DNA from: Gemmatimonadales bacterium
Lineage (GTDB): Bacteria > Gemmatimonadota > Gemmatimonadetes > Gemmatimonadales > GWC2-71-9
DNA: 45,223 nucleotides
NCBI GenBank assembly: GCA_013694695.1
Contig: JACDBX010000093.1
Location: 1 to 45,223 of the forward strand
Reading direction: 5' to 3'
Under the pieces are notes generated by a model. That model made no database searches. It had not been told where the DNA came from and saw nothing but the letters and a program-made list of their open reading frames with translations. Both the position numbers and the translations under genes were made by a program. Of this stretch, positions 1 to 45,223 are shown piece by piece; the first letter of the stretch is position 1, and each line of letters starts with the position of its first letter.

Positions 1-119
1 GTCGCCCCGGGCGCCACATGGCCGAACGCCTGAAAGGCGGTGCGCAGTGCCAACACGCCGGGCTTCGTGCGATTGAGCTGGTGGCTCTGGGTCAGGCGCT
101 TTGGGGTCTTGGGGGCCAT
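1..119 (-). CDS. N-terminal fragment of an unidentified protein (possible alpha/beta hydrolase), cut by window edge
   Basis: An open frame runs on the minus strand from an ATG at 117-119 to the left edge of the window, giving 39 residues with no stop. The start is basic (APKTPKRL) and is followed by a helix-like stretch [15 protein letters not shown]. This resembles the N-terminus of some proteobacterial alpha/beta hydrolases, but no catalytic motif is inside the window, so the function is not established. The gene diverges from icd, with 53 bp between the two start codons. A TAGCTT box lies exactly 6 nt upstream of the ATG, which supports this start and suggests a leaderless transcript. The low confidence concerns the family rather than the existence of the gene. 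Confidence 0.5.
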
Positions 120-125
120 CTGTGA

Positions 126-131
126 AAGCTA
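126..131 (-). promoter_or_regulatory. Candidate -10 box (TAGCTT) for the left-edge gene
   Basis: On the minus strand TAGCTT is followed by six bases and then the ATG at 119. The geometry matches the boxes before icd, the GNAT gene and arginase. No good -35 box is visible. Transcription would begin at or next to the A of the start codon. Confidence 0.35.
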
Positions 132-160
132 CCAGCGTGCGGGGTGCGGTGATGATCCGC

Positions 161-166
161 TATAAT
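161..166 (+). promoter_or_regulatory. -10 box (TATAAT) of icd, leaderless geometry
   Basis: A perfect TATAAT lies 6 nt before the chosen icd ATG (173). A transcription start about 7 nt after the box would coincide with the ATG itself, leaving no room for a ribosome binding site. No convincing -35 hexamer is seen 16-18 nt upstream. Confidence 0.6.
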
Positions 167-172
167 CCGGGA

Positions 173-1432
173 ATGTCCAAGACCCCACTCTCTCCGCGCA
201 ATGCGCCGCCAGCAGGCGGCTCGCCCATCACGCTCAGCGGCTCGACCCTGACCGTTCCCGACCAGCCGATCATCCCGTTCATCGAAGGCGACGGCACCGG
301 TCCAGACATCTGGCGCGCATCGCAGCACGTCTTCGACAGCGCGGTCGAAATCGCCTATGGCGGCAAGCGCCGGCTGGCGTGGCACGAGGTGTATGCGGGG
401 GAGAAGGCCAAGGATCGGTTCGACTCGTGGCTCCCAGACGAGACGCTGGAAGCGATCAGGACGTACCTGGTCGCCATCAAGGGCCCACTCACCACTCCGG
501 TAGGTGGCGGGATCCGTTCGCTGAACGTGGCGCTGCGCCAGCAGCTCGACCTCTACGCCTGCCTCCGCCCGGTTCGGTGGTTCACCGGCGTGCCGTCGCC
601 GGTGAAGGATCCAGGCGCGGTCGACATGGTGATCTTTCGCGAGAACACCGAAGACATCTACGCGGGCATCGAGTACCAGGCGAAAAGCGACAAGGCGAGG
701 CGCGTCATCGCGTTCCTCCAGGACGAGATGGGTGTGACCAGCATCCGCTTTCCCGACAGCAGCGCCATCGGCATCAAGCCCGTGTCGGAAGAGGGATCGA
801 AGCGGTTGATTCGCTCGGCGATCGAGTACGCGATCGCGCACCAGCGCAGGAGCGTGACGCTGGTGCACAAGGGCAACATCATGAAGTTCACCGAGGGGGG
901 CTTCCGCGACTGGGGCTACGAGCTGGCGCGCGAGGAGTTCGGTGCGATCGATCACGAGGGCGGGCCGTGGCAGGTGCTGCCCGGCGGGATAATCATCAAG
1001 GACGTGATCGCCGACGCCATGTTGCAGCAGATCTTGCTGCGGCCGAAGGATTACGACGTGCTCGCCACGCTCAACCTCAATGGCGACTACATCTCCGACG
1101 CCCTCGCGGCACAGGTGGGCGGGATCGGCATCGCGCCGGGCGCCAACATCAACTACCAGACCGGCCACGCGATCTTCGAGGCCACCCACGGGACGGCACC
1201 GAAGTATGCCGGAAAGGACATGGTCAATCCGGGGTCGGTGATTCTCTCCGGTGAGATGATGCTGCGATACATCGGCTGGCACGAGGCGGCGGACCTCATC
1301 ATCAGTTCGCTCTCCACCACGATCGGCCAGCGCCGTGTCACGTACGACTTCGAGCGCCTGATGGATGGTGCCACCAAGCTCTCCACCAGCGAGTTCGGTC
1401 GCGCCATGGTCGACAACATGCGAGCGGGCTGA
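173..1432 (+). CDS. icd: NADP-dependent isocitrate dehydrogenase
   Basis: The 419-residue cytosolic TCA-cycle enzyme oxidatively decarboxylates isocitrate to 2-oxoglutarate with NADP+. The length is close to the E. coli enzyme. Visible signatures include IEGDGTGPD near residue 30 and RSLNVALRQ, with the substrate-site Ser at 116 (the residue phosphorylated by AceK in enterics). [10 protein letters not shown], the [12 protein letters not shown] block, NLNGDYISD and HGTAPKYAG are also present. Lys344-Tyr345 in the last motif are the NADP-specifying pair; NAD-type enzymes carry other residues there. ATG 173 is chosen because the conserved region begins soon after it and TATAAT sits just upstream; a longer in-frame extension to 101 would run through that promoter. 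The HEAT-repeat gene follows 23 bp downstream and may be cotranscribed. Confidence 0.97.
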
Positions 1433-1455
1433 CATGGCTGCGCCCGGGTGAGGCG

Positions 1456-3399
1456 ATGACGTCGCGACAGCGGACGCCGCCGCTGCCGAAGCCGGTCGAC
1501 GTGGCACTGCGCGAGTTGAGCAACGCGATGCAGCGCCTCGGGATGTACCCACCCGGGCACGGTCACGCCGTGTCCGCGGTGCGCTCGCTTCACGAAAAGG
1601 TCACCGCCGCGTTGATCGATCGCAACGCGATCACGGTCGGCATCACCCCGCACGGACTCCTCATCGACGGCATCGCGATCGAGCCGCTCCCGTCGGTGCT
1701 TCGCGAACTGGCCAGCAAGCTCCACCGCCGAAATGTCGGGACGATCCACCTCCAGGCCGGTACCGACGGTACCGAGCTGGCGATGATGGTCGCCGCGCTC
1801 GCTGCGCCCGATGCCGAGGAGAAGGTGGGCCGCGACGGCCTGCGACTGGACCACTTGCGCATCGAGCCGCTGATATACGACGTCCTCGAGTTCGGCAACC
1901 CGCTGGCCGAACAGGAACTCGATGATGTCTTCTGGACACAGCTGATCGAGGCAGCGTTTGGTCGGCGACTCGCCGACACGGAGGGCACGCCCACCGCGGA
2001 GATGATCGCCGATGCGATCACCGAACAGTCGGCGACGGAATCCGGCGCCCGGCGCGTGTATGAGGCGCTCACCGGGCTGTGCTCGGCGATCGCGGTGCGC
2101 CCCGAGCGGAGCACGATCAGTGCACGCCGACGGTTCATCGATGTCCTGACCGCACTCTCGCGTCCGGTCACCACGCGGGTGATGTCGGCCGCACCCTCGC
2201 CATCATCCCGGCGCCGTTTCCTCCGCGAAACGTTGTCGGTGGTACCCCCGGCGCTGGTGCTGCAGGTCCTCGAATCGGTGGCCGACGCCGACCGTGACCC
2301 GATCTCCGATCAGCTTCGGTGGCTCCTCGGCCGCCTCGCCGGCAGCGGGGACGGTCCGACGGGTGCGGGCAACGCCGCATTCTCGGCACAGGTCGTGGGG
2401 CTGGTGGAGCAGTGGGAGGGAACCGCGCAGGATGGGATCGACACCGACAGCGGCGATCCGCGGCTCTCGGTCGAGGGGTTGCGCGTGGTGGCGATCGGAC
2501 TGGAGATCGTCACACCCGCCCCCACGGTGATCGCAGCTGCCCGGCGAGTGGCCGAGCAGGGGCGAATCGCCGAGCTCATGCAGTTGCTCGACGCGCCGGC
2601 CAACGATGCGGCTACCGTAGACACGATCGCGTCGGCGGTGTTCGAGCCAAGTGTGCTCGCCGGGTTGCTGCGTGCCACTCCGATTGATTTCGGAATCGCC
2701 GAGCGCGTGGCTGTGCAGCTCGGCCGGGACGCGATTGACCCGCTGCTCGACTCACTCGATGCTGCCGATGACCGCGCGACGCGGCGTCGCCTCCTCGATG
2801 TCGTTGTCCGGGTTGCACCGGGCGGGTCGGAGCTGCTCCTCGCCCGGCTTCCTGGCGCAGGTTGGCAACTGGCGCGCAATATCTTTGTGGTGCTCGCGCG
2901 CTTACCCGATGTGCAGCAGGTGGACCCGATCCTCGTTGGCCTGAAGCACCCCGACAGGCGGGTGCGTCATGAGGCACTCAAGGCCGCGCTCGGGCAGCCG
3001 TCGATCCGCCGCCGCGCCGTCCAGGACGCGATCGAGGGTGATGATCCCTCGATGACTCGCACCGCGCTGGCGGCACTCGACCGAGAATGCCCTCCAGAGC
3101 TGATCGCGCCGGTGCTCTCGGTTCTCGGGCACGAAGACCCCGACCTCCAACTGCTCGCCGTCGGCCTGATCGGGGATGCGCGCAGCCCGCTTGTGGTTCC
3201 GCCACTGCTCGGCCTTGTCCGCACTCGTGGCGGCCTTCTTCAACGCACCCGGCTCCTGCCTCGCACGCCGGTGATGCTCGCCGCGCTGCAGGTGCTCGCC
3301 AGTCGGTGGAGTCATCACCGGCCGGTGATGCCGGTGCTGCAGCTCGCCGCCCGGTCCGATGAGCGAGAGGTACAGGCGGCGCTCGGGAGAATCGAGTGA
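1456..3399 (+). CDS. HEAT-repeat protein with a YPPGH N-terminal domain
   Basis: This 647-residue protein has no signal peptide or membrane segment, so it is probably cytoplasmic. Residues about 15-125 form a domain with LSNAMQRLGMYPPGHGHAV at its start (YPPGH at 31-35). The same domain begins the HD-GYP protein encoded next, where it reads YSPGH. The C-terminal half, from about residue 400, has helical repeats of HEAT/armadillo type (LKHPDRRVRHEALKAAL, LGHEDPDLQLLAVGLIGDARSPLVVPPLL), which usually serve as protein-binding scaffolds. No catalytic motif is seen. The gene starts at ATG 1456 after a GGTGAGG ribosome binding site, and its stop overlaps the GTG of the next gene by 4 bp, so the two products are probably made together. 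A scaffold role for the HD-GYP partner is inferred. Confidence 0.8.
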   Translation: MTSRQRTPPLPKPVDVALRELSNAMQRLGMYPPGHGHAVSAVRSLHEKVTAALIDRNAITVGITPHGLLIDGIAIEPLPSVLRELASKLHRRNVGTIHLQAGTDGTELAMMVAALAAPDAEEKVGRDGLRLDHLRIEPLIYDVLEFGNPLAEQELDDVFWTQLIEAAFGRRLADTEGTPTAEMIADAITEQSATESGARRVYEALTGLCSAIAVRPERSTISARRRFIDVLTALSRPVTTRVMSAAPSPSSRRRFLRETLSVVPPALVLQVLESVADADRDPISDQLRWLLGRLAGSGDGPTGAGNAAFSAQVVGLVEQWEGTAQDGIDTDSGDPRLSVEGLRVVAIGLEIVTPAPTVIAAARRVAEQGRIAELMQLLDAPANDAATVDTIASAVFEPSVLAGLLRATPIDFGIAERVAVQLGRDAIDPLLDSLDAADDRATRRRLLDVVVRVAPGGSELLLARLPGAGWQLARNIFVVLARLPDVQQVDPILVGLKHPDRRVRHEALKAALGQPSIRRRAVQDAIEGDDPSMTRTALAALDRECPPELIAPVLSVLGHEDPDLQLLAVGLIGDARSPLVVPPLLGLVRTRGGLLQRTRLLPRTPVMLAALQVLASRWSHHRPVMPVLQLAARSDEREVQAALGRIE

Positions 3400-4514
3400 G
3401 CGAGGCCGTCCGGTTCCTCCACGCGCTGGCGCATGCGCTGGCCACCCTCTCGCTGTATTCACCCGGGCATCCGGCAACCCGACGGGCCATGGAGCAGGCG
3501 CTGGAAGCGTTGCAGCTTCTGCTCGCCATCGACGAGCGACCGGTGTTTCTCTTCCTCGGTGCCGCACCGGTGTTCTCCGGCCGTGCACTCCACGAGCTGC
3601 GCGACTGGCCGTGGGGGCGCCGCCTCGCCGACGCGGGGGTTCATCGCATCGAGTTCGACAGTTTACTGACGCCCGACGGAATCGCGGAACTGTTGCACCA
3701 GCTCACGACGAGGATGAGCGGTTCGAGAGGCGATGCGGTCGTCGATGTGCCGACCATCCCGGGTGTGCAATACGGCGGCGTCGCAGTGTTCGAAGAGACG
3801 GTCGAGAGCGGGGACGCGGACGCGTCTGCGCTGGCGCAGGGAAGCCGAGAGTTCCGGTTGAACCTCGACGACGAACTGGAGGCGATGCGGTTCGTGTTGG
3901 CAGAGGCGCGCCGCGGGGTGCTGGCGCGCGCCGAGGCGGGCGCGATCGTCCGGATCCTCGACATGCTGCTCGACGAGCACCAGTTTCCGCAGGCAGCACA
4001 CGGCAGCGCGCCTTACTCGGTGGTGCACGCGATCAATACGGCGCTCCTCACGATGGCGGCGGCGACGGCGACGGGCCTCGACCGGGCCGACCGACAGAGC
4101 CTGGGAGTCGCCGCGCTCCTGCACGACATCGGGATGGCACAGCTTCCGCTCGGGCTGGCCGACAAGGAGTCGCTGGAGCTGGCCGAGCGGGTGCTCATCG
4201 AATCGCACGCCGAACGCGGGGGGAGGATGCTGCTGGAGGGCGGGGCGGCCATGGCACTCCCGGCGGCGGTGGCGTATGAACACCACCTGCGACCCGACGG
4301 CACCGGCTACCCGGTGGGACGGCTGCGGACGACGCCGCACTGGGCGAGCCGGATGGTCGGTGCGGCATCGGCGTTCATCGCGCTCCGATCGCCCCGTCCA
4401 TTCCGATCGCCATGGTCGACCGAGCGCGCGCTGTCGCTTCTCGAGGAGGGTTCGGGCACGGTGTTCGATGCCGACATCGCGCACCTGCTCACGGTCGTGG
4501 TGCGACCGACGTGA
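3396..4514 (+). CDS. HD-GYP domain protein, predicted cyclic-di-GMP phosphodiesterase
   Basis: This 372-residue soluble protein starts at GTG 3396, overlapping the stop of the HEAT gene (GTGA). Residues about 5-112 repeat the YSPGH domain found at the N-terminus of the HEAT protein. The C-terminal region is an HD-GYP domain: LLHDIGMAQLP carries His243-Asp244, and YEHHLRPDGTGYP carries His296-His297 and Gly304-Tyr305-Pro306. These are the metal-binding and GYP signatures of enzymes that hydrolyse c-di-GMP (or 3',3'-cGAMP) to linear products. The set of metal ligands looks intact, so an active enzyme is likely, although substrate choice cannot be read from sequence. A c-di-GMP riboswitch lies at 22061-22144, so the cell probably uses this second messenger. 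The EamA gene overlaps the 3' end by 4 bp. Confidence 0.88.
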   Translation: MSEAVRFLHALAHALATLSLYSPGHPATRRAMEQALEALQLLLAIDERPVFLFLGAAPVFSGRALHELRDWPWGRRLADAGVHRIEFDSLLTPDGIAELLHQLTTRMSGSRGDAVVDVPTIPGVQYGGVAVFEETVESGDADASALAQGSREFRLNLDDELEAMRFVLAEARRGVLARAEAGAIVRILDMLLDEHQFPQAAHGSAPYSVVHAINTALLTMAAATATGLDRADRQSLGVAALLHDIGMAQLPLGLADKESLELAERVLIESHAERGGRMLLEGGAAMALPAAVAYEHHLRPDGTGYPVGRLRTTPHWASRMVGAASAFIALRSPRPFRSPWSTERALSLLEEGSGTVFDADIAHLLTVVVRPT

Positions 4515-5380
4515 CGCTCTCTCCGCGCGCGCAGGTAGCGGTCGCGGCGCTTCTCTTCAGCACTGGTGGCGTGGCGATCAAGGCGAATGCGTTCACGGGA
4601 TGGCAGGTGGCATCGCTCCGCTCGGGGATCGCGGCGTGCACGCTGCTGCTGCTCCTTCCCGCTGCGCGGCGTGGATTGACGTGGCGTGCTGCGCTGGTCG
4701 GTGTGGCATATGCCGCGACGGTGGTGTCGTTCGTGCTCGCAAACAAGCTCACCACCAGCGCCAACGCCATCTACCTGCAGTCGACCGCACCCCTGTACCT
4801 GTTGTTGCTCGGCCCGGTGCTGCTGGGCGAACGGATCAACCGGCGCGACATCCCGGTGGTGCTCGCAGTGATCGCCGGACTCGCGCTCGTCTTTTTCGGT
4901 GTGGACGTCCCCTCAGCCACGGCACCAGATCCCGCGCGTGGCAACATGATCGCGCTCATCAGCGGGCTCTCGTACGCGCTGATGCTCTGCGGGTTGCGAT
5001 GGCTTGGCCGGGAGGGCGATCAGCGAGGCGAGGGCATTGCCGCAGTCGTACTCGGCAATGCATTCGCGTGCGTGCTCGCGCTGCCGATGGCGCTGCCGCT
5101 GGTGCACGGGTCGTCCGCCGACTGGGCCGGGGTGTTGTACCTCGGTGTTTTCCAGATCGGGCTGGCGTACCTGCTGGTCACGCGAGGGCTGCAGCAGCTG
5201 CGGGCGATTGAGGTCTCGCTGCTGCTGCTGATCGAGATGGCATGCAATCCGATCTGGTCATGGCTTCTCCTGGGTGAAGTTCCATCGGCGTTCGCGATTC
5301 TCGGGGGCGCGATCATCGTGGTGGCGACGGTGACCCAGGCGGTGAGGGCGCCGCGGCAGGCAGCGGTGGCGCCGGGATGA
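4511..5380 (+). CDS. EamA/DMT family membrane transporter
   Basis: This 289-residue inner-membrane protein is predicted to have ten transmembrane helices in two repeated halves, as expected of the drug/metabolite transporter (EamA) family. Typical family sequence includes SRNG-like LRSGIAACTLLLLLP near the start, SANAIYLQSTAPLYLLLLGPVLLGE at the end of repeat 1, and IEVSLLLLIEMACNPIWSWLLLGE in repeat 2. The substrate is unknown; members export amino acids, metabolites or toxins. GTG 4511 is chosen because it overlaps the TGA of the HD-GYP gene (GTGA) and begins directly before the first helix. An upstream extension would run inside the preceding gene. The next gene starts within its stop codon (ATGA). 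Confidence 0.88.
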   Translation: MTLSPRAQVAVAALLFSTGGVAIKANAFTGWQVASLRSGIAACTLLLLLPAARRGLTWRAALVGVAYAATVVSFVLANKLTTSANAIYLQSTAPLYLLLLGPVLLGERINRRDIPVVLAVIAGLALVFFGVDVPSATAPDPARGNMIALISGLSYALMLCGLRWLGREGDQRGEGIAAVVLGNAFACVLALPMALPLVHGSSADWAGVLYLGVFQIGLAYLLVTRGLQQLRAIEVSLLLLIEMACNPIWSWLLLGEVPSAFAILGGAIIVVATVTQAVRAPRQAAVAPG

Positions 5381-6033
5381 CGGCGCTGGCGGCGACGCTG
5401 ATCGAGACCGTTCGGGTGATCGGTGGGCGGGCGCCGCTCTGGCCGCTGCACCGATCGCGGCTCGATACCAGCGCGGTGGCGCTCGGGATTGTGGTCCCGC
5501 CGCTGGAGCCGCCGGTGGGCGGGGAGGACCGAGTGGTGCGGTATGCCGTGTCGGGTGACGTGGTCAGGATCACGGAGAGCTCGGTGGAGCCGGCGGAGTC
5601 GCTGGCGTTCGTGAGTTCGGCGGCGTTGCACCGCGGGTACCCGCACAAGGTTGCGGCCAGGGCGTGGCTCAACGCCGAGCGCTTGCTGGCGCGGGCGGGC
5701 GGAGCGGACGACGCGATCATGATGGATGGCGGGGGGATGGTGGTGGAGGCGACGATCTGGGCCGTTGGTTGGTGGGATGGCGACCGTCTGTTGTTTCCGC
5801 CCCTCGCCCGGGGCGGGCTTCCGAGCGTGGCGCGGGCGCGGCTGGCGGAAGTAGTGCGCGGGGGGATTGGCGAGGGCGATCTGGCGCGCGAGAAGGCGTC
5901 CCGGCGCCCGCTGGTGGCGTGCAATGCGGCGCGGGGTGTGGTGGCTGTGGCGGCGCTCGACGGGGTGGGAACCCCGATGAATCACCGGACGTTGGCGATC
6001 TCGAAGCGGTTCTGGGATCGGGATTGCGCTTGA
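5377..6033 (+). CDS. Class IV aminotransferase / 4-amino-4-deoxychorismate lyase-like PLP enzyme
   Basis: The 218-residue protein belongs to the fold-type IV PLP family, which includes branched-chain aminotransferase, D-amino acid aminotransferase and PabC. HRSRLDTSA near residue 28 corresponds to the H..RL..S segment, and PHKVAARAWL carries the probable Schiff-base lysine Lys91. VVEATIWAVGWWDGDRLLFPPLARGGLPSVAR matches the usual E.(T)(N)iF...l.TP....G.l.GitR block. It is short compared with the 270-300 residues usual for the family, which favours a PabC-like lyase, but the exact reaction is not certain. The start codon overlaps the stop of the EamA gene (ATGA). A hairpin terminator begins 3 bp after its stop, making it the last gene of the unit. 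Confidence 0.8.
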   Translation: MTALAATLIETVRVIGGRAPLWPLHRSRLDTSAVALGIVVPPLEPPVGGEDRVVRYAVSGDVVRITESSVEPAESLAFVSSAALHRGYPHKVAARAWLNAERLLARAGGADDAIMMDGGGMVVEATIWAVGWWDGDRLLFPPLARGGLPSVARARLAEVVRGGIGEGDLAREKASRRPLVACNAARGVVAVAALDGVGTPMNHRTLAISKRFWDRDCA

Positions 6034-6036
6034 CCC

Positions 6037-6058
6037 CCCCGCAACAGCGGGGCATTTT
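6037..6058 (+). terminator. Intrinsic terminator after the aminotransferase gene
   Basis: CCCCGC (6037-6042), loop AACA and GCGGGG (6047-6052) form a 6-bp perfect hairpin followed by CATTTT. It would end the icd-to-aminotransferase unit before the tRNA cluster. Confidence 0.6.
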
Positions 6059-6076
6059 AGCCCGTGGGTGATACGT

Positions 6077-6151
6077 GGTGCCCGTAGCTCAAGTGGTTAG
6101 AGCGCCGCACTGTGGCTGCGGAGGCTGCGGGTTCAAGTCCCGTCGGGCACC
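6077..6151 (+). tRNA. tRNA-His (GTG)
   Basis: The acceptor stem GTGCCCG (6078-6084) pairs with CGGGCAC (6144-6150). The extra G at -1 (6077), characteristic of tRNA-His, faces C6151. Anticodon stem CCGCA/TGCGG encloses the loop CTGTGGC with anticodon GTG. The T-loop is TTCAAGT. CCA is not encoded. It is the first of a five-tRNA cluster. Confidence 0.95.
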
Positions 6152-6170
6152 CTTGGAAGTCGCTGGACGA

Positions 6171-6243
6171 AGGTCCGTAGCTCAATTGGTAGAGCACCGG
6201 TCTCCAAAACCGGGGGTTGCAGGTTCGATTCCTGCCGGGCCTG
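6171..6243 (+). tRNA. tRNA-Trp (CCA)
   Basis: Acceptor AGGTCCG pairs with CGGGCCT, including one T-G pair, with discriminator G6243 as expected for Trp. Anticodon stem CCGGT/ACCGG holds the loop CTCCAAA with anticodon CCA. The T-arm GCAGG-TTCGATT-CCTGC is intact. No 3' CCA is encoded. Confidence 0.95.
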
Positions 6244-6277
6244 TATCGCGCAGGGATTGGACGCGGCGACCTCCCGG

Positions 6278-6307
6278 TTGAGTCCATCCCGGGGCGATGG
6301 CTATATT
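6278..6307 (+). promoter_or_regulatory. tRNA promoter: TTGAGT, 18 nt, TATATT
   Basis: A -35-like TTGAGT (6278-6283) and a -10 TATATT (6302-6307) are separated by 18 bp. Transcription would begin near 6314, about 14 nt before tRNA-Glu(CTC). The tRNA-Leu promoter at 21648-21677 has the same spacing and the same -10 hexamer. It implies that Glu, Glu and Lys are transcribed separately from His and Trp. Confidence 0.6.
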
Positions 6308-6327
6308 TGCTGGCTGTATGGGAACGC

Positions 6328-6400
<73 letters not shown>

Positions 6401-6422
6401 TGGCACCAACGCGGGCATGATC

Positions 6423-6494
6423 GGCCCCATCGTCTATCGGTTAGGACGCGACCCTTTCAAGGTCGAGAGACGGGTTCGATTCCCGTTGGGGCTA
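6423..6494 (+). tRNA. tRNA-Glu (TTC)
   Basis: Acceptor GGCCCCA pairs with TGGGGCT, again giving a G1-U72 wobble with discriminator A. Anticodon stem CGACC/GGTCG holds CTTTCAA with anticodon TTC. The T-arm is ACGGG-TTCGATT-CCCGT. It lies 22 bp after tRNA-Glu(CTC). Confidence 0.94.
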
Positions 6495-6513
6495 TGCGGG
6501 AAAAGCAGGGACC

Positions 6514-6586
6514 GCCTCGATAGCTCAATTGGTAGAGCACGTGACTCTTAATCACTAGGTTGCAGGTTCGATTCCTGCTCGGGGCA
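6514..6586 (+). tRNA. tRNA-Lys (CTT)
   Basis: Acceptor GCCTCGA pairs with TCGGGGC, with discriminator A. The anticodon loop is CTCTTAA (anticodon CTT). The anticodon stem CGTGA/TCACT has a C27-U43 mismatch where a wobble is common in tRNA-Lys. The T-arm GCAGG-TTCGATT-CCTGC is perfect. It is the last tRNA of the cluster; orphan lipoprotein genes follow. Confidence 0.93.
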
Positions 6587-6672
6587 TTGCAGTACTCGTC
6601 GAGAGCTCGCTCGTGAACCGCGCTTCAGCAGGGATCCAGTCGTTGTACGGGTTCACCGCTCAGGGGGCTGAC

Positions 6673-7470
6673 GTGGCGCGAACCCATCGAATTCTTCAGT
6701 ACCTGATTGTGCTCGCAGTGTTCAGCGCGTGCACAGGCCCCTCAGTTTCCGTCGATGACGGTCCCATTCCTTCAGTCCAGCTCTCGGTATTCGACCCAGC
6801 GGCTGGCGCAGTCCCGTCGTTCATGCTGTACGTCAGGCTGACAGCATGGATCGGTGATTCGGCGAACACGGTCCGAATGAGTGACCAAGACACCAGGGCC
6901 GGGCGGTATGTCTGGACGAACGAGCTGCTACGGCCCGCGCGTCATGACAGCTTGGTACTGTGGGTCGGAGCGGATGAATGCACCGGATATGCTCGAAACA
7001 CCCAGTTCGTTGTGCCGAAGACGTCACTCGAGCTGCAAAATGTCGAAGTTCGACTGCAGCGTACGCGTGCCACGCTGGAGTCAGGCGTAGAGGCCTGTGC
7101 GATCGGTATGCGGGCGCCCGGTGATCCGACCGGGTGGGCTGCTCGTTTCGCGCTTCAGATCGTGTTCGACAGCGTCGGCAGCGAAGTCAAAGGCCGGTGG
7201 GCAGTGCACTACAACGAAACCCGACGGTCGGAGGACGGTTATTTCACGGGGCAGCGTGCCGGTGACAGCATCGAACTCGCCGCGGAACCACACGGGGCAT
7301 ACTTCGGATGCGATCCCAGGTACACCATTGTCTTGACGATGTTGCCCGGCGACATAATTGGCTCGATGCGCATGCTCCAGCGTGACGGCTGTCCTCCCCC
7401 CGCCGCGCCAGTCGTACCCGCCGCCGTGAATTCAATCGGATTTCCACCGTCCTCGTTGCCATTGCGGTGA
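6673..7470 (+). CDS. Orphan lipoprotein of unknown function
   Basis: I do not recognise this protein. The chosen GTG at 6673 gives 265 residues and puts an AGGGGG ribosome binding site about 6 nt upstream; an in-frame GTG at 6613 would add a 20-residue lead without signal character. The N-terminus VARTHRILQYLIVLAVFSAC is a short basic start plus hydrophobic core ending in an FSAC lipobox, so the mature protein is probably anchored in a membrane. The body has several Cys residues (DECTGY, VEACAIG, FGCDPRY, RDGCPPP) and a beta-rich character. The DNA is visibly less GC-rich (about 58% in a sampled line) than the flanking genes, and the gene follows a tRNA cluster, so acquisition by transfer is possible. 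The next gene is a second small lipoprotein. Confidence 0.6.
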   Translation: MARTHRILQYLIVLAVFSACTGPSVSVDDGPIPSVQLSVFDPAAGAVPSFMLYVRLTAWIGDSANTVRMSDQDTRAGRYVWTNELLRPARHDSLVLWVGADECTGYARNTQFVVPKTSLELQNVEVRLQRTRATLESGVEACAIGMRAPGDPTGWAARFALQIVFDSVGSEVKGRWAVHYNETRRSEDGYFTGQRAGDSIELAAEPHGAYFGCDPRYTIVLTMLPGDIIGSMRMLQRDGCPPPAAPVVPAAVNSIGFPPSSLPLR

Positions 7471-7492
7471 GCCAACGTGGAGTGTGTATCCA

Positions 7493-7963
7493 ATGAAAAC
7501 GGCGTACACGTGGCTCGCGCTCACCGCTCTCGTTGGATATGCCTGCGCGTCCGGCTCCGCAGGTCCCTCGACGGGGTTGGACAATCTGTACTTGTCGATG
7601 CCTTCACCGAGTTTATTAGTCTCAAGGTATCTTGTGTACCGACGCGCCGTCATGCAGGCGCGGCCCGATGTGTTGGTCTGCATTCGGGAATTCAGCGACG
7701 ACGACGTCGCACACGCCCTGAGGGGCGGTTGGGCCCCCAGCGTCCGGGTGGACCCGACCTGCCGGGGAGCGCGCACGGGTGCTGGTGGGTCGCCGTTGTT
7801 GGTCATCGAGAGGGTAGTGCTGGGATCCGACACATCGCGGGCATTCGCGACTTACTACCAGGACAAGCACCCGAAGGCGTGGAAAGAAGAGTTTGTGTGG
7901 TTCAGGCCACCTCTTCAGGGGGACTGGCGCCTCATCGTTGGCCAGTTTGCCCTGCCTCATTAG
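7493..7963 (+). CDS. Small orphan lipoprotein
   Basis: The function is unknown. ATG 7493 follows a GGAG at 7479-7482 and gives 156 residues; an in-frame GTG at 7484 is the alternative. The N-terminus MKTAYTWLALTALVGYACASGSAG is a signal sequence with a probable lipobox ending at Cys19 (GYAC). The mature part is predicted to be a small periplasmic domain with two further Cys residues (VLVCIREF, DPTCRGA) that could form a disulfide. It ends FRPPLQGDWRLIVGQFALPH. Like its upstream neighbour it has lower GC than the surrounding genes and no recognised family. The two may form a pair, with a 22-bp gap between them. Confidence 0.6.
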   Translation: MKTAYTWLALTALVGYACASGSAGPSTGLDNLYLSMPSPSLLVSRYLVYRRAVMQARPDVLVCIREFSDDDVAHALRGGWAPSVRVDPTCRGARTGAGGSPLLVIERVVLGSDTSRAFATYYQDKHPKAWKEEFVWFRPPLQGDWRLIVGQFALPH

Positions 7964-8101
7964 ATGGCAGGGCGCGGGCCAATGTGGAACTTGCCGGTGA
8001 AGAGTGACCGGGGGCTGGTGACGCAGTCCCCAGCACACAATCGCTCGTTCGACCGATAGTCACCTGGTGGCGGCGCCATTTCGCGTGTGCGTGAACGACC
8101 C

Positions 8102-8107
8102 TAGATT
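8102..8107 (+). promoter_or_regulatory. Candidate -10 box (TAGATT) of the GNAT gene
   Basis: TAGATT is followed by six bases and then the ATG at 8114, the same geometry as icd. No clear ribosome binding site is present between the box and the start, so a leaderless mRNA is inferred. The -35 region is weak. Confidence 0.45.
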
Positions 8108-8113
8108 CGCCCC

Positions 8114-8605
8114 ATGTCCTATCACATCCGGCCGATCACTCCCGCCGACAATCCCGCCGCCGCACGGGTGATCCGCACCGTGATGCCGGAATTCGGCGCC
8201 AGCGGCCCGGGGTTCTCGATCAACGACCCAGAAGTCGATGCGATGTATGAGGCGTACCATTCACCGCAGTCGGAGTTCTTCGTCGTCACGCAAAACGATG
8301 CGGTGGTGGGTTGCGGTGGCGTGGCACCACTCGCCGCCGGCGACCCGGGCACCTGCGAACTCCGGAAGATGTATTTCCTCCCCGAGGTGCGCGGGCAGGG
8401 CGCCGGCCGCGAACTGCTGGCGCTCTGCCTGCAACGCGCCCGCGCGCTCGGCTTCTCCTACTGCTACCTCGAGACACTCGGTTCTATGCACGCTGCACAC
8501 CGGCTTTATGAGCGCGCCGGGTTCGAGCGTCTCCCTGGCCCCATCGGCTCGACCGGCCACTTCAAGTGCGATGCCTTCTATGGGATGAATCTCACGGCGT
8601 CCTGA
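8114..8605 (+). CDS. GNAT family N-acetyltransferase
   Basis: This 163-residue soluble enzyme is predicted to transfer an acetyl group from acetyl-CoA to an amine; the acceptor is unknown. The N-terminus YHIRPITPADNPAAARVIR is the usual GNAT opening. ELRKMYFLPEVRGQGAGRELL contains motif A with the pyrophosphate-binding RGQGAG loop. FSYCYLETLGSMHAAHRLYERAGFERL is motif B with the conserved L/AxxLYexxGF signature. The length is normal for the family. The start is set by the conserved N-terminus and by the TAGATT box 6 nt upstream. The gene stands alone: orphan lipoproteins precede it and the hydroxyproline regulator follows 83 bp later. Confidence 0.88.
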   Translation: MSYHIRPITPADNPAAARVIRTVMPEFGASGPGFSINDPEVDAMYEAYHSPQSEFFVVTQNDAVVGCGGVAPLAAGDPGTCELRKMYFLPEVRGQGAGRELLALCLQRARALGFSYCYLETLGSMHAAHRLYERAGFERLPGPIGSTGHFKCDAFYGMNLTAS

Positions 8606-8670
8606 TCACCCGCTAACGAACCACCGGACGCTCGCCGGTCATCGCGGCCCCCTTGCGATGACGGGTGATC
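8604..8670. repeat. 9-bp inverted repeat between the GNAT gene and the GntR operator
   Basis: GATCACCCG (8604-8612) and CGGGTGATC (8662-8670) are perfect inverted copies separated by 49 nt. The left copy overlaps the GNAT stop codon and the right copy ends 5 nt before the ATTGTATACAAT operator. It could be a long-loop terminator or a distal regulator site; nothing decides between these. Confidence 0.35.
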
Positions 8671-8675
8671 GGGAT

Positions 8676-8687
8676 ATTGTATACAAT
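8676..8687 (+). promoter_or_regulatory. Palindromic operator ATTGTATACAAT of the GntR regulator
   Basis: A perfect 12-bp palindrome lies immediately before the GTG start (8689) of the GntR/FadR-type gene. Its TTGTATACAA core is like the short AT-centred palindromes bound by FCD-domain GntR proteins. It overlaps the only plausible -10 sequences (TATTGT 8675-8680, TATACA 8680-8685), so binding would block transcription of the whole downstream operon, including the regulator itself. Confidence 0.65.
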
Positions 8688-8688
8688 C

Positions 8689-9351
8689 GTGATCCCAAGG
8701 ACTACTCTCGCCGACGCGACCAGCGACGCCCTGCGGGAGCGCATCCTGAGCGGGCTCCTGCCCGGCGGCGCGCCCCTCCGCCAGGAGGCTCTCGCCACGG
8801 AACTTGGTGTGAGCCGGATTCCCCTGCGCGAAGCGCTCCGCCAGCTCGAGGCCGAAGGGCTGGTCACCCTCCTCCCGCACCGCGGGGCCGTGGTCACGCC
8901 GATCCCGCTGCCGCACGCCCTCGAATTATTCGAACTTCGCGCCATGGTCGAGGGAGACCTGGTTCACCGTGCAGTACCGCGAATGACGCCTGCGGACGAT
9001 CTCACCGTGACCGACCAGGTTCGGCAGTTCGAGGCGGCGGTGCAAGCCGGTGACGCGGCAGCGTGGGGCAGCGCCAACTGGCAGTTGCACCGCGCGCTGT
9101 ATGCGCCGGCCGATCGGCCCGTGACCCTCGACGTCGTCGCACGGTTGCACGCCCAGTCTGACCGCTATCTCCGGGCGCAGCTCACCCTGACCAACGGTAC
9201 CGCAGCCGCCATTCGCGAGCACCGCGCAATTACCGCCGCCGCACGGCGCCGTAGCGCCGACCTGACGGCCCGACTCGTTCGCGACCACATTCTTCGCGCT
9301 GGCCGCACCCTCGCGGCAGCGCTCCGACAGCAATCCGAGGTCGAAGCATGA
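8689..9351 (+). CDS. GntR/FadR-type regulator of the hydroxyproline operon
   Basis: The 220-residue DNA-binding repressor or activator has two parts. Residues about 5-75 are a winged helix (ATSDALRERILSGLLPGGAPLRQEALATELGVSRIPLREALRQLEAEGLV), typical of the GntR family. Residues about 85-205 are an all-helical FCD effector domain with REHRAI and RDHI histidines that often bind metal and ligand. GTG 8689 is chosen because the alternative GTG at 8665 would place the palindromic operator inside the coding region. It is the first gene of the operon and its stop overlaps the aldehyde dehydrogenase start (ATGA), so it should autoregulate together with the enzymes. The likely effector is 4-hydroxyproline or a pathway intermediate, by inference. 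Confidence 0.88.
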   Translation: MIPRTTLADATSDALRERILSGLLPGGAPLRQEALATELGVSRIPLREALRQLEAEGLVTLLPHRGAVVTPIPLPHALELFELRAMVEGDLVHRAVPRMTPADDLTVTDQVRQFEAAVQAGDAAAWGSANWQLHRALYAPADRPVTLDVVARLHAQSDRYLRAQLTLTNGTAAAIREHRAITAAARRRSADLTARLVRDHILRAGRTLAAALRQQSEVEA

Positions 9352-10787
9352 GCAGCACCATTTTGCCGCAGTTCATTGGTGGAGCGTTCGTCGCATCCGG
9401 GTCGTCGTCTCAACTCACCCGGCACAACCCGTCCGACCTGTCCGACCTTGTCGCAACGGTGCCGATCGGCTCAGCTGCCGACGTCGATCACGCGGTGTCG
9501 GCTGCTGCATCGGCGGCCGCCGCATGGCGCCGACTCCCCGGCCCGGCCCGTGCCGATGCGCTGTACCGCTGGGGCGAGGTCATCGCCGCTCGCGCCGACG
9601 AACTGGCGCTCGCGATTGCTCGTGAGGTCGGCAAGCCGATCGGCGAGGCCCGCGGCGAGGTAGGCCGAGCGACGGTGATCTGCCGCTACTACGCAGGTGA
9701 GGCGGTGCGCGACGTCGGCGAGGTGATCCCCGCCCAAGCACCCGATGCGCTCCAGTTCACGCTGCACGATCCGCTGGGCGTGGTGGCGCTCATCACGCCG
9801 TGGAACTTTCCGCTGGCGATCCCACTCTGGAAGGCGGCGCCGGCCCTCGCCTTCGGCAACACCGTGGTGCTCAAGGGTTCGGAACTCTCACCCCGCATGT
9901 CGCATCTGCTCGCCGAGACCGCAGTGGCGGCCAACCTGCCAGCCGGCGTGTTCAACGTGGTGCAGGGCGACGGCACGACCGGTGCCGCATTGGTGGGTCA
10001 CCCTGATGTGCGGGCGGTGTCGTTCACCGGCTCGCAGCGTGTCGGAGGCATCGTCGCCGCAGCGGCCACTGCCCGCAACGTGCGCTACCAGACCGAGATG
10101 GGCGGGAAGAACGTGGTGATCGTCGCCCGCGACGCCGACCTCGACCGCGCCGCAGCACTCACCGCAGCCGGTGCGATGCGCTACGCCGGCCAGAAGTGTA
10201 CCGCGACCAGTCGCGTGATAGTCGAGCGCTCCGTCGAAGACGCGTTCCTCGCCAAGCTCGGCGCAGCGGTCGCAGCGCTGCCCCTCGGGCCTGTGACCGA
10301 CGCCGCCTCCGCAGTCGGACCGATGATCACGCCCGAGGCGCACCAACGCGTGACTCGCGCGCTCGAAGCTGCGGGTGTCGAGCGGCTTTGCGAAGGTGCC
10401 GCGCCGGAGGACGGAGACAAGGGCGGCAACTGGTTCCAGCCAGTCGTGGTGCGACTCCCCAGCGCAGCAGATGACCTCGCCCGTCAGGAGCTTTTCGCAC
10501 CGGTGCTCGGCCTGCTTCGCGCCGACGATCTCGATCATGCCATCGCGCTCGCCAACGACACATCATTCGGCCTATCGGCGTCGCTGTTCACCAGCGACCT
10601 CTCGGCCGCGATGCGCTACGTGCGTGCAATCGAGGTCGGACTGGTTCGCGTCAATGGCGACACCACCGGCGTCGATCCGCACGCGCCGTTCGGCGGGATG
10701 AAAGGATCGAGCTCCGGGACCCGGGAGCAGGGACGCGCCGCCCGCGATTTCTACACCGAAACCCGCACCATCCAGATCCATTCCTGA
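9348..10787 (+). CDS. Aldehyde dehydrogenase, predicted 2-oxoglutarate semialdehyde dehydrogenase
   Basis: The 479-residue NAD(P)-dependent aldehyde dehydrogenase has PWNFPLAIPLWKAAPALAFGNTVVLKGSE (cofactor site), FTGSQRVG, the general base Glu250 in TEMGGKN, and the catalytic Cys284 in GQKCTAT. PFGGMKGSSSGTREQG near the C-terminus is usual for the superfamily. Within this operon the expected reaction is oxidation of 2,5-dioxopentanoate (2-oxoglutarate semialdehyde) to 2-oxoglutarate, the last step of hydroxyproline breakdown. Substrate choice is inferred from the neighbours, because related enzymes act on succinate semialdehyde and other aldehydes. The start overlaps the regulator stop; the next gene begins 9 nt after the stop, behind a GAGGA ribosome binding site. 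Confidence 0.93.
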   Translation: MSSTILPQFIGGAFVASGSSSQLTRHNPSDLSDLVATVPIGSAADVDHAVSAAASAAAAWRRLPGPARADALYRWGEVIAARADELALAIAREVGKPIGEARGEVGRATVICRYYAGEAVRDVGEVIPAQAPDALQFTLHDPLGVVALITPWNFPLAIPLWKAAPALAFGNTVVLKGSELSPRMSHLLAETAVAANLPAGVFNVVQGDGTTGAALVGHPDVRAVSFTGSQRVGGIVAAAATARNVRYQTEMGGKNVVIVARDADLDRAAALTAAGAMRYAGQKCTATSRVIVERSVEDAFLAKLGAAVAALPLGPVTDAASAVGPMITPEAHQRVTRALEAAGVERLCEGAAPEDGDKGGNWFQPVVVRLPSAADDLARQELFAPVLGLLRADDLDHAIALANDTSFGLSASLFTSDLSAAMRYVRAIEVGLVRVNGDTTGVDPHAPFGGMKGSSSGTREQGRAARDFYTETRTIQIHS

Positions 10788-10795
10788 GGAACCAC

Positions 10796-11710
10796 ATGGC
10801 GACGATGACCGCAGCACAGTGGACGGGCGTCATGCCCGCAATCACCACCCCCTTCACGGTCGATGGTTCGGTCGACCACGAGTTTCTCTCTGGACATGCC
10901 CGCCGCCTGATCGCCTCGGGCTGCACCGGGCTCATTCCGCTCGGCTCACTGGGTGAGGGCGCCACCCTCACCTTCGACGAAAAGGTTGCCGTGCTGGCCA
11001 CCTGCGTGGCATCGGTGGGCGACCGCGTCCCAGTGATCGCCGGAGTGGCGTCGCTCTCGACCGACGAGGCGACCGCCCTCGCCCGCAAGGCTGCCGACGT
11101 CGGATGCCGTGGCCTCATGGTGCTCCCGCCGTACGTATATCAGGGCGACTGGCGGGAATCGCGTGCCCACGTGACCGCGGTGATGTCAGCCACGCCACTC
11201 TCCTGCCTCCTCTACAACAACCCGATTGCCTACGGCACAGATTTCCTGCCCGAACACGTGCGCCTCCTGGCTCAACAGTGCACCAACCTCCACGCAGTCA
11301 AGGAATCGAGTGGCGACATCCGCCGGATCACCGCCATCCGCTCCCTGCTCGGCGATCGAATCTCGATCCTGGTCGGGCTAGATGATGCGATTGTCGAGGG
11401 CGTGGCCGCAGGGGCCGTCGGCTGGGTTGCCGGCCTGGTCAATGCGCTGCCCGATGAGTCGGTGATGCTGTTCGAGCACGCGCGCGCTGGCCGCATGCGC
11501 GAGGCGCGCGAGCTGTACGAATGGTTCCTGCCGCTGCTCCGCCTCGACACCGTGCCCAAGTTCGTGCAGCTCATCAAGCTCGCGCAGGAGGAGGCAGGGC
11601 TCGGCAGCGAGCGGGTTCGTGCGCCCCGGCTTCAGCTCGACGGCGCCGAACGCGAGATGGCGCTGGCGACGATCGGCGAGTGCCTCGGCAGCCGGCCCGC
11701 TGGGGCATGA
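10796..11710 (+). CDS. DapA-family lyase, predicted pyrroline-4-hydroxy-2-carboxylate deaminase
   Basis: This 304-residue class I aldolase-like enzyme has the TIM-barrel fold of dihydrodipicolinate synthase and N-acetylneuraminate lyase. The Schiff-base lysine is Lys169 in HAVKESSGD, the catalytic Tyr140 is in LLYNNP, and LGSLGEGATL corresponds to the GTTGE substrate loop. In place of the GTTGE threonines it has SLGE, as in family members with non-DHDPS roles. In hydroxyproline operons this family member converts delta-1-pyrroline-4-hydroxy-2-carboxylate to 2-oxoglutarate semialdehyde with loss of ammonia. The operon, containing an epimerase and a D-hydroxyproline dehydrogenase, makes that role the best reading. 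The start codon follows GAGGAACCAC and the stop overlaps the epimerase ATG. Confidence 0.9.
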   Translation: MATMTAAQWTGVMPAITTPFTVDGSVDHEFLSGHARRLIASGCTGLIPLGSLGEGATLTFDEKVAVLATCVASVGDRVPVIAGVASLSTDEATALARKAADVGCRGLMVLPPYVYQGDWRESRAHVTAVMSATPLSCLLYNNPIAYGTDFLPEHVRLLAQQCTNLHAVKESSGDIRRITAIRSLLGDRISILVGLDDAIVEGVAAGAVGWVAGLVNALPDESVMLFEHARAGRMREARELYEWFLPLLRLDTVPKFVQLIKLAQEEAGLGSERVRAPRLQLDGAEREMALATIGECLGSRPAGA

Positions 11711-12651
11711 GCACGGTCGACCGGATCGAGGTCGTTGATTCGCACACCGGGGGCGAGCCGACCCGCGTGGTCATCCATGGCTGGCCCGAACCCCCCGGCG
11801 CTACCATGGCAGAGCGTCGGGCGTCGATGCAACGCGAGCATGACCACCTGCGCCGTGCCGTGGTGCTCGAGCCGCGCGGTCACGATGCCGTCGTGGGTGC
11901 ACTGCTGACCCCTCCGGAACGGTCCGACTCGGCGGCCGGCGTCGTGTTCTTCAATGACGCTTCGTATCTCGGCATGTGCGGCCACGGACTGATCGGCGTG
12001 GTGCGTACTCTCGAACACCTCGGCAGGATCACTTCAGGCGAGGTGCGCATCGACACGCCAGTGGGGCAGGTGAGTGCCACGCTCGACCCCGCTGGCGCAG
12101 TGACGATCCGGAACGTGCCGTCGCGCATGCTCCATCAGGACGTGTCCGTGCAGGTGCCCGGCATCGGCGAGGTTCATGGCGACGTCGCGTGGGGTGGCAA
12201 CTGGTTCTTCCTGACAGAGATCCCAGGGTTGGCGCTTGCGCTGGAACACCGCGCCGAGCTGCTGCGGATCACGACGCAGCTGCGCGACGCGTTGGCGGCG
12301 GCAGGCATCGTGGGCGACGACGGTGCGGTGATCGACCACGTCGAGTTGTTCGGCCCGCCGACCGTTGCCGGTGCCGATTCCCGCAACTTCGTCCTCTGCC
12401 CCGGTGCGGCCTACGATCGATCGCCGTGCGGCACCGGGACATCGGCCAAGATGGCAACACTGCATGCGCGTGGTACGCTCGCACCAGGAGCGCGGTGGGT
12501 GCAGGAGGGAATTCTCGGCACGATCTTCACCGGCTGGCTCACCGAATCGTCCGAGGGACTGGTGCCGTCGATCGTCGGACACGCCTACATCACCGCCAGA
12601 TCGACATTGCTCTTCGACCCGGCCGATCCCTTCAGGAGCGGCATCGCGTGA
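11707..12651 (+). CDS. 4-hydroxyproline epimerase (proline racemase family)
   Basis: The 314-residue cofactor-independent enzyme inverts the alpha carbon of trans-4-hydroxy-L-proline to give cis-4-hydroxy-D-proline. Both catalytic cysteines are present: Cys91 in MCGHG and Cys241 in RSPCGTGTSAK. Having Cys at both sites indicates a racemase/epimerase and argues against the trans-3-hydroxyproline dehydratase branch, which carries Thr at the second site. DSHTGGEPTRVV at the N-terminus is also a family signature. ATG 11707 overlaps the preceding stop (ATGA); an open extension upstream lies within the lyase gene and is rejected. It is the first enzymatic step of the pathway encoded here. Confidence 0.94.
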   Translation: MSTVDRIEVVDSHTGGEPTRVVIHGWPEPPGATMAERRASMQREHDHLRRAVVLEPRGHDAVVGALLTPPERSDSAAGVVFFNDASYLGMCGHGLIGVVRTLEHLGRITSGEVRIDTPVGQVSATLDPAGAVTIRNVPSRMLHQDVSVQVPGIGEVHGDVAWGGNWFFLTEIPGLALALEHRAELLRITTQLRDALAAAGIVGDDGAVIDHVELFGPPTVAGADSRNFVLCPGAAYDRSPCGTGTSAKMATLHARGTLAPGARWVQEGILGTIFTGWLTESSEGLVPSIVGHAYITARSTLLFDPADPFRSGIA

Positions 12652-13775
12652 TCGGAAGCCCCGACGTGATCGTCATCGGCTCAGGTGTGGTCGGGGCGAT
12701 GTGCGCGATGCAGCTCGCCGAGTCGGGACTGGCTGTCACAGTGGTGGAGGAAGGTTTCGGCGGGGGAGGCAGCACTGGTGCGGCGATGGGACACATCGTG
12801 GTGATGGACGACAGCGCCGCGCAGCGTGACCTCGCGGCGCACTCGCGCGCGCGGTGGGGCGAGATCCTCCCCACACTCCCCGTCGATCCATCGTACGATC
12901 AGTGCGGCACAATGTGGCTCGCGGCAGATGACGAGGAGCTCGCGATCGCGGGCGCGCGCGCGGCAGCATACACGGCAGCCGGGGTCGGCGCCGAAGTGAT
13001 CGACGCGCACTCGCTCGCCGCCCTCGAGCCCGCACTCCGGCCCGGGCTCGCCGGCGCGTTGCTGGTCCCGGGCGATGGCGTGTGTTATCCGCCCGCAGCG
13101 GCGCGCGGACTGCTGATGCGTGCGCAGGCTGCCGGCGCGACCCTCCTGCAGGGAACGGCAGCGTCGATCACCACTGGTCGGGTCGTGATGGCCGACGGCT
13201 CGAAGTTGCACGCGGGCGCGATCGTGATCGCTGCGGGTATTGGCTCCAACCGGTTGATTCCCGCACTGCCGATCGTGCCACGCAAGGGCCATCTCATCAT
13301 CACCAATCGACGCCCCGGGATGGTGCGACACCAGCTGGTCGAACTGGGCTATCTCGCCAGTGCACACGGAATGGGTGCGGCGTCGGTGGCTTTCAACGTT
13401 CAGCCCAGGCCGGGCGGGCAGCTGCTCGTCGGTTCCTCACGCGAACTCGTCGGATTTGATGCATCGATCAACCGCGAGCTGTGCGGACGCATGCTCACGC
13501 GCGCCATCTCGATGCTTCCCGATCTCGCTGCTGCAGCAGTGTGGCGCACCTGGACCGGCTTCCGGCCCGCGACACCGGATTCGCTGCCGCTCATCGGCAA
13601 GTGGTTGCCAGTTGACGGCGTATGGATTGCCGCGGGGCACGAAGGGCTCGGCATTACCATGGCCCCAGGCACCGCCGACATGATCGTGGCGTCGATCATG
13701 GGCACGCCCGCGCCGCTCGACATCGCTCCGTTCGACCCATGCCGTGCGATGCCGGCCCACGAGGCGTTCGCATGA
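12648..13775 (+). CDS. FAD-dependent D-hydroxyproline dehydrogenase, DadA/HcnC-like subunit
   Basis: This 375-residue FAD amine oxidoreductase (DAO family) has the dinucleotide-binding GSGVVGAMCAMQLAESGLAVTVVEE segment with Gly11, Gly13 and Gly16, and Glu34 at the end of strand 2. The C-terminal TWTGFRPATPDSLPLIG and VWIAAGHEGLGITMAPGTADMI are the usual FAD and substrate motifs of glycine oxidase and D-amino acid dehydrogenase relatives. With the next two genes it forms the alpha/beta/gamma arrangement known for heteromeric D-hydroxyproline dehydrogenases and for hydrogen-cyanide-synthase-like oxidoreductases. It oxidises cis-4-hydroxy-D-proline to the pyrroline carboxylate. GTG 12648 overlaps the epimerase stop (GTGA), and the next ATG overlaps its own stop. 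Confidence 0.92.
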   Translation: MIGSPDVIVIGSGVVGAMCAMQLAESGLAVTVVEEGFGGGGSTGAAMGHIVVMDDSAAQRDLAAHSRARWGEILPTLPVDPSYDQCGTMWLAADDEELAIAGARAAAYTAAGVGAEVIDAHSLAALEPALRPGLAGALLVPGDGVCYPPAAARGLLMRAQAAGATLLQGTAASITTGRVVMADGSKLHAGAIVIAAGIGSNRLIPALPIVPRKGHLIITNRRPGMVRHQLVELGYLASAHGMGAASVAFNVQPRPGGQLLVGSSRELVGFDASINRELCGRMLTRAISMLPDLAAAAVWRTWTGFRPATPDSLPLIGKWLPVDGVWIAAGHEGLGITMAPGTADMIVASIMGTPAPLDIAPFDPCRAMPAHEAFA

Positions 13776-14020
13776 CCGGTGTGGTGTCGATCGTCATCGA
13801 TGGCACCACGCGGGAAGTGGCCGCTGGAGTCACCGTGGCAGCGGCCCTGCTCGACCACGGCGTGATGGCCTTCCGGCGCGACCTGCACGATGCACCGCGC
13901 GCACCGCTCTGCGGCATGGGGAGTTGCATGGAGTGTCGGGTCACGATCGATGGCAGGGCTGAGCGACGGGCCTGCCTCGTGGTGGTGGTCGATGGCATGC
14001 GCATCGAGACCGCAGGATGA
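13772..14020 (+). CDS. [2Fe-2S] ferredoxin-like small subunit of the D-hydroxyproline dehydrogenase
   Basis: The 82-residue protein has a plant-ferredoxin-type cluster motif: Cys47, Cys52, Cys55 and Cys68 (C-x4-C-x2-C-x12-C) in PLCGMGSCMECRV...RRACLV. It matches the HcnA-like (2Fe-2S)-binding subunits that accompany the two FAD subunits in amine dehydrogenases, passing electrons toward the respiratory chain. Both start and stop overlap the neighbouring genes by 4 bp, which fits tight stoichiometry. The protein is too small to act alone. The role in D-hydroxyproline oxidation is inferred from the operon. Confidence 0.92.
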   Translation: MTGVVSIVIDGTTREVAAGVTVAAALLDHGVMAFRRDLHDAPRAPLCGMGSCMECRVTIDGRAERRACLVVVVDGMRIETAG

Positions 14021-15360
14021 GCGTGCGTTGCCGTGAGGTCGACGTCGCGGTTGTCGGAGCGGGACCTGCCGGTCTCGCTGCCGCTGCGGCGGCCGCCGAG
14101 GCTGGCCGGCGAGTGCTCGTGATCGACCAGTCGCCCAGGGCCGGTGGACAGATCTGGCGGCACCGCGACGAGGGCTCCCTGGGCCGGGTGCCGCGGGCGT
14201 TGCTGGCGCGAGTGGCTTCGGCCGGCGTCACCGTCCTGACCGGCACCACGGTGGTGGACGCAGTGTCACCGCGACAGCTGCTTGTCGAAGGGGTGGATGG
14301 CGTGGAGGTGATCGACACCACCGCACTCGTGCTCGCCACCGGTGCGCGCGAGCGGTTCCTGCCGTTCCCCGGATGGACACTCCCCGGTGTCGCGGGAGTT
14401 GGTGGCCTGCAGGCACTGCTCAAGGGAGGAACGTCGTTTCGCGGCAAGCGGGTCGTGCTGGCCGGGACTGGCCCGCTCCTGGTGGCGGTGGCTGCGGCGC
14501 TCGCCGATGCGGGTGCGCGGCTGGTGCTCGTTGCGGAACAGGCGCCGTGGCGTCGGGTAACGGGCTTTGCGTTGCATGCATTCACGAATGCAGGTCGGCT
14601 GCGCGATGCGCTCCGATACCGTTGGGCGTTTGCCCGCACCCCCTACGTCACCGATGCATGGGTCACTGCAGCGGATGGTGACACCAGGTTGCGCGACGTG
14701 GAGGTTCGCACGTCGCGCGGGACACGCACCGTCGATTGCGACTGGCTCGGTTGCGCTGCGGGTCTCGTTCCCACCATCGAACTCGCTCAGCTTCTCGGAT
14801 GCACGGTCGAGCGGGATCGGGTGCGGGTCGACAGCATGCAGTCGACATCGGTGACCGGGGTGTGGGCGGCGGGCGAGTGTACCGGGGTGAAGGGCGACGC
14901 GGCGGCGCTGGCGGAAGGGGAGATCGCGGGCCGTGCAGCGGCGGGTGACACACCGGGTGCCACGTCGGCAGCACTGGTGCGCGCGCGCGATGATGGTCGC
15001 CTCCTCGGCGCGCGGATCGACGCCGCGTTCTCGCTCCGCGCCGAACTGCTCAACCTTGCCGCTCCCGACACGATCATCTGCCGCTGCGAAGACGTGCGCC
15101 GCGACGCGATCGACCCGGCGTGGACGCCGCGCCAGGCGAAACTCTGGACCCGGGTCGGAATGGGGGCGTGTCAGGGTGCGGTGTGCGGGCCTGCGTGCAG
15201 CGCGCTTTTCGGCTGGGCGGCCAACACCGTGCGCGCTCCACTCGGCGCACCATCGTGCGGGGCGTGGCAGGCGGCGCTTACTCCTCCAGCGCTTCCAGGG
15301 CCTCCGTCGCCCGTTCGGCAAGCTCCCGAAGTCGATCCGCATCAGGGCCCAGCCGACTGA
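14017..15360 (+). CDS. FAD/NAD(P)-binding large subunit of the D-hydroxyproline dehydrogenase (HcnB-like)
   Basis: The 447-residue flavoprotein begins with VDVAVVGAGPAGLAAAAAAAEAG (FAD-binding GxGxxG) and has a second nucleotide-binding segment VVLAGTGPLLVAVAAALADAG. VTGVWAAGECTGVKGDAAALAEG is the typical final FAD motif. The C-terminus carries a BFD-like [2Fe-2S] site with Cys355, Cys357, Cys385 and Cys390 (CRCEDV...CQGAVCGP). This combination is the HcnB/alpha-subunit architecture. The last part of the frame, about 27 residues rich in Pro and Ala, lies antisense to the C-terminus of the convergent MarR gene (83-bp overlap), which is unusual. It closes the hydroxyproline operon. No transporter gene is included, so uptake of hydroxyproline must be encoded elsewhere. 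Confidence 0.92.
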   Translation: MSVRCREVDVAVVGAGPAGLAAAAAAAEAGRRVLVIDQSPRAGGQIWRHRDEGSLGRVPRALLARVASAGVTVLTGTTVVDAVSPRQLLVEGVDGVEVIDTTALVLATGARERFLPFPGWTLPGVAGVGGLQALLKGGTSFRGKRVVLAGTGPLLVAVAAALADAGARLVLVAEQAPWRRVTGFALHAFTNAGRLRDALRYRWAFARTPYVTDAWVTAADGDTRLRDVEVRTSRGTRTVDCDWLGCAAGLVPTIELAQLLGCTVERDRVRVDSMQSTSVTGVWAAGECTGVKGDAAALAEGEIAGRAAAGDTPGATSAALVRARDDGRLLGARIDAAFSLRAELLNLAAPDTIICRCEDVRRDAIDPAWTPRQAKLWTRVGMGACQGAVCGPACSALFGWAANTVRAPLGAPSCGAWQAALTPPALPGPPSPVRQAPEVDPHQGPAD

Positions 15361-15757
15361 TCATCGCTTCCTCGAGCTGGACCCACGCACGGCGAACACC
15401 GGCCTCGAGAAGTCTCGATCGGGGCGTGGGATGAATGCGCGACACCCGACCGTCGTGCGGATCGGCTCGTCGCTCCACCAGTCCCCCGCGTTCGAGCCGC
15501 TGTACCATGCGAGTGATTGTCGCCGCCTCGACGCCGAGTCGGTTGGCGAGCGCTGCCTGACGCAATCCCGGTTCTTCCCACACCTCGCAGAGCAGCACAT
15601 CCTGGCCAGCGTGCACGCCGTGGGCGGCCAGCAGGTTCGCCAGATGGGCACGATGTCGGCGCGCCAGACGGTGCAGCGCCAAGCCGAGCGGTGCGGTCAC
15701 CGGTGGCGCCCGATGGGCGCGGGCGTCAGTGGCAGCCGCATCGAGGTCCGCATCCAC
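15278..15757 (-). CDS. MarR-family transcriptional regulator
   Basis: This 159-residue winged-helix regulator contains LRQAALANRLGVEAATITRMVQRLERGGLVERRADPHDGRVSRIHPT, which includes the recognition helix and the D-x-R wing of the MarR family. It ends with the dimerisation helix LRELAERATEALEALEE. The gene starts at GTG 15757, overlapping the 3' end of the FmdB-like gene by 32 bp on the same strand. Its 3' end runs 83 bp into the convergent flavoprotein gene. It may be the last gene of the Fur-CopD-FmdB run. Its target and ligand are unknown; its position beside the hydroxyproline operon does not by itself link it to that pathway. Confidence 0.85.
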   Translation of the reverse strand: MDADLDAAATDARAHRAPPVTAPLGLALHRLARRHRAHLANLLAAHGVHAGQDVLLCEVWEEPGLRQAALANRLGVEAATITRMVQRLERGGLVERRADPHDGRVSRIHPTPRSRLLEAGVRRAWVQLEEAMISRLGPDADRLRELAERATEALEALEE

Positions 15758-15950
15758 CGGTGATCGTCGGCTCGACGCCGCCTGTCGGCGTGGTGAGCGG
15801 CCCCTGTCCGCCGGTGATCACTCGTTCGACTGGTTCACCGGTTTCCGGGTCAACAGACAGAGCCGGGTCGCTGATCGATTGCCGGAGTTCGAACCGCCGC
15901 CGCGGCATGGCCGGATCGACCGGTCGGGTTTCGTAGGTGTAGGTGGGCAT
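15726..15950 (-). CDS. Small FmdB-like protein with degenerate zinc ribbon and Cys-rich tail
   Basis: The 74-residue protein starts MPTYTYETRPVDPAMPRRRF, has QSISDPALSVDPETGEPVERVI, and ends GGCGPRCGCH. The overall pattern (MPTYxYE, RFE..QSI.D.PL, .GEPV.RVI) matches the FmdB/CxxC-CxxC small zinc-ribbon family. However, both canonical cysteine pairs are replaced (TRPVD and DPETGEP). The only cysteines are Cys67, Cys71 and Cys73 in the tail, followed by His74. Metal binding, if any, would therefore be through the tail. ATG 15950 is chosen from the family's conserved start; the longer frame upstream overlaps copD. It lies 41 bp after copD and overlaps marR. Confidence 0.8.
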   Translation of the reverse strand: MPTYTYETRPVDPAMPRRRFELRQSISDPALSVDPETGEPVERVITGGQGPLTTPTGGVEPTITGGCGPRCGCH

Positions 15951-15991
15951 CGTGCTGCACTCGTTGTGTGGTGGCGTACCTCGGCAAAACG

Positions 15992-16909
15992 TCAGGGCGT
16001 ACCCGGGAAGCTGCTCCCGGTCAGGACCGCGGTCAATCCGAGGACGACGGCGGCCATTGCGAGCTCGATCGTGATGGCGCGGCGCAGGCGGACCGGCGCG
16101 TCGGGTGTTGCTGCAGCCAATGCGGGAGTGAGTATCCGCCAGTTCCACCATCCCGCCGCGGCAATGAGGACGAAGAGGCCGACCTTTCCCACCACCAGCA
16201 ACCCATAGGTCGTGCTGAACAGCGCACCGAGCGAGCCGACATACTGCCACGTCGCGATCACGCCTGATGCCACCAGCAGCGCGGCCCCGGTCCTGGCCGG
16301 AATGGAGAACGCGCACACCACTCCGGCCAGCTCATCGATCCGCGCCGCGCGACGAAGCACCGGGAAGGTGGTGAGGGAGAGAATCGCGAGCGTGCCCAGC
16401 CAGATCCCGGCACCGCCGAGGTGCAACAGGTCGACCACGCGCCCTGTGAACGGCGGCCAGATTTCCTCGGTCGGGTGACCCATTCCAGTCTGCGCCCATG
16501 CTACCACCGCGGTTGTTGTCACCAACAGGTACCAGGTTGCACCGGGGCGCCAACGAACCAGCCACGATCCTGCGAGCAACACCAAGGCCGCAACGGTTTG
16601 CAGCGTCCAGCTCGTGCCCCACGTCCCCTCGAGGAGCACGGCCTGGATCAATCCCGATTCCAGTGGCTCACCGGGTTCGACGAATGTCAGGAGTTGCAGC
16701 GCACCCCGGGCGAGCGACAGCATGAGGAGGAACCACGCACCGAGGCCGGGCAACCGCGCGTGCCATCCGCCGATCTGCGCGGCGCGCCCGGAACCGGGCT
16801 CGACATGGGCCCGGGCCAAACGCGTCGCGACTGCGACGCCGATGAGGAGGAGGATGGCGAGAAGGATCGCGCCACGAACAACGGGAAAGAGCGTGCCGAG
16901 CCCCGGCAC
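15992..16909 (-). CDS. copD: CopD-family copper resistance/uptake membrane protein
   Basis: This 305-residue inner-membrane protein has about eight predicted helices. The segment TGMGHPTEEIWPPFTGRVVDLLHLGGAGIWLGTLAIL is characteristic of the CopD domain, where His and Trp residues on helix ends are thought to handle copper or haem. The GTG start (16907-16909) lies 7 bp after the fur-like stop, so the two genes are probably cotranscribed. No separate CopC-domain gene is present nearby. Whether it imports copper or serves respiratory oxidase assembly is not known; SURF1, an oxidase assembly factor, is encoded 3 kb away but in another unit. Assignment to the family is firm, transport direction is not. 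Confidence 0.88.
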   Translation of the reverse strand: MPGLGTLFPVVRGAILLAILLLIGVAVATRLARAHVEPGSGRAAQIGGWHARLPGLGAWFLLMLSLARGALQLLTFVEPGEPLESGLIQAVLLEGTWGTSWTLQTVAALVLLAGSWLVRWRPGATWYLLVTTTAVVAWAQTGMGHPTEEIWPPFTGRVVDLLHLGGAGIWLGTLAILSLTTFPVLRRAARIDELAGVVCAFSIPARTGAALLVASGVIATWQYVGSLGALFSTTYGLLVVGKVGLFVLIAAAGWWNWRILTPALAAATPDAPVRLRRAITIELAMAAVVLGLTAVLTGSSFPGTP

Positions 16910-16916
16910 GAGCGCG

Positions 16917-17300
16917 TCAGGTACCGGTGGAGCGCGAGCACTCGGCGCAGGTGCCGTAGAGCACGACCTCGTGGGTCACGAGGACAAAGCCCCGGGGCAC
17001 GAGCTGGTGCAGCGTGTCGACACAGCCCGGAACCTCGAACACCCGGTCGCATTGCGAGCAATGGAAGTGATGGTGGTGTCCCTTCCCGTGGAGCTCGTAC
17101 CGCGGCACTTCGCCAGGGAGCTCCACCGGGATCAGCCACCCCTCGTCGAGGAGGGCGCGGATGTTCCGATATACGGTCGCGATCCCGATCCCGCCGACTT
17201 CGCCGCGGGCGGCCGACAGCACTTCATTGGTGCTCAGCGGTCGGTCGGCTCGCTGAAGCGCACGTCGGATGGCACCACGCTGTCGGGTGTTACGTTCCAT
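16917..17300 (-). CDS. Fur-family metal-responsive repressor (Fur/PerR/Zur type)
   Basis: This 127-residue regulator has an N-terminal winged helix (TVYRNIRALLDEGWL, residues 42-56), the metal-sensing HGKGHHHHFHC segment (71-81), and two CxxC pairs at 81/84 and 118/121 that form the structural zinc site. YELHGKGHHHH and the VFEV strand are usual for the family. Sequence alone does not decide between iron, zinc and peroxide sensing. ATG 17300 has AGAAGGAG upstream at a spacing of about 11 nt. The gene diverges from the PafA-type phosphatase with 87 bp between starts, and leads the fur-copD-fmdB-marR run, suggesting metal-dependent control of CopD. Confidence 0.92.
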   Translation of the reverse strand: MERNTRQRGAIRRALQRADRPLSTNEVLSAARGEVGGIGIATVYRNIRALLDEGWLIPVELPGEVPRYELHGKGHHHHFHCSQCDRVFEVPGCVDTLHQLVPRGFVLVTHEVVLYGTCAECSRSTGT

Positions 17301-17387
17301 CGATGGTCGATCTCCTTCTAGGTCTGTCGATCATGGGGATCCCTAAAGCTACGCACTCTTCCCGGAAACCCAAGTCGGAGCCGGAAT

Positions 17388-18941
17388 TTGCTTCTCCCGA
17401 TCCTCCTGTCCGCCGTCCAGGCAGCGGCACCCATGGTCAGGGCATCTCCCGTGCCACCGCGGCTGGTCGTCTCGCTGGTGATAGACCAGCTCCGGCCCGA
17501 TTACCTCGAGCGGTGGCGGCCCCAGTTCCGGGGTGGGTTGGCGTGGCTGCTCCGCGAAGGGGTGTTCTACGCGAACGGCGAGCAGGATCACGCCATGACC
17601 AGCACGGCCGCCGGCCATTCGACCATGCTCAGCGGCCGGTCGCCCGCGAGCACGGGTATCATTGCGAATGACCTGGGCGTCCCCGATCGGGCCTCGCCGC
17701 TGATCCGCTCCGGTGGCCCGGGAGCCTCACCGCACCGATTCAGGGGAACCACCCTCGCCGACTGGATGGTCGCGCGCAATCCGGCGACCCGGATCTTCTC
17801 GATTTCCCGCAAGGATCGAGGCGCAATCATGGCGATCGGCCGCGCCCGGGTCCCGGTTTACTGGTACACACAGGGAACCTTCACCACCAGCCGTTACTAC
17901 GCCGACTCGCTTCCATCGTGGCTGTCGGCGTGGAACGCACGTGAACCAGCCACCCGGCTCGCCGGCCACGCATGGGAGCTATCGCGGCCGGCGGCGGACT
18001 ATCCCGAGGCCGATGCACGGCCCTTCGAGCGCGGCGGGATACGACACGTGTTTCCGCACGTTCTTTCGACCGATCCGGTCGCTGCCGCCGTAGAGCTCGA
18101 GGCCCACACCCTGATCGACTCGCTCACCCTCGATGCGGCGTGGGCGGGGGTGCGCGCGACCGGACTGGGAACCGATGCCATCACCGATCTCCTCGCGATT
18201 TCGCTGTCGGCGACCGACAACATCGGCCATCGCTACGGACCGGGTTCGCGCGAGGTGCACGATCATCTCCTCAATGTCGATCGCTGGCTCGGAATATTCC
18301 TCGATTCGCTGGCCACCATCGTTCCGCTCGACCAATTGGTGGTCTCGCTGACTTCCGACCACGGTGTGACGGAGTATCCCGAGGCGGGCGCGGGCGGGCG
18401 GGCATCGATCGGCACGGAGGTAACGGCGCTCAATGCGTGGGGGCGCGACACGATCGGTGTGCGTGCCGGTGCGGTCGGGTACTCGGGACTGCTCATGGCG
18501 CGAACTGGTGACCTGGCAAAGCGCGGCGTCGACATCGATTCGCTCGCGGGTGCGATCGCCGCACGGGTCCGCAGGCTGCCTGGGGTGCTGACGGTGTACA
18601 CGCCGCGCACCCTGCGCGCCGCGCGAGCGACCGATGCTGAAGCGGGCCGCTGGCGGCGGCAGCTGCCATCCGATGCGGAGTGGCTGGTGGCCGCTTCGCT
18701 TCGCCCAGGGTGGATCTGGGGAAGGGTGGGCGGCGAGACCGGCCACGGAACCACCAATCTCGACGATCGCCATGTGCCGATCCTCTTCCGGGTTCCCGGC
18801 ACCACCCCGGTGCGCATCACCAGGATGGTGCGCACCATCGACATCGGTCCGACGTTCGCCGCGCTGCTTGACATCAAGCCGATGGAGCGCGTTGAAGGTG
18901 TGGCGCTTCGCGAGGTTCTTCCCAAACGTTCATCAAGGTGA
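17388..18941 (+). CDS. Secreted PafA-type alkaline phosphatase family protein
   Basis: The 517-residue protein is predicted to be a periplasmic phosphomonoesterase of the alkaline phosphatase superfamily. After a signal peptide (LLLPILLSAVQAAAP), VVSLVIDQLRPDYL gives the first metal Asp. The segment DHAMTSTAAGHSTMLSGRSP holds the nucleophile Thr. RKDRGAIMAIG carries the Lys/Arg pair that PafA uses for monoester binding. SATDNIGHRYGPGSREVHDHL, LTSDHG and TGHGTTN supply the remaining metal ligands. The start is TTG 17388, chosen because GGAG lies 7 nt upstream and it restores the signal peptide; the first ATG (17431) would remove it. The M19 dipeptidase follows 4 bp after the stop, so the two are likely cotranscribed. 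Confidence 0.9.
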   Translation: MLLPILLSAVQAAAPMVRASPVPPRLVVSLVIDQLRPDYLERWRPQFRGGLAWLLREGVFYANGEQDHAMTSTAAGHSTMLSGRSPASTGIIANDLGVPDRASPLIRSGGPGASPHRFRGTTLADWMVARNPATRIFSISRKDRGAIMAIGRARVPVYWYTQGTFTTSRYYADSLPSWLSAWNAREPATRLAGHAWELSRPAADYPEADARPFERGGIRHVFPHVLSTDPVAAAVELEAHTLIDSLTLDAAWAGVRATGLGTDAITDLLAISLSATDNIGHRYGPGSREVHDHLLNVDRWLGIFLDSLATIVPLDQLVVSLTSDHGVTEYPEAGAGGRASIGTEVTALNAWGRDTIGVRAGAVGYSGLLMARTGDLAKRGVDIDSLAGAIAARVRRLPGVLTVYTPRTLRAARATDAEAGRWRRQLPSDAEWLVAASLRPGWIWGRVGGETGHGTTNLDDRHVPILFRVPGTTPVRITRMVRTIDIGPTFAALLDIKPMERVEGVALREVLPKRSSR

Positions 18942-18945
18942 ATCA

Positions 18946-20160
18946 ATGCGCATGCTCGCAATTATTGCCCTGCTCACTGCCGTCCAGGTAGCTCCCGCCG
19001 CCGCCCAGCGGATGCCGCACGACGACGCCATGAAGCAGGCGCGGAAGTTCCTCGCCGAAAACTTCATTGCTGATGGACACAACGACGTGCCGTGGGAAAT
19101 TCGGCAGTCGGCCGCGATGGACGTCGATCGATACGATCTCCGCACGCCTGCGCCCGGGCAGACCGACATCGCGCGACTGCGCGCCGGCGGGGTCGGGGTC
19201 CAGTTCTGGTCTGTCTATGTCCCCGGCGAGATCGCCGACTCGGGCTTTGCCAGGGTGCAACTCGAGCAGATCGACATCGCACGGCGAATGATCGCGAGGT
19301 ATCCCGAGGCATTCGTGCTGGCCACGTCGGTGGCCGACATCGAAGACGCGCGTCGTGACGGGAAGATCGCCTCGCTCATCGGCATGGAAGGTGGGCACGC
19401 CATCGAGAACTCGCTCGGCGCGCTCAGGATGTATTACGCACTCGGCGCACGCTACATGACGCTCACCCACAACGTTACGCTCGACTGGGCGGATGCCGCC
19501 ATGGACGTGGCGCGCCACGGTGGGCTCACCGATTTCGGACGTGACGTGGTGCGCGAGATGAACCGGATCGGGATGATCGTTGATCTCAGTCACGTCTCGC
19601 CCGGCTCGATGTCGGATGCGCTCGACATCACCACCGCGCCAGTGATGTTTTCGCACTCGTCCGCGCGTGCCGTCACCGACGTGCCACGCAACGTCCCCGA
19701 CTCGATCCTCAAGCGGATGCAGAAGAACGGTGGCGTGGTGATGGTGACGTTCGTCGGCGGATTCATCTCGAAGCGGATGCGCGACTGGTCGGCGGCGGCC
19801 GATGCGGAGAACCGGCGGATCGCCGCCGCCCCGGGAGATTCCGCCAGCGTGCGCGCGGCGATGCAGGCGTGGCGCGCGGCGCACGCCCGCCCGCACGCGA
19901 CGGTGGGCGAGCTGGTCGACCACATCGAGCATGTGCGTCGGGTCGCCGGGATCGATCATGTCGGGCTGGGTGGCGACTACGACGGCACGAGCGAGTTGCC
20001 AGAGGGAATGGGCGATGTGTCGACCTATCCGGTCCTCTTTGCCGAGCTGATCCAGCGCGGGTGGAAGGACGACGAGCTGCGGAAACTTGCCAACGGGAAC
20101 ATCCTCAGGGTGCTGAAGGCCGTGGAGGCCGAACGCGACCGTCTCGCCGCACCACAATGA
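18946..20160 (+). CDS. Secreted membrane dipeptidase (peptidase family M19)
   Basis: This 404-residue zinc enzyme hydrolyses dipeptides, including some D-residue substrates. ATG 18946 is preceded by AAGGTGA and begins a signal peptide (MRMLAIIALLTAVQVAPAAAQ). Zinc ligands are visible in DGHNDVPWE (HxD), the bridging Glu in GMEGGHAIE, and the His residues of LSHVSPGSM and FSHSSARAVTD. GLGGDYDGTSELPEGMGDVSTYP is the conserved C-terminal segment of renal-dipeptidase relatives. The length is normal. It is coupled to the phosphatase gene upstream, and its last 56 bp overlap the convergent SURF1 gene. Role: final breakdown of imported or secreted peptides, in line with the many peptidases in this window. 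Confidence 0.94.
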   Translation: MRMLAIIALLTAVQVAPAAAQRMPHDDAMKQARKFLAENFIADGHNDVPWEIRQSAAMDVDRYDLRTPAPGQTDIARLRAGGVGVQFWSVYVPGEIADSGFARVQLEQIDIARRMIARYPEAFVLATSVADIEDARRDGKIASLIGMEGGHAIENSLGALRMYYALGARYMTLTHNVTLDWADAAMDVARHGGLTDFGRDVVREMNRIGMIVDLSHVSPGSMSDALDITTAPVMFSHSSARAVTDVPRNVPDSILKRMQKNGGVVMVTFVGGFISKRMRDWSAAADAENRRIAAAPGDSASVRAAMQAWRAAHARPHATVGELVDHIEHVRRVAGIDHVGLGGDYDGTSELPEGMGDVSTYPVLFAELIQRGWKDDELRKLANGNILRVLKAVEAERDRLAAPQ

Positions 20161-20830
20161 TGCCGAAGGCCGCAACCGCGAGGGCGATCCCGAACCACTG
20201 CAGCGCATAACTCAGGTGCGGGCCATCGTCGAGCACTGGTGGCTCGGCGGTGGGAAGGCGCCCCGGACCGGCCTCGTCGCCTGCCTCGATCACGTAGAGG
20301 TCGAGGGCCTGGGGAAGGCGCGCGTGCAGCGCGGCCCGATCAAGACGTCGGTAGGTGAGCTGTGCGCCGGCGTCGATCGGCTGCCCGCCATTGTCGGTTT
20401 CGGGAAGGCGATATGCAATTCCGTCGACGGTAACGACGCCGGCGGCGGGCGGTGGAACGATCGCGGGGGGCGTGACGCCATCCGGTGTGTACACGAAGCC
20501 GCGCAGGACCCACACGAGCGGTCCGCCACCTTCGCCGCGGAACGCGGTCACGACGTGAAGCCCCGGGGCCGAGCGGTGTACGCGCCCGCGCAGCAGCACC
20601 TGCACGCCCGGGTCGAACTCACCTCGGATCGTGATCCGGCGGCCGTCTGCCTCGGCCTCGGTGGTGCCCGGGCCGACCGCGATCGGTGGGGCCTCAAGGG
20701 CTGCGATCCGCTCGACATTGATCGCCCGGCGGTCGTCCAGGCGCTGCAACTGCCAGCGCCCCAGCAGGATGGCACCAACGGTGAGGAGCACGACGAGGGC
20801 AAGAACGGCGGTGCGTCGAAATGTGGACAC
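20105..20830 (-). CDS. SURF1 family cytochrome oxidase assembly protein
   Basis: The 241-residue inner-membrane protein has an N-terminal helix (TAVLALVVLLTVGAILLGRWQLQRL) and a C-terminal helix (ALQWFGIALAVAAFGIIVVRR) flanking a periplasmic domain. GRWQLQRLDDRRAI and PHLSYALQWFGIA are the two SURF1 family signatures. SURF1 aids haem a insertion into aa3-type oxidases. GTG 20830 has a GAGGG about 6 nt upstream and starts directly before the first helix; the longer in-frame lead adds Cys- and Pro-rich sequence and is rejected. The 3' end overlaps the M19 dipeptidase gene by 56 bp in antisense. No cox genes are adjacent, so this is a detached assembly gene. Confidence 0.9.
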   Translation of the reverse strand: MSTFRRTAVLALVVLLTVGAILLGRWQLQRLDDRRAINVERIAALEAPPIAVGPGTTEAEADGRRITIRGEFDPGVQVLLRGRVHRSAPGLHVVTAFRGEGGGPLVWVLRGFVYTPDGVTPPAIVPPPAAGVVTVDGIAYRLPETDNGGQPIDAGAQLTYRRLDRAALHARLPQALDLYVIEAGDEAGPGRLPTAEPPVLDDGPHLSYALQWFGIALAVAAFGIIVVRRDGRVRPPRPSAP

Positions 20831-20991
20831 CAGTGACCCTCTGGTAGGACACCCGGCCGGATTCGGGGGGGTAGCATTGAAACCGCAACCCCTTGCAAGC
20901 ACGTAAGATAGCAAAATGGCATGGCGCGTGCCGATGAATACGCGTCCGCGAGTGCCATCCCGGTTACCGTCGATACCCCAGGAGATTCACA

Positions 20992-21651
20992 ATGCGTCGC
21001 ATGATCGCCATCGCTGCCGTGCTAGCCTTCGTCGGCACGACCACCACGCTTGAAGCCCAGGGGCGCCGCGGTCGTCCCGGTGATGACCGGGGACTGGTCG
21101 AACTCTCGCAGAAGGGAACCCGCGGCGGATTTTTCATCACCGGTGGAATCGGTGCCGGACGGGAACAGTTCAAGTTCAGCGGTGAGGATGATTACTCCGA
21201 GGCGCTGACGTCGCCCACCCTCACGCTCCGGTTCGGTGGAACGCCGAGCCCGCGGGTGCGCCTGGGGGTTGAGCTCTTCGGTTGGAGCGGTGATGGCGAG
21301 GAAACGTCTCTCAACGTGATCGATCCTTACACCGATACGTTCGGCACCGCGACCGGCACCATCCAGTTCTATCCGTTTCCGTCGGATGGCCTCTGGATCA
21401 AGGGCGGGGCGGGGTACGCCCGGAGCGAGCGCAACTACGACGACCCGCAGCTTATCGACGCGGTGGAGAACGGCTTCGCCTGGTCAGTGGGCGCCGGCTA
21501 TGAGCTCCCCCTTTCCCGCTCCATCTCGATCGGTCCCTCGGTGCAGCTGCAGCAGGGCTCGTTTTCGCAACGTAATGAGCCGACGCTCCACGAGCGTGTG
21601 CTCAACATCGGCATCGAGGTGACCTTCCAGACGGGCGGTCGCTGGCGTTGA
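20992..21651 (+). CDS. Outer-membrane beta-barrel protein of unknown function
   Basis: This 219-residue protein starts with a signal peptide ending TTTLEAQG after ATG 20992, which has AGGAG 7 nt upstream. The mature part consists of alternating strands with aromatic girdles (GGFFITGGIGAG, PTLTLRFGG, VRLGVELFGWSG, GTIQFYPF, LWIKGGAGYARSE, FAWSVGAGYELPL, SISIGPSVQLQQGSF) and ends LNIGIEVTFQTGGRWR. This is the pattern of an eight-stranded OmpA/OmpW-like barrel. No ligand or partner can be named. The promoter of the downstream tRNA-Leu overlaps its stop codon. The 161 bp upstream, between divergent SURF1 and this gene, hold no promoter I can support. Confidence 0.82.
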   Translation: MRRMIAIAAVLAFVGTTTTLEAQGRRGRPGDDRGLVELSQKGTRGGFFITGGIGAGREQFKFSGEDDYSEALTSPTLTLRFGGTPSPRVRLGVELFGWSGDGEETSLNVIDPYTDTFGTATGTIQFYPFPSDGLWIKGGAGYARSERNYDDPQLIDAVENGFAWSVGAGYELPLSRSISIGPSVQLQQGSFSQRNEPTLHERVLNIGIEVTFQTGGRWR

Positions 21652-21677
21652 CCCACGTCGGGGCGCGGCGGTATATT
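21648..21677 (+). promoter_or_regulatory. tRNA-Leu promoter: TTGACC, 18 nt, TATATT
   Basis: TTGACC (21648-21653) overlaps the stop codon of the barrel gene. TATATT (21672-21677) follows after 18 bp. Transcription would begin near 21684, five bases before tRNA-Leu. Spacing and -10 hexamer match the tRNA-Glu promoter at 6278-6307. Confidence 0.7.
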
Positions 21678-21688
21678 CGCCCCGCTGC

Positions 21689-21770
21689 GCCCTGGTGGTG
21701 AAACTGGTAGACACGCTATCTTGAGGGGGTAGTGCCGCAAGGCGTCGCGGTTCGAATCCGCGCCAGGGCA
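21689..21770 (+). tRNA. tRNA-Leu (GAG)
   Basis: This is an 82-nt class II tRNA with a long variable arm. Acceptor GCCCTGG pairs with CCAGGGC, with discriminator A. Anticodon stem CTATC/GGTAG holds TTGAGGG with anticodon GAG. The T-arm CGCGG-TTCGAAT-CCGCG is perfect. No CCA is encoded. Confidence 0.95.
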
Positions 21771-21782
21771 TCGCGAGAGCTA

Positions 21783-21854
21783 GCCACTGTAGCTCAGGGG
21801 TAGAGCACTCGATTCGTAATCGAGCGGTCGTCAGTTCAAATCTGACCAGTGGCT
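21783..21854 (+). tRNA. tRNA-Thr (CGT)
   Basis: Acceptor GCCACTG pairs with CAGTGGC, with discriminator T. Anticodon stem CTCGA/TCGAG holds TTCGTAA with anticodon CGT. T-arm is GTCAG-TTCAAAT-CTGAC. It lies 12 bp after tRNA-Leu and is probably in the same transcript. Confidence 0.95.
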
Positions 21855-21996
21855 CTGTCAACGTGATGTGCACGTCGCGACACGAAAAGATCTCGACACG
21901 ACTTCCGGCCCCGGCGCTTCCTCAGCGTGCGGGGCCGATTGCTTCCGTGCGATAATGCCGATTTTGACCCACCTTTCGCATTATTGCGAGCGTGCA

Positions 21997-22002
21997 TATA
22001 CT
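21997..22002 (+). promoter_or_regulatory. Candidate -10 box (TATACT) for the riboswitch-subtilase transcript
   Basis: TATACT lies 59 nt before the riboswitch P1 stem and would place the transcript start near 22009, giving a leader of about 183 nt. The -35 region (TTTCGC at 21974) is weak. It is the best promoter in the 337-bp gap between tRNA-Thr and the subtilase. Confidence 0.4.
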
Positions 22003-22060
22003 GTACGCTCCGTGGCGTGGACTTTGTCCTCCATTCCGCCGCGGTCCCAGGCAAACCCAT

Positions 22061-22144
22061 CTTCTTTCGAAACGGCGACCCGGCCGCAAGGCCGGTACGC
22101 AAAGCCAGGGGTCTCTCGCAGACAGCCCAGCTCCCGAAAAGAAG
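22061..22144 (+). ncRNA. Cyclic-di-GMP-I (GEMM) riboswitch
   Basis: The 84-nt element has the class I architecture. A closing P1 stem is formed by CTTCTTTCG (22061-22069) and CGAAAAGAAG (22135-22144), with one bulged A. A P2 hairpin CCGGCC-GCAA-GGCCGG (22080-22095) has a GNRA tetraloop. It is followed directly by the near-invariant TACGCAAAGCC (22096-22106). A second short hairpin (GGTCT...AGAC) is followed by AGCCCAGCTCCCG. These are established GEMM-I landmarks. It sits about 48 nt before the start of a secreted lipoprotein protease, a typical GEMM target. A downstream hairpin CCGGC...GCCGG (22151-22166) lacks a U-run, and CTTCC can pair weakly with the GGAG ribosome binding site, so control may act at translation. 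A GEMM-Ib (3',3'-cGAMP) identity is not excluded. Confidence 0.82.
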
Positions 22145-22191
22145 TTCTTTCCGGCAAAGACGCCGGCTGTACTTCCATCAAGGAGTGTGCT

Positions 22192-23586
22192 GTGAAGCGT
22201 CTGTCCCTCCCCGCGGTCGCGGCCATCGCCGCATTCGGTCTCCTCGGCTGCGCCGACGAGAATCCCGTTGCGCCCGAGAGTGCGCCATCATTTGTACCCC
22301 AGGCATCCGTGTCGGTTGACGCCGCGAGCCTCGATCGCCATCTCGTACTCTTCAATGGCAGAGGCGTCCCAGAGAGCTTCGCGGCGGACGTCGCCGGTCT
22401 GGGCGGCTCGGTCGTGTACAGCCACGCATCGGGCATTGCGTTTGTAAGCGGGCTGAGCGAGCCGGCGGCCGCCGACCTGGCAAAGCGCAGTGGGGTGGCC
22501 GAGGTCATGGCCGATGAAGCGGTCGAGCTGCTTCCCGTCAATGGTGTTCAGGTAGAGGCGGCAGACGCTACTCCCGCCAGCCCCGCAACTCCATCGCTGG
22601 CATTCTTTTATCCGCGGCAGTGGCACCTCCGCGCAGTGGGCGCGAATCAGGCCTGGGCGGCCGGTCGTCGTGGTTCATCTGCCGTGACTGTGGCGATCCT
22701 GGATACGGGCATCGACTACCTGCTCCCTGACCTCGTCGGCCGCGTCGATCTGTCGCGCTCGGCATCCTTCGTACCGAACGATGACTTGCTTGTGCAGGCA
22801 AACTTCCCGGGCAGGCATCCGGTCACCGACCTGCACTATCACGGCACACACGTCGCCGCGACCGTAACCAGCAACGCACTCGTCGCAGCCGGTGTGACCT
22901 CGGGCGTGACGCTCATCGGCGTCAAGGTGCTCGGCGCGAACGGAAGCAGCTTCGCCGGTAGTGTTATCGCGGGAGTTCTTTTTGCGGTGGACAACGGTGC
23001 GGATGTTATCAATATGAGCCTCGGCGGCGGGTTCTCGAAGGCCGGCAATGGCCGGTCGGTCGGGTTCATCAACCGCGTATTCAATGAGGCGAACCGCGAG
23101 GAAGTGACGGTCGTCGTCGCCGCCGGCAACGAGAGTGCCGACCTCAATCGCAACGGCAACACGTTCAAGTCGTATTGCGACGCGCCCAACGTGATCTGCG
23201 TCTCCGCGACCGGCCCGACGTCGCGCGCCAGCTTGATCGGTCCGTGGGCGAACATCGACGCCTTCGCTGCCTACAGCAATTTCGGTTCGGCGATCGGCGT
23301 CGCGGCACCTGGCGGGAACACGGGTGGTTCCGTGATCGCCGGCTGCGCCAAGACCAGCCTGACATTCAGGATTTGCGCAACGGGCAACTTCGTGCTCAAC
23401 TCCAACGGCACCAGCATGGCGTCGCCGCACGTTGCTGCGCTCGCTGCGCTGCTCGTCGAAGATGGCCTGAAGCCATCGCAGATTCGCGCCCGCATCCGGC
23501 AGAGTGCTGACGATCTCGGCGCTCCCGGGACGGACCCCTACTACGGCAGCGGCCGCATCAACATTCCGCAGGCGCTGGGCTTGTAA
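22192..23586 (+). CDS. Lipoprotein subtilisin-like serine protease (S8)
   Basis: This 464-residue secreted protease starts at GTG 22192, with AAGGAG 6 nt upstream. The signal sequence ends in the lipobox LLGC (AAFGLLGCADE), so it is lipid-anchored. Residues about 35-125 are an I9-type inhibitor propeptide (HLVLFNGRGVPESFAADVAGLGG...VAEVMADEAVELLP). The catalytic triad is Asp171 (AILDTGID), His217 (HGTHVAA) and Ser408 (NGTSMASPHVAA). Asn in VVAAGNES supplies the oxyanion hole. The length and domain order are normal. The gene is preceded by a c-di-GMP-I riboswitch and followed by a strong terminator, so it is a monocistronic, second-messenger-controlled gene. Substrates are presumably extracellular or surface proteins. 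Confidence 0.95.
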   Translation: MKRLSLPAVAAIAAFGLLGCADENPVAPESAPSFVPQASVSVDAASLDRHLVLFNGRGVPESFAADVAGLGGSVVYSHASGIAFVSGLSEPAAADLAKRSGVAEVMADEAVELLPVNGVQVEAADATPASPATPSLAFFYPRQWHLRAVGANQAWAAGRRGSSAVTVAILDTGIDYLLPDLVGRVDLSRSASFVPNDDLLVQANFPGRHPVTDLHYHGTHVAATVTSNALVAAGVTSGVTLIGVKVLGANGSSFAGSVIAGVLFAVDNGADVINMSLGGGFSKAGNGRSVGFINRVFNEANREEVTVVVAAGNESADLNRNGNTFKSYCDAPNVICVSATGPTSRASLIGPWANIDAFAAYSNFGSAIGVAAPGGNTGGSVIAGCAKTSLTFRICATGNFVLNSNGTSMASPHVAALAALLVEDGLKPSQIRARIRQSADDLGAPGTDPYYGSGRINIPQALGL

Positions 23587-23608
23587 TCACTCGGTGTCGG
23601 ACAATGGG

Positions 23609-23636
23609 AAAGGCCCGCCAGACGGCGGGCCTTTTT
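23609..23636 (+). terminator. Strong intrinsic terminator after the subtilase
   Basis: AAAGGCCCGCC (23609-23619), loop AGAC and GGCGGGCCTTT (23624-23634) form an 11-bp perfect hairpin followed by more T. The A/T tracts on both sides make it potentially bidirectional, also serving the convergent carboxylesterase gene. Confidence 0.93.
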
Positions 23637-23686
23637 CGCTGATGCCTGCGCGATCGACTCACGCGCCGTAACGAGCGACTGGCGTT

Positions 23687-24334
23687 TCAATCGGCCGTGA
23701 CGACCCCCGCGAGCCATTCGCGCGCCGACTTGAGTTCCTCCGCATCAATCGAATGCCCCATGCCCGGGCGCGTGATCGTGGCGAGCGCCGCATCTACGGC
23801 GGTAAGCGACTTCCACCCCGCCTCAGCCAGGTCGAACCCGATCGCACTGTCAGCAGTGCCGTGTCCCCACCACACCGGCGTCGTGCCAATGCGCGCCACA
23901 TCGATCGACGGATGATCGGCGAGAAATCCGCTGAACACCATGACACCCGCGACGGTGCCGGGATTCCGGAGCGCGTGGGCGAGTGACGACGTGCCCCCCT
24001 GCGAGAAGCCGCCGATCACGAGTTGCGTGGGCGTATGTCCCAGCTTTTCCGGAAGTTCATCCGTGACGAACGCATCAAGCGCCTCCTGGCCCGCCGCGAA
24101 CGACTCCGGATCCGGCGTGGTTCCTCCCATGAACTTGTACCATGCCCACCCGCCGCCATAGCCCCATGGAGCGCCCGGAAACGGTGCCCGCACCGACACC
24201 ACGGTCGCGGTTGGATGCAGTTCGCGGCCGAGCGGAAAGAGGTCGCGCTCATCGCTCCCGCGACCGTGCAGCAGGAGAATCACGGGGGCGTCCTCGGTGC
24301 CCTTTTCGATCAGGCACTGGAGCGGTGTTGACAT
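23687..24334 (-). CDS. Phospholipase/carboxylesterase-type alpha/beta hydrolase
   Basis: The 215-residue cytoplasmic esterase belongs to the abhydrolase_2 (phospholipase/carboxylesterase) family. Ser111 is the nucleophile in GGFSQGG, Asp162 is in GTADSAIG, and His194 is in GMGHSID. VILLLHGRGSDERDLFPLGREL near the N-terminus supplies the oxyanion HG segment. It acts on short-chain esters, and its physiological substrate is unknown. ATG 24334 has TGAGG about 8 nt upstream. It is convergent with the subtilase and stands alone, with tRNA-Pro diverging upstream. The family assignment is firm. Confidence 0.92.
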   Translation of the reverse strand: MSTPLQCLIEKGTEDAPVILLLHGRGSDERDLFPLGRELHPTATVVSVRAPFPGAPWGYGGGWAWYKFMGGTTPDPESFAAGQEALDAFVTDELPEKLGHTPTQLVIGGFSQGGTSSLAHALRNPGTVAGVMVFSGFLADHPSIDVARIGTTPVWWGHGTADSAIGFDLAEAGWKSLTAVDAALATITRPGMGHSIDAEELKSAREWLAGVVTAD

Positions 24335-24422
24335 CGCGGATCCTCAGGTGCTGGATGGCCGGAACCCCTTACTGATCCGGGGGCGTCCGACTAAGATTGC
24401 CTCTCCGGTTCACGCCGGAATT

Positions 24423-24496
<74 letters not shown>

Positions 24497-24518
24497 TGAG
24501 GCAGGCAACAACATGAGG

Positions 24519-24553
24519 AACCGGCACCTTCAACAACCGGTGCCGGTTTCTCT
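24519..24553 (+). terminator. Intrinsic terminator after tRNA-Pro
   Basis: AACCGGCACC (24519-24528) and GGTGCCGGTT (24539-24548) form a 10-bp hairpin with a 10-nt loop, followed by TCTCT. It separates tRNA-Pro from the convergent kinase gene, whose stop is 30 bp away. Confidence 0.75.
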
Positions 24554-24582
24554 GCATTCTGCTGCTGGCGCTCACCCCCTCC

Positions 24583-26589
<2,007 letters not shown>

Positions 26590-26669
26590 GCGATATCCAC
26601 GTTGGGTGAAGAGATATGTAGGCTAGCCAGCTTGGCGGTCCCGTTCAAGGGCATTTGCTCCGGAACCGG

Positions 26670-27974
26670 TCAGCCGGGCGCGAGCTGCCGGGCGGGAGGC
26701 CCCGGGCGGGTGACGAAGAACGCCGACGAGCTGCGGGTCGACGGATGTGTTGTGTCATGACCCGACTGCCAGGCGGCGAGGAACGTTTCGGCGCGAGCCA
26801 CAGGGATCAGCGCCCAGACACTGCCTCCAAATCCGGCACCGAATGCCGAGGCCGCCACCGCGCCGAGTCGGATCGCGGAGTCCACCAGCGAGCGCGTTTC
26901 GGGTACCTGGTTGTCGAGGACAGTATCGGCCAGATGGTGCGAACGGGCAACGAGCGGCCCGATCGCCTCGATCCGACCCGCTGCCAGGCGAGCGGTGACC
27001 TGGGGGATGATCTCCAGCGACTCAGCGCGGAACTGGTCGAGCCGGCGATGCAGTGCCGGGGTGGCCGATGCGGGCAACTCGGCGCCAGACTCGATGCGTC
27101 GGAGCAGTGATTGATGGCCGTCGTCGATTGCCGGCCCGAGCGCATCGACCAACGCCCGGGTCTCCATCGCGAGGGCGTTGTAGCGATGCTTCGCGCCGGC
27201 GCTCTTCGATGCGCGGACGCCCGACATCGCGACGGCAAAGGTCCATTCTTCCGGTAGCGGGACGGTTTGTTGATGCTCGACCGGCAGGAACCGGAACTGC
27301 GAGAGCATCCCCATCTGGCTACAGAGGATTGCGGTGTGATCCTGGCTGCCGCCGTGGGTGCCGACGCCGTGGTCGGCAAGGAAATCGCCGAACGCCTTGC
27401 CGTTCTCCACAGCGCCGAGGTATCCGGCCAGCTCGAGGGGCGTGGGCAGCGCGGCTTGCCACGCCGGGTTGCGGTCGAGGTCATTGGCATCGGCGAGTGC
27501 GAGATAGCAGCCGATCACGAACGCACTCGACGACGAAAGCCCCGATGCCCGTGGCAGCGATGAGGAGAACGCGATGTCGGCACCGCAGGTGATACCCGCA
27601 TCGCGCACCAGCCGCCGAACTACCGAGATGGGATAGTTGATCCACTGGCCCGGGCGAGCCGGCGCATCCGCCGACACCGGCACAGAGGCCGGTCGTCGGC
27701 TCGCCGCGTCGAGCAGTTGAACCACGCCGTCGGTTCGGGGCCGCGCCATGATGTGAAAGCCACGCTCGACGGTGCAGAGCAGGGAGCGCCCACCGCCATA
27801 GTCGGTGTGCTTGCCCAGCACCTCGATTCGTCCGGGCACCCACCACGCAGGCAGCGAGGAACCCGGTTGAGCACCCAGCCCGAGCGCGCAGCGGCTGAAG
27901 TGCGACGCGGCGTCCGCTGCGGCGGATTCCGTGAGACCGATTCCCCGGAGTCGCTCAACCCAGCGTGAGCTCAC
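26670..27974 (-). CDS. Galactokinase-like GHMP sugar 1-kinase
   Basis: This 434-residue cytosolic kinase is predicted to phosphorylate a sugar at C1. Motif 1 is PGRIEVLGKHTDY (residues 47-59), which corresponds to PGR(V/I)NLIGEHTDY of galactokinases but has Lys55 in place of the Glu. Motif 2 is SSSLPRASGLSSSSAFV, the ATP-binding GLSSSSA loop. Motif 3 is ASAFGAGFGGSVWALI. The Asp of HTDY and the C-terminal glycine loop are intact. GalNAc kinases and galactokinases belong to the same family, and the operon (GH109, symporter, nucleotidyltransferase) suggests an N-acetylhexosamine or related sugar as substrate. The start overlaps the nucleotidyltransferase stop by 4 bp. The exact sugar is not known. 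Confidence 0.85.
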   Translation of the reverse strand: MSSRWVERLRGIGLTESAAADAASHFSRCALGLGAQPGSSLPAWWVPGRIEVLGKHTDYGGGRSLLCTVERGFHIMARPRTDGVVQLLDAASRRPASVPVSADAPARPGQWINYPISVVRRLVRDAGITCGADIAFSSSLPRASGLSSSSAFVIGCYLALADANDLDRNPAWQAALPTPLELAGYLGAVENGKAFGDFLADHGVGTHGGSQDHTAILCSQMGMLSQFRFLPVEHQQTVPLPEEWTFAVAMSGVRASKSAGAKHRYNALAMETRALVDALGPAIDDGHQSLLRRIESGAELPASATPALHRRLDQFRAESLEIIPQVTARLAAGRIEAIGPLVARSHHLADTVLDNQVPETRSLVDSAIRLGAVAASAFGAGFGGSVWALIPVARAETFLAAWQSGHDTTHPSTRSSSAFFVTRPGPPARQLAPG

Positions 27975-28792
27975 GGATCGACGCGCATCTGCGCGAGCTG
28001 CATCGCGACTGCAGCGATGTCACCGCGCGCTGAGAGGTCGAGGACGCCCGTCGCCGTCCTGACCAGGTGGCAGGGCATTCCACGCGTGACCGCGAGGCTC
28101 ACGGCGCCCGGCAACTCGTGCTCACCACGCTCGGAAATACCGACGTCGCGACATGCCGGAAAGATCCGGCTATCGAACCGCCAGAGGTTCATGCTCACCG
28201 GTGCGCCGGAGGGCAGCACCGCGAGCATCGCGTCGGTCGGTTTCTCCACCACGTCGAGGAGCAGTCCACTGGAGTCGGTCACCAAGCGCGCGAACGCGCG
28301 CACCCGGTCGGCCGGGAAATTGCTGCGTTCCACCAGCACGTCTGCATCGAACGCCGCGCACGCCGGGCCCTCGACCCGGGCGAGTTCGGCAAGCAGCGTG
28401 ATGTCGTAGAGGTTGTCGGCATTGAGCACCAGGAACGGCCCATTGCCGGCCCATTCGATGGCGGTCAGGACGGCGTGAGCGGTGCCGGTCGGTTCCTGCT
28501 GCAGGATGGTCGTGATCGCAACTCGTCGGGGAGGTCGACGCGAGAGGTGCGACGCGATGGCGTCGCGTCCTGGCGGGACCACGATCCCGACGCGCCGGAT
28601 GCCGGCATCGGCGAGCGATGTGAGGATGTGGTCGAGCAGCGGGCGCCCGCGTGCATCGGGAACCATCGACTTCACGCCGAGCGCAGCGAGTCGTTCCTGC
28701 TCGGCATCGAGCGGCGCGCCCGGATCGGGGCGCTGCATCCGGGTCCCACGCCCGCCGGCCAGCAGCAGCGCCGAATCGGTCGGCGCCGTCAC
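27971..28792 (-). CDS. NDP-sugar nucleotidyltransferase
   Basis: The 273-residue enzyme of the NTP_transferase family couples a sugar 1-phosphate with an NTP to form an NDP-sugar. ALLLAGGRGTRM (residues 8-19) is the signature nucleotide-binding loop. VLNADNLYDITLL carries the metal-binding Asp, TGTAHAVLTAI lies in the usual base/sugar contact region, and VVEKPTD is the conserved catalytic-site segment. GTG 28792 is chosen because it overlaps the stop of the symporter gene by 4 bp; the open frame upstream is antisense-free reading inside that gene and is rejected. Its partner is presumably the GHMP kinase whose product it would activate. It has no acetyltransferase domain, unlike GlmU. Confidence 0.85.
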   Translation of the reverse strand: MTAPTDSALLLAGGRGTRMQRPDPGAPLDAEQERLAALGVKSMVPDARGRPLLDHILTSLADAGIRRVGIVVPPGRDAIASHLSRRPPRRVAITTILQQEPTGTAHAVLTAIEWAGNGPFLVLNADNLYDITLLAELARVEGPACAAFDADVLVERSNFPADRVRAFARLVTDSSGLLLDVVEKPTDAMLAVLPSGAPVSMNLWRFDSRIFPACRDVGISERGEHELPGAVSLAVTRGMPCHLVRTATGVLDLSARGDIAAVAMQLAQMRVDP

Positions 28793-30561
28793 GATGCGGG
28801 CGCGCTGCTCCAGAGCTGGCGGACGATGCGAGTGAGCAGCGTGCCGCTGACGACGAACACGATCCCCCAGAAGAGCGCGGTGCCGTGGTGTCCGTACAGG
28901 AACGACCCGGTGCCGAAGAGCGCGCCATACACCGTGAGGCAGCCCAGCATCCACGCGAGGAACGCCTGCGGCAGCGAATCCTGTGAGGGCGGAAGCCCCG
29001 ACTCGGCGCGAATCGCCGACCATCCCGGTCCGGCGGGCCGCACGGTTCGGTAGAACGACAGCAGCTTCTCGCGATCGGTGGGCGAAGTCACCAGCGCTGT
29101 CACCACCCACGCCACCGTGGTGATCGCGACCGTGGCAAGCAGCGGCACGTGCGCCGGCATCACCACGCCCTGCTTGTGGGCGATGAAGAAGCCGAGCGCC
29201 GCGCTGAACGACGCCACCATCGCCGCGATCTCGCACCAGGCATTGATGCGCCACCAGAACCAGCGCAACAGGTAGAGCAGGCCGGTTCCCGCGCCAATGG
29301 ACAGCAGGAGCTGGAACGACTGCTGTGCGGTCTCCAGCACGAAGGTGAGGGCCCCGGCGATCGCCATCAGCGACACCGTCATGATGCGGCCCATTTTCAC
29401 GTAGTGGCGCTCGTCCTCCCCGGGGCGCACGAACTGTCGCCAGAAGTCGTGCACCAGGTACGACGCCCCCCAGTTGAGGTGCGTCACGATCGTCGAGACG
29501 TAGGCGGCGAGCATCCCCGCGATCATCAGCCCGAGAAAGCCGTGCGGCAGGAACTTGAGCATCGCCGGGTACGCCATGTCATGGCCGAGCAGGCGCGGGT
29601 CGACATCGGGGAAGGCGATCCGGATGTCTTCGAGCGTTGGGAACATCACCAGTGACGCGAGCGCCACGATAATCCACGGCCACGAGCGCAGGGCGTAGTG
29701 CGCCACGTTGAACAGCAGCGTGCCCGCCAGCGCATCGCGCTCCGACCGGGCGGCCAGCATTCGCTGTGCGATGTAGCTCCCGCCACCCGGTTCCGCGCCG
29801 GGGTACCACACCGACCACCATTGGATGGTGAGCGGGATGATGAATATCGAGAGCGTCAATCCCCAGTTCCCAAAGTCAGGAACCAGCGCTATGGTCTGCG
29901 CGGGAAGCTGCGCCACGAGGCCGGAGAGCCCGCCCACCTCGGGTTGCGCCAGTGCGAACCACGCTGCAGCGAACGCACCGGCCATCGCGATTCCGAACTG
30001 GAAGAAGTCGACGACCAGCACGCCCCAGAGGCCCGATGTGGCGGCGAAGGCGATGTTGATCACCGCACAGATCAGGAGCGTCTGTCCCATCGGCCAGCCC
30101 AGCACGACATTGGCGATCTTGGCTGCAGCGAGGTTGACGGTAGCCATGATGAAGCAGTTGAAAACGAGCCCGAGGTAGATCGCGCGAAAGCCGCGCACCA
30201 ACCGTGCCGGGCGCCCGCTGTAGCGGATCTCGTAGAACTCCAGGTCGGTCAGCACGCCGCTCCGCCGCCACAGGCGAGCGAAGAAGAACACGGTCATCAT
30301 GCCGGTTAGCAGGAATGCCCACCACTGCCAGTTGTTGGCGACGCCGCCGGTGCGCACCAGGTCGGTCACGAGGTTCGGCGTGTCGGTGCTGAACGTGGTT
30401 GCCACCATCGACACGCCGATCAGCCACCAGGGCGCTGACTGTCCCGACGTGAAGAACTCAGCGGTGCTGGTGCCGGCACGTCGTGCAAGCAGCACCGGTG
30501 GAATGAAGCAGAGCGCGATCGTGACGATGACGATTGTCCAGTCGAGCGTATTCGGGTTCAC
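28789..30561 (-). CDS. Sodium:solute symporter (SSS family), predicted sugar transporter
   Basis: The 590-residue inner-membrane protein has about 13-14 predicted helices. LDWTIVIVTIALCFIPPVLLARRAGTSTAEFFTSGQSAPWWLIGVSMVATTFSTDTPNLV is the typical SSS N-terminus with the unwound first helix and the STxTP-like sodium-site segment. LEFYEIRYSGRPARLVRGFRAIYLG is also highly conserved. SSS members of this branch often carry sugars such as glucose, galactose or N-acetylated amino sugars. The GTG start (30561) overlaps the stop of the GH109 gene (GTGA), and its own stop overlaps the next gene. Transport of the sugar released by the GH109 enzyme is inferred from this coupling. Confidence 0.9.
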   Translation of the reverse strand: MNPNTLDWTIVIVTIALCFIPPVLLARRAGTSTAEFFTSGQSAPWWLIGVSMVATTFSTDTPNLVTDLVRTGGVANNWQWWAFLLTGMMTVFFFARLWRRSGVLTDLEFYEIRYSGRPARLVRGFRAIYLGLVFNCFIMATVNLAAAKIANVVLGWPMGQTLLICAVINIAFAATSGLWGVLVVDFFQFGIAMAGAFAAAWFALAQPEVGGLSGLVAQLPAQTIALVPDFGNWGLTLSIFIIPLTIQWWSVWYPGAEPGGGSYIAQRMLAARSERDALAGTLLFNVAHYALRSWPWIIVALASLVMFPTLEDIRIAFPDVDPRLLGHDMAYPAMLKFLPHGFLGLMIAGMLAAYVSTIVTHLNWGASYLVHDFWRQFVRPGEDERHYVKMGRIMTVSLMAIAGALTFVLETAQQSFQLLLSIGAGTGLLYLLRWFWWRINAWCEIAAMVASFSAALGFFIAHKQGVVMPAHVPLLATVAITTVAWVVTALVTSPTDREKLLSFYRTVRPAGPGWSAIRAESGLPPSQDSLPQAFLAWMLGCLTVYGALFGTGSFLYGHHGTALFWGIVFVVSGTLLTRIVRQLWSSAPAS

Positions 30562-31922
30562 GCGCCCGTCCGGGGACGCTGCCAGCCACCGCGGGTGAAG
30601 TCGGGGAATGTCATCGGGGCGCTCCGGCGCTTGAGTGATGCCTCGCTGAGTGGCCAGGGCGCGCTCCATGCCGCCGCGTCGTATACGTCGAAGTCGGGCG
30701 GCGTGCCATCTCGCATGCACTCGACAAGCCGGAACGCCATGATGTAATCCATCCCGCCGTGGCCGCCTTTCGCCCTGGCGATTTCGCCGACGCGCTGCCA
30801 CAGCGGATGGGTGTAATCGGCCTTGAAGTCCGCCACCGGCCGGAACTTGTGCCCCCCCTCCTGGCCGTCGAAGTAGAAGCGACCCGGGTAGTCCTTGAAG
30901 ACGCCCTTGGTGCCGCGGACCGAGTTCAAGCGATCATACGGCGTGGGGAGCGTGACGTTGTGCTGCAGCGTGATCGTCCGACCACGCACCGTCTTGATCA
31001 GCGAGGTATTGATGTCCCCGGCGACGTAGCGCTCGCGCCACTTGGGTGAGTCACGCGGGACATGCGCCTCGCGCCACTCGGTGAGGCCCCGCTCGGGGGT
31101 CGACATCGACACCAGGTAGTCGAATCGATCGCCCTTGTGGATGTCGAGATACCACGCCACCGGGCCGAGCCCATGCGTCGGGTAGAAGTTGCCGTCACGC
31201 CGGGTGTGCGGAGCGCGCCGCCAGAGCCCCTCGTCGCGGTCCTCGAAGAGGATACTGCGCAAGTCGTGGATGTAGGCCGCCTCCGCGTACAGCATCTCGC
31301 CGAAGCGACCCTGCTTGACCATGTTGTCGACCAGCATCTCGTTGAAGTCGTAGCAGCAGTTCTCCATCATCAGGCAATGACGCCGCGCCTTCTCCGATGC
31401 CCGCACGAGTTCCCAGCACTCGTCGATCGTGCTCGCCGCAGGCACCTCGGTGGCGGCGTGCTTGCCGGCCCGGAGCGCCGCGAGGCAAACCGGCACGTGC
31501 CACTCCCACGGTGTCGCGGTGTAGACGATATCGATGTCATCGCGCTCGACGAGTTTCTCGAAAGCATGATCGCCGCTGGTGAACAGCGCCGGATCGCCCT
31601 TGCCGGCGGCGCGCACCCGGGCTGCCGCCCGCTCCGCCTTCTCCGGCACGATGTCACACAGAGCCGTGATGGTGACGCCGTCGATCGCAAGCAGCTCGCC
31701 CAGCACCGACGTACCGCGCAGCCCCGTACCCACTATCGCCACCCGCACGGTCTCGTGCCGATCGAAGGGCACACCCATCATGGAGTCGGCGCCGGGTACT
31801 GGTGGCATTCCGGCGGCCGCAACATCGGGTGCGTGGGTGAGTGCGTAGGCGGCACCGGCGACACCGGCGGCCTTGAGCAGGTCGCGGCGGGTGAGCGCCT
31901 CGTCGGGTGGGTGGTCTGACAT
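30558..31922 (-). CDS. Tat-exported GH109 family protein (alpha-N-acetylgalactosaminidase-like)
   Basis: The 454-residue protein combines a Gfo/Idh/MocA NAD-binding fold with GH109 features. Twin arginines (Arg12-Arg13 in TRRDLLKAAG) precede a hydrophobic core, indicating folded, cofactor-loaded export by Tat. VAIVGTGLRG (Gly65, Gly67, Gly70) is the NAD loop. TPWEWH (137-142), TEV with Glu159, the MMENCCYDFNEML block, YPTHG with Tyr247 and His250, the TPYDRL segment, and AKGGHGGMDY near the C-terminus align with the alpha-N-acetylgalactosaminidase of Elizabethkingia as I recall that sequence. Such enzymes use NAD+ in an oxidation-elimination mechanism. ATG 31922 restores the Tat signal. It is the first gene of the four-gene operon. 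A plain oxidoreductase role cannot be fully excluded. Confidence 0.85.
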   Translation of the reverse strand: MSDHPPDEALTRRDLLKAAGVAGAAYALTHAPDVAAAGMPPVPGADSMMGVPFDRHETVRVAIVGTGLRGTSVLGELLAIDGVTITALCDIVPEKAERAAARVRAAGKGDPALFTSGDHAFEKLVERDDIDIVYTATPWEWHVPVCLAALRAGKHAATEVPAASTIDECWELVRASEKARRHCLMMENCCYDFNEMLVDNMVKQGRFGEMLYAEAAYIHDLRSILFEDRDEGLWRRAPHTRRDGNFYPTHGLGPVAWYLDIHKGDRFDYLVSMSTPERGLTEWREAHVPRDSPKWRERYVAGDINTSLIKTVRGRTITLQHNVTLPTPYDRLNSVRGTKGVFKDYPGRFYFDGQEGGHKFRPVADFKADYTHPLWQRVGEIARAKGGHGGMDYIMAFRLVECMRDGTPPDFDVYDAAAWSAPWPLSEASLKRRSAPMTFPDFTRGGWQRPRTGA

Positions 31923-31966
31923 CGGGAATCCGTGGCGGAAGGAATGCGCCGCTGGGGGCACGCTGG

Positions 31967-31972
31967 ATTCTA
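31967..31972 (-). promoter_or_regulatory. Candidate -10 box (TAGAAT) of the GH109 operon
   Basis: TAGAAT on the minus strand lies 44 nt before the GH109 ATG, in the 103-bp divergent gap shared with the APC permease. Transcription would start near 31960. No clear -35 or sugar-regulator operator is seen. Confidence 0.35.
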
Positions 31973-32006
31973 CCCCGAAACCGCGCGGATCGGGAGCGCG
32001 GCGCGC

Positions 32007-32012
32007 TATCTT
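32007..32012 (+). promoter_or_regulatory. Candidate -10 box (TATCTT) of the APC permease
   Basis: TATCTT ends 13 nt before the ATG at 32026, so the leader would be about 7 nt, too short for a ribosome binding site. The -35 is weak. Confidence 0.35.
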
Positions 32013-32025
32013 GGGGCATCCTGCC

Positions 32026-33360
32026 ATGCTGATGCCACAGCCTCGTCGCCCGCTCGGATTCGCTGCCGCCTTCGCCACGGTGGTCGCCAACATCGTTGGT
32101 ACCGGTGTATTCACCACCCTCGGTTTCCTGGTGCTCGAGACCACCGACGGATTCACGCTGCTCGCACTCTGGGCGGTCGGCGGGCTCATCGCGCTCGCGG
32201 GCGCACTGAGTTACGGGGAGCTTTCTGCTGCCATCCGGGGGTCGGGCGGGGAATACCGGTTCCTCGGCAGGATATATCACCCCGGTGTCGGAGCCGTGGC
32301 CGGTTGGGTGTCGGTTGCCGTGGGGTTCGCGGCTCCGGTCGCGCTGGCCGCCATGGCGCTCGGTCGGTACGGCGGCCCGCTGGTGCAGGTACCGGGACGC
32401 ACCCTCGCCATCCTCGCCATCGTGGGCGCCACGGCGATTCATTCGCTCGCGCCCGCAGTGGGCGGCAAGGTGCAGGTCGCCGTGACATCGCTCAAGGTGC
32501 TGCTGATCGTGGCCTTTGTTGGTGCGGGACTCGCCAGCGGAGCCGAATCGGGGCTCTCGTTCGCGCCGACCTCCGCCTCGCTTGGTGAGATTGCCAGCGG
32601 GCCGTTCGCGATCTCGCTCATCTTCGTGTCCTACGCTTACTCCGGCTTCAATGCAGCGGCATACTTTCAGGGTGAGGTGGTTGACGCCGAGCGCAACGTG
32701 CCGCGCGCCCTTGTCCTGGGCACGCTGCTCGTCACCGTGCTGTACGTGGCGCTCAACTGGATCTTCCTCCGCACCACCCCGATCGGCGAGATGGCGGGAA
32801 TGGCGGAGTTCGGGTCGGTCGCGGCGGAGCGAATCTTCGGCGCCGCCGGCGGTCGGGTGATGAGCGGCGTGATTGCGCTGCTGCTGATCTCGACGGTGAG
32901 CGCGATGACGCTCGCGGGCCCCCGAGTGATCGAGTCGATGGCCGAGGACATCCCCGCACTCAGGCCACTGGCGCAGCGGAACGCCGCCGGAGCGCCCAGC
33001 CGTGCGGTGCTGCTGCAGGGCGGGATCGCACTCGCGTTTGTCCTCACCGATTCATTCGAGGGGGTCCTAACCTATGCCGGTTTCACCCTCACGCTCTTCA
33101 CCCTGCTGGCCGTGGTGGGCGTGGTGGTGCTCCGGCGGACCCATCCCGATCTCCCCCGGCCGTACCGCGTGTGGGGCTATCCACTCACGCCGCTCTTCTT
33201 CGTCGGTTTCTCGCTGTGGACCTTGCTGGTGGTGATCCGCGACCGGCCGATGGAGGCGGTGGGAGGGGCGGTGACGCTGGGGGTGGCGGCGCTGCTCACC
33301 TGGCTGGTCGGGGACGGCGATCCCGGAAACAACAAACCCGGAGCGGATCGCCCCGGGTGA
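32026..33360 (+). CDS. APC-family amino acid permease
   Basis: This 444-residue inner-membrane transporter has twelve or so predicted helices. LGFAAAFATVVANIVGTGVFTTLGFL is the first helix with the GxG unwound substrate site of the APC superfamily. LWAVGGLIALAGALSYGELSAAI, FVSYAYSGFNAAAYFQGEV and FTLTLFTLLAVVGVVVLRRTHPDLPRPYRVWGYPLTPL are also typical of the LAT-like branch, with the conserved C-terminal RPYRVWGYP. The substrate is an amino acid or polyamine, not resolved. ATG 32026 follows a TATCTT box; an ATG two codons later is an alternative. It diverges from the GH109 operon and is convergent with the NlpC gene. Confidence 0.9.
   Translation: MLMPQPRRPLGFAAAFATVVANIVGTGVFTTLGFLVLETTDGFTLLALWAVGGLIALAGALSYGELSAAIRGSGGEYRFLGRIYHPGVGAVAGWVSVAVGFAAPVALAAMALGRYGGPLVQVPGRTLAILAIVGATAIHSLAPAVGGKVQVAVTSLKVLLIVAFVGAGLASGAESGLSFAPTSASLGEIASGPFAISLIFVSYAYSGFNAAAYFQGEVVDAERNVPRALVLGTLLVTVLYVALNWIFLRTTPIGEMAGMAEFGSVAAERIFGAAGGRVMSGVIALLLISTVSAMTLAGPRVIESMAEDIPALRPLAQRNAAGAPSRAVLLQGGIALAFVLTDSFEGVLTYAGFTLTLFTLLAVVGVVVLRRTHPDLPRPYRVWGYPLTPLFFVGFSLWTLLVVIRDRPMEAVGGAVTLGVAALLTWLVGDGDPGNNKPGADRPG
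33327..33358 (-). terminator. Candidate intrinsic terminator of the NlpC gene
   Basis: Read on the minus strand, ACCCGG (33358-33353) pairs with CCGGGT (33341-33336) around an 11-nt loop, followed by TTGTTGTTT. It lies inside the 3' end of the convergent permease gene. Confidence 0.45.
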
Positions 33361-33381
33361 TGTGTTCGGCTTGCCGTTGAC

Positions 33382-33966
33382 TCAGGTGCTTGTGGGCCCA
33401 GGCAGGATCGCTGTACCGAGGATCGACGGGACCACCGGTTCCTTGTCGAACAGGCGCCGCACGCCCTTCCACCACGTCGTCGCGGACCGGCCGGTCGGCA
33501 GGCTGGCCTCGACCACGCCCTTCCTGCTGTTCGCCGCGTGCACGTATTTGCCATCGCCCACGTAGATCCCGATATGATCGACCGCGCGTCCCTTGCCGAA
33601 GACAAGGAGGTCGCCGACCTGCAGCTTGCTGGGATCCTTCGGTATCGCGCGACCGAGCGTGGCCTGTTCGCGCGAGGTGCGCGGCAAGTCGAGATTGAAC
33701 TTCGCCATGACCCACTGCACGAGTCCGCTGCAGTCGAACGCTTGGCCGGGGGTGACGGCGCCGAACTTATAGTCGAGGCCGACCTGGTTCCGGGTGAGCT
33801 GCACCAGCGAATCCCGCTGGGGGGCGCCCATGAGCATCCGTGAGATGGTCGCAAACGGCTTCTCGCCCTTCGAAAACGAAGACTGGGCGGAGAGGTCGGC
33901 GGTTGGCATTGCGGCGATGAAGGCGGCAAAAAACAGGGAGACGAACGAATGGCGATTCAGTTGCAC
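33382..33966 (-). CDS. Secreted NlpC/P60 cell-wall hydrolase
   Basis: The 194-residue protein has a signal peptide (FVSLFFAAFIAAMPTADLSAQ) and one NlpC/P60 domain. The catalytic triad is Cys79 in FDCSGLVQWV, His131 in DHIGIYVG and His143 in YVHAANS. Enzymes of this family cut gamma-D-glutamyl-meso-diaminopimelate bonds in peptidoglycan stem peptides. PRTSREQATLGRAIPKDPSKLQVGDLLVFGKG is the typical middle section. It has no SH3 or LysM targeting domain, so it is a minimal form. The GTG start at 33966 gives the complete signal peptide. It is a single gene, with a possible -10 box (TAGAAT at 34012-34007) about 40 nt upstream. Confidence 0.93.
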   Translation of the reverse strand: MQLNRHSFVSLFFAAFIAAMPTADLSAQSSFSKGEKPFATISRMLMGAPQRDSLVQLTRNQVGLDYKFGAVTPGQAFDCSGLVQWVMAKFNLDLPRTSREQATLGRAIPKDPSKLQVGDLLVFGKGRAVDHIGIYVGDGKYVHAANSRKGVVEASLPTGRSATTWWKGVRRLFDKEPVVPSILGTAILPGPTST

Positions 33967-34068
33967 GTCAACTCAGCGTTCGAGGTGGTGAAGTAGCGAC
34001 CGGACCATTCTAGTGTCGGTAACGCGCAGGGTCCAGCTTAAGTCCGGTTTCGATTTGAAACGTCCCGA

Positions 34069-34800
34069 TCATTCCAGGGAGAACGTCACCCTGACCACCG
34101 CCGTGATCTCCTTCTGGCGGTCGGATGTGTCGTACATCCCGTAGTCGTTGACCTCGGTCGAATTGCGGCGCGTGACCTGGAAAACTCCGACCCGGACACC
34201 CTTGATTCGCCCCACCGACGCCTCCACCGCGCCAGCGATCTCCTCGGCACGTGCCTTTGCGTCCCGCGTCGCGTCGGCCAGGAGCGGCCCGCGGATCTCC
34301 GGGAGCTGGGCATACAGGTATTCGGGCGGCTGGCCCACCACCGGGACGCCGCGGTCGAGGAGGGCGGTGAGGTCGCCGGAGAGCGTGGCCACACGGTCGA
34401 CGTCTGTGCTGCGCACCTCAAGCTGCCGTGTCACCTGGTATCCCAGGATCCTGCCAGTCGGGTTGCCGTTGATGTACTCGTTCTGGATCATCGTGAACGG
34501 GGCGCGGAGGGTGAGCGCGCTGTCGGGAAATCCCTGCGCGACGAGAAATGCCCGGGCCTTCTCCGCGCCGTCCTGCGCATTCCGGGTGGCCTCGGCCTGT
34601 GTCTGCCCACCACCGGTGACATCTAGCCGCCAGACAGCGAGGTCGGAATTCACGGCACGCTTGGCCGATCCGGTGACTGTGATCTCGTCGCCTGCACGCT
34701 TCAGGTTGCCGACCGCGTAGGCGCCGATCGCGGCGGCGACAACGAGTGCAATCGCCATGATCAGTGCAGCGCGCGTGGCGCCAGACGCATTGGCGGACAT
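34069..34800 (-). CDS. SIMPL-domain protein (DUF541 family)
   Basis: This 243-residue protein has one N-terminal membrane helix (AALIMAIALVVAAAIGAYAVGNL) and a periplasmic SIMPL domain. ITVTGSAKRAVNSDLAVWRLDVTG, the DATRDAKARAEEIAGAVEASVGRIKGVRVG block, and the final EITAVVRVTFSLE are the conserved family elements. Family members are linked to oxidative-stress tolerance and outer-membrane channels, but the molecular function is unknown. ATG 34800 is chosen because GAGGAG precedes it at 7 nt; a TTG two codons earlier is possible. It lies 10 bp after the arginase gene and is probably cotranscribed with it. Confidence 0.88.
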   Translation of the reverse strand: MSANASGATRAALIMAIALVVAAAIGAYAVGNLKRAGDEITVTGSAKRAVNSDLAVWRLDVTGGGQTQAEATRNAQDGAEKARAFLVAQGFPDSALTLRAPFTMIQNEYINGNPTGRILGYQVTRQLEVRSTDVDRVATLSGDLTALLDRGVPVVGQPPEYLYAQLPEIRGPLLADATRDAKARAEEIAGAVEASVGRIKGVRVGVFQVTRRNSTEVNDYGMYDTSDRQKEITAVVRVTFSLE

Positions 34801-34810
34801 CAGCAACTCC

Positions 34811-35716
34811 TCAGATGATGCGCTTGCCGAACGCGCTCGCCATCAGGCCGACGGCGAGCTCTGCGGTGTGGTTGAATCGATCGAGCACAGGGTTCACTTC
34901 GACCAGGTCCATGCTGACCACGCGACCGGTGTCCCACATCGTTTCCATAGCCAGGTGCGCCTCTCGGTACGTCGCGCCCCCGCGCACCGGCGTGCCCACG
35001 CCCGGCGCCTCCTGGGGATCGACAAAGTCGAGATCGAGCGAAACATGAAGCCCGTCGGTACCGTCGCTCACCTTCGCGATCGCCTCGGCGAGCACGGCGC
35101 GCATCCCGCGCTCGTCGATATCGCGCATGGTGTAGATCGTGACACCGAACGCCCTCGCGTTGGCGCGCTCGGCCTGGTCGAGGTCGCGGGCGCCGATAAT
35201 GACAACGTGTTCAGGCCGGACCGCCGGCCCGGGCTGGGCGATCCCGACCATGCCGGGGTCACCATGCCCGAGGAGATGCGCCACCGGCATCCCGTGCACG
35301 TTCCCGCTGAGCGTGCTCTCGGGGGTGTTGAGGTCGGCGTGCGCGTCGATCCACAGCACGCCGAGCCGTTGGTTGCGTTCGGCCAGCGCGTTCGCGACGC
35401 CAGCCACCGAGCCCGCACCCAGTGAGTGATCGCCGCCGAGCACCAGCGGGATCCGGCCATCACGGACGATCGCGGCGGTTCGCTGCGCGACCTCGTGGCA
35501 AACGGCGGTGATCGTCGGCAGGTAGTCGATGCCCGCCCCGAATCGCAGCGTTTCGTGAGTCGGCACCGCGACATCACCCGTATCGATCACGTCGTGACCG
35601 AGTTGCTCAAGGCGGGAAGCAAGCTGCGCGAGGCGGACGGCTGACGGGCCCATCTCGACACCGCGGCGCGCTGCACCGAGATCGAGGGGAACACCGAGTA
35701 TGGAGATCGCTGCCAT
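34811..35716 (-). CDS. rocF: Arginase
   Basis: The 301-residue binuclear manganese enzyme hydrolyses arginine to ornithine and urea. All expected metal ligands are visible: His97 in GGDHS, Asp124, His126 and Asp128 in WIDAHADLN, and Asp228 and Asp230 in SLDLDFVDP. GNVHGMPVAHLLG and TYREAHLAMETM also match the RocF-type arginase family, whereas agmatinases differ in the loop after GGDHS. The length is typical. The start is supported by a TATCGT box 6 nt upstream. SIMPL follows in the same unit. Its ornithine and urea products would feed nitrogen and glutamate metabolism, in keeping with the peptidases and permeases nearby. Confidence 0.94.
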   Translation of the reverse strand: MAAISILGVPLDLGAARRGVEMGPSAVRLAQLASRLEQLGHDVIDTGDVAVPTHETLRFGAGIDYLPTITAVCHEVAQRTAAIVRDGRIPLVLGGDHSLGAGSVAGVANALAERNQRLGVLWIDAHADLNTPESTLSGNVHGMPVAHLLGHGDPGMVGIAQPGPAVRPEHVVIIGARDLDQAERANARAFGVTIYTMRDIDERGMRAVLAEAIAKVSDGTDGLHVSLDLDFVDPQEAPGVGTPVRGGATYREAHLAMETMWDTGRVVSMDLVEVNPVLDRFNHTAELAVGLMASAFGKRII

Positions 35717-35722
35717 GGCGGA

Positions 35723-35728
35723 ACGATA
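35723..35728 (-). promoter_or_regulatory. Candidate -10 box (TATCGT) of arginase
   Basis: On the minus strand TATCGT is followed by six bases and then the ATG at 35716, repeating the geometry seen at icd and the GNAT gene. No ribosome binding site fits in this space. Confidence 0.4.
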
Positions 35729-35809
35729 ACCCCGCTGCGGCTACCGGATGGTCTCCCCCGGCGCCGGCGAGAGGACCCGGGGTCCTGACTGCTCCGGCGG
35801 TGTCGGTGC

Positions 35810-35837
35810 TTGCGGAGGCGGGGGGGCGCGCTAGGAT
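35810..35837 (+). promoter_or_regulatory. Candidate promoter of the S9-cupredoxin-YceI operon
   Basis: TTGCGG (35810-35815) and TAGGAT (35832-35837) are separated by 16 bp. Transcription would begin near 35844, giving a leader of about 33 nt before ATG 35877. Confidence 0.5.
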
Positions 35838-35876
35838 ACCTGCGGAGAACTCACCGCCTTCCCCGGACGATAACTG

Positions 35877-38309
35877 ATGCTCAAGATCCGCACGTTCGCG
35901 TTCGCCTGTTTCGTCGGCGTCCCCGTGACGCTTCTCCCCGCGCAGGGCACGACCGCAAGTTACCGGGACGCCCCCGACGCGATCGCGCGCATGCTCGATG
36001 CGCGACCCACTCCAGTCCTCGCGCTCTCACCGCGGCGAAACTGGTTCGTGGTGCTCGAACGACGGGGCATGCCCACGATCGCCGAGATCGCCGAACCGCA
36101 CCTCAAGCTCGCGGGGACCCGGCTGAATCCGGCGACGAATGGACCGGCCGGCACCTCGGGGTATGTGGGCATGACGCTGCAGCGCGTGTCAGATCGAAAG
36201 CAGGTTGCCGTTGCAACGCCCGAGGGGGGGCGACTCGGCGGACCGCAGTGGGCGCCTGACGGACGCCACTTTGTCTTCACGCAGACGCTCGACGACGGAA
36301 TCGCGCTGTACCTCGCCGATACCACCGGGCAGGTTCGTCAATTGATGGGTCCGATGCTCAACGGTGCGCATGGCAGCACCTGTGATTGGCTCGACAGTGG
36401 CACCCGCCTGCTCTGCGCCACGATCCCGGCGGGTCGCGGTCCCGCACCCGCCCGCTCGAACACGCCGGCCGCGCCGATGACGCAGGAGTCGGACGGTCGG
36501 GCTTCGCCCGCCCCGACGTATCAGGATTTGCTGCGGGACACGCAAGACGAGGTGCTGTTCGATCATTACTTCGCCACCCAGTACATGATCGTCGGGATCG
36601 ACGGCAAGACGGAGCCGTTCGGCCAGGCCGGCCTGGTAACCAGCGTGAACCCGTCTCCCGACGGGCAGTGGTTCGTGGTCGAGACGATCCAGCGTCCGTA
36701 CTCGTATCTCCATCCGTGGTCCCGATTCCCGTCGCGCACCGAATTGTGGCGTCCCGACGGCACCGTTGCCCGGGTGCTGCTCGATCGTCCGACGATCGAG
36801 ACCGCTCCGAATGTGCGGGGCGCGGTGCTGCCCGGGCCGCGAGGCTATCGCTGGCGCAGCGACGCACCTGCCACGCTGGTGTGGACCGAGGCGCTCGACG
36901 GCGGCGACCCGCGCAAGGAGGCGGCGCGTCGAGACCGGATCCTGACGCTGGACGCACCGTTCACGGCAGAGCCGCGGACCTTTCTCGAGACCGAGTGGCG
37001 CGCTGGCGGGATCACCTGGGGTCGCGACAACTTCGCATTGGTGACCGAAACGTGGCCCCGCGATCGAAAGGTTCGGACCTGGATTGTCGATCCGTCGAAT
37101 CCCGCCGCGGCGCCTCGTCTGCTCTGGGACCGGTCGAGCGAGGACCAGTACGGCAACCCGGGATTGCCGATGATGATGCAAACGGCCGACGGTCGATCGC
37201 TACTGCACTTCTCGCGCGACGGCAAGTCGTTGTGGCTGACCGGAACCGGTGCAAGCACCGAAGGCAACCGACCGTTCCTCGACCGACTCGATCTCGCCAC
37301 GCTCAAGACGACGCGGCTCTTCCGTTCGCAGGCGCCGTACTACGAATCGGTGGTGGCTGCGCTCGACGCCGATGCTGGCGTCTTCCTCACGTCGCGCCAG
37401 TCGGCCAGCGAGCCATCGAACTACTTCCAGCGTGACATGATCCGCCGCCGCGCGCCGGTGCAGCTCACCGATGCTCGCGATCCGGCGCCCGAGTTCGCGG
37501 GGGTGACTTCGCGGATAATCACGTATACCAGGGCAGATGGCGTCAAGCTGTCGGGCAAGCTCTACCTCCCGGCGGGGTACGACCCCGTGAAGCAGGGTCC
37601 GCTGCCGTTCCTCTTCTGGGTGTATCCCGCCGAGTTCGCCACCGCGGAGGCGGCGTCGCAGGTGACGGGGTCGCCCTACACCTTCACGAGACCAGGTGGG
37701 GCGTCGCACCTCTTCCTGCTCACCCAGGGGTACGGGATCCTCGACAATCCGACCTTCCCGATCGTCGAGCAAGATGGCCGCGAATCGAACGACACCTACG
37801 TCGAGCAGCTAGAGCTCTCCGCCAAGGCCGCGATCGACACACTGGTCGCGATGGGCGTGGCTGATCGCGAGCGCATCGCCGTGGGCGGGCACTCGTACGG
37901 AGCGTTCACGACCGCGAATCTCCTCGCCCATACGCGGCTCTTCAAGGCGGGCATCGCGCGCAGTGGTGCCTACAACCGGACGCTCACCCCGTTCGGTTTC
38001 CAGAGCGAGCAGCGCACCTACTGGGAAGCACAGGACACATACATGAAGATGTCGCCATTCAACTACGCCAACAGCATCAAGGATCCGATCCTCTTCATCC
38101 ACGGCGCCGACGACAACAACCAGGGGACATTCCCGGTGCAATCCGAACGGATGTACGCCGCCGTACAGGGCAATGGTGGCACCACCCGCCTGGTCATGCT
38201 CCCCGGTGAGGCACACGGATACTCGGCGCGCGAGTCGGTGGGCCAGACCGTGGCAGAGATGACCGAATGGCTCGACCGGTTCCTGAAGCAGCGGGCGATG
38301 GTGCCGTGA
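35877..38309 (+). CDS. Secreted prolyl-oligopeptidase-family S9 peptidase (glutamyl endopeptidase-like)
   Basis: This 810-residue secreted serine peptidase has a signal peptide (FAFACFVGVPVTLLPAQG), an N-terminal beta-propeller, and a C-terminal alpha/beta hydrolase. The nucleophile is Ser673 in GGHSYGAF. Catalytic Asp is 745 or 746 in IHGADDNNQGT, and His780 is in GEAHGYSARES. The GADDNNQGTFPVQSERMYAAVQGNG segment and GHSYGAF resemble the S9D branch that includes plant chloroplast glutamyl endopeptidase, which cleaves after Glu. It would digest peptides rather than folded proteins. It opens a four-gene run with a cupredoxin lipoprotein, a barrel and a YceI protein. ATG 35877 is chosen from the signal peptide. 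Confidence 0.92.
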   Translation: MLKIRTFAFACFVGVPVTLLPAQGTTASYRDAPDAIARMLDARPTPVLALSPRRNWFVVLERRGMPTIAEIAEPHLKLAGTRLNPATNGPAGTSGYVGMTLQRVSDRKQVAVATPEGGRLGGPQWAPDGRHFVFTQTLDDGIALYLADTTGQVRQLMGPMLNGAHGSTCDWLDSGTRLLCATIPAGRGPAPARSNTPAAPMTQESDGRASPAPTYQDLLRDTQDEVLFDHYFATQYMIVGIDGKTEPFGQAGLVTSVNPSPDGQWFVVETIQRPYSYLHPWSRFPSRTELWRPDGTVARVLLDRPTIETAPNVRGAVLPGPRGYRWRSDAPATLVWTEALDGGDPRKEAARRDRILTLDAPFTAEPRTFLETEWRAGGITWGRDNFALVTETWPRDRKVRTWIVDPSNPAAAPRLLWDRSSEDQYGNPGLPMMMQTADGRSLLHFSRDGKSLWLTGTGASTEGNRPFLDRLDLATLKTTRLFRSQAPYYESVVAALDADAGVFLTSRQSASEPSNYFQRDMIRRRAPVQLTDARDPAPEFAGVTSRIITYTRADGVKLSGKLYLPAGYDPVKQGPLPFLFWVYPAEFATAEAASQVTGSPYTFTRPGGASHLFLLTQGYGILDNPTFPIVEQDGRESNDTYVEQLELSAKAAIDTLVAMGVADRERIAVGGHSYGAFTTANLLAHTRLFKAGIARSGAYNRTLTPFGFQSEQRTYWEAQDTYMKMSPFNYANSIKDPILFIHGADDNNQGTFPVQSERMYAAVQGNGGTTRLVMLPGEAHGYSARESVGQTVAEMTEWLDRFLKQRAMVP

Positions 38310-38338
38310 CCCGCTATCCCCAATTCAGTGGAGTCCTG

Positions 38339-39064
38339 ATGCGACGCGCCCCGTGGATCATGCTCATCATTGCCCTCGTGGCCGCAGGTTGTGGAGGCGG
38401 CAGCGACGGCGGCACCAACCCACCGCCCCCGCCGCCTCCGCCGGGACCACCACCGCCACCACCGCCGCCTCCACCACCACCCGCCTCACCACCGACCGTG
38501 ACACTCGCGGGCGGTGCGGGCCAGGCCGCGCCACTCGGATCTCGCCTGGATGCCCCGATGCGCATCGTGGTCACCCGAGACGGCGCTCCGCTGGTCGGCC
38601 AGACCGTGACATGGTCCACCAGCGCACTCCACGGCTTCTTCGACCAGACGGTCACGCAGACCGCGGCCGACGGGTCGACCACGGTCTTCTGGACGCTGGG
38701 CATACCCACTGGCACCCAGACGGGCACGGCATCGGTGACGGGGGCCAATCCGCTGACGTTTTCCGCCACTGCAACGGCTGGTCAGACGGGAAGTCCGGTC
38801 GAAGTTCGCCTGACCTCGATCAACGGCTTCCGCTACCAGCCTGCGAACGTGGTGATCGCGGCCGGGACAACGGTTCGCTGGATCTGGGACGACGACCTCC
38901 ATGACGTGGTGTCGAGCGGCACGCCATCCTTCCCGGGTATCGGAGGCTTCTCGCCGCCCAAGACCTATGAATTCACGTTCACCACACCCGGTACCTATCG
39001 GTACTTCTGCAGCTTTCACGGAACCGCCAACACCGGGATGCGCGGTGTGGTGGTGGTGCAATGA
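38339..39064 (+). CDS. Cupredoxin-domain lipoprotein with polyproline linker
   Basis: The 241-residue protein has a lipoprotein signal (MLIIALVAAGC, cleavage at the Cys) followed by GGGSDGG and a long, nearly pure proline tract of about 20 residues with a single Gly. Next comes a bacterial Ig-like segment (LAGGAGQAAPLG...FSATA). The C-terminus, from about residue 160, is a plastocyanin-like copper domain with ligands His188 (DLHDV), Cys224 and His227 (YFCSFHG) and Met234 (NTGMRG). This fits a mononuclear type 1 site for periplasmic electron transfer. ATG 38339 has GGAG 5 nt upstream; GTG 38306 is the alternative. The next gene overlaps its stop (ATGA). Attachment at the membrane plus the rigid proline spacer suggests it reaches a distant partner. 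Confidence 0.9.
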   Translation: MRRAPWIMLIIALVAAGCGGGSDGGTNPPPPPPPPGPPPPPPPPPPPPASPPTVTLAGGAGQAAPLGSRLDAPMRIVVTRDGAPLVGQTVTWSTSALHGFFDQTVTQTAADGSTTVFWTLGIPTGTQTGTASVTGANPLTFSATATAGQTGSPVEVRLTSINGFRYQPANVVIAAGTTVRWIWDDDLHDVVSSGTPSFPGIGGFSPPKTYEFTFTTPGTYRYFCSFHGTANTGMRGVVVVQ

Positions 39065-39885
39065 AGATGAGGGAGTGGGGAGTGCTGCTGGCGGCGCTGA
39101 TGGGGCCAGGTGCACTCGCGGCGCAGGGCGAATGCTATCCTTCAAAAACGTCCAACGAGGCAAAAACGTTCGCGATTCTTTCGGTACCGGTCGCGTTCAC
39201 CGGGGCACGCTCACCGGCGCCGAATCCGAAGGGATGGGCGCTGGGCATTGAGGTGGCTTCGCTTCCCGGCGTCGACCCCGAAACTGCGACTCCGACCACC
39301 TGCCGACCGGGGAAGGGCCCCGAGAATACTGACCCCATTCCGGTGCTCATTCGGCCGCGCCTGGCCGTGGCGGTCGGGGGCTTCCTGCTCGAGGCCGGAT
39401 GGACGCCGCCGATCCGGCTGAACGGCGTGAAGTCGAGCCTGGTGAGCCTCGCGGTCGCGCGACCCTTCGCGCTCACCAGCGACCTCACACTCGGCGTGCG
39501 CGCCCACGCGGTGCTCGGTTCGCTCACGGCACCGGTCACGTGTGACGACGATGCGCTTACCGACATCACCAGTGAGTGCTTTGGCGGAACTCGGTCGGAT
39601 GATCGCTGGCAGCCGGGCGTCCACGGCGTGGAGGCAGTGCTCGGCGTTCGTGGTCGAGTGCGTCCGCATGCCGGAATCGGCTACACCCGGTTGCGTCCGC
39701 GCTTCAGGGTAAACTTCACCAATTCCGTCGGCGACACCGATCGCCGCTTCATCGCCGTCGATCTCGATCGGGTGGCGCTCTTTGCGGGGGTGAGCACCGC
39801 AGTCGGCCCACTCCGCGCCACCGCCGAGGGGTATGCCACGGTCGGTGACGCGATCACGGCGCGCCTGGTGGTCCGCTACCAGTGA
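39061..39885 (+). CDS. Predicted outer-membrane barrel protein, unknown function
   Basis: I do not recognise the family. The 274-residue product has a signal peptide (GVLLAALMGPGALAAQG) and then beta-rich sequence with alternating hydrophobic residues (LAVAVGGFLLEAGWTPP, SSLVSLAVARPFAL, LTLGVRAHAVLGSL, AVLGVRGRVRPHAGIGYTRLRPRF, VALFAGVSTAVGPL), ending ITARLVVRYQ. Such a C-terminal strand is usual for outer-membrane barrels. Several Cys residues (GECYP, TTCRPG, VTCDDD, SECFGG) may form disulfides. The start overlaps the cupredoxin stop (ATGA), and the YceI start overlaps its own stop. A partnership with the cupredoxin lipoprotein is inferred from this coupling. Confidence 0.75.
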   Translation: MKMREWGVLLAALMGPGALAAQGECYPSKTSNEAKTFAILSVPVAFTGARSPAPNPKGWALGIEVASLPGVDPETATPTTCRPGKGPENTDPIPVLIRPRLAVAVGGFLLEAGWTPPIRLNGVKSSLVSLAVARPFALTSDLTLGVRAHAVLGSLTAPVTCDDDALTDITSECFGGTRSDDRWQPGVHGVEAVLGVRGRVRPHAGIGYTRLRPRFRVNFTNSVGDTDRRFIAVDLDRVALFAGVSTAVGPLRATAEGYATVGDAITARLVVRYQ

Positions 39886-40439
39886 TGCGGTGGTCGGCGA
39901 TTGGCCTTGCCCTGGCGATGACCGCCCCGGCGGGTGCGCAGGCGATTTCCTCGTTCGGCGCGGTGCACGGTAACGTGGCCTTCGACGCAAAGGCAACGCT
40001 TGGCGATTTCACCGGGACGAGCGAGAGCGTGAGCGGACGCATCGTCGGCGCCGCCGCGGTGGAGGGGGTGCGTGGTTGGGTCGAGTTTCCTGCCGCGTCG
40101 CTGCGCACCGGCAACGGCAAGCGGGACCGCGACATGCGTTCGTCGCTCGAGGTGGAGAAGTTTCCCGTGATCCGCTTCGAACTCGACGCCATCCGGGCGG
40201 GGGCTGTGTCAGGCGATTCGATCCCCGTGACGCTCCGTGGGCGGTTCACGATTCACGGCGTGACCCGCATCACCGCAGTGCGCGGCTGGGGGTGGGTGAC
40301 GGCCACCGCCGTGCGCTTCCACGGCAGCACGCCGATGTCACTCCTCGATCACGATATCGGCGGCTTGAGCAAGGCGTTCGGGCTGCTGAAGATGCAGCCC
40401 GACATCGTGGTGAGAATGGACCTGAGCTTCACGAACTGA
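39885..40439 (+). CDS. YceI family periplasmic protein
   Basis: This 184-residue secreted protein has a signal peptide (AIGLALAMTAPAGAQA) and a YceI lipocalin-like domain. VAFDAKATLGDFTGTSESVSGRI, GWVEFPAASLRTGNGKRDRDMRSSLEVEKFPVIRFEL and the V/TLRGRFTIHGVTR segment are the family hallmarks. YceI proteins bind amphiphilic isoprenoid-like molecules in a barrel. ATG 39885 gives the TGATG junction with the preceding stop; GTG 39882 is an alternative one codon upstream. As the last gene of the S9-cupredoxin-barrel run it may bring a quinone-type ligand to a copper electron carrier, which is speculation. It is convergent with the M14 peptidase, with 18 bp between stops. Confidence 0.9.
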   Translation: MRWSAIGLALAMTAPAGAQAISSFGAVHGNVAFDAKATLGDFTGTSESVSGRIVGAAAVEGVRGWVEFPAASLRTGNGKRDRDMRSSLEVEKFPVIRFELDAIRAGAVSGDSIPVTLRGRFTIHGVTRITAVRGWGWVTATAVRFHGSTPMSLLDHDIGGLSKAFGLLKMQPDIVVRMDLSFTN

Positions 40440-40457
40440 CCAGCTCGTTTGCCCGGG

Positions 40458-43139
40458 CTACTCCCCGTACAGCACGTTGAAGACGAACCGATAGGTGCCG
40501 GTCGGCTGCGCCCGGAAGACCACCTCCGGCCCGTAGAGATACACCATCCCGCGGCCAACCCGCGCCGACGCCATCGTGACGCCCCCCTCCAGGTACGCCT
40601 GCCCGTGCGCCCATCCCGACCGAAGCGGCGCCGCCGAGCTGAACCATGCCAGCGGGGTGACGCCGCGCGCGATCGCATCAGGTGCGAGGCGGAACACCGG
40701 CGAATTGTCGAACATCACCATCGCGGTTGATTTCGCGCCAGCTGCCGCCGGACGAGTGGAGTCGACGGCAACCTGCAGAATCGAGCCTGGCACGTAGTAG
40801 CGATCGCGCGGCAACGGCCGCAACGTGCCATCGGCCTGGCGCTCGACAAGGTGGTTCTCCATCGGGAGGTCGAGGTGCCGCGCGAGTGCCGACGCCGACG
40901 AGCCGATCGCGATGATCCGCCCGCCCGCTTCGACGAAGCGACGCAACTCGGGAACGGTGTTTGCCACCGACACACGGCCGACCCAATCGCGATACTCCGC
41001 CGGCACCGAAGCCGAATCCGGGCCGCCACCACCCGCTCCCTGCCGCGTATCGGCAGTGGGAATCGCGCCATTGACGAAGATCAGCACGTCGAAGTCTCGG
41101 TTCAGCGATCCCTGATCGAGACGCTTCGGGTAGACGAGCTCGAACGGCATATCGTACTGCTCCAGCAACCAGCGAGTCCATCCCGATTCCATCGACCCGC
41201 CGTACCGATCCCAGAGCCCGACGCGCAGCGGCTTGACGTTGGTGCCGCGCACGCTGCCCGCGGCGGAGGTGGGGAGGGAGCGTTCGCGGGCGAGCTTCGA
41301 CAGGATATCGCGGCTGGCTGGTGATGCGGGAACGATGAAGTCACCGCCGCTGATGCGCTCCACGCGCTGGTGAGCGGCGATCAGCTGGTTGACCGCCAGG
41401 AACGCGTCAGTCGCGGTGGGCGAGATCCGCCATGCAGTGGCGCCCGCATCGAACGGCGCCGGATCAGGCACGATGCGTTCAGTGGTGACGAGCTCGAGCG
41501 GTGCGTCGAATGCGTCGAGCACGCGATCGAACGCGAAGCCCATCTGGTAGGCGAGTGTCCAGCCGGCGTTGTCGTATGGCGCCTTCGGTGGGCCACCCGG
41601 ATACTGCAAGTCTGTCGGGTGGTCCTGTGGCTCGAACATGTCGAGCACATGCGGGCGGAACGCCTGGTCGGTGCGCACCACGAACGAGCCCGCGGGATAG
41701 CGCTTTCCGTTGGCGGTGAACGCCGACGTCGCCTTGTGGATCTCGATCCCGCTGGTCGACAGCGCCTGCAGGAAATCCACCACCGCACCCATCTCGGCCT
41801 GCCCGGCGGGGATCACGTACGCCCGCGGGTCGCGTCGTACGGAATCCCGCAGCACCGCCTCGCCGGCGCGCTGCGCGGCCTGAGCTCCCTGTGCATCTGG
41901 TGTGCCCGCGGCCTGTGCTGCGGCGGAGGCCGCTGCAATCAACCCGGGCGTGTGCGTCCAGGTGTCGGTCGACCCGCGGTCGATCGAGTTGCGGCCCATC
42001 CGCCAGATGTTGAAGAGGAGATCTTCACGATATCGGCTCGCGAGGTCGAGAACGGCGCGATTCGCCGTCATCGAGTAGTCGATCGACTGACGGAAGTGCC
42101 ACGTCCCCCACGCAACCGGCATTGCCTGCCCGCCGGCGGGAAGCTGCCGGTCATAGCGCAACGGAATCTGCATCGGCGTCGGCGATCCGATCGTCTCGGT
42201 GAGCAGGCCGATGATGTTGTGAAAGTACGCCGTGGTGCGAAGCCCGCCGTTCCACCACGTCGAGTAGTTGGCTGCATCCCGCGACACCGTTCCACCCTTG
42301 CCCTCGGCGGTGAACCGCCGGTGCATTGCGGCGCCGACAAAATCGAGGCCGGTGGGAATCATCGGGTCATAGGCGTAGTTGAACGGATCGCGGAAGGGCG
42401 GGGCGAACATTACGGTACCGGCCGGGCCGGTCTGGTGGTGGTTGTACATGATCTGTGGGTACCACTCGCGATACATCGTGCGGCTGATGTTCTGCGATTC
42501 CACCTGTGCATTGCGATAGAAGTCGCGGTTGTTGTCGTGGCCGATGTACTTCTGGTAGAGCCGCGGAATCCCGCTGTAGCTCCGGCGGCTGGAGTCGGCC
42601 TCCTGCATGTACCATCCCGACACCAGGTCCTGCCCGTCGGGGTTGGCGTGTACTGCGAGGATGATCACGTCGTCGAGGATCCGGAGCGTCTCCGGGTCAT
42701 CCTGCGAGACGAACTGCCACACCGTCTCCATCAGTTGGTGCGCGCCGAGCACCTCGGTGGCGTGCAGCCCGCCATCGATCCAGATGATCGCCTTGCCGTT
42801 CATTGCCGTCTTACGCGCGGTGGCCTCGTCGATCCGGCCGCGGGCCAACTGCTCGCTGGCGCGGCGATACTCCTCGCGGCGCGCCAGATTCTCGGGCGAC
42901 GAGATGATCGCCATCACCTGCGGGCGACCCTCGGCGGTGGTCCCGATGGTGTCGAGCACCATCCGGGGCGATTCGGTCGCAAGCTTCTCCCACCAACGAT
43001 GCAGCTGCGTGTAGGTGGCGAGCCGATAGTCGGCGCCGATCGCGAAGCCGAGTGCCTGTTCGGGGGTGGTGAGACGCTGCTGTGCGGCGAGTGGCGAACC
43101 GAGGAGCATCAGGAGCGCGAACACGCGACGAGCGGTCAT
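40458..43139 (-). CDS. Secreted M14 zinc carboxypeptidase
   Basis: This 893-residue secreted metallopeptidase has a signal peptide (VFALLMLLGSPLAAQQ) and an M14 domain in its first half. His126 and Glu129 in GGLHATEV are zinc ligands, and the third lies in MYNHHQTG. NPDGQDL, HDNNRDFY and ETIGSP (with the catalytic-region Glu) are usual for M14 proteins of this large type. The C-terminal half, about residues 430-890, is beta-rich without a named domain and may mediate binding. Family members remove C-terminal residues from proteins or peptidoglycan peptides. The start is set by the signal peptide. The small membrane protein gene ends 53 bp upstream. With S8, S9, M19 and NlpC it completes a secreted peptidase set. 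Confidence 0.92.
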   Translation of the reverse strand: MTARRVFALLMLLGSPLAAQQRLTTPEQALGFAIGADYRLATYTQLHRWWEKLATESPRMVLDTIGTTAEGRPQVMAIISSPENLARREEYRRASEQLARGRIDEATARKTAMNGKAIIWIDGGLHATEVLGAHQLMETVWQFVSQDDPETLRILDDVIILAVHANPDGQDLVSGWYMQEADSSRRSYSGIPRLYQKYIGHDNNRDFYRNAQVESQNISRTMYREWYPQIMYNHHQTGPAGTVMFAPPFRDPFNYAYDPMIPTGLDFVGAAMHRRFTAEGKGGTVSRDAANYSTWWNGGLRTTAYFHNIIGLLTETIGSPTPMQIPLRYDRQLPAGGQAMPVAWGTWHFRQSIDYSMTANRAVLDLASRYREDLLFNIWRMGRNSIDRGSTDTWTHTPGLIAAASAAAQAAGTPDAQGAQAAQRAGEAVLRDSVRRDPRAYVIPAGQAEMGAVVDFLQALSTSGIEIHKATSAFTANGKRYPAGSFVVRTDQAFRPHVLDMFEPQDHPTDLQYPGGPPKAPYDNAGWTLAYQMGFAFDRVLDAFDAPLELVTTERIVPDPAPFDAGATAWRISPTATDAFLAVNQLIAAHQRVERISGGDFIVPASPASRDILSKLARERSLPTSAAGSVRGTNVKPLRVGLWDRYGGSMESGWTRWLLEQYDMPFELVYPKRLDQGSLNRDFDVLIFVNGAIPTADTRQGAGGGGPDSASVPAEYRDWVGRVSVANTVPELRRFVEAGGRIIAIGSSASALARHLDLPMENHLVERQADGTLRPLPRDRYYVPGSILQVAVDSTRPAAAGAKSTAMVMFDNSPVFRLAPDAIARGVTPLAWFSSAAPLRSGWAHGQAYLEGGVTMASARVGRGMVYLYGPEVVFRAQPTGTYRFVFNVLYGE

Positions 43140-43192
43140 TGGCTGTCCGGTGGGGATTCAGGAATCAGGGAGGCTCACGAGATGCAAGGAAA

Positions 43193-43630
43193 CTATGGGA
43201 GCGTTGAATCTGCTGGAAGCTGCTTTGGGAGAGTCGACCCGTAGATTGCGCCGGCCAACGCCAAGGATATCGCCAAGGGCGGGCCATCCGCGAAGGCGAT
43301 CCGGTCGCGATCGCACCTGCGTTCGCCGCTGCCACACGTCAGCAACTTCAGGACGGTGTATGCGCTAGCCGCACCAACGCCGATCCAGAACCCCCTGTAT
43401 CGATGATCTAGCGAGCCATCGCCGAGGAGGCCGCGCGCGCGCATCGCCTTGGAGAATGAAACTGGATCACTGTCGCGGATCGCCGTGGTCGTTTCATCCT
43501 GCTCCTGAAGGATCTTGTTGGGAGCAGGCCGCGCGATCCCCTGACCTTCCACAGCGGTACCGGGGGAGCACAGCAAGGCCACAGCGAAAAAGCAGGCGAT
43601 TGACAGGCGCGTCCGAAGTTGTGGCATCAT
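43193..43630 (-). CDS. Small secreted or membrane protein of unknown function
   Basis: The 145-residue protein is not recognised. It has a signal peptide (LSIACFFAVALLCSPGTAVEGQG) after ATG 43630; a second ATG directly follows. The C-terminal half contains two hydrophobic segments (FWIGVGAASAYTVLKLLTC and PLAISLALAGAIYGSTL) that may be membrane helices, separated by a Cys-containing charged loop (CGSGERRCDRDR) that could form a disulfide. The start is preceded by CCCAGG. It lies between the BaiN-type flavoprotein and the M14 peptidase on the same strand, but 39 and 53 bp away, so operon membership is possible only. Confidence 0.65.
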   Translation of the reverse strand: MMPQLRTRLSIACFFAVALLCSPGTAVEGQGIARPAPNKILQEQDETTTAIRDSDPVSFSKAMRARGLLGDGSLDHRYRGFWIGVGAASAYTVLKLLTCGSGERRCDRDRIAFADGPPLAISLALAGAIYGSTLPKQLPADSTLP

Positions 43631-43669
43631 CAGCCTGGGCTGAGGAGAATGTTGTCGCGAGGACGGATA

Positions 43670-44908
43670 TCAGGCGCCGTGCAGGTCAGTATGGCCGTGG
43701 GCAGCGGCACCGCGACCGGCAAGGCGGCCGGTGCTCCATGCCCATGCGAAGTTATAGCCACCAATCGGCCCGAACGCATCCAGGAGCTCGCCACAGAGGA
43801 AGAGCCCGGAGTGCATCCGGCTTTCGAGAGTCTTCGCGGACACTTCGGAGAGCGCCAGCCCGCCGCCGGTCACTTCCGCCTTGCGATATCCCTCATCGCC
43901 CGACCATGGCAGCGGGAAGCGGGTTAGCGCATCGATCAGTGCGATGCGGTCGCTGCGTGTGAGGGTAGCGAGGGTAGTGTCGTGCGCCACGCCCGCTTCG
44001 GTGAGCAGCCGGTCGGCGAGGCGCGTGGGGAGTTCGCGGCGCACCACGGTGGCGACCTGCTGCGCCGAGGACGCAAGGAGCGCGGTCCATTCGTCGGCGT
44101 CGTGAGCAGTCCACGACACGGTGAGCTGAGCGTGCTCACCCTTGAGGGCGCCGCGCACCGCAACGTGCGACACGTCGAGAGTTGAAGGTCCGCTGTAGCC
44201 GCGGTGCGTGAAGAGGAATCCGCCGGTCGCTTCACGCGTCTCGCTGGTGCTCGCCGCGCGGATCGTCACGGACAGTGACACGCCCGCAAGATCGGAGAAC
44301 ACCGGTGGCGTGATGGTGAGCGGGGTCAGCGCCGGATATGTGGGATGGATGGTGTGGCCGAGTTCGGCCAGGATGCGGAGGCCGAAGCCGTCGGAGCCGG
44401 TTTGCGGCACCGAGAGCCCGCCGGTGGCGAGAATCACGGCGTCGGCGTCGATCGGTGGCGCGCCGTCGCGCTCGACCCGCCATTTGCGCCCGCGCGGCTC
44501 GAGCCCGGTCACCGTTGTGTTGGGGACCCACTCGACGCCTGCACGGACGGCTGCGTTCACCAATGCGTCGCGCACCACCCGCGACCGATTGGCAACGGGG
44601 AAGAGTTTGCCGGTTTCGGGTTCCAGCACCAACGGCAGGCGGAGTGTGGACTCGAAGAACTCCCGCTGCTGAGCCAGCGGCCAGCTCCGCAGCAGGTTCC
44701 GCATCGTGTTGGGGGAGGACGCAGTCACATACCGAGCGGGGTCGAGCTCCGACGGAAGGACGTTGCACCGCCCACCGCCCGAGATCAGGATCTTGCGGCC
44801 GCCATCAGCGGTCCGTTCGAGCAGGACGACGCGATGGCCGGGCCCGGCCGCATGGATGGCTGCCATGAGGCCGGCAGCACCGGCGCCGATGATCACGATC
44901 GTGGACAT
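43670..44908 (-). CDS. HI0933/BaiN-family FAD flavoprotein
   Basis: This 412-residue cytosolic oxidoreductase begins IVIIGAGAAGLMAAIHAAGPGHRVVLLE (FAD Rossmann loop). RKILISGGGRCNVLP is the signature of the HI0933/YhiN/BaiN family, as are ATGGLSVPQTGSDGFG and the C-terminal TGGGLALSEVSAKTLESRMHSGLFLCGELLDAFGPIGGYNFAWAWSTG. Family members are NAD(P)/FAD proteins of uncertain substrate; one was linked to bile acid dehydroxylation. The length is normal. ATG 44908 is supported by a TACACT box only 5 nt upstream, implying a leaderless transcript. A separate partial gene lies 72 bp upstream on the same strand. Confidence 0.93.
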   Translation of the reverse strand: MSTIVIIGAGAAGLMAAIHAAGPGHRVVLLERTADGGRKILISGGGRCNVLPSELDPARYVTASSPNTMRNLLRSWPLAQQREFFESTLRLPLVLEPETGKLFPVANRSRVVRDALVNAAVRAGVEWVPNTTVTGLEPRGRKWRVERDGAPPIDADAVILATGGLSVPQTGSDGFGLRILAELGHTIHPTYPALTPLTITPPVFSDLAGVSLSVTIRAASTSETREATGGFLFTHRGYSGPSTLDVSHVAVRGALKGEHAQLTVSWTAHDADEWTALLASSAQQVATVVRRELPTRLADRLLTEAGVAHDTTLATLTRSDRIALIDALTRFPLPWSGDEGYRKAEVTGGGLALSEVSAKTLESRMHSGLFLCGELLDAFGPIGGYNFAWAWSTGRLAGRGAAAHGHTDLHGA

Positions 44909-44913
44909 GGGGG

Positions 44914-44919
44914 AGTGTA
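44914..44919 (-). promoter_or_regulatory. Candidate -10 box (TACACT) of the flavoprotein gene
   Basis: On the minus strand TACACT is followed by CCCCC and the ATG at 44908. An ATGACT lies 17 nt further upstream as a partial -35 match. It is the fifth case of this start-proximal geometry in the window. Confidence 0.45.
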
Positions 44920-44980
44920 GTGCTCAGGGGATGCAGAGTCATGCACGCGGCGTTCTCGAACCTGAGCGACGACTTTGCGG

Positions 44981-45223
44981 TCAGTTGGCATCCTGCATCG
45001 CGGGTATGCGACAGATCGGGCACGGACCGTCGCGCGGCTCCTTCCCCAGCGTCACCGTCGCTGGCCCTAGGGTAACCACCTCGTTCTCGACGGTGTCGTT
45101 CACGACGACCGTGTACGTTATCGAGTTCCCGTCGATCTTGCCCGTGAATTCGGCCGGCAGCTGAGGCCCCACCGCGACGGGGTAGGCGCGCCGCAGGTAG
45201 GTCCCCTCGACCCTGAACCGTCC
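44981..45223 (-). CDS. C-terminal part of an unidentified protein, cut by window edge
   Basis: An open frame on the minus strand enters from the right edge and stops at 44981, giving 80 residues. It reads GRFRVEGTYLRRAYPVAV, then TGKIDGNSITYTVVVNDTVEN, and ends PRDGPCPICRIPAMQDAN with a CxxC pair. The beta-rich KIDGNSITYTV...VVTLGPATVTLG part suggests a small barrel or beta-sandwich. No family is recognised. An internal GTG at 45172 could also serve as a start, but the frame stays open to the edge with coding-like composition, so a longer gene is more likely. Confidence 0.5.
   Translation of the reverse strand, partial: GRFRVEGTYLRRAYPVAVGPQLPAEFTGKIDGNSITYTVVVNDTVENEVVTLGPATVTLGKEPRDGPCPICRIPAMQDAN

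Follow-up and report, generated by a model that had tools for sequence, protein, structure and literature searches.

What becomes of a sugar whose release, uptake and activation appear to be encoded by four overlapping genes? This question is raised by a minus-strand unit at positions 26670-31922 of a 45,223-nucleotide contig from a Gemmatimonadales bacterium (the window, by which we mean this whole stretch). The genes run in the order GH109, SSS symporter, nucleotidyltransferase, kinase, a set that is new although each of its enzymes is of a known kind.

Architecture and conservation of the unit

The four reading frames comprise a GH109-like ORF (31922-30558, 454 aa, ATG start), an SSS ORF (30561-28789, 590 aa, GTG start), an NTP_transferase ORF (28792-27971, 273 aa, GTG start) and a GHMP kinase ORF (27974-26670, 434 aa, GTG start). 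Each of the three junctions is a 4-base GTGA overlap, joining the GH109 stop to the SSS start (30558..30561, minus strand), the SSS stop to the nucleotidyltransferase start (28789..28792, minus) and the nucleotidyltransferase stop to the kinase start (27971..27974, minus). The minus-strand sequence and Pfam thus bear out the gene order and 4-bp start/stop overlaps proposed in an initial annotation. A scan of positions 26400-32200 returned 0 promoter and 1 terminator sites (shuffle means 0.6 and 2.0). The second gene upstream of the unit is an NlpC/P60 gene (33382-33966), which is clustered with it in close relatives only (8 loci). Pfam searches of 45 neighbour proteins, from neighbourhoods holding 204 complete ORFs, matched no SusC/D family, epimerase or phosphomutase.

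Among 298 sampled Gemmatimonadota genomes, the kinase was found in 105, the nucleotidyltransferase in 104 and both in 94 (hypergeometric 2e-52), with the two genes adjoining in 84 of these 94. GH109 occurs in 78 of the pair genomes against 57 expected, and 16 lack it at E 1e-20. GH109 coordinates were listed for 48 of the 88 kinase genomes that have it, and in 39 of these 48 it lies on the kinase's strand, no more than 10 kb away; four of these 39 (G014, G091, G180, G181) carry kinases of a second branch, GEH/GDH, discussed below together with the window's own branch, GKH. For closer comparison 48 kinase loci from both branches, near relatives included, were chosen by hand, and families were located by tblastn, as the gene caller misses some genes. 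Of the 39 GKH loci, 30 have a same-strand SSS or GH109 gene no more than 10 kb away; of the nine with neither, several are on short contigs. In a separate comparison of 30 loci, five (the window, L021, L022, L023 and L033) retain the complete order with each of the 4-bp overlaps, and the other relatives have the same order with other spacing, a changed order or one member missing. In the five Planctomycetota loci (L027-L031), GH109 was found in L029 only. The expectation that the four-gene order would be kept in related genomes therefore holds in that the genes stay together, with GH109 and SSS as optional members. Given this conservation across genomes, the unit is real and not a chance arrangement.

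The exported GH109 enzyme and the symporter

The first gene (30558..31922, minus) probably encodes an alpha-N-acetylgalactosaminidase, judging from its domain and PDB matches. It carries Glyco_hydro_109_C (PF21252; 172.7 bits, Pfam cut-off 27) plus GFO_IDH_MocA, and its best PDB matches are 6t2b (E 7.4e-103) and the alpha-N-acetylgalactosaminidase 2ixa (E 5.1e-73). A Tat motif, RRDLLKAAG, spans residues 12-20 (31863..31889, minus) and scores 21.1 bits against the TIGR01409 cut-off of 16.7 (NCBIfam). With signal and GH109 domain both over their cut-offs, the earlier description of a Tat-exported GH109-like enzyme stands. In the alignment with 2ixa the protein keeps Glu149, Tyr179, Arg213, Tyr225 and His228, which we take to be residues that matter in that enzyme, as well as the HDLR residues; inspected by eye, the HDLR loop has no clear acid-binding change, and an extra Arg236 stands beside the conserved Arg235. 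All three proposed catalytic residues are kept in the alignment with 6t2b (AmGH109A numbering in brackets): Tyr217 (Tyr226; 31272..31274, minus, chain offset counted by hand), His250 (His259; 31173..31175, minus) and His388 (His404; 30759..30761, minus). Passages of PMC10755693 assign to these residues, respectively, proton transfer at C2, acid/base action at the glycosidic bond and base/acid action at C3.

As GH109 sits in the Gfo/Idh/MocA superfamily, the exported protein might instead be a periplasmic sugar oxidoreductase with no hydrolase function, the other three genes salvaging free sugar. The occurrence of the kinase/nucleotidyltransferase pair without GH109 in 16 of 94 genomes fits this reading, but the 172.7-bit GH109 C-terminal domain and the three retained catalytic residues argue against it, and we regard it as very unlikely.

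The second gene (28789..30561, minus) encodes an SSS-family sodium:solute symporter, matching PF00474 (SSF) at 97.2 bits (Pfam cut-off 22.8) and falling short of the stricter NCBIfam TIGR00813 (111.1 vs 184 bits). Its closest solved relatives are sodium/sugar cotransporters. Asn260 and Tyr263, which have a role in vSGLT, are not kept in the alignment, and we count this against our preferred explanation, the uptake of an N-acetylhexosamine. Three of the 17 loci examined for this (L040, L041, L088) have the nucleotidyltransferase joined to the end of the symporter in a single ORF, a natural fusion that hints at coupling of import and activation.

A kinase branch with an altered substrate motif

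The third gene (27971..28792, minus) encodes a sugar-1-phosphate nucleotidyltransferase according to PF00483 (61.9 bits, Pfam cut-off 21.2) and its structural model (pLDDT 95.6), for which Foldseek ranked UDP-glucose pyrophosphorylase 8b6d first (E 2.8e-19), followed by RmlA, with ST0452 lower. It lies below the NCBIfam cut-offs for MurU (27.6 vs 250 bits), GlmU (32.1 vs 366.85), rmlA_long (71.1 vs 320.25) and AglF (94.3 vs 400). The weak MurU similarity would fit a role in MurNAc recycling, with kinase and nucleotidyltransferase as functional AmgK/MurU counterparts and the symporter importing MurNAc; the MurNAc transporter of Tannerella forsythia is reportedly an SSS protein. That T. forsythia has a known MurNAc transporter (excerpt of PMC5790795) and that an NlpC/P60 gene is second upstream of the unit are in keeping with such a role. 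Set against them are the MurU cut-off of 250 bits, a kinase of GHMP and not APH type, the release of GalNAc-type sugars by GH109 members, NlpC/P60 clustering confined to the 8 close loci, and the lack of MurQ-, NagZ- or AnmK-type matches among the 45 Pfam-scanned neighbours (204 ORFs around). MurNAc recycling thus seems extremely unlikely.

The fourth gene (26670..27974, minus) encodes a galactokinase-fold GHMP kinase. It passes the Pfam cut-offs for GHMP_kinases_N, GHMP_kinases_C and GalKase_gal_bdg (37.9, 33.9 and 32 bits) and misses those of NCBIfam for galactokinase (79.1 vs 385 bits) and TIGR00131 (72.6 vs 226.65). "Galactokinase-like", as it was first called, is therefore apt for fold and superfamily but not in the sense of a galactokinase proper. 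Its model (pLDDT 93.3) has the galactokinase fold, and Foldseek placed galactokinases first and human GALK2 at rank 17 (21% identity). Compared singly with the PDB, the kinase matched galactokinase 6tep (6.1e-18) just ahead of GALK2 (2e-17); a branch profile, A1 (28 rows, two of them GEH, with doubtful start choices at the N-termini of L027 and L046), matched the human GalNAc kinase GALK2 first (2e-57), ahead of galactokinases. A search for plasmid-borne relatives of the kinase gave no match in 72,556 records. A plain galactokinase in a Leloir galactose operon was rejected for the window kinase, as TIGR00131 is missed by 154 bits and the setting is one of GH109 and SSS.

By sequence, the kinase is a member of a monophyletic galactokinase-fold branch in which the GEH motif has become GKH and an insertion precedes the catalytic Asp. 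Where GEH relatives carry PGRVNLIGEH, the window kinase has PGRIEVLGKH, a charge-swapped substrate motif (Glu51...Lys55; 27810..27824, minus). The swap is paired: relative to the GEH kinases, Asn is replaced by Glu four residues before Glu is replaced by Lys. Lys occupies the motif position in 26 of 28 A1 rows, and Glu51 and Lys55 are invariant in all 24 rows of A3, an alignment made after the removal of L027, L046, L048 and L049, among them both GEH rows. The GKH rows are monophyletic with 100/100 support in a tree of 46 of the 48 rows (L041 and L031 left out). Asp212 (GGSQD; 27339..27341, minus), which presumably holds the catalytic position of galactokinases, is invariant in all 28 A1 rows. 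The branch shares with GALK2 (2a2c/2a2d) the GHMP galactokinase fold and an IGTxGGxxD-type catalytic loop. It differs in having Lys at the motif-1 position where galactokinases and GALK2 carry Glu (Lys55 in the window kinase for the Glu of GEHxDY), and an ENGxxFG insertion before the catalytic Asp where GALK2 has a gap in the A1 profile alignment.

The GEH/GDH branch occupies a similar setting: 8 of its nine loci have a same-strand GH109 or SSS gene no more than 10 kb away, although the loci are not independent (L081 and L082 are near-identical, L078 and L079 come from one genome). In L081 a different nucleotidyltransferase gene lies directly before SSS. Because all three GEH kinases scored meet the TIGR00131 cut-off (L048, L077 and L083; 269.7, 262.4 and 255.8 bits), galactose is a possible substrate for GEH kinases in this setting.

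The motif-1 Glu of galactokinases contacts O6 of galactose. The GKH unit might accordingly handle a uronic acid, or a hexosamine that is acidic or otherwise modified at C6 (e.g. GalNAc-uronic acid). Lys55 would then bind the acid group, in the place that Glu has in galactokinases, and the kinase and nucleotidyltransferase would make the matching NDP-sugar. This is suggested by the invariance of Glu51/Lys55 in A3 (24/24, GEH rows excluded) against Asn/Glu in the GEH relatives. Known precedents, in the sections of PMC3938481 available, are an Arabidopsis galacturonic acid kinase and a zebrafish glucuronokinase with a putative pyrophosphorylase domain, for which that study found little pyrophosphorylase activity. 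Being paired, however, the swapped residues may simply form a salt bridge with each other; the GH109 protein keeps the 2ixa HDLR residues with no clear acid-binding loop change by eye; and kinases with the ordinary GEH motif share the same GH109/SSS setting. We consider such a substrate unlikely. Also unlikely is a bolder idea: that GKH kinases, with their re-charged pocket and their insertion, are galactokinase-fold enzymes with a new type of substrate, a modified amino sugar, and that together with the nucleotidyltransferase they would be an import-coupled activation module, in which every imported sugar is converted at the membrane to an NDP-sugar.

Proposed pathway and related systems

On balance, we lean towards the view that the unit takes up and activates an N-acetylhexosamine, most likely GalNAc, via its 1-phosphate. 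The Tat-exported, NAD+-dependent GH109 enzyme would cut terminal GalNAc off a glycan outside the cell, oxidising C3 transiently, the symporter would import the released sugar together with sodium, the GHMP kinase would phosphorylate it at O1, and the nucleotidyltransferase would form an NDP-sugar, probably UDP-GalNAc. This could enter glycans, or undergo 4-epimerisation and return to GlcNAc-phosphate for a NagB-type deaminase encoded elsewhere, giving a Leloir-type route with two exits. In its favour are the residues kept by the GH109 protein, the first rank of GALK2 for profile A1 and the conservation of the unit. Against it count the higher rank of galactokinases for the single window kinase and by Foldseek, the galactokinase-level scores of GEH kinases in the same setting, the Lys of the GKH motif, the GKH loci with neither SSS nor GH109 nearby and the pair genomes that lack GH109. 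Release, import, C1 phosphorylation and nucleotidylation, as put forward in the initial annotation, find support in family, active-site residues and context; the sugar's identity, its anomer, the nucleotide, the direction of flux and the epimerase we infer.

The further claim that the sugar is used for glycan building instead of being degraded finds no support, as the Bacteroides thetaiotaomicron GH109/GalNAc-1-kinase locus is catabolic and the window's own genome has a NagB-type gene. The latter, a deaminase-like protein of the NagB/PIG-L kind, is on another contig. In L028 and L029 a NagB/PIG-L fusion (BLAST cluster C11, Pfam domains checked on the L029 and L048 members) immediately precedes the kinase/nucleotidyltransferase pair; in L038 the fusion comes 1.5 kb ahead of the pair, and in L037 the distance is 7.8 kb. 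A search for galE in the window's genome gave no match over the cut-off (best 163.2 vs 262.3 bits), which counts against our preferred explanation. The pathway could be purely catabolic, the NDP-sugar being a mere epimerisation intermediate en route to NagB, a variant that concerns fate only and overlaps our preferred explanation. In addition to these fusions and the NagB-type gene of the window's genome, it draws on the BT4240 locus, whose GalNAc-1-kinase B. thetaiotaomicron requires to grow with GalNAc as its carbon source (PMC11992087, in part). The NagB-type gene is outside the window's operon, however, and the 45 Pfam-scanned neighbours (204 complete ORFs) include no epimerase or phosphomutase; a purely catabolic role is a possibility, but a doubtful one.

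In the Bifidobacterium LNB/GNB pathway (NahK, GalT, GalE), HexNAc is converted through HexNAc-1-P to UDP-HexNAc as proposed here, but by a kinase of another family and a UDP-Glc:HexNAc-1-P transferase in place of a pyrophosphorylase; to our knowledge it has no GH109 step. Fkp (L-fucokinase/GDP-fucose pyrophosphorylase) differs from the unit in being one bifunctional protein with L-fucose as substrate and another kinase motif. As described in parts of PMC6468028 and PMC11982464, it likewise combines a sugar-1-kinase with a pyrophosphorylase, taking free sugar to NDP-sugar. L-fucose salvage was rejected for the unit, since GH29-type genes are near the pair only in a minority of loci (L030 and L035-L038, assigned by Pfam in L035 and L030 and by BLAST cluster in the rest). 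Sulfoquinovose, considered because of Lys55, was also rejected. GH188 NAD+-dependent sulfoquinovosidases are oxidoreductive glycosidases with a fold related to GH109, but share 15% identity with 6t2b (PMC10755693, in part), which the window protein matches at E 7.4e-103.

The nearest locus is the B. thetaiotaomicron PUL BT4240-50, which, in the portion of PMC11992087 available, unites a GH109 alpha-GalNAcase, a transporter gene and a GalNAc-1-kinase and employs 1-phosphorylation, not 6-phosphorylation. Unlike the unit, it has an APH-motif kinase, an MFS transporter (BT4242-MFS), SusC/D-like proteins and an M60-like protease; that portion describes no nucleotidyltransferase ("nucleotid" occurs once) and cites Bifidobacterium NahK. 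With its GHMP kinase, the window operon is not a GalNAc PUL of the B. theta type. In the accessible text of a 2025 review of gut amino sugars (PMC12118421), the terms GalNAc-1, UDP-GalNAc and N-acetylhexosamine 1-kinase do not occur. The earlier remark that no named bacterial pathway has this exact set fits the searchable literature, although the reaction logic itself exists with other kinase families.

Roughly a third of the Gemmatimonadota sampled carry the unit, as do some Planctomycetota. It offers a testable candidate for a route that uses GalNAc-type sugars via the 1-phosphate, and the changed substrate motif of its GKH kinases is open to mutational testing.

Operon layout and conservation

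The window's minus strand carries the four genes, with the order and ends that the initial annotation had given: a GH109-like gene (31922-30558), an SSS symporter gene (30561-28789), a nucleotidyltransferase gene (28792-27971) and a GHMP kinase gene (27974-26670). The start/stop overlaps of 4 bp said to join them are likewise confirmed, since the sequence reads GTGA at 3/3 junctions, the next start codon running into the preceding stop. Upstream, 109 bp from the operon, lies a divergent amino-acid permease gene, whose start by our own reading of the sequence is probably 32032 (its listed ORF runs from 31873). Downstream, a Ser/Thr protein kinase gene with Sel1 repeats follows on the same strand, 80 bp past the GHMP kinase stop. 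By eye, the plus-strand ORF at 21868-23586, directly downstream of two tRNA genes, resembles a secreted subtilisin-type serine protease. The window is one contig of a genome that comprises 2.8 Mb and is 93.8% complete.

Profile searches of 298 Gemmatimonadota genomes (kinase E <= 1e-50, nucleotidyltransferase E <= 1e-35, GH109 E <= 1e-20) matched the kinase in 105, the nucleotidyltransferase in 104, both in 94 and GH109 in 180. GH109 was present in 78 of the 94 pair genomes against 57 expected, and lay within 10 kb of the kinase, always on the same strand, in 39 of the 48 kinase genomes with listed GH109 coordinates; four of those 39 have kinases with the ordinary GEH/GDH motif. A sample of 48 loci chosen by hand included 39 whose kinase carries the GKH form of motif 1. 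Here the nucleotidyltransferase was found within 400 bp in 32, and within 10 kb SSS in 24, GH109 in 22 and one or other in 30; several of the nine with neither (L024, L027, L028, L030, L031, L032, L036, L037, L038) are short contigs. Locus L047 has no SSS gene. The unit is conserved, with the nucleotidyltransferase gene immediately before the kinase in 84 of the 94 pair genomes (<=400 bp, same strand). The exact order with three 4-bp overlaps was seen in 5 of 30 loci compared (the window, L021, L022, L023 and L033). The operon in L022 sits on a contig labelled Acidobacteria (CALFMR010000525.1), with GH109 and SSS 72-77% identical and the kinase within the window-genus group of the tree; this bin is possibly mislabelled or contaminated.

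The kinase branch and its ordinary-motif counterparts

The description of the kinase as galactokinase-like holds for its fold, seen in the model (pLDDT 93.3) and by Foldseek, and for its three Pfam domains above cut-off, but does not extend to an NCBIfam galactokinase assignment. Foldseek placed galactokinases at the top and the human GalNAc kinase GALK2 at rank 17; against the PDB, the single sequence matched galactokinase 6tep just ahead of GALK2, whereas the branch profile ranked GALK2 first. The catalytic Asp is conserved in 28/28 relatives, and the motif-1 Glu of galactokinases is replaced by Lys in 26 of them, L048 and L049 having the ordinary motif. In a 24-row alignment omitting these two loci together with L027 and L046, Glu51 and Lys55 are both invariant where the ordinary motif has Asn and Glu, a paired change that could represent a salt bridge or new contact. 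Glu190 and Gly192 are also invariant, within an insertion ahead of the catalytic GGxxD. In the tree, a branch with 100/100 support sets the GKH kinases (37 of 46 rows) apart from the rest.

Eleven genomes have a kinase match without a nucleotidyltransferase of this family. Ordinary-motif kinases occur in the seven examined (G014, G068, G089, G091, G180, G181, G237) and at L049 of genome G017, the motif being GEH, or GDH in both G181 copies. As all three tested reached the NCBIfam galactokinase cut-off, galactose is a possible substrate for these kinases, judging from sequence. At 8/9 of their loci the kinase has GH109 or SSS as a same-strand neighbour no more than 10 kb away. At L081 the order is a different nucleotidyltransferase, SSS and kinase; this nucleotidyltransferase shares 29% identity with that of the window over part of the protein, and has a 38% relative in L077, there preceding an SSS gene. 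Recurrence of the set with other subfamilies argues that nucleotidyltransferase, symporter and galactokinase-fold kinase constitute a real functional unit.

Companion proteins and variant loci

The GH109 protein matches Glyco_hydro_109_C (Pfam, 172.7 bits), and the Tat export initially suggested for it is supported by a predicted Tat signal above the NCBIfam cut-off. Its closest solved proteins are 6t2b (AmGH109A) and the alpha-N-acetylgalactosaminidase 2ixa. The catalytic residues proposed for AmGH109A in PMC10755693, Tyr226 (C2), His259 (acid/base) and His404 (C3), align with Tyr217, His250 and His388. The SSS protein is a sodium:solute symporter whose closest solved relatives are sodium/sugar cotransporters; in the alignment to these, vSGLT Asn260 and Tyr263 are not kept. 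The nucleotidyltransferase model (pLDDT 95.6) has the fold expected for its family and matches UDP-glucose pyrophosphorylase, RmlA and ST0452 in Foldseek; the protein falls under the cut-off for all 16 NCBIfam families matched.

Of 17 loci compared, 3 have SSS and nucleotidyltransferase joined as one unbroken ORF with a length of 871-873 aa (L040:10640-13255, minus strand; L041:6105-8720 and L088:1155-3776, plus strand); they come from three genomes of the same taxonomic order. In three close relatives they are separated by a gene of ~1150 aa (L025:5689-9150, L026:5778-9179, L034:5712-9179), identified as Sortilin/VPS10-BNR by Pfam in L026 and by shared BLAST cluster in the others. One locus group has a second nucleotidyltransferase near GH109 (L042:11921-12910, L045:15706-16689, L093:10228-11235), rmlA_long/Arch_glmU-like but under NCBIfam cut-offs where searched (L042, L093). 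A cupin gene adjoins it in L093. The window's own genome has a counterpart on another contig, L102:1031-2011, related to the L042 protein at 60%; judged by eye, the ORF before it resembles a cupin gene. Five loci carry a GH29-type alpha-L-fucosidase near the kinase-nucleotidyltransferase pair (L035:6972-8285 and L030:9213-10208 by Pfam; L036:6777-8159, L037:12001-12987 and L038:1803-3191 by BLAST cluster).

Fate of the sugar

We somewhat favor a reading in which the unit activates GalNAc, or a close HexNAc, through the 1-phosphate. The contrast first drawn between activation for building and degradation is not borne out. In B. theta, as described in PMC11992087, GH109 and a GalNAc-1-kinase share one locus and growth on GalNAc requires the kinase. 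A different contig of the window's own genome carries, truncated at the contig end, the gene for a NagB/PIG-L-kind protein (NF002557, 505.8 bits, cut-off 384; NagB part 257 bits, cut-off 236.9; start of the PIG-L part identified by eye). NagA above cut-off is absent from this genome (best 31.7 of 225.65 bits). The same fusion, assigned by BLAST cluster with Pfam for L029 and L048 only, is the gene immediately ahead of the kinase-nucleotidyltransferase pair in two Planctomycetota loci, L028 and L029. In L038 it is also upstream of the pair, at a distance of 1.5 kb, and in L037 the distance is 7.8 kb. An NDP-sugar can feed both exits, building and degradation. Neither galE nor glmU (best 69.9 of 366.85 bits) was found above NCBIfam cut-off in the genome, where UDP-GlcNAc synthesis may proceed via divergent or separate proteins, or glmU may lie in the missing 6%.

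The reaction logic is already known; for the gene set and kinase branch, no description was found among the matches listed from open-licence PubMed Central.
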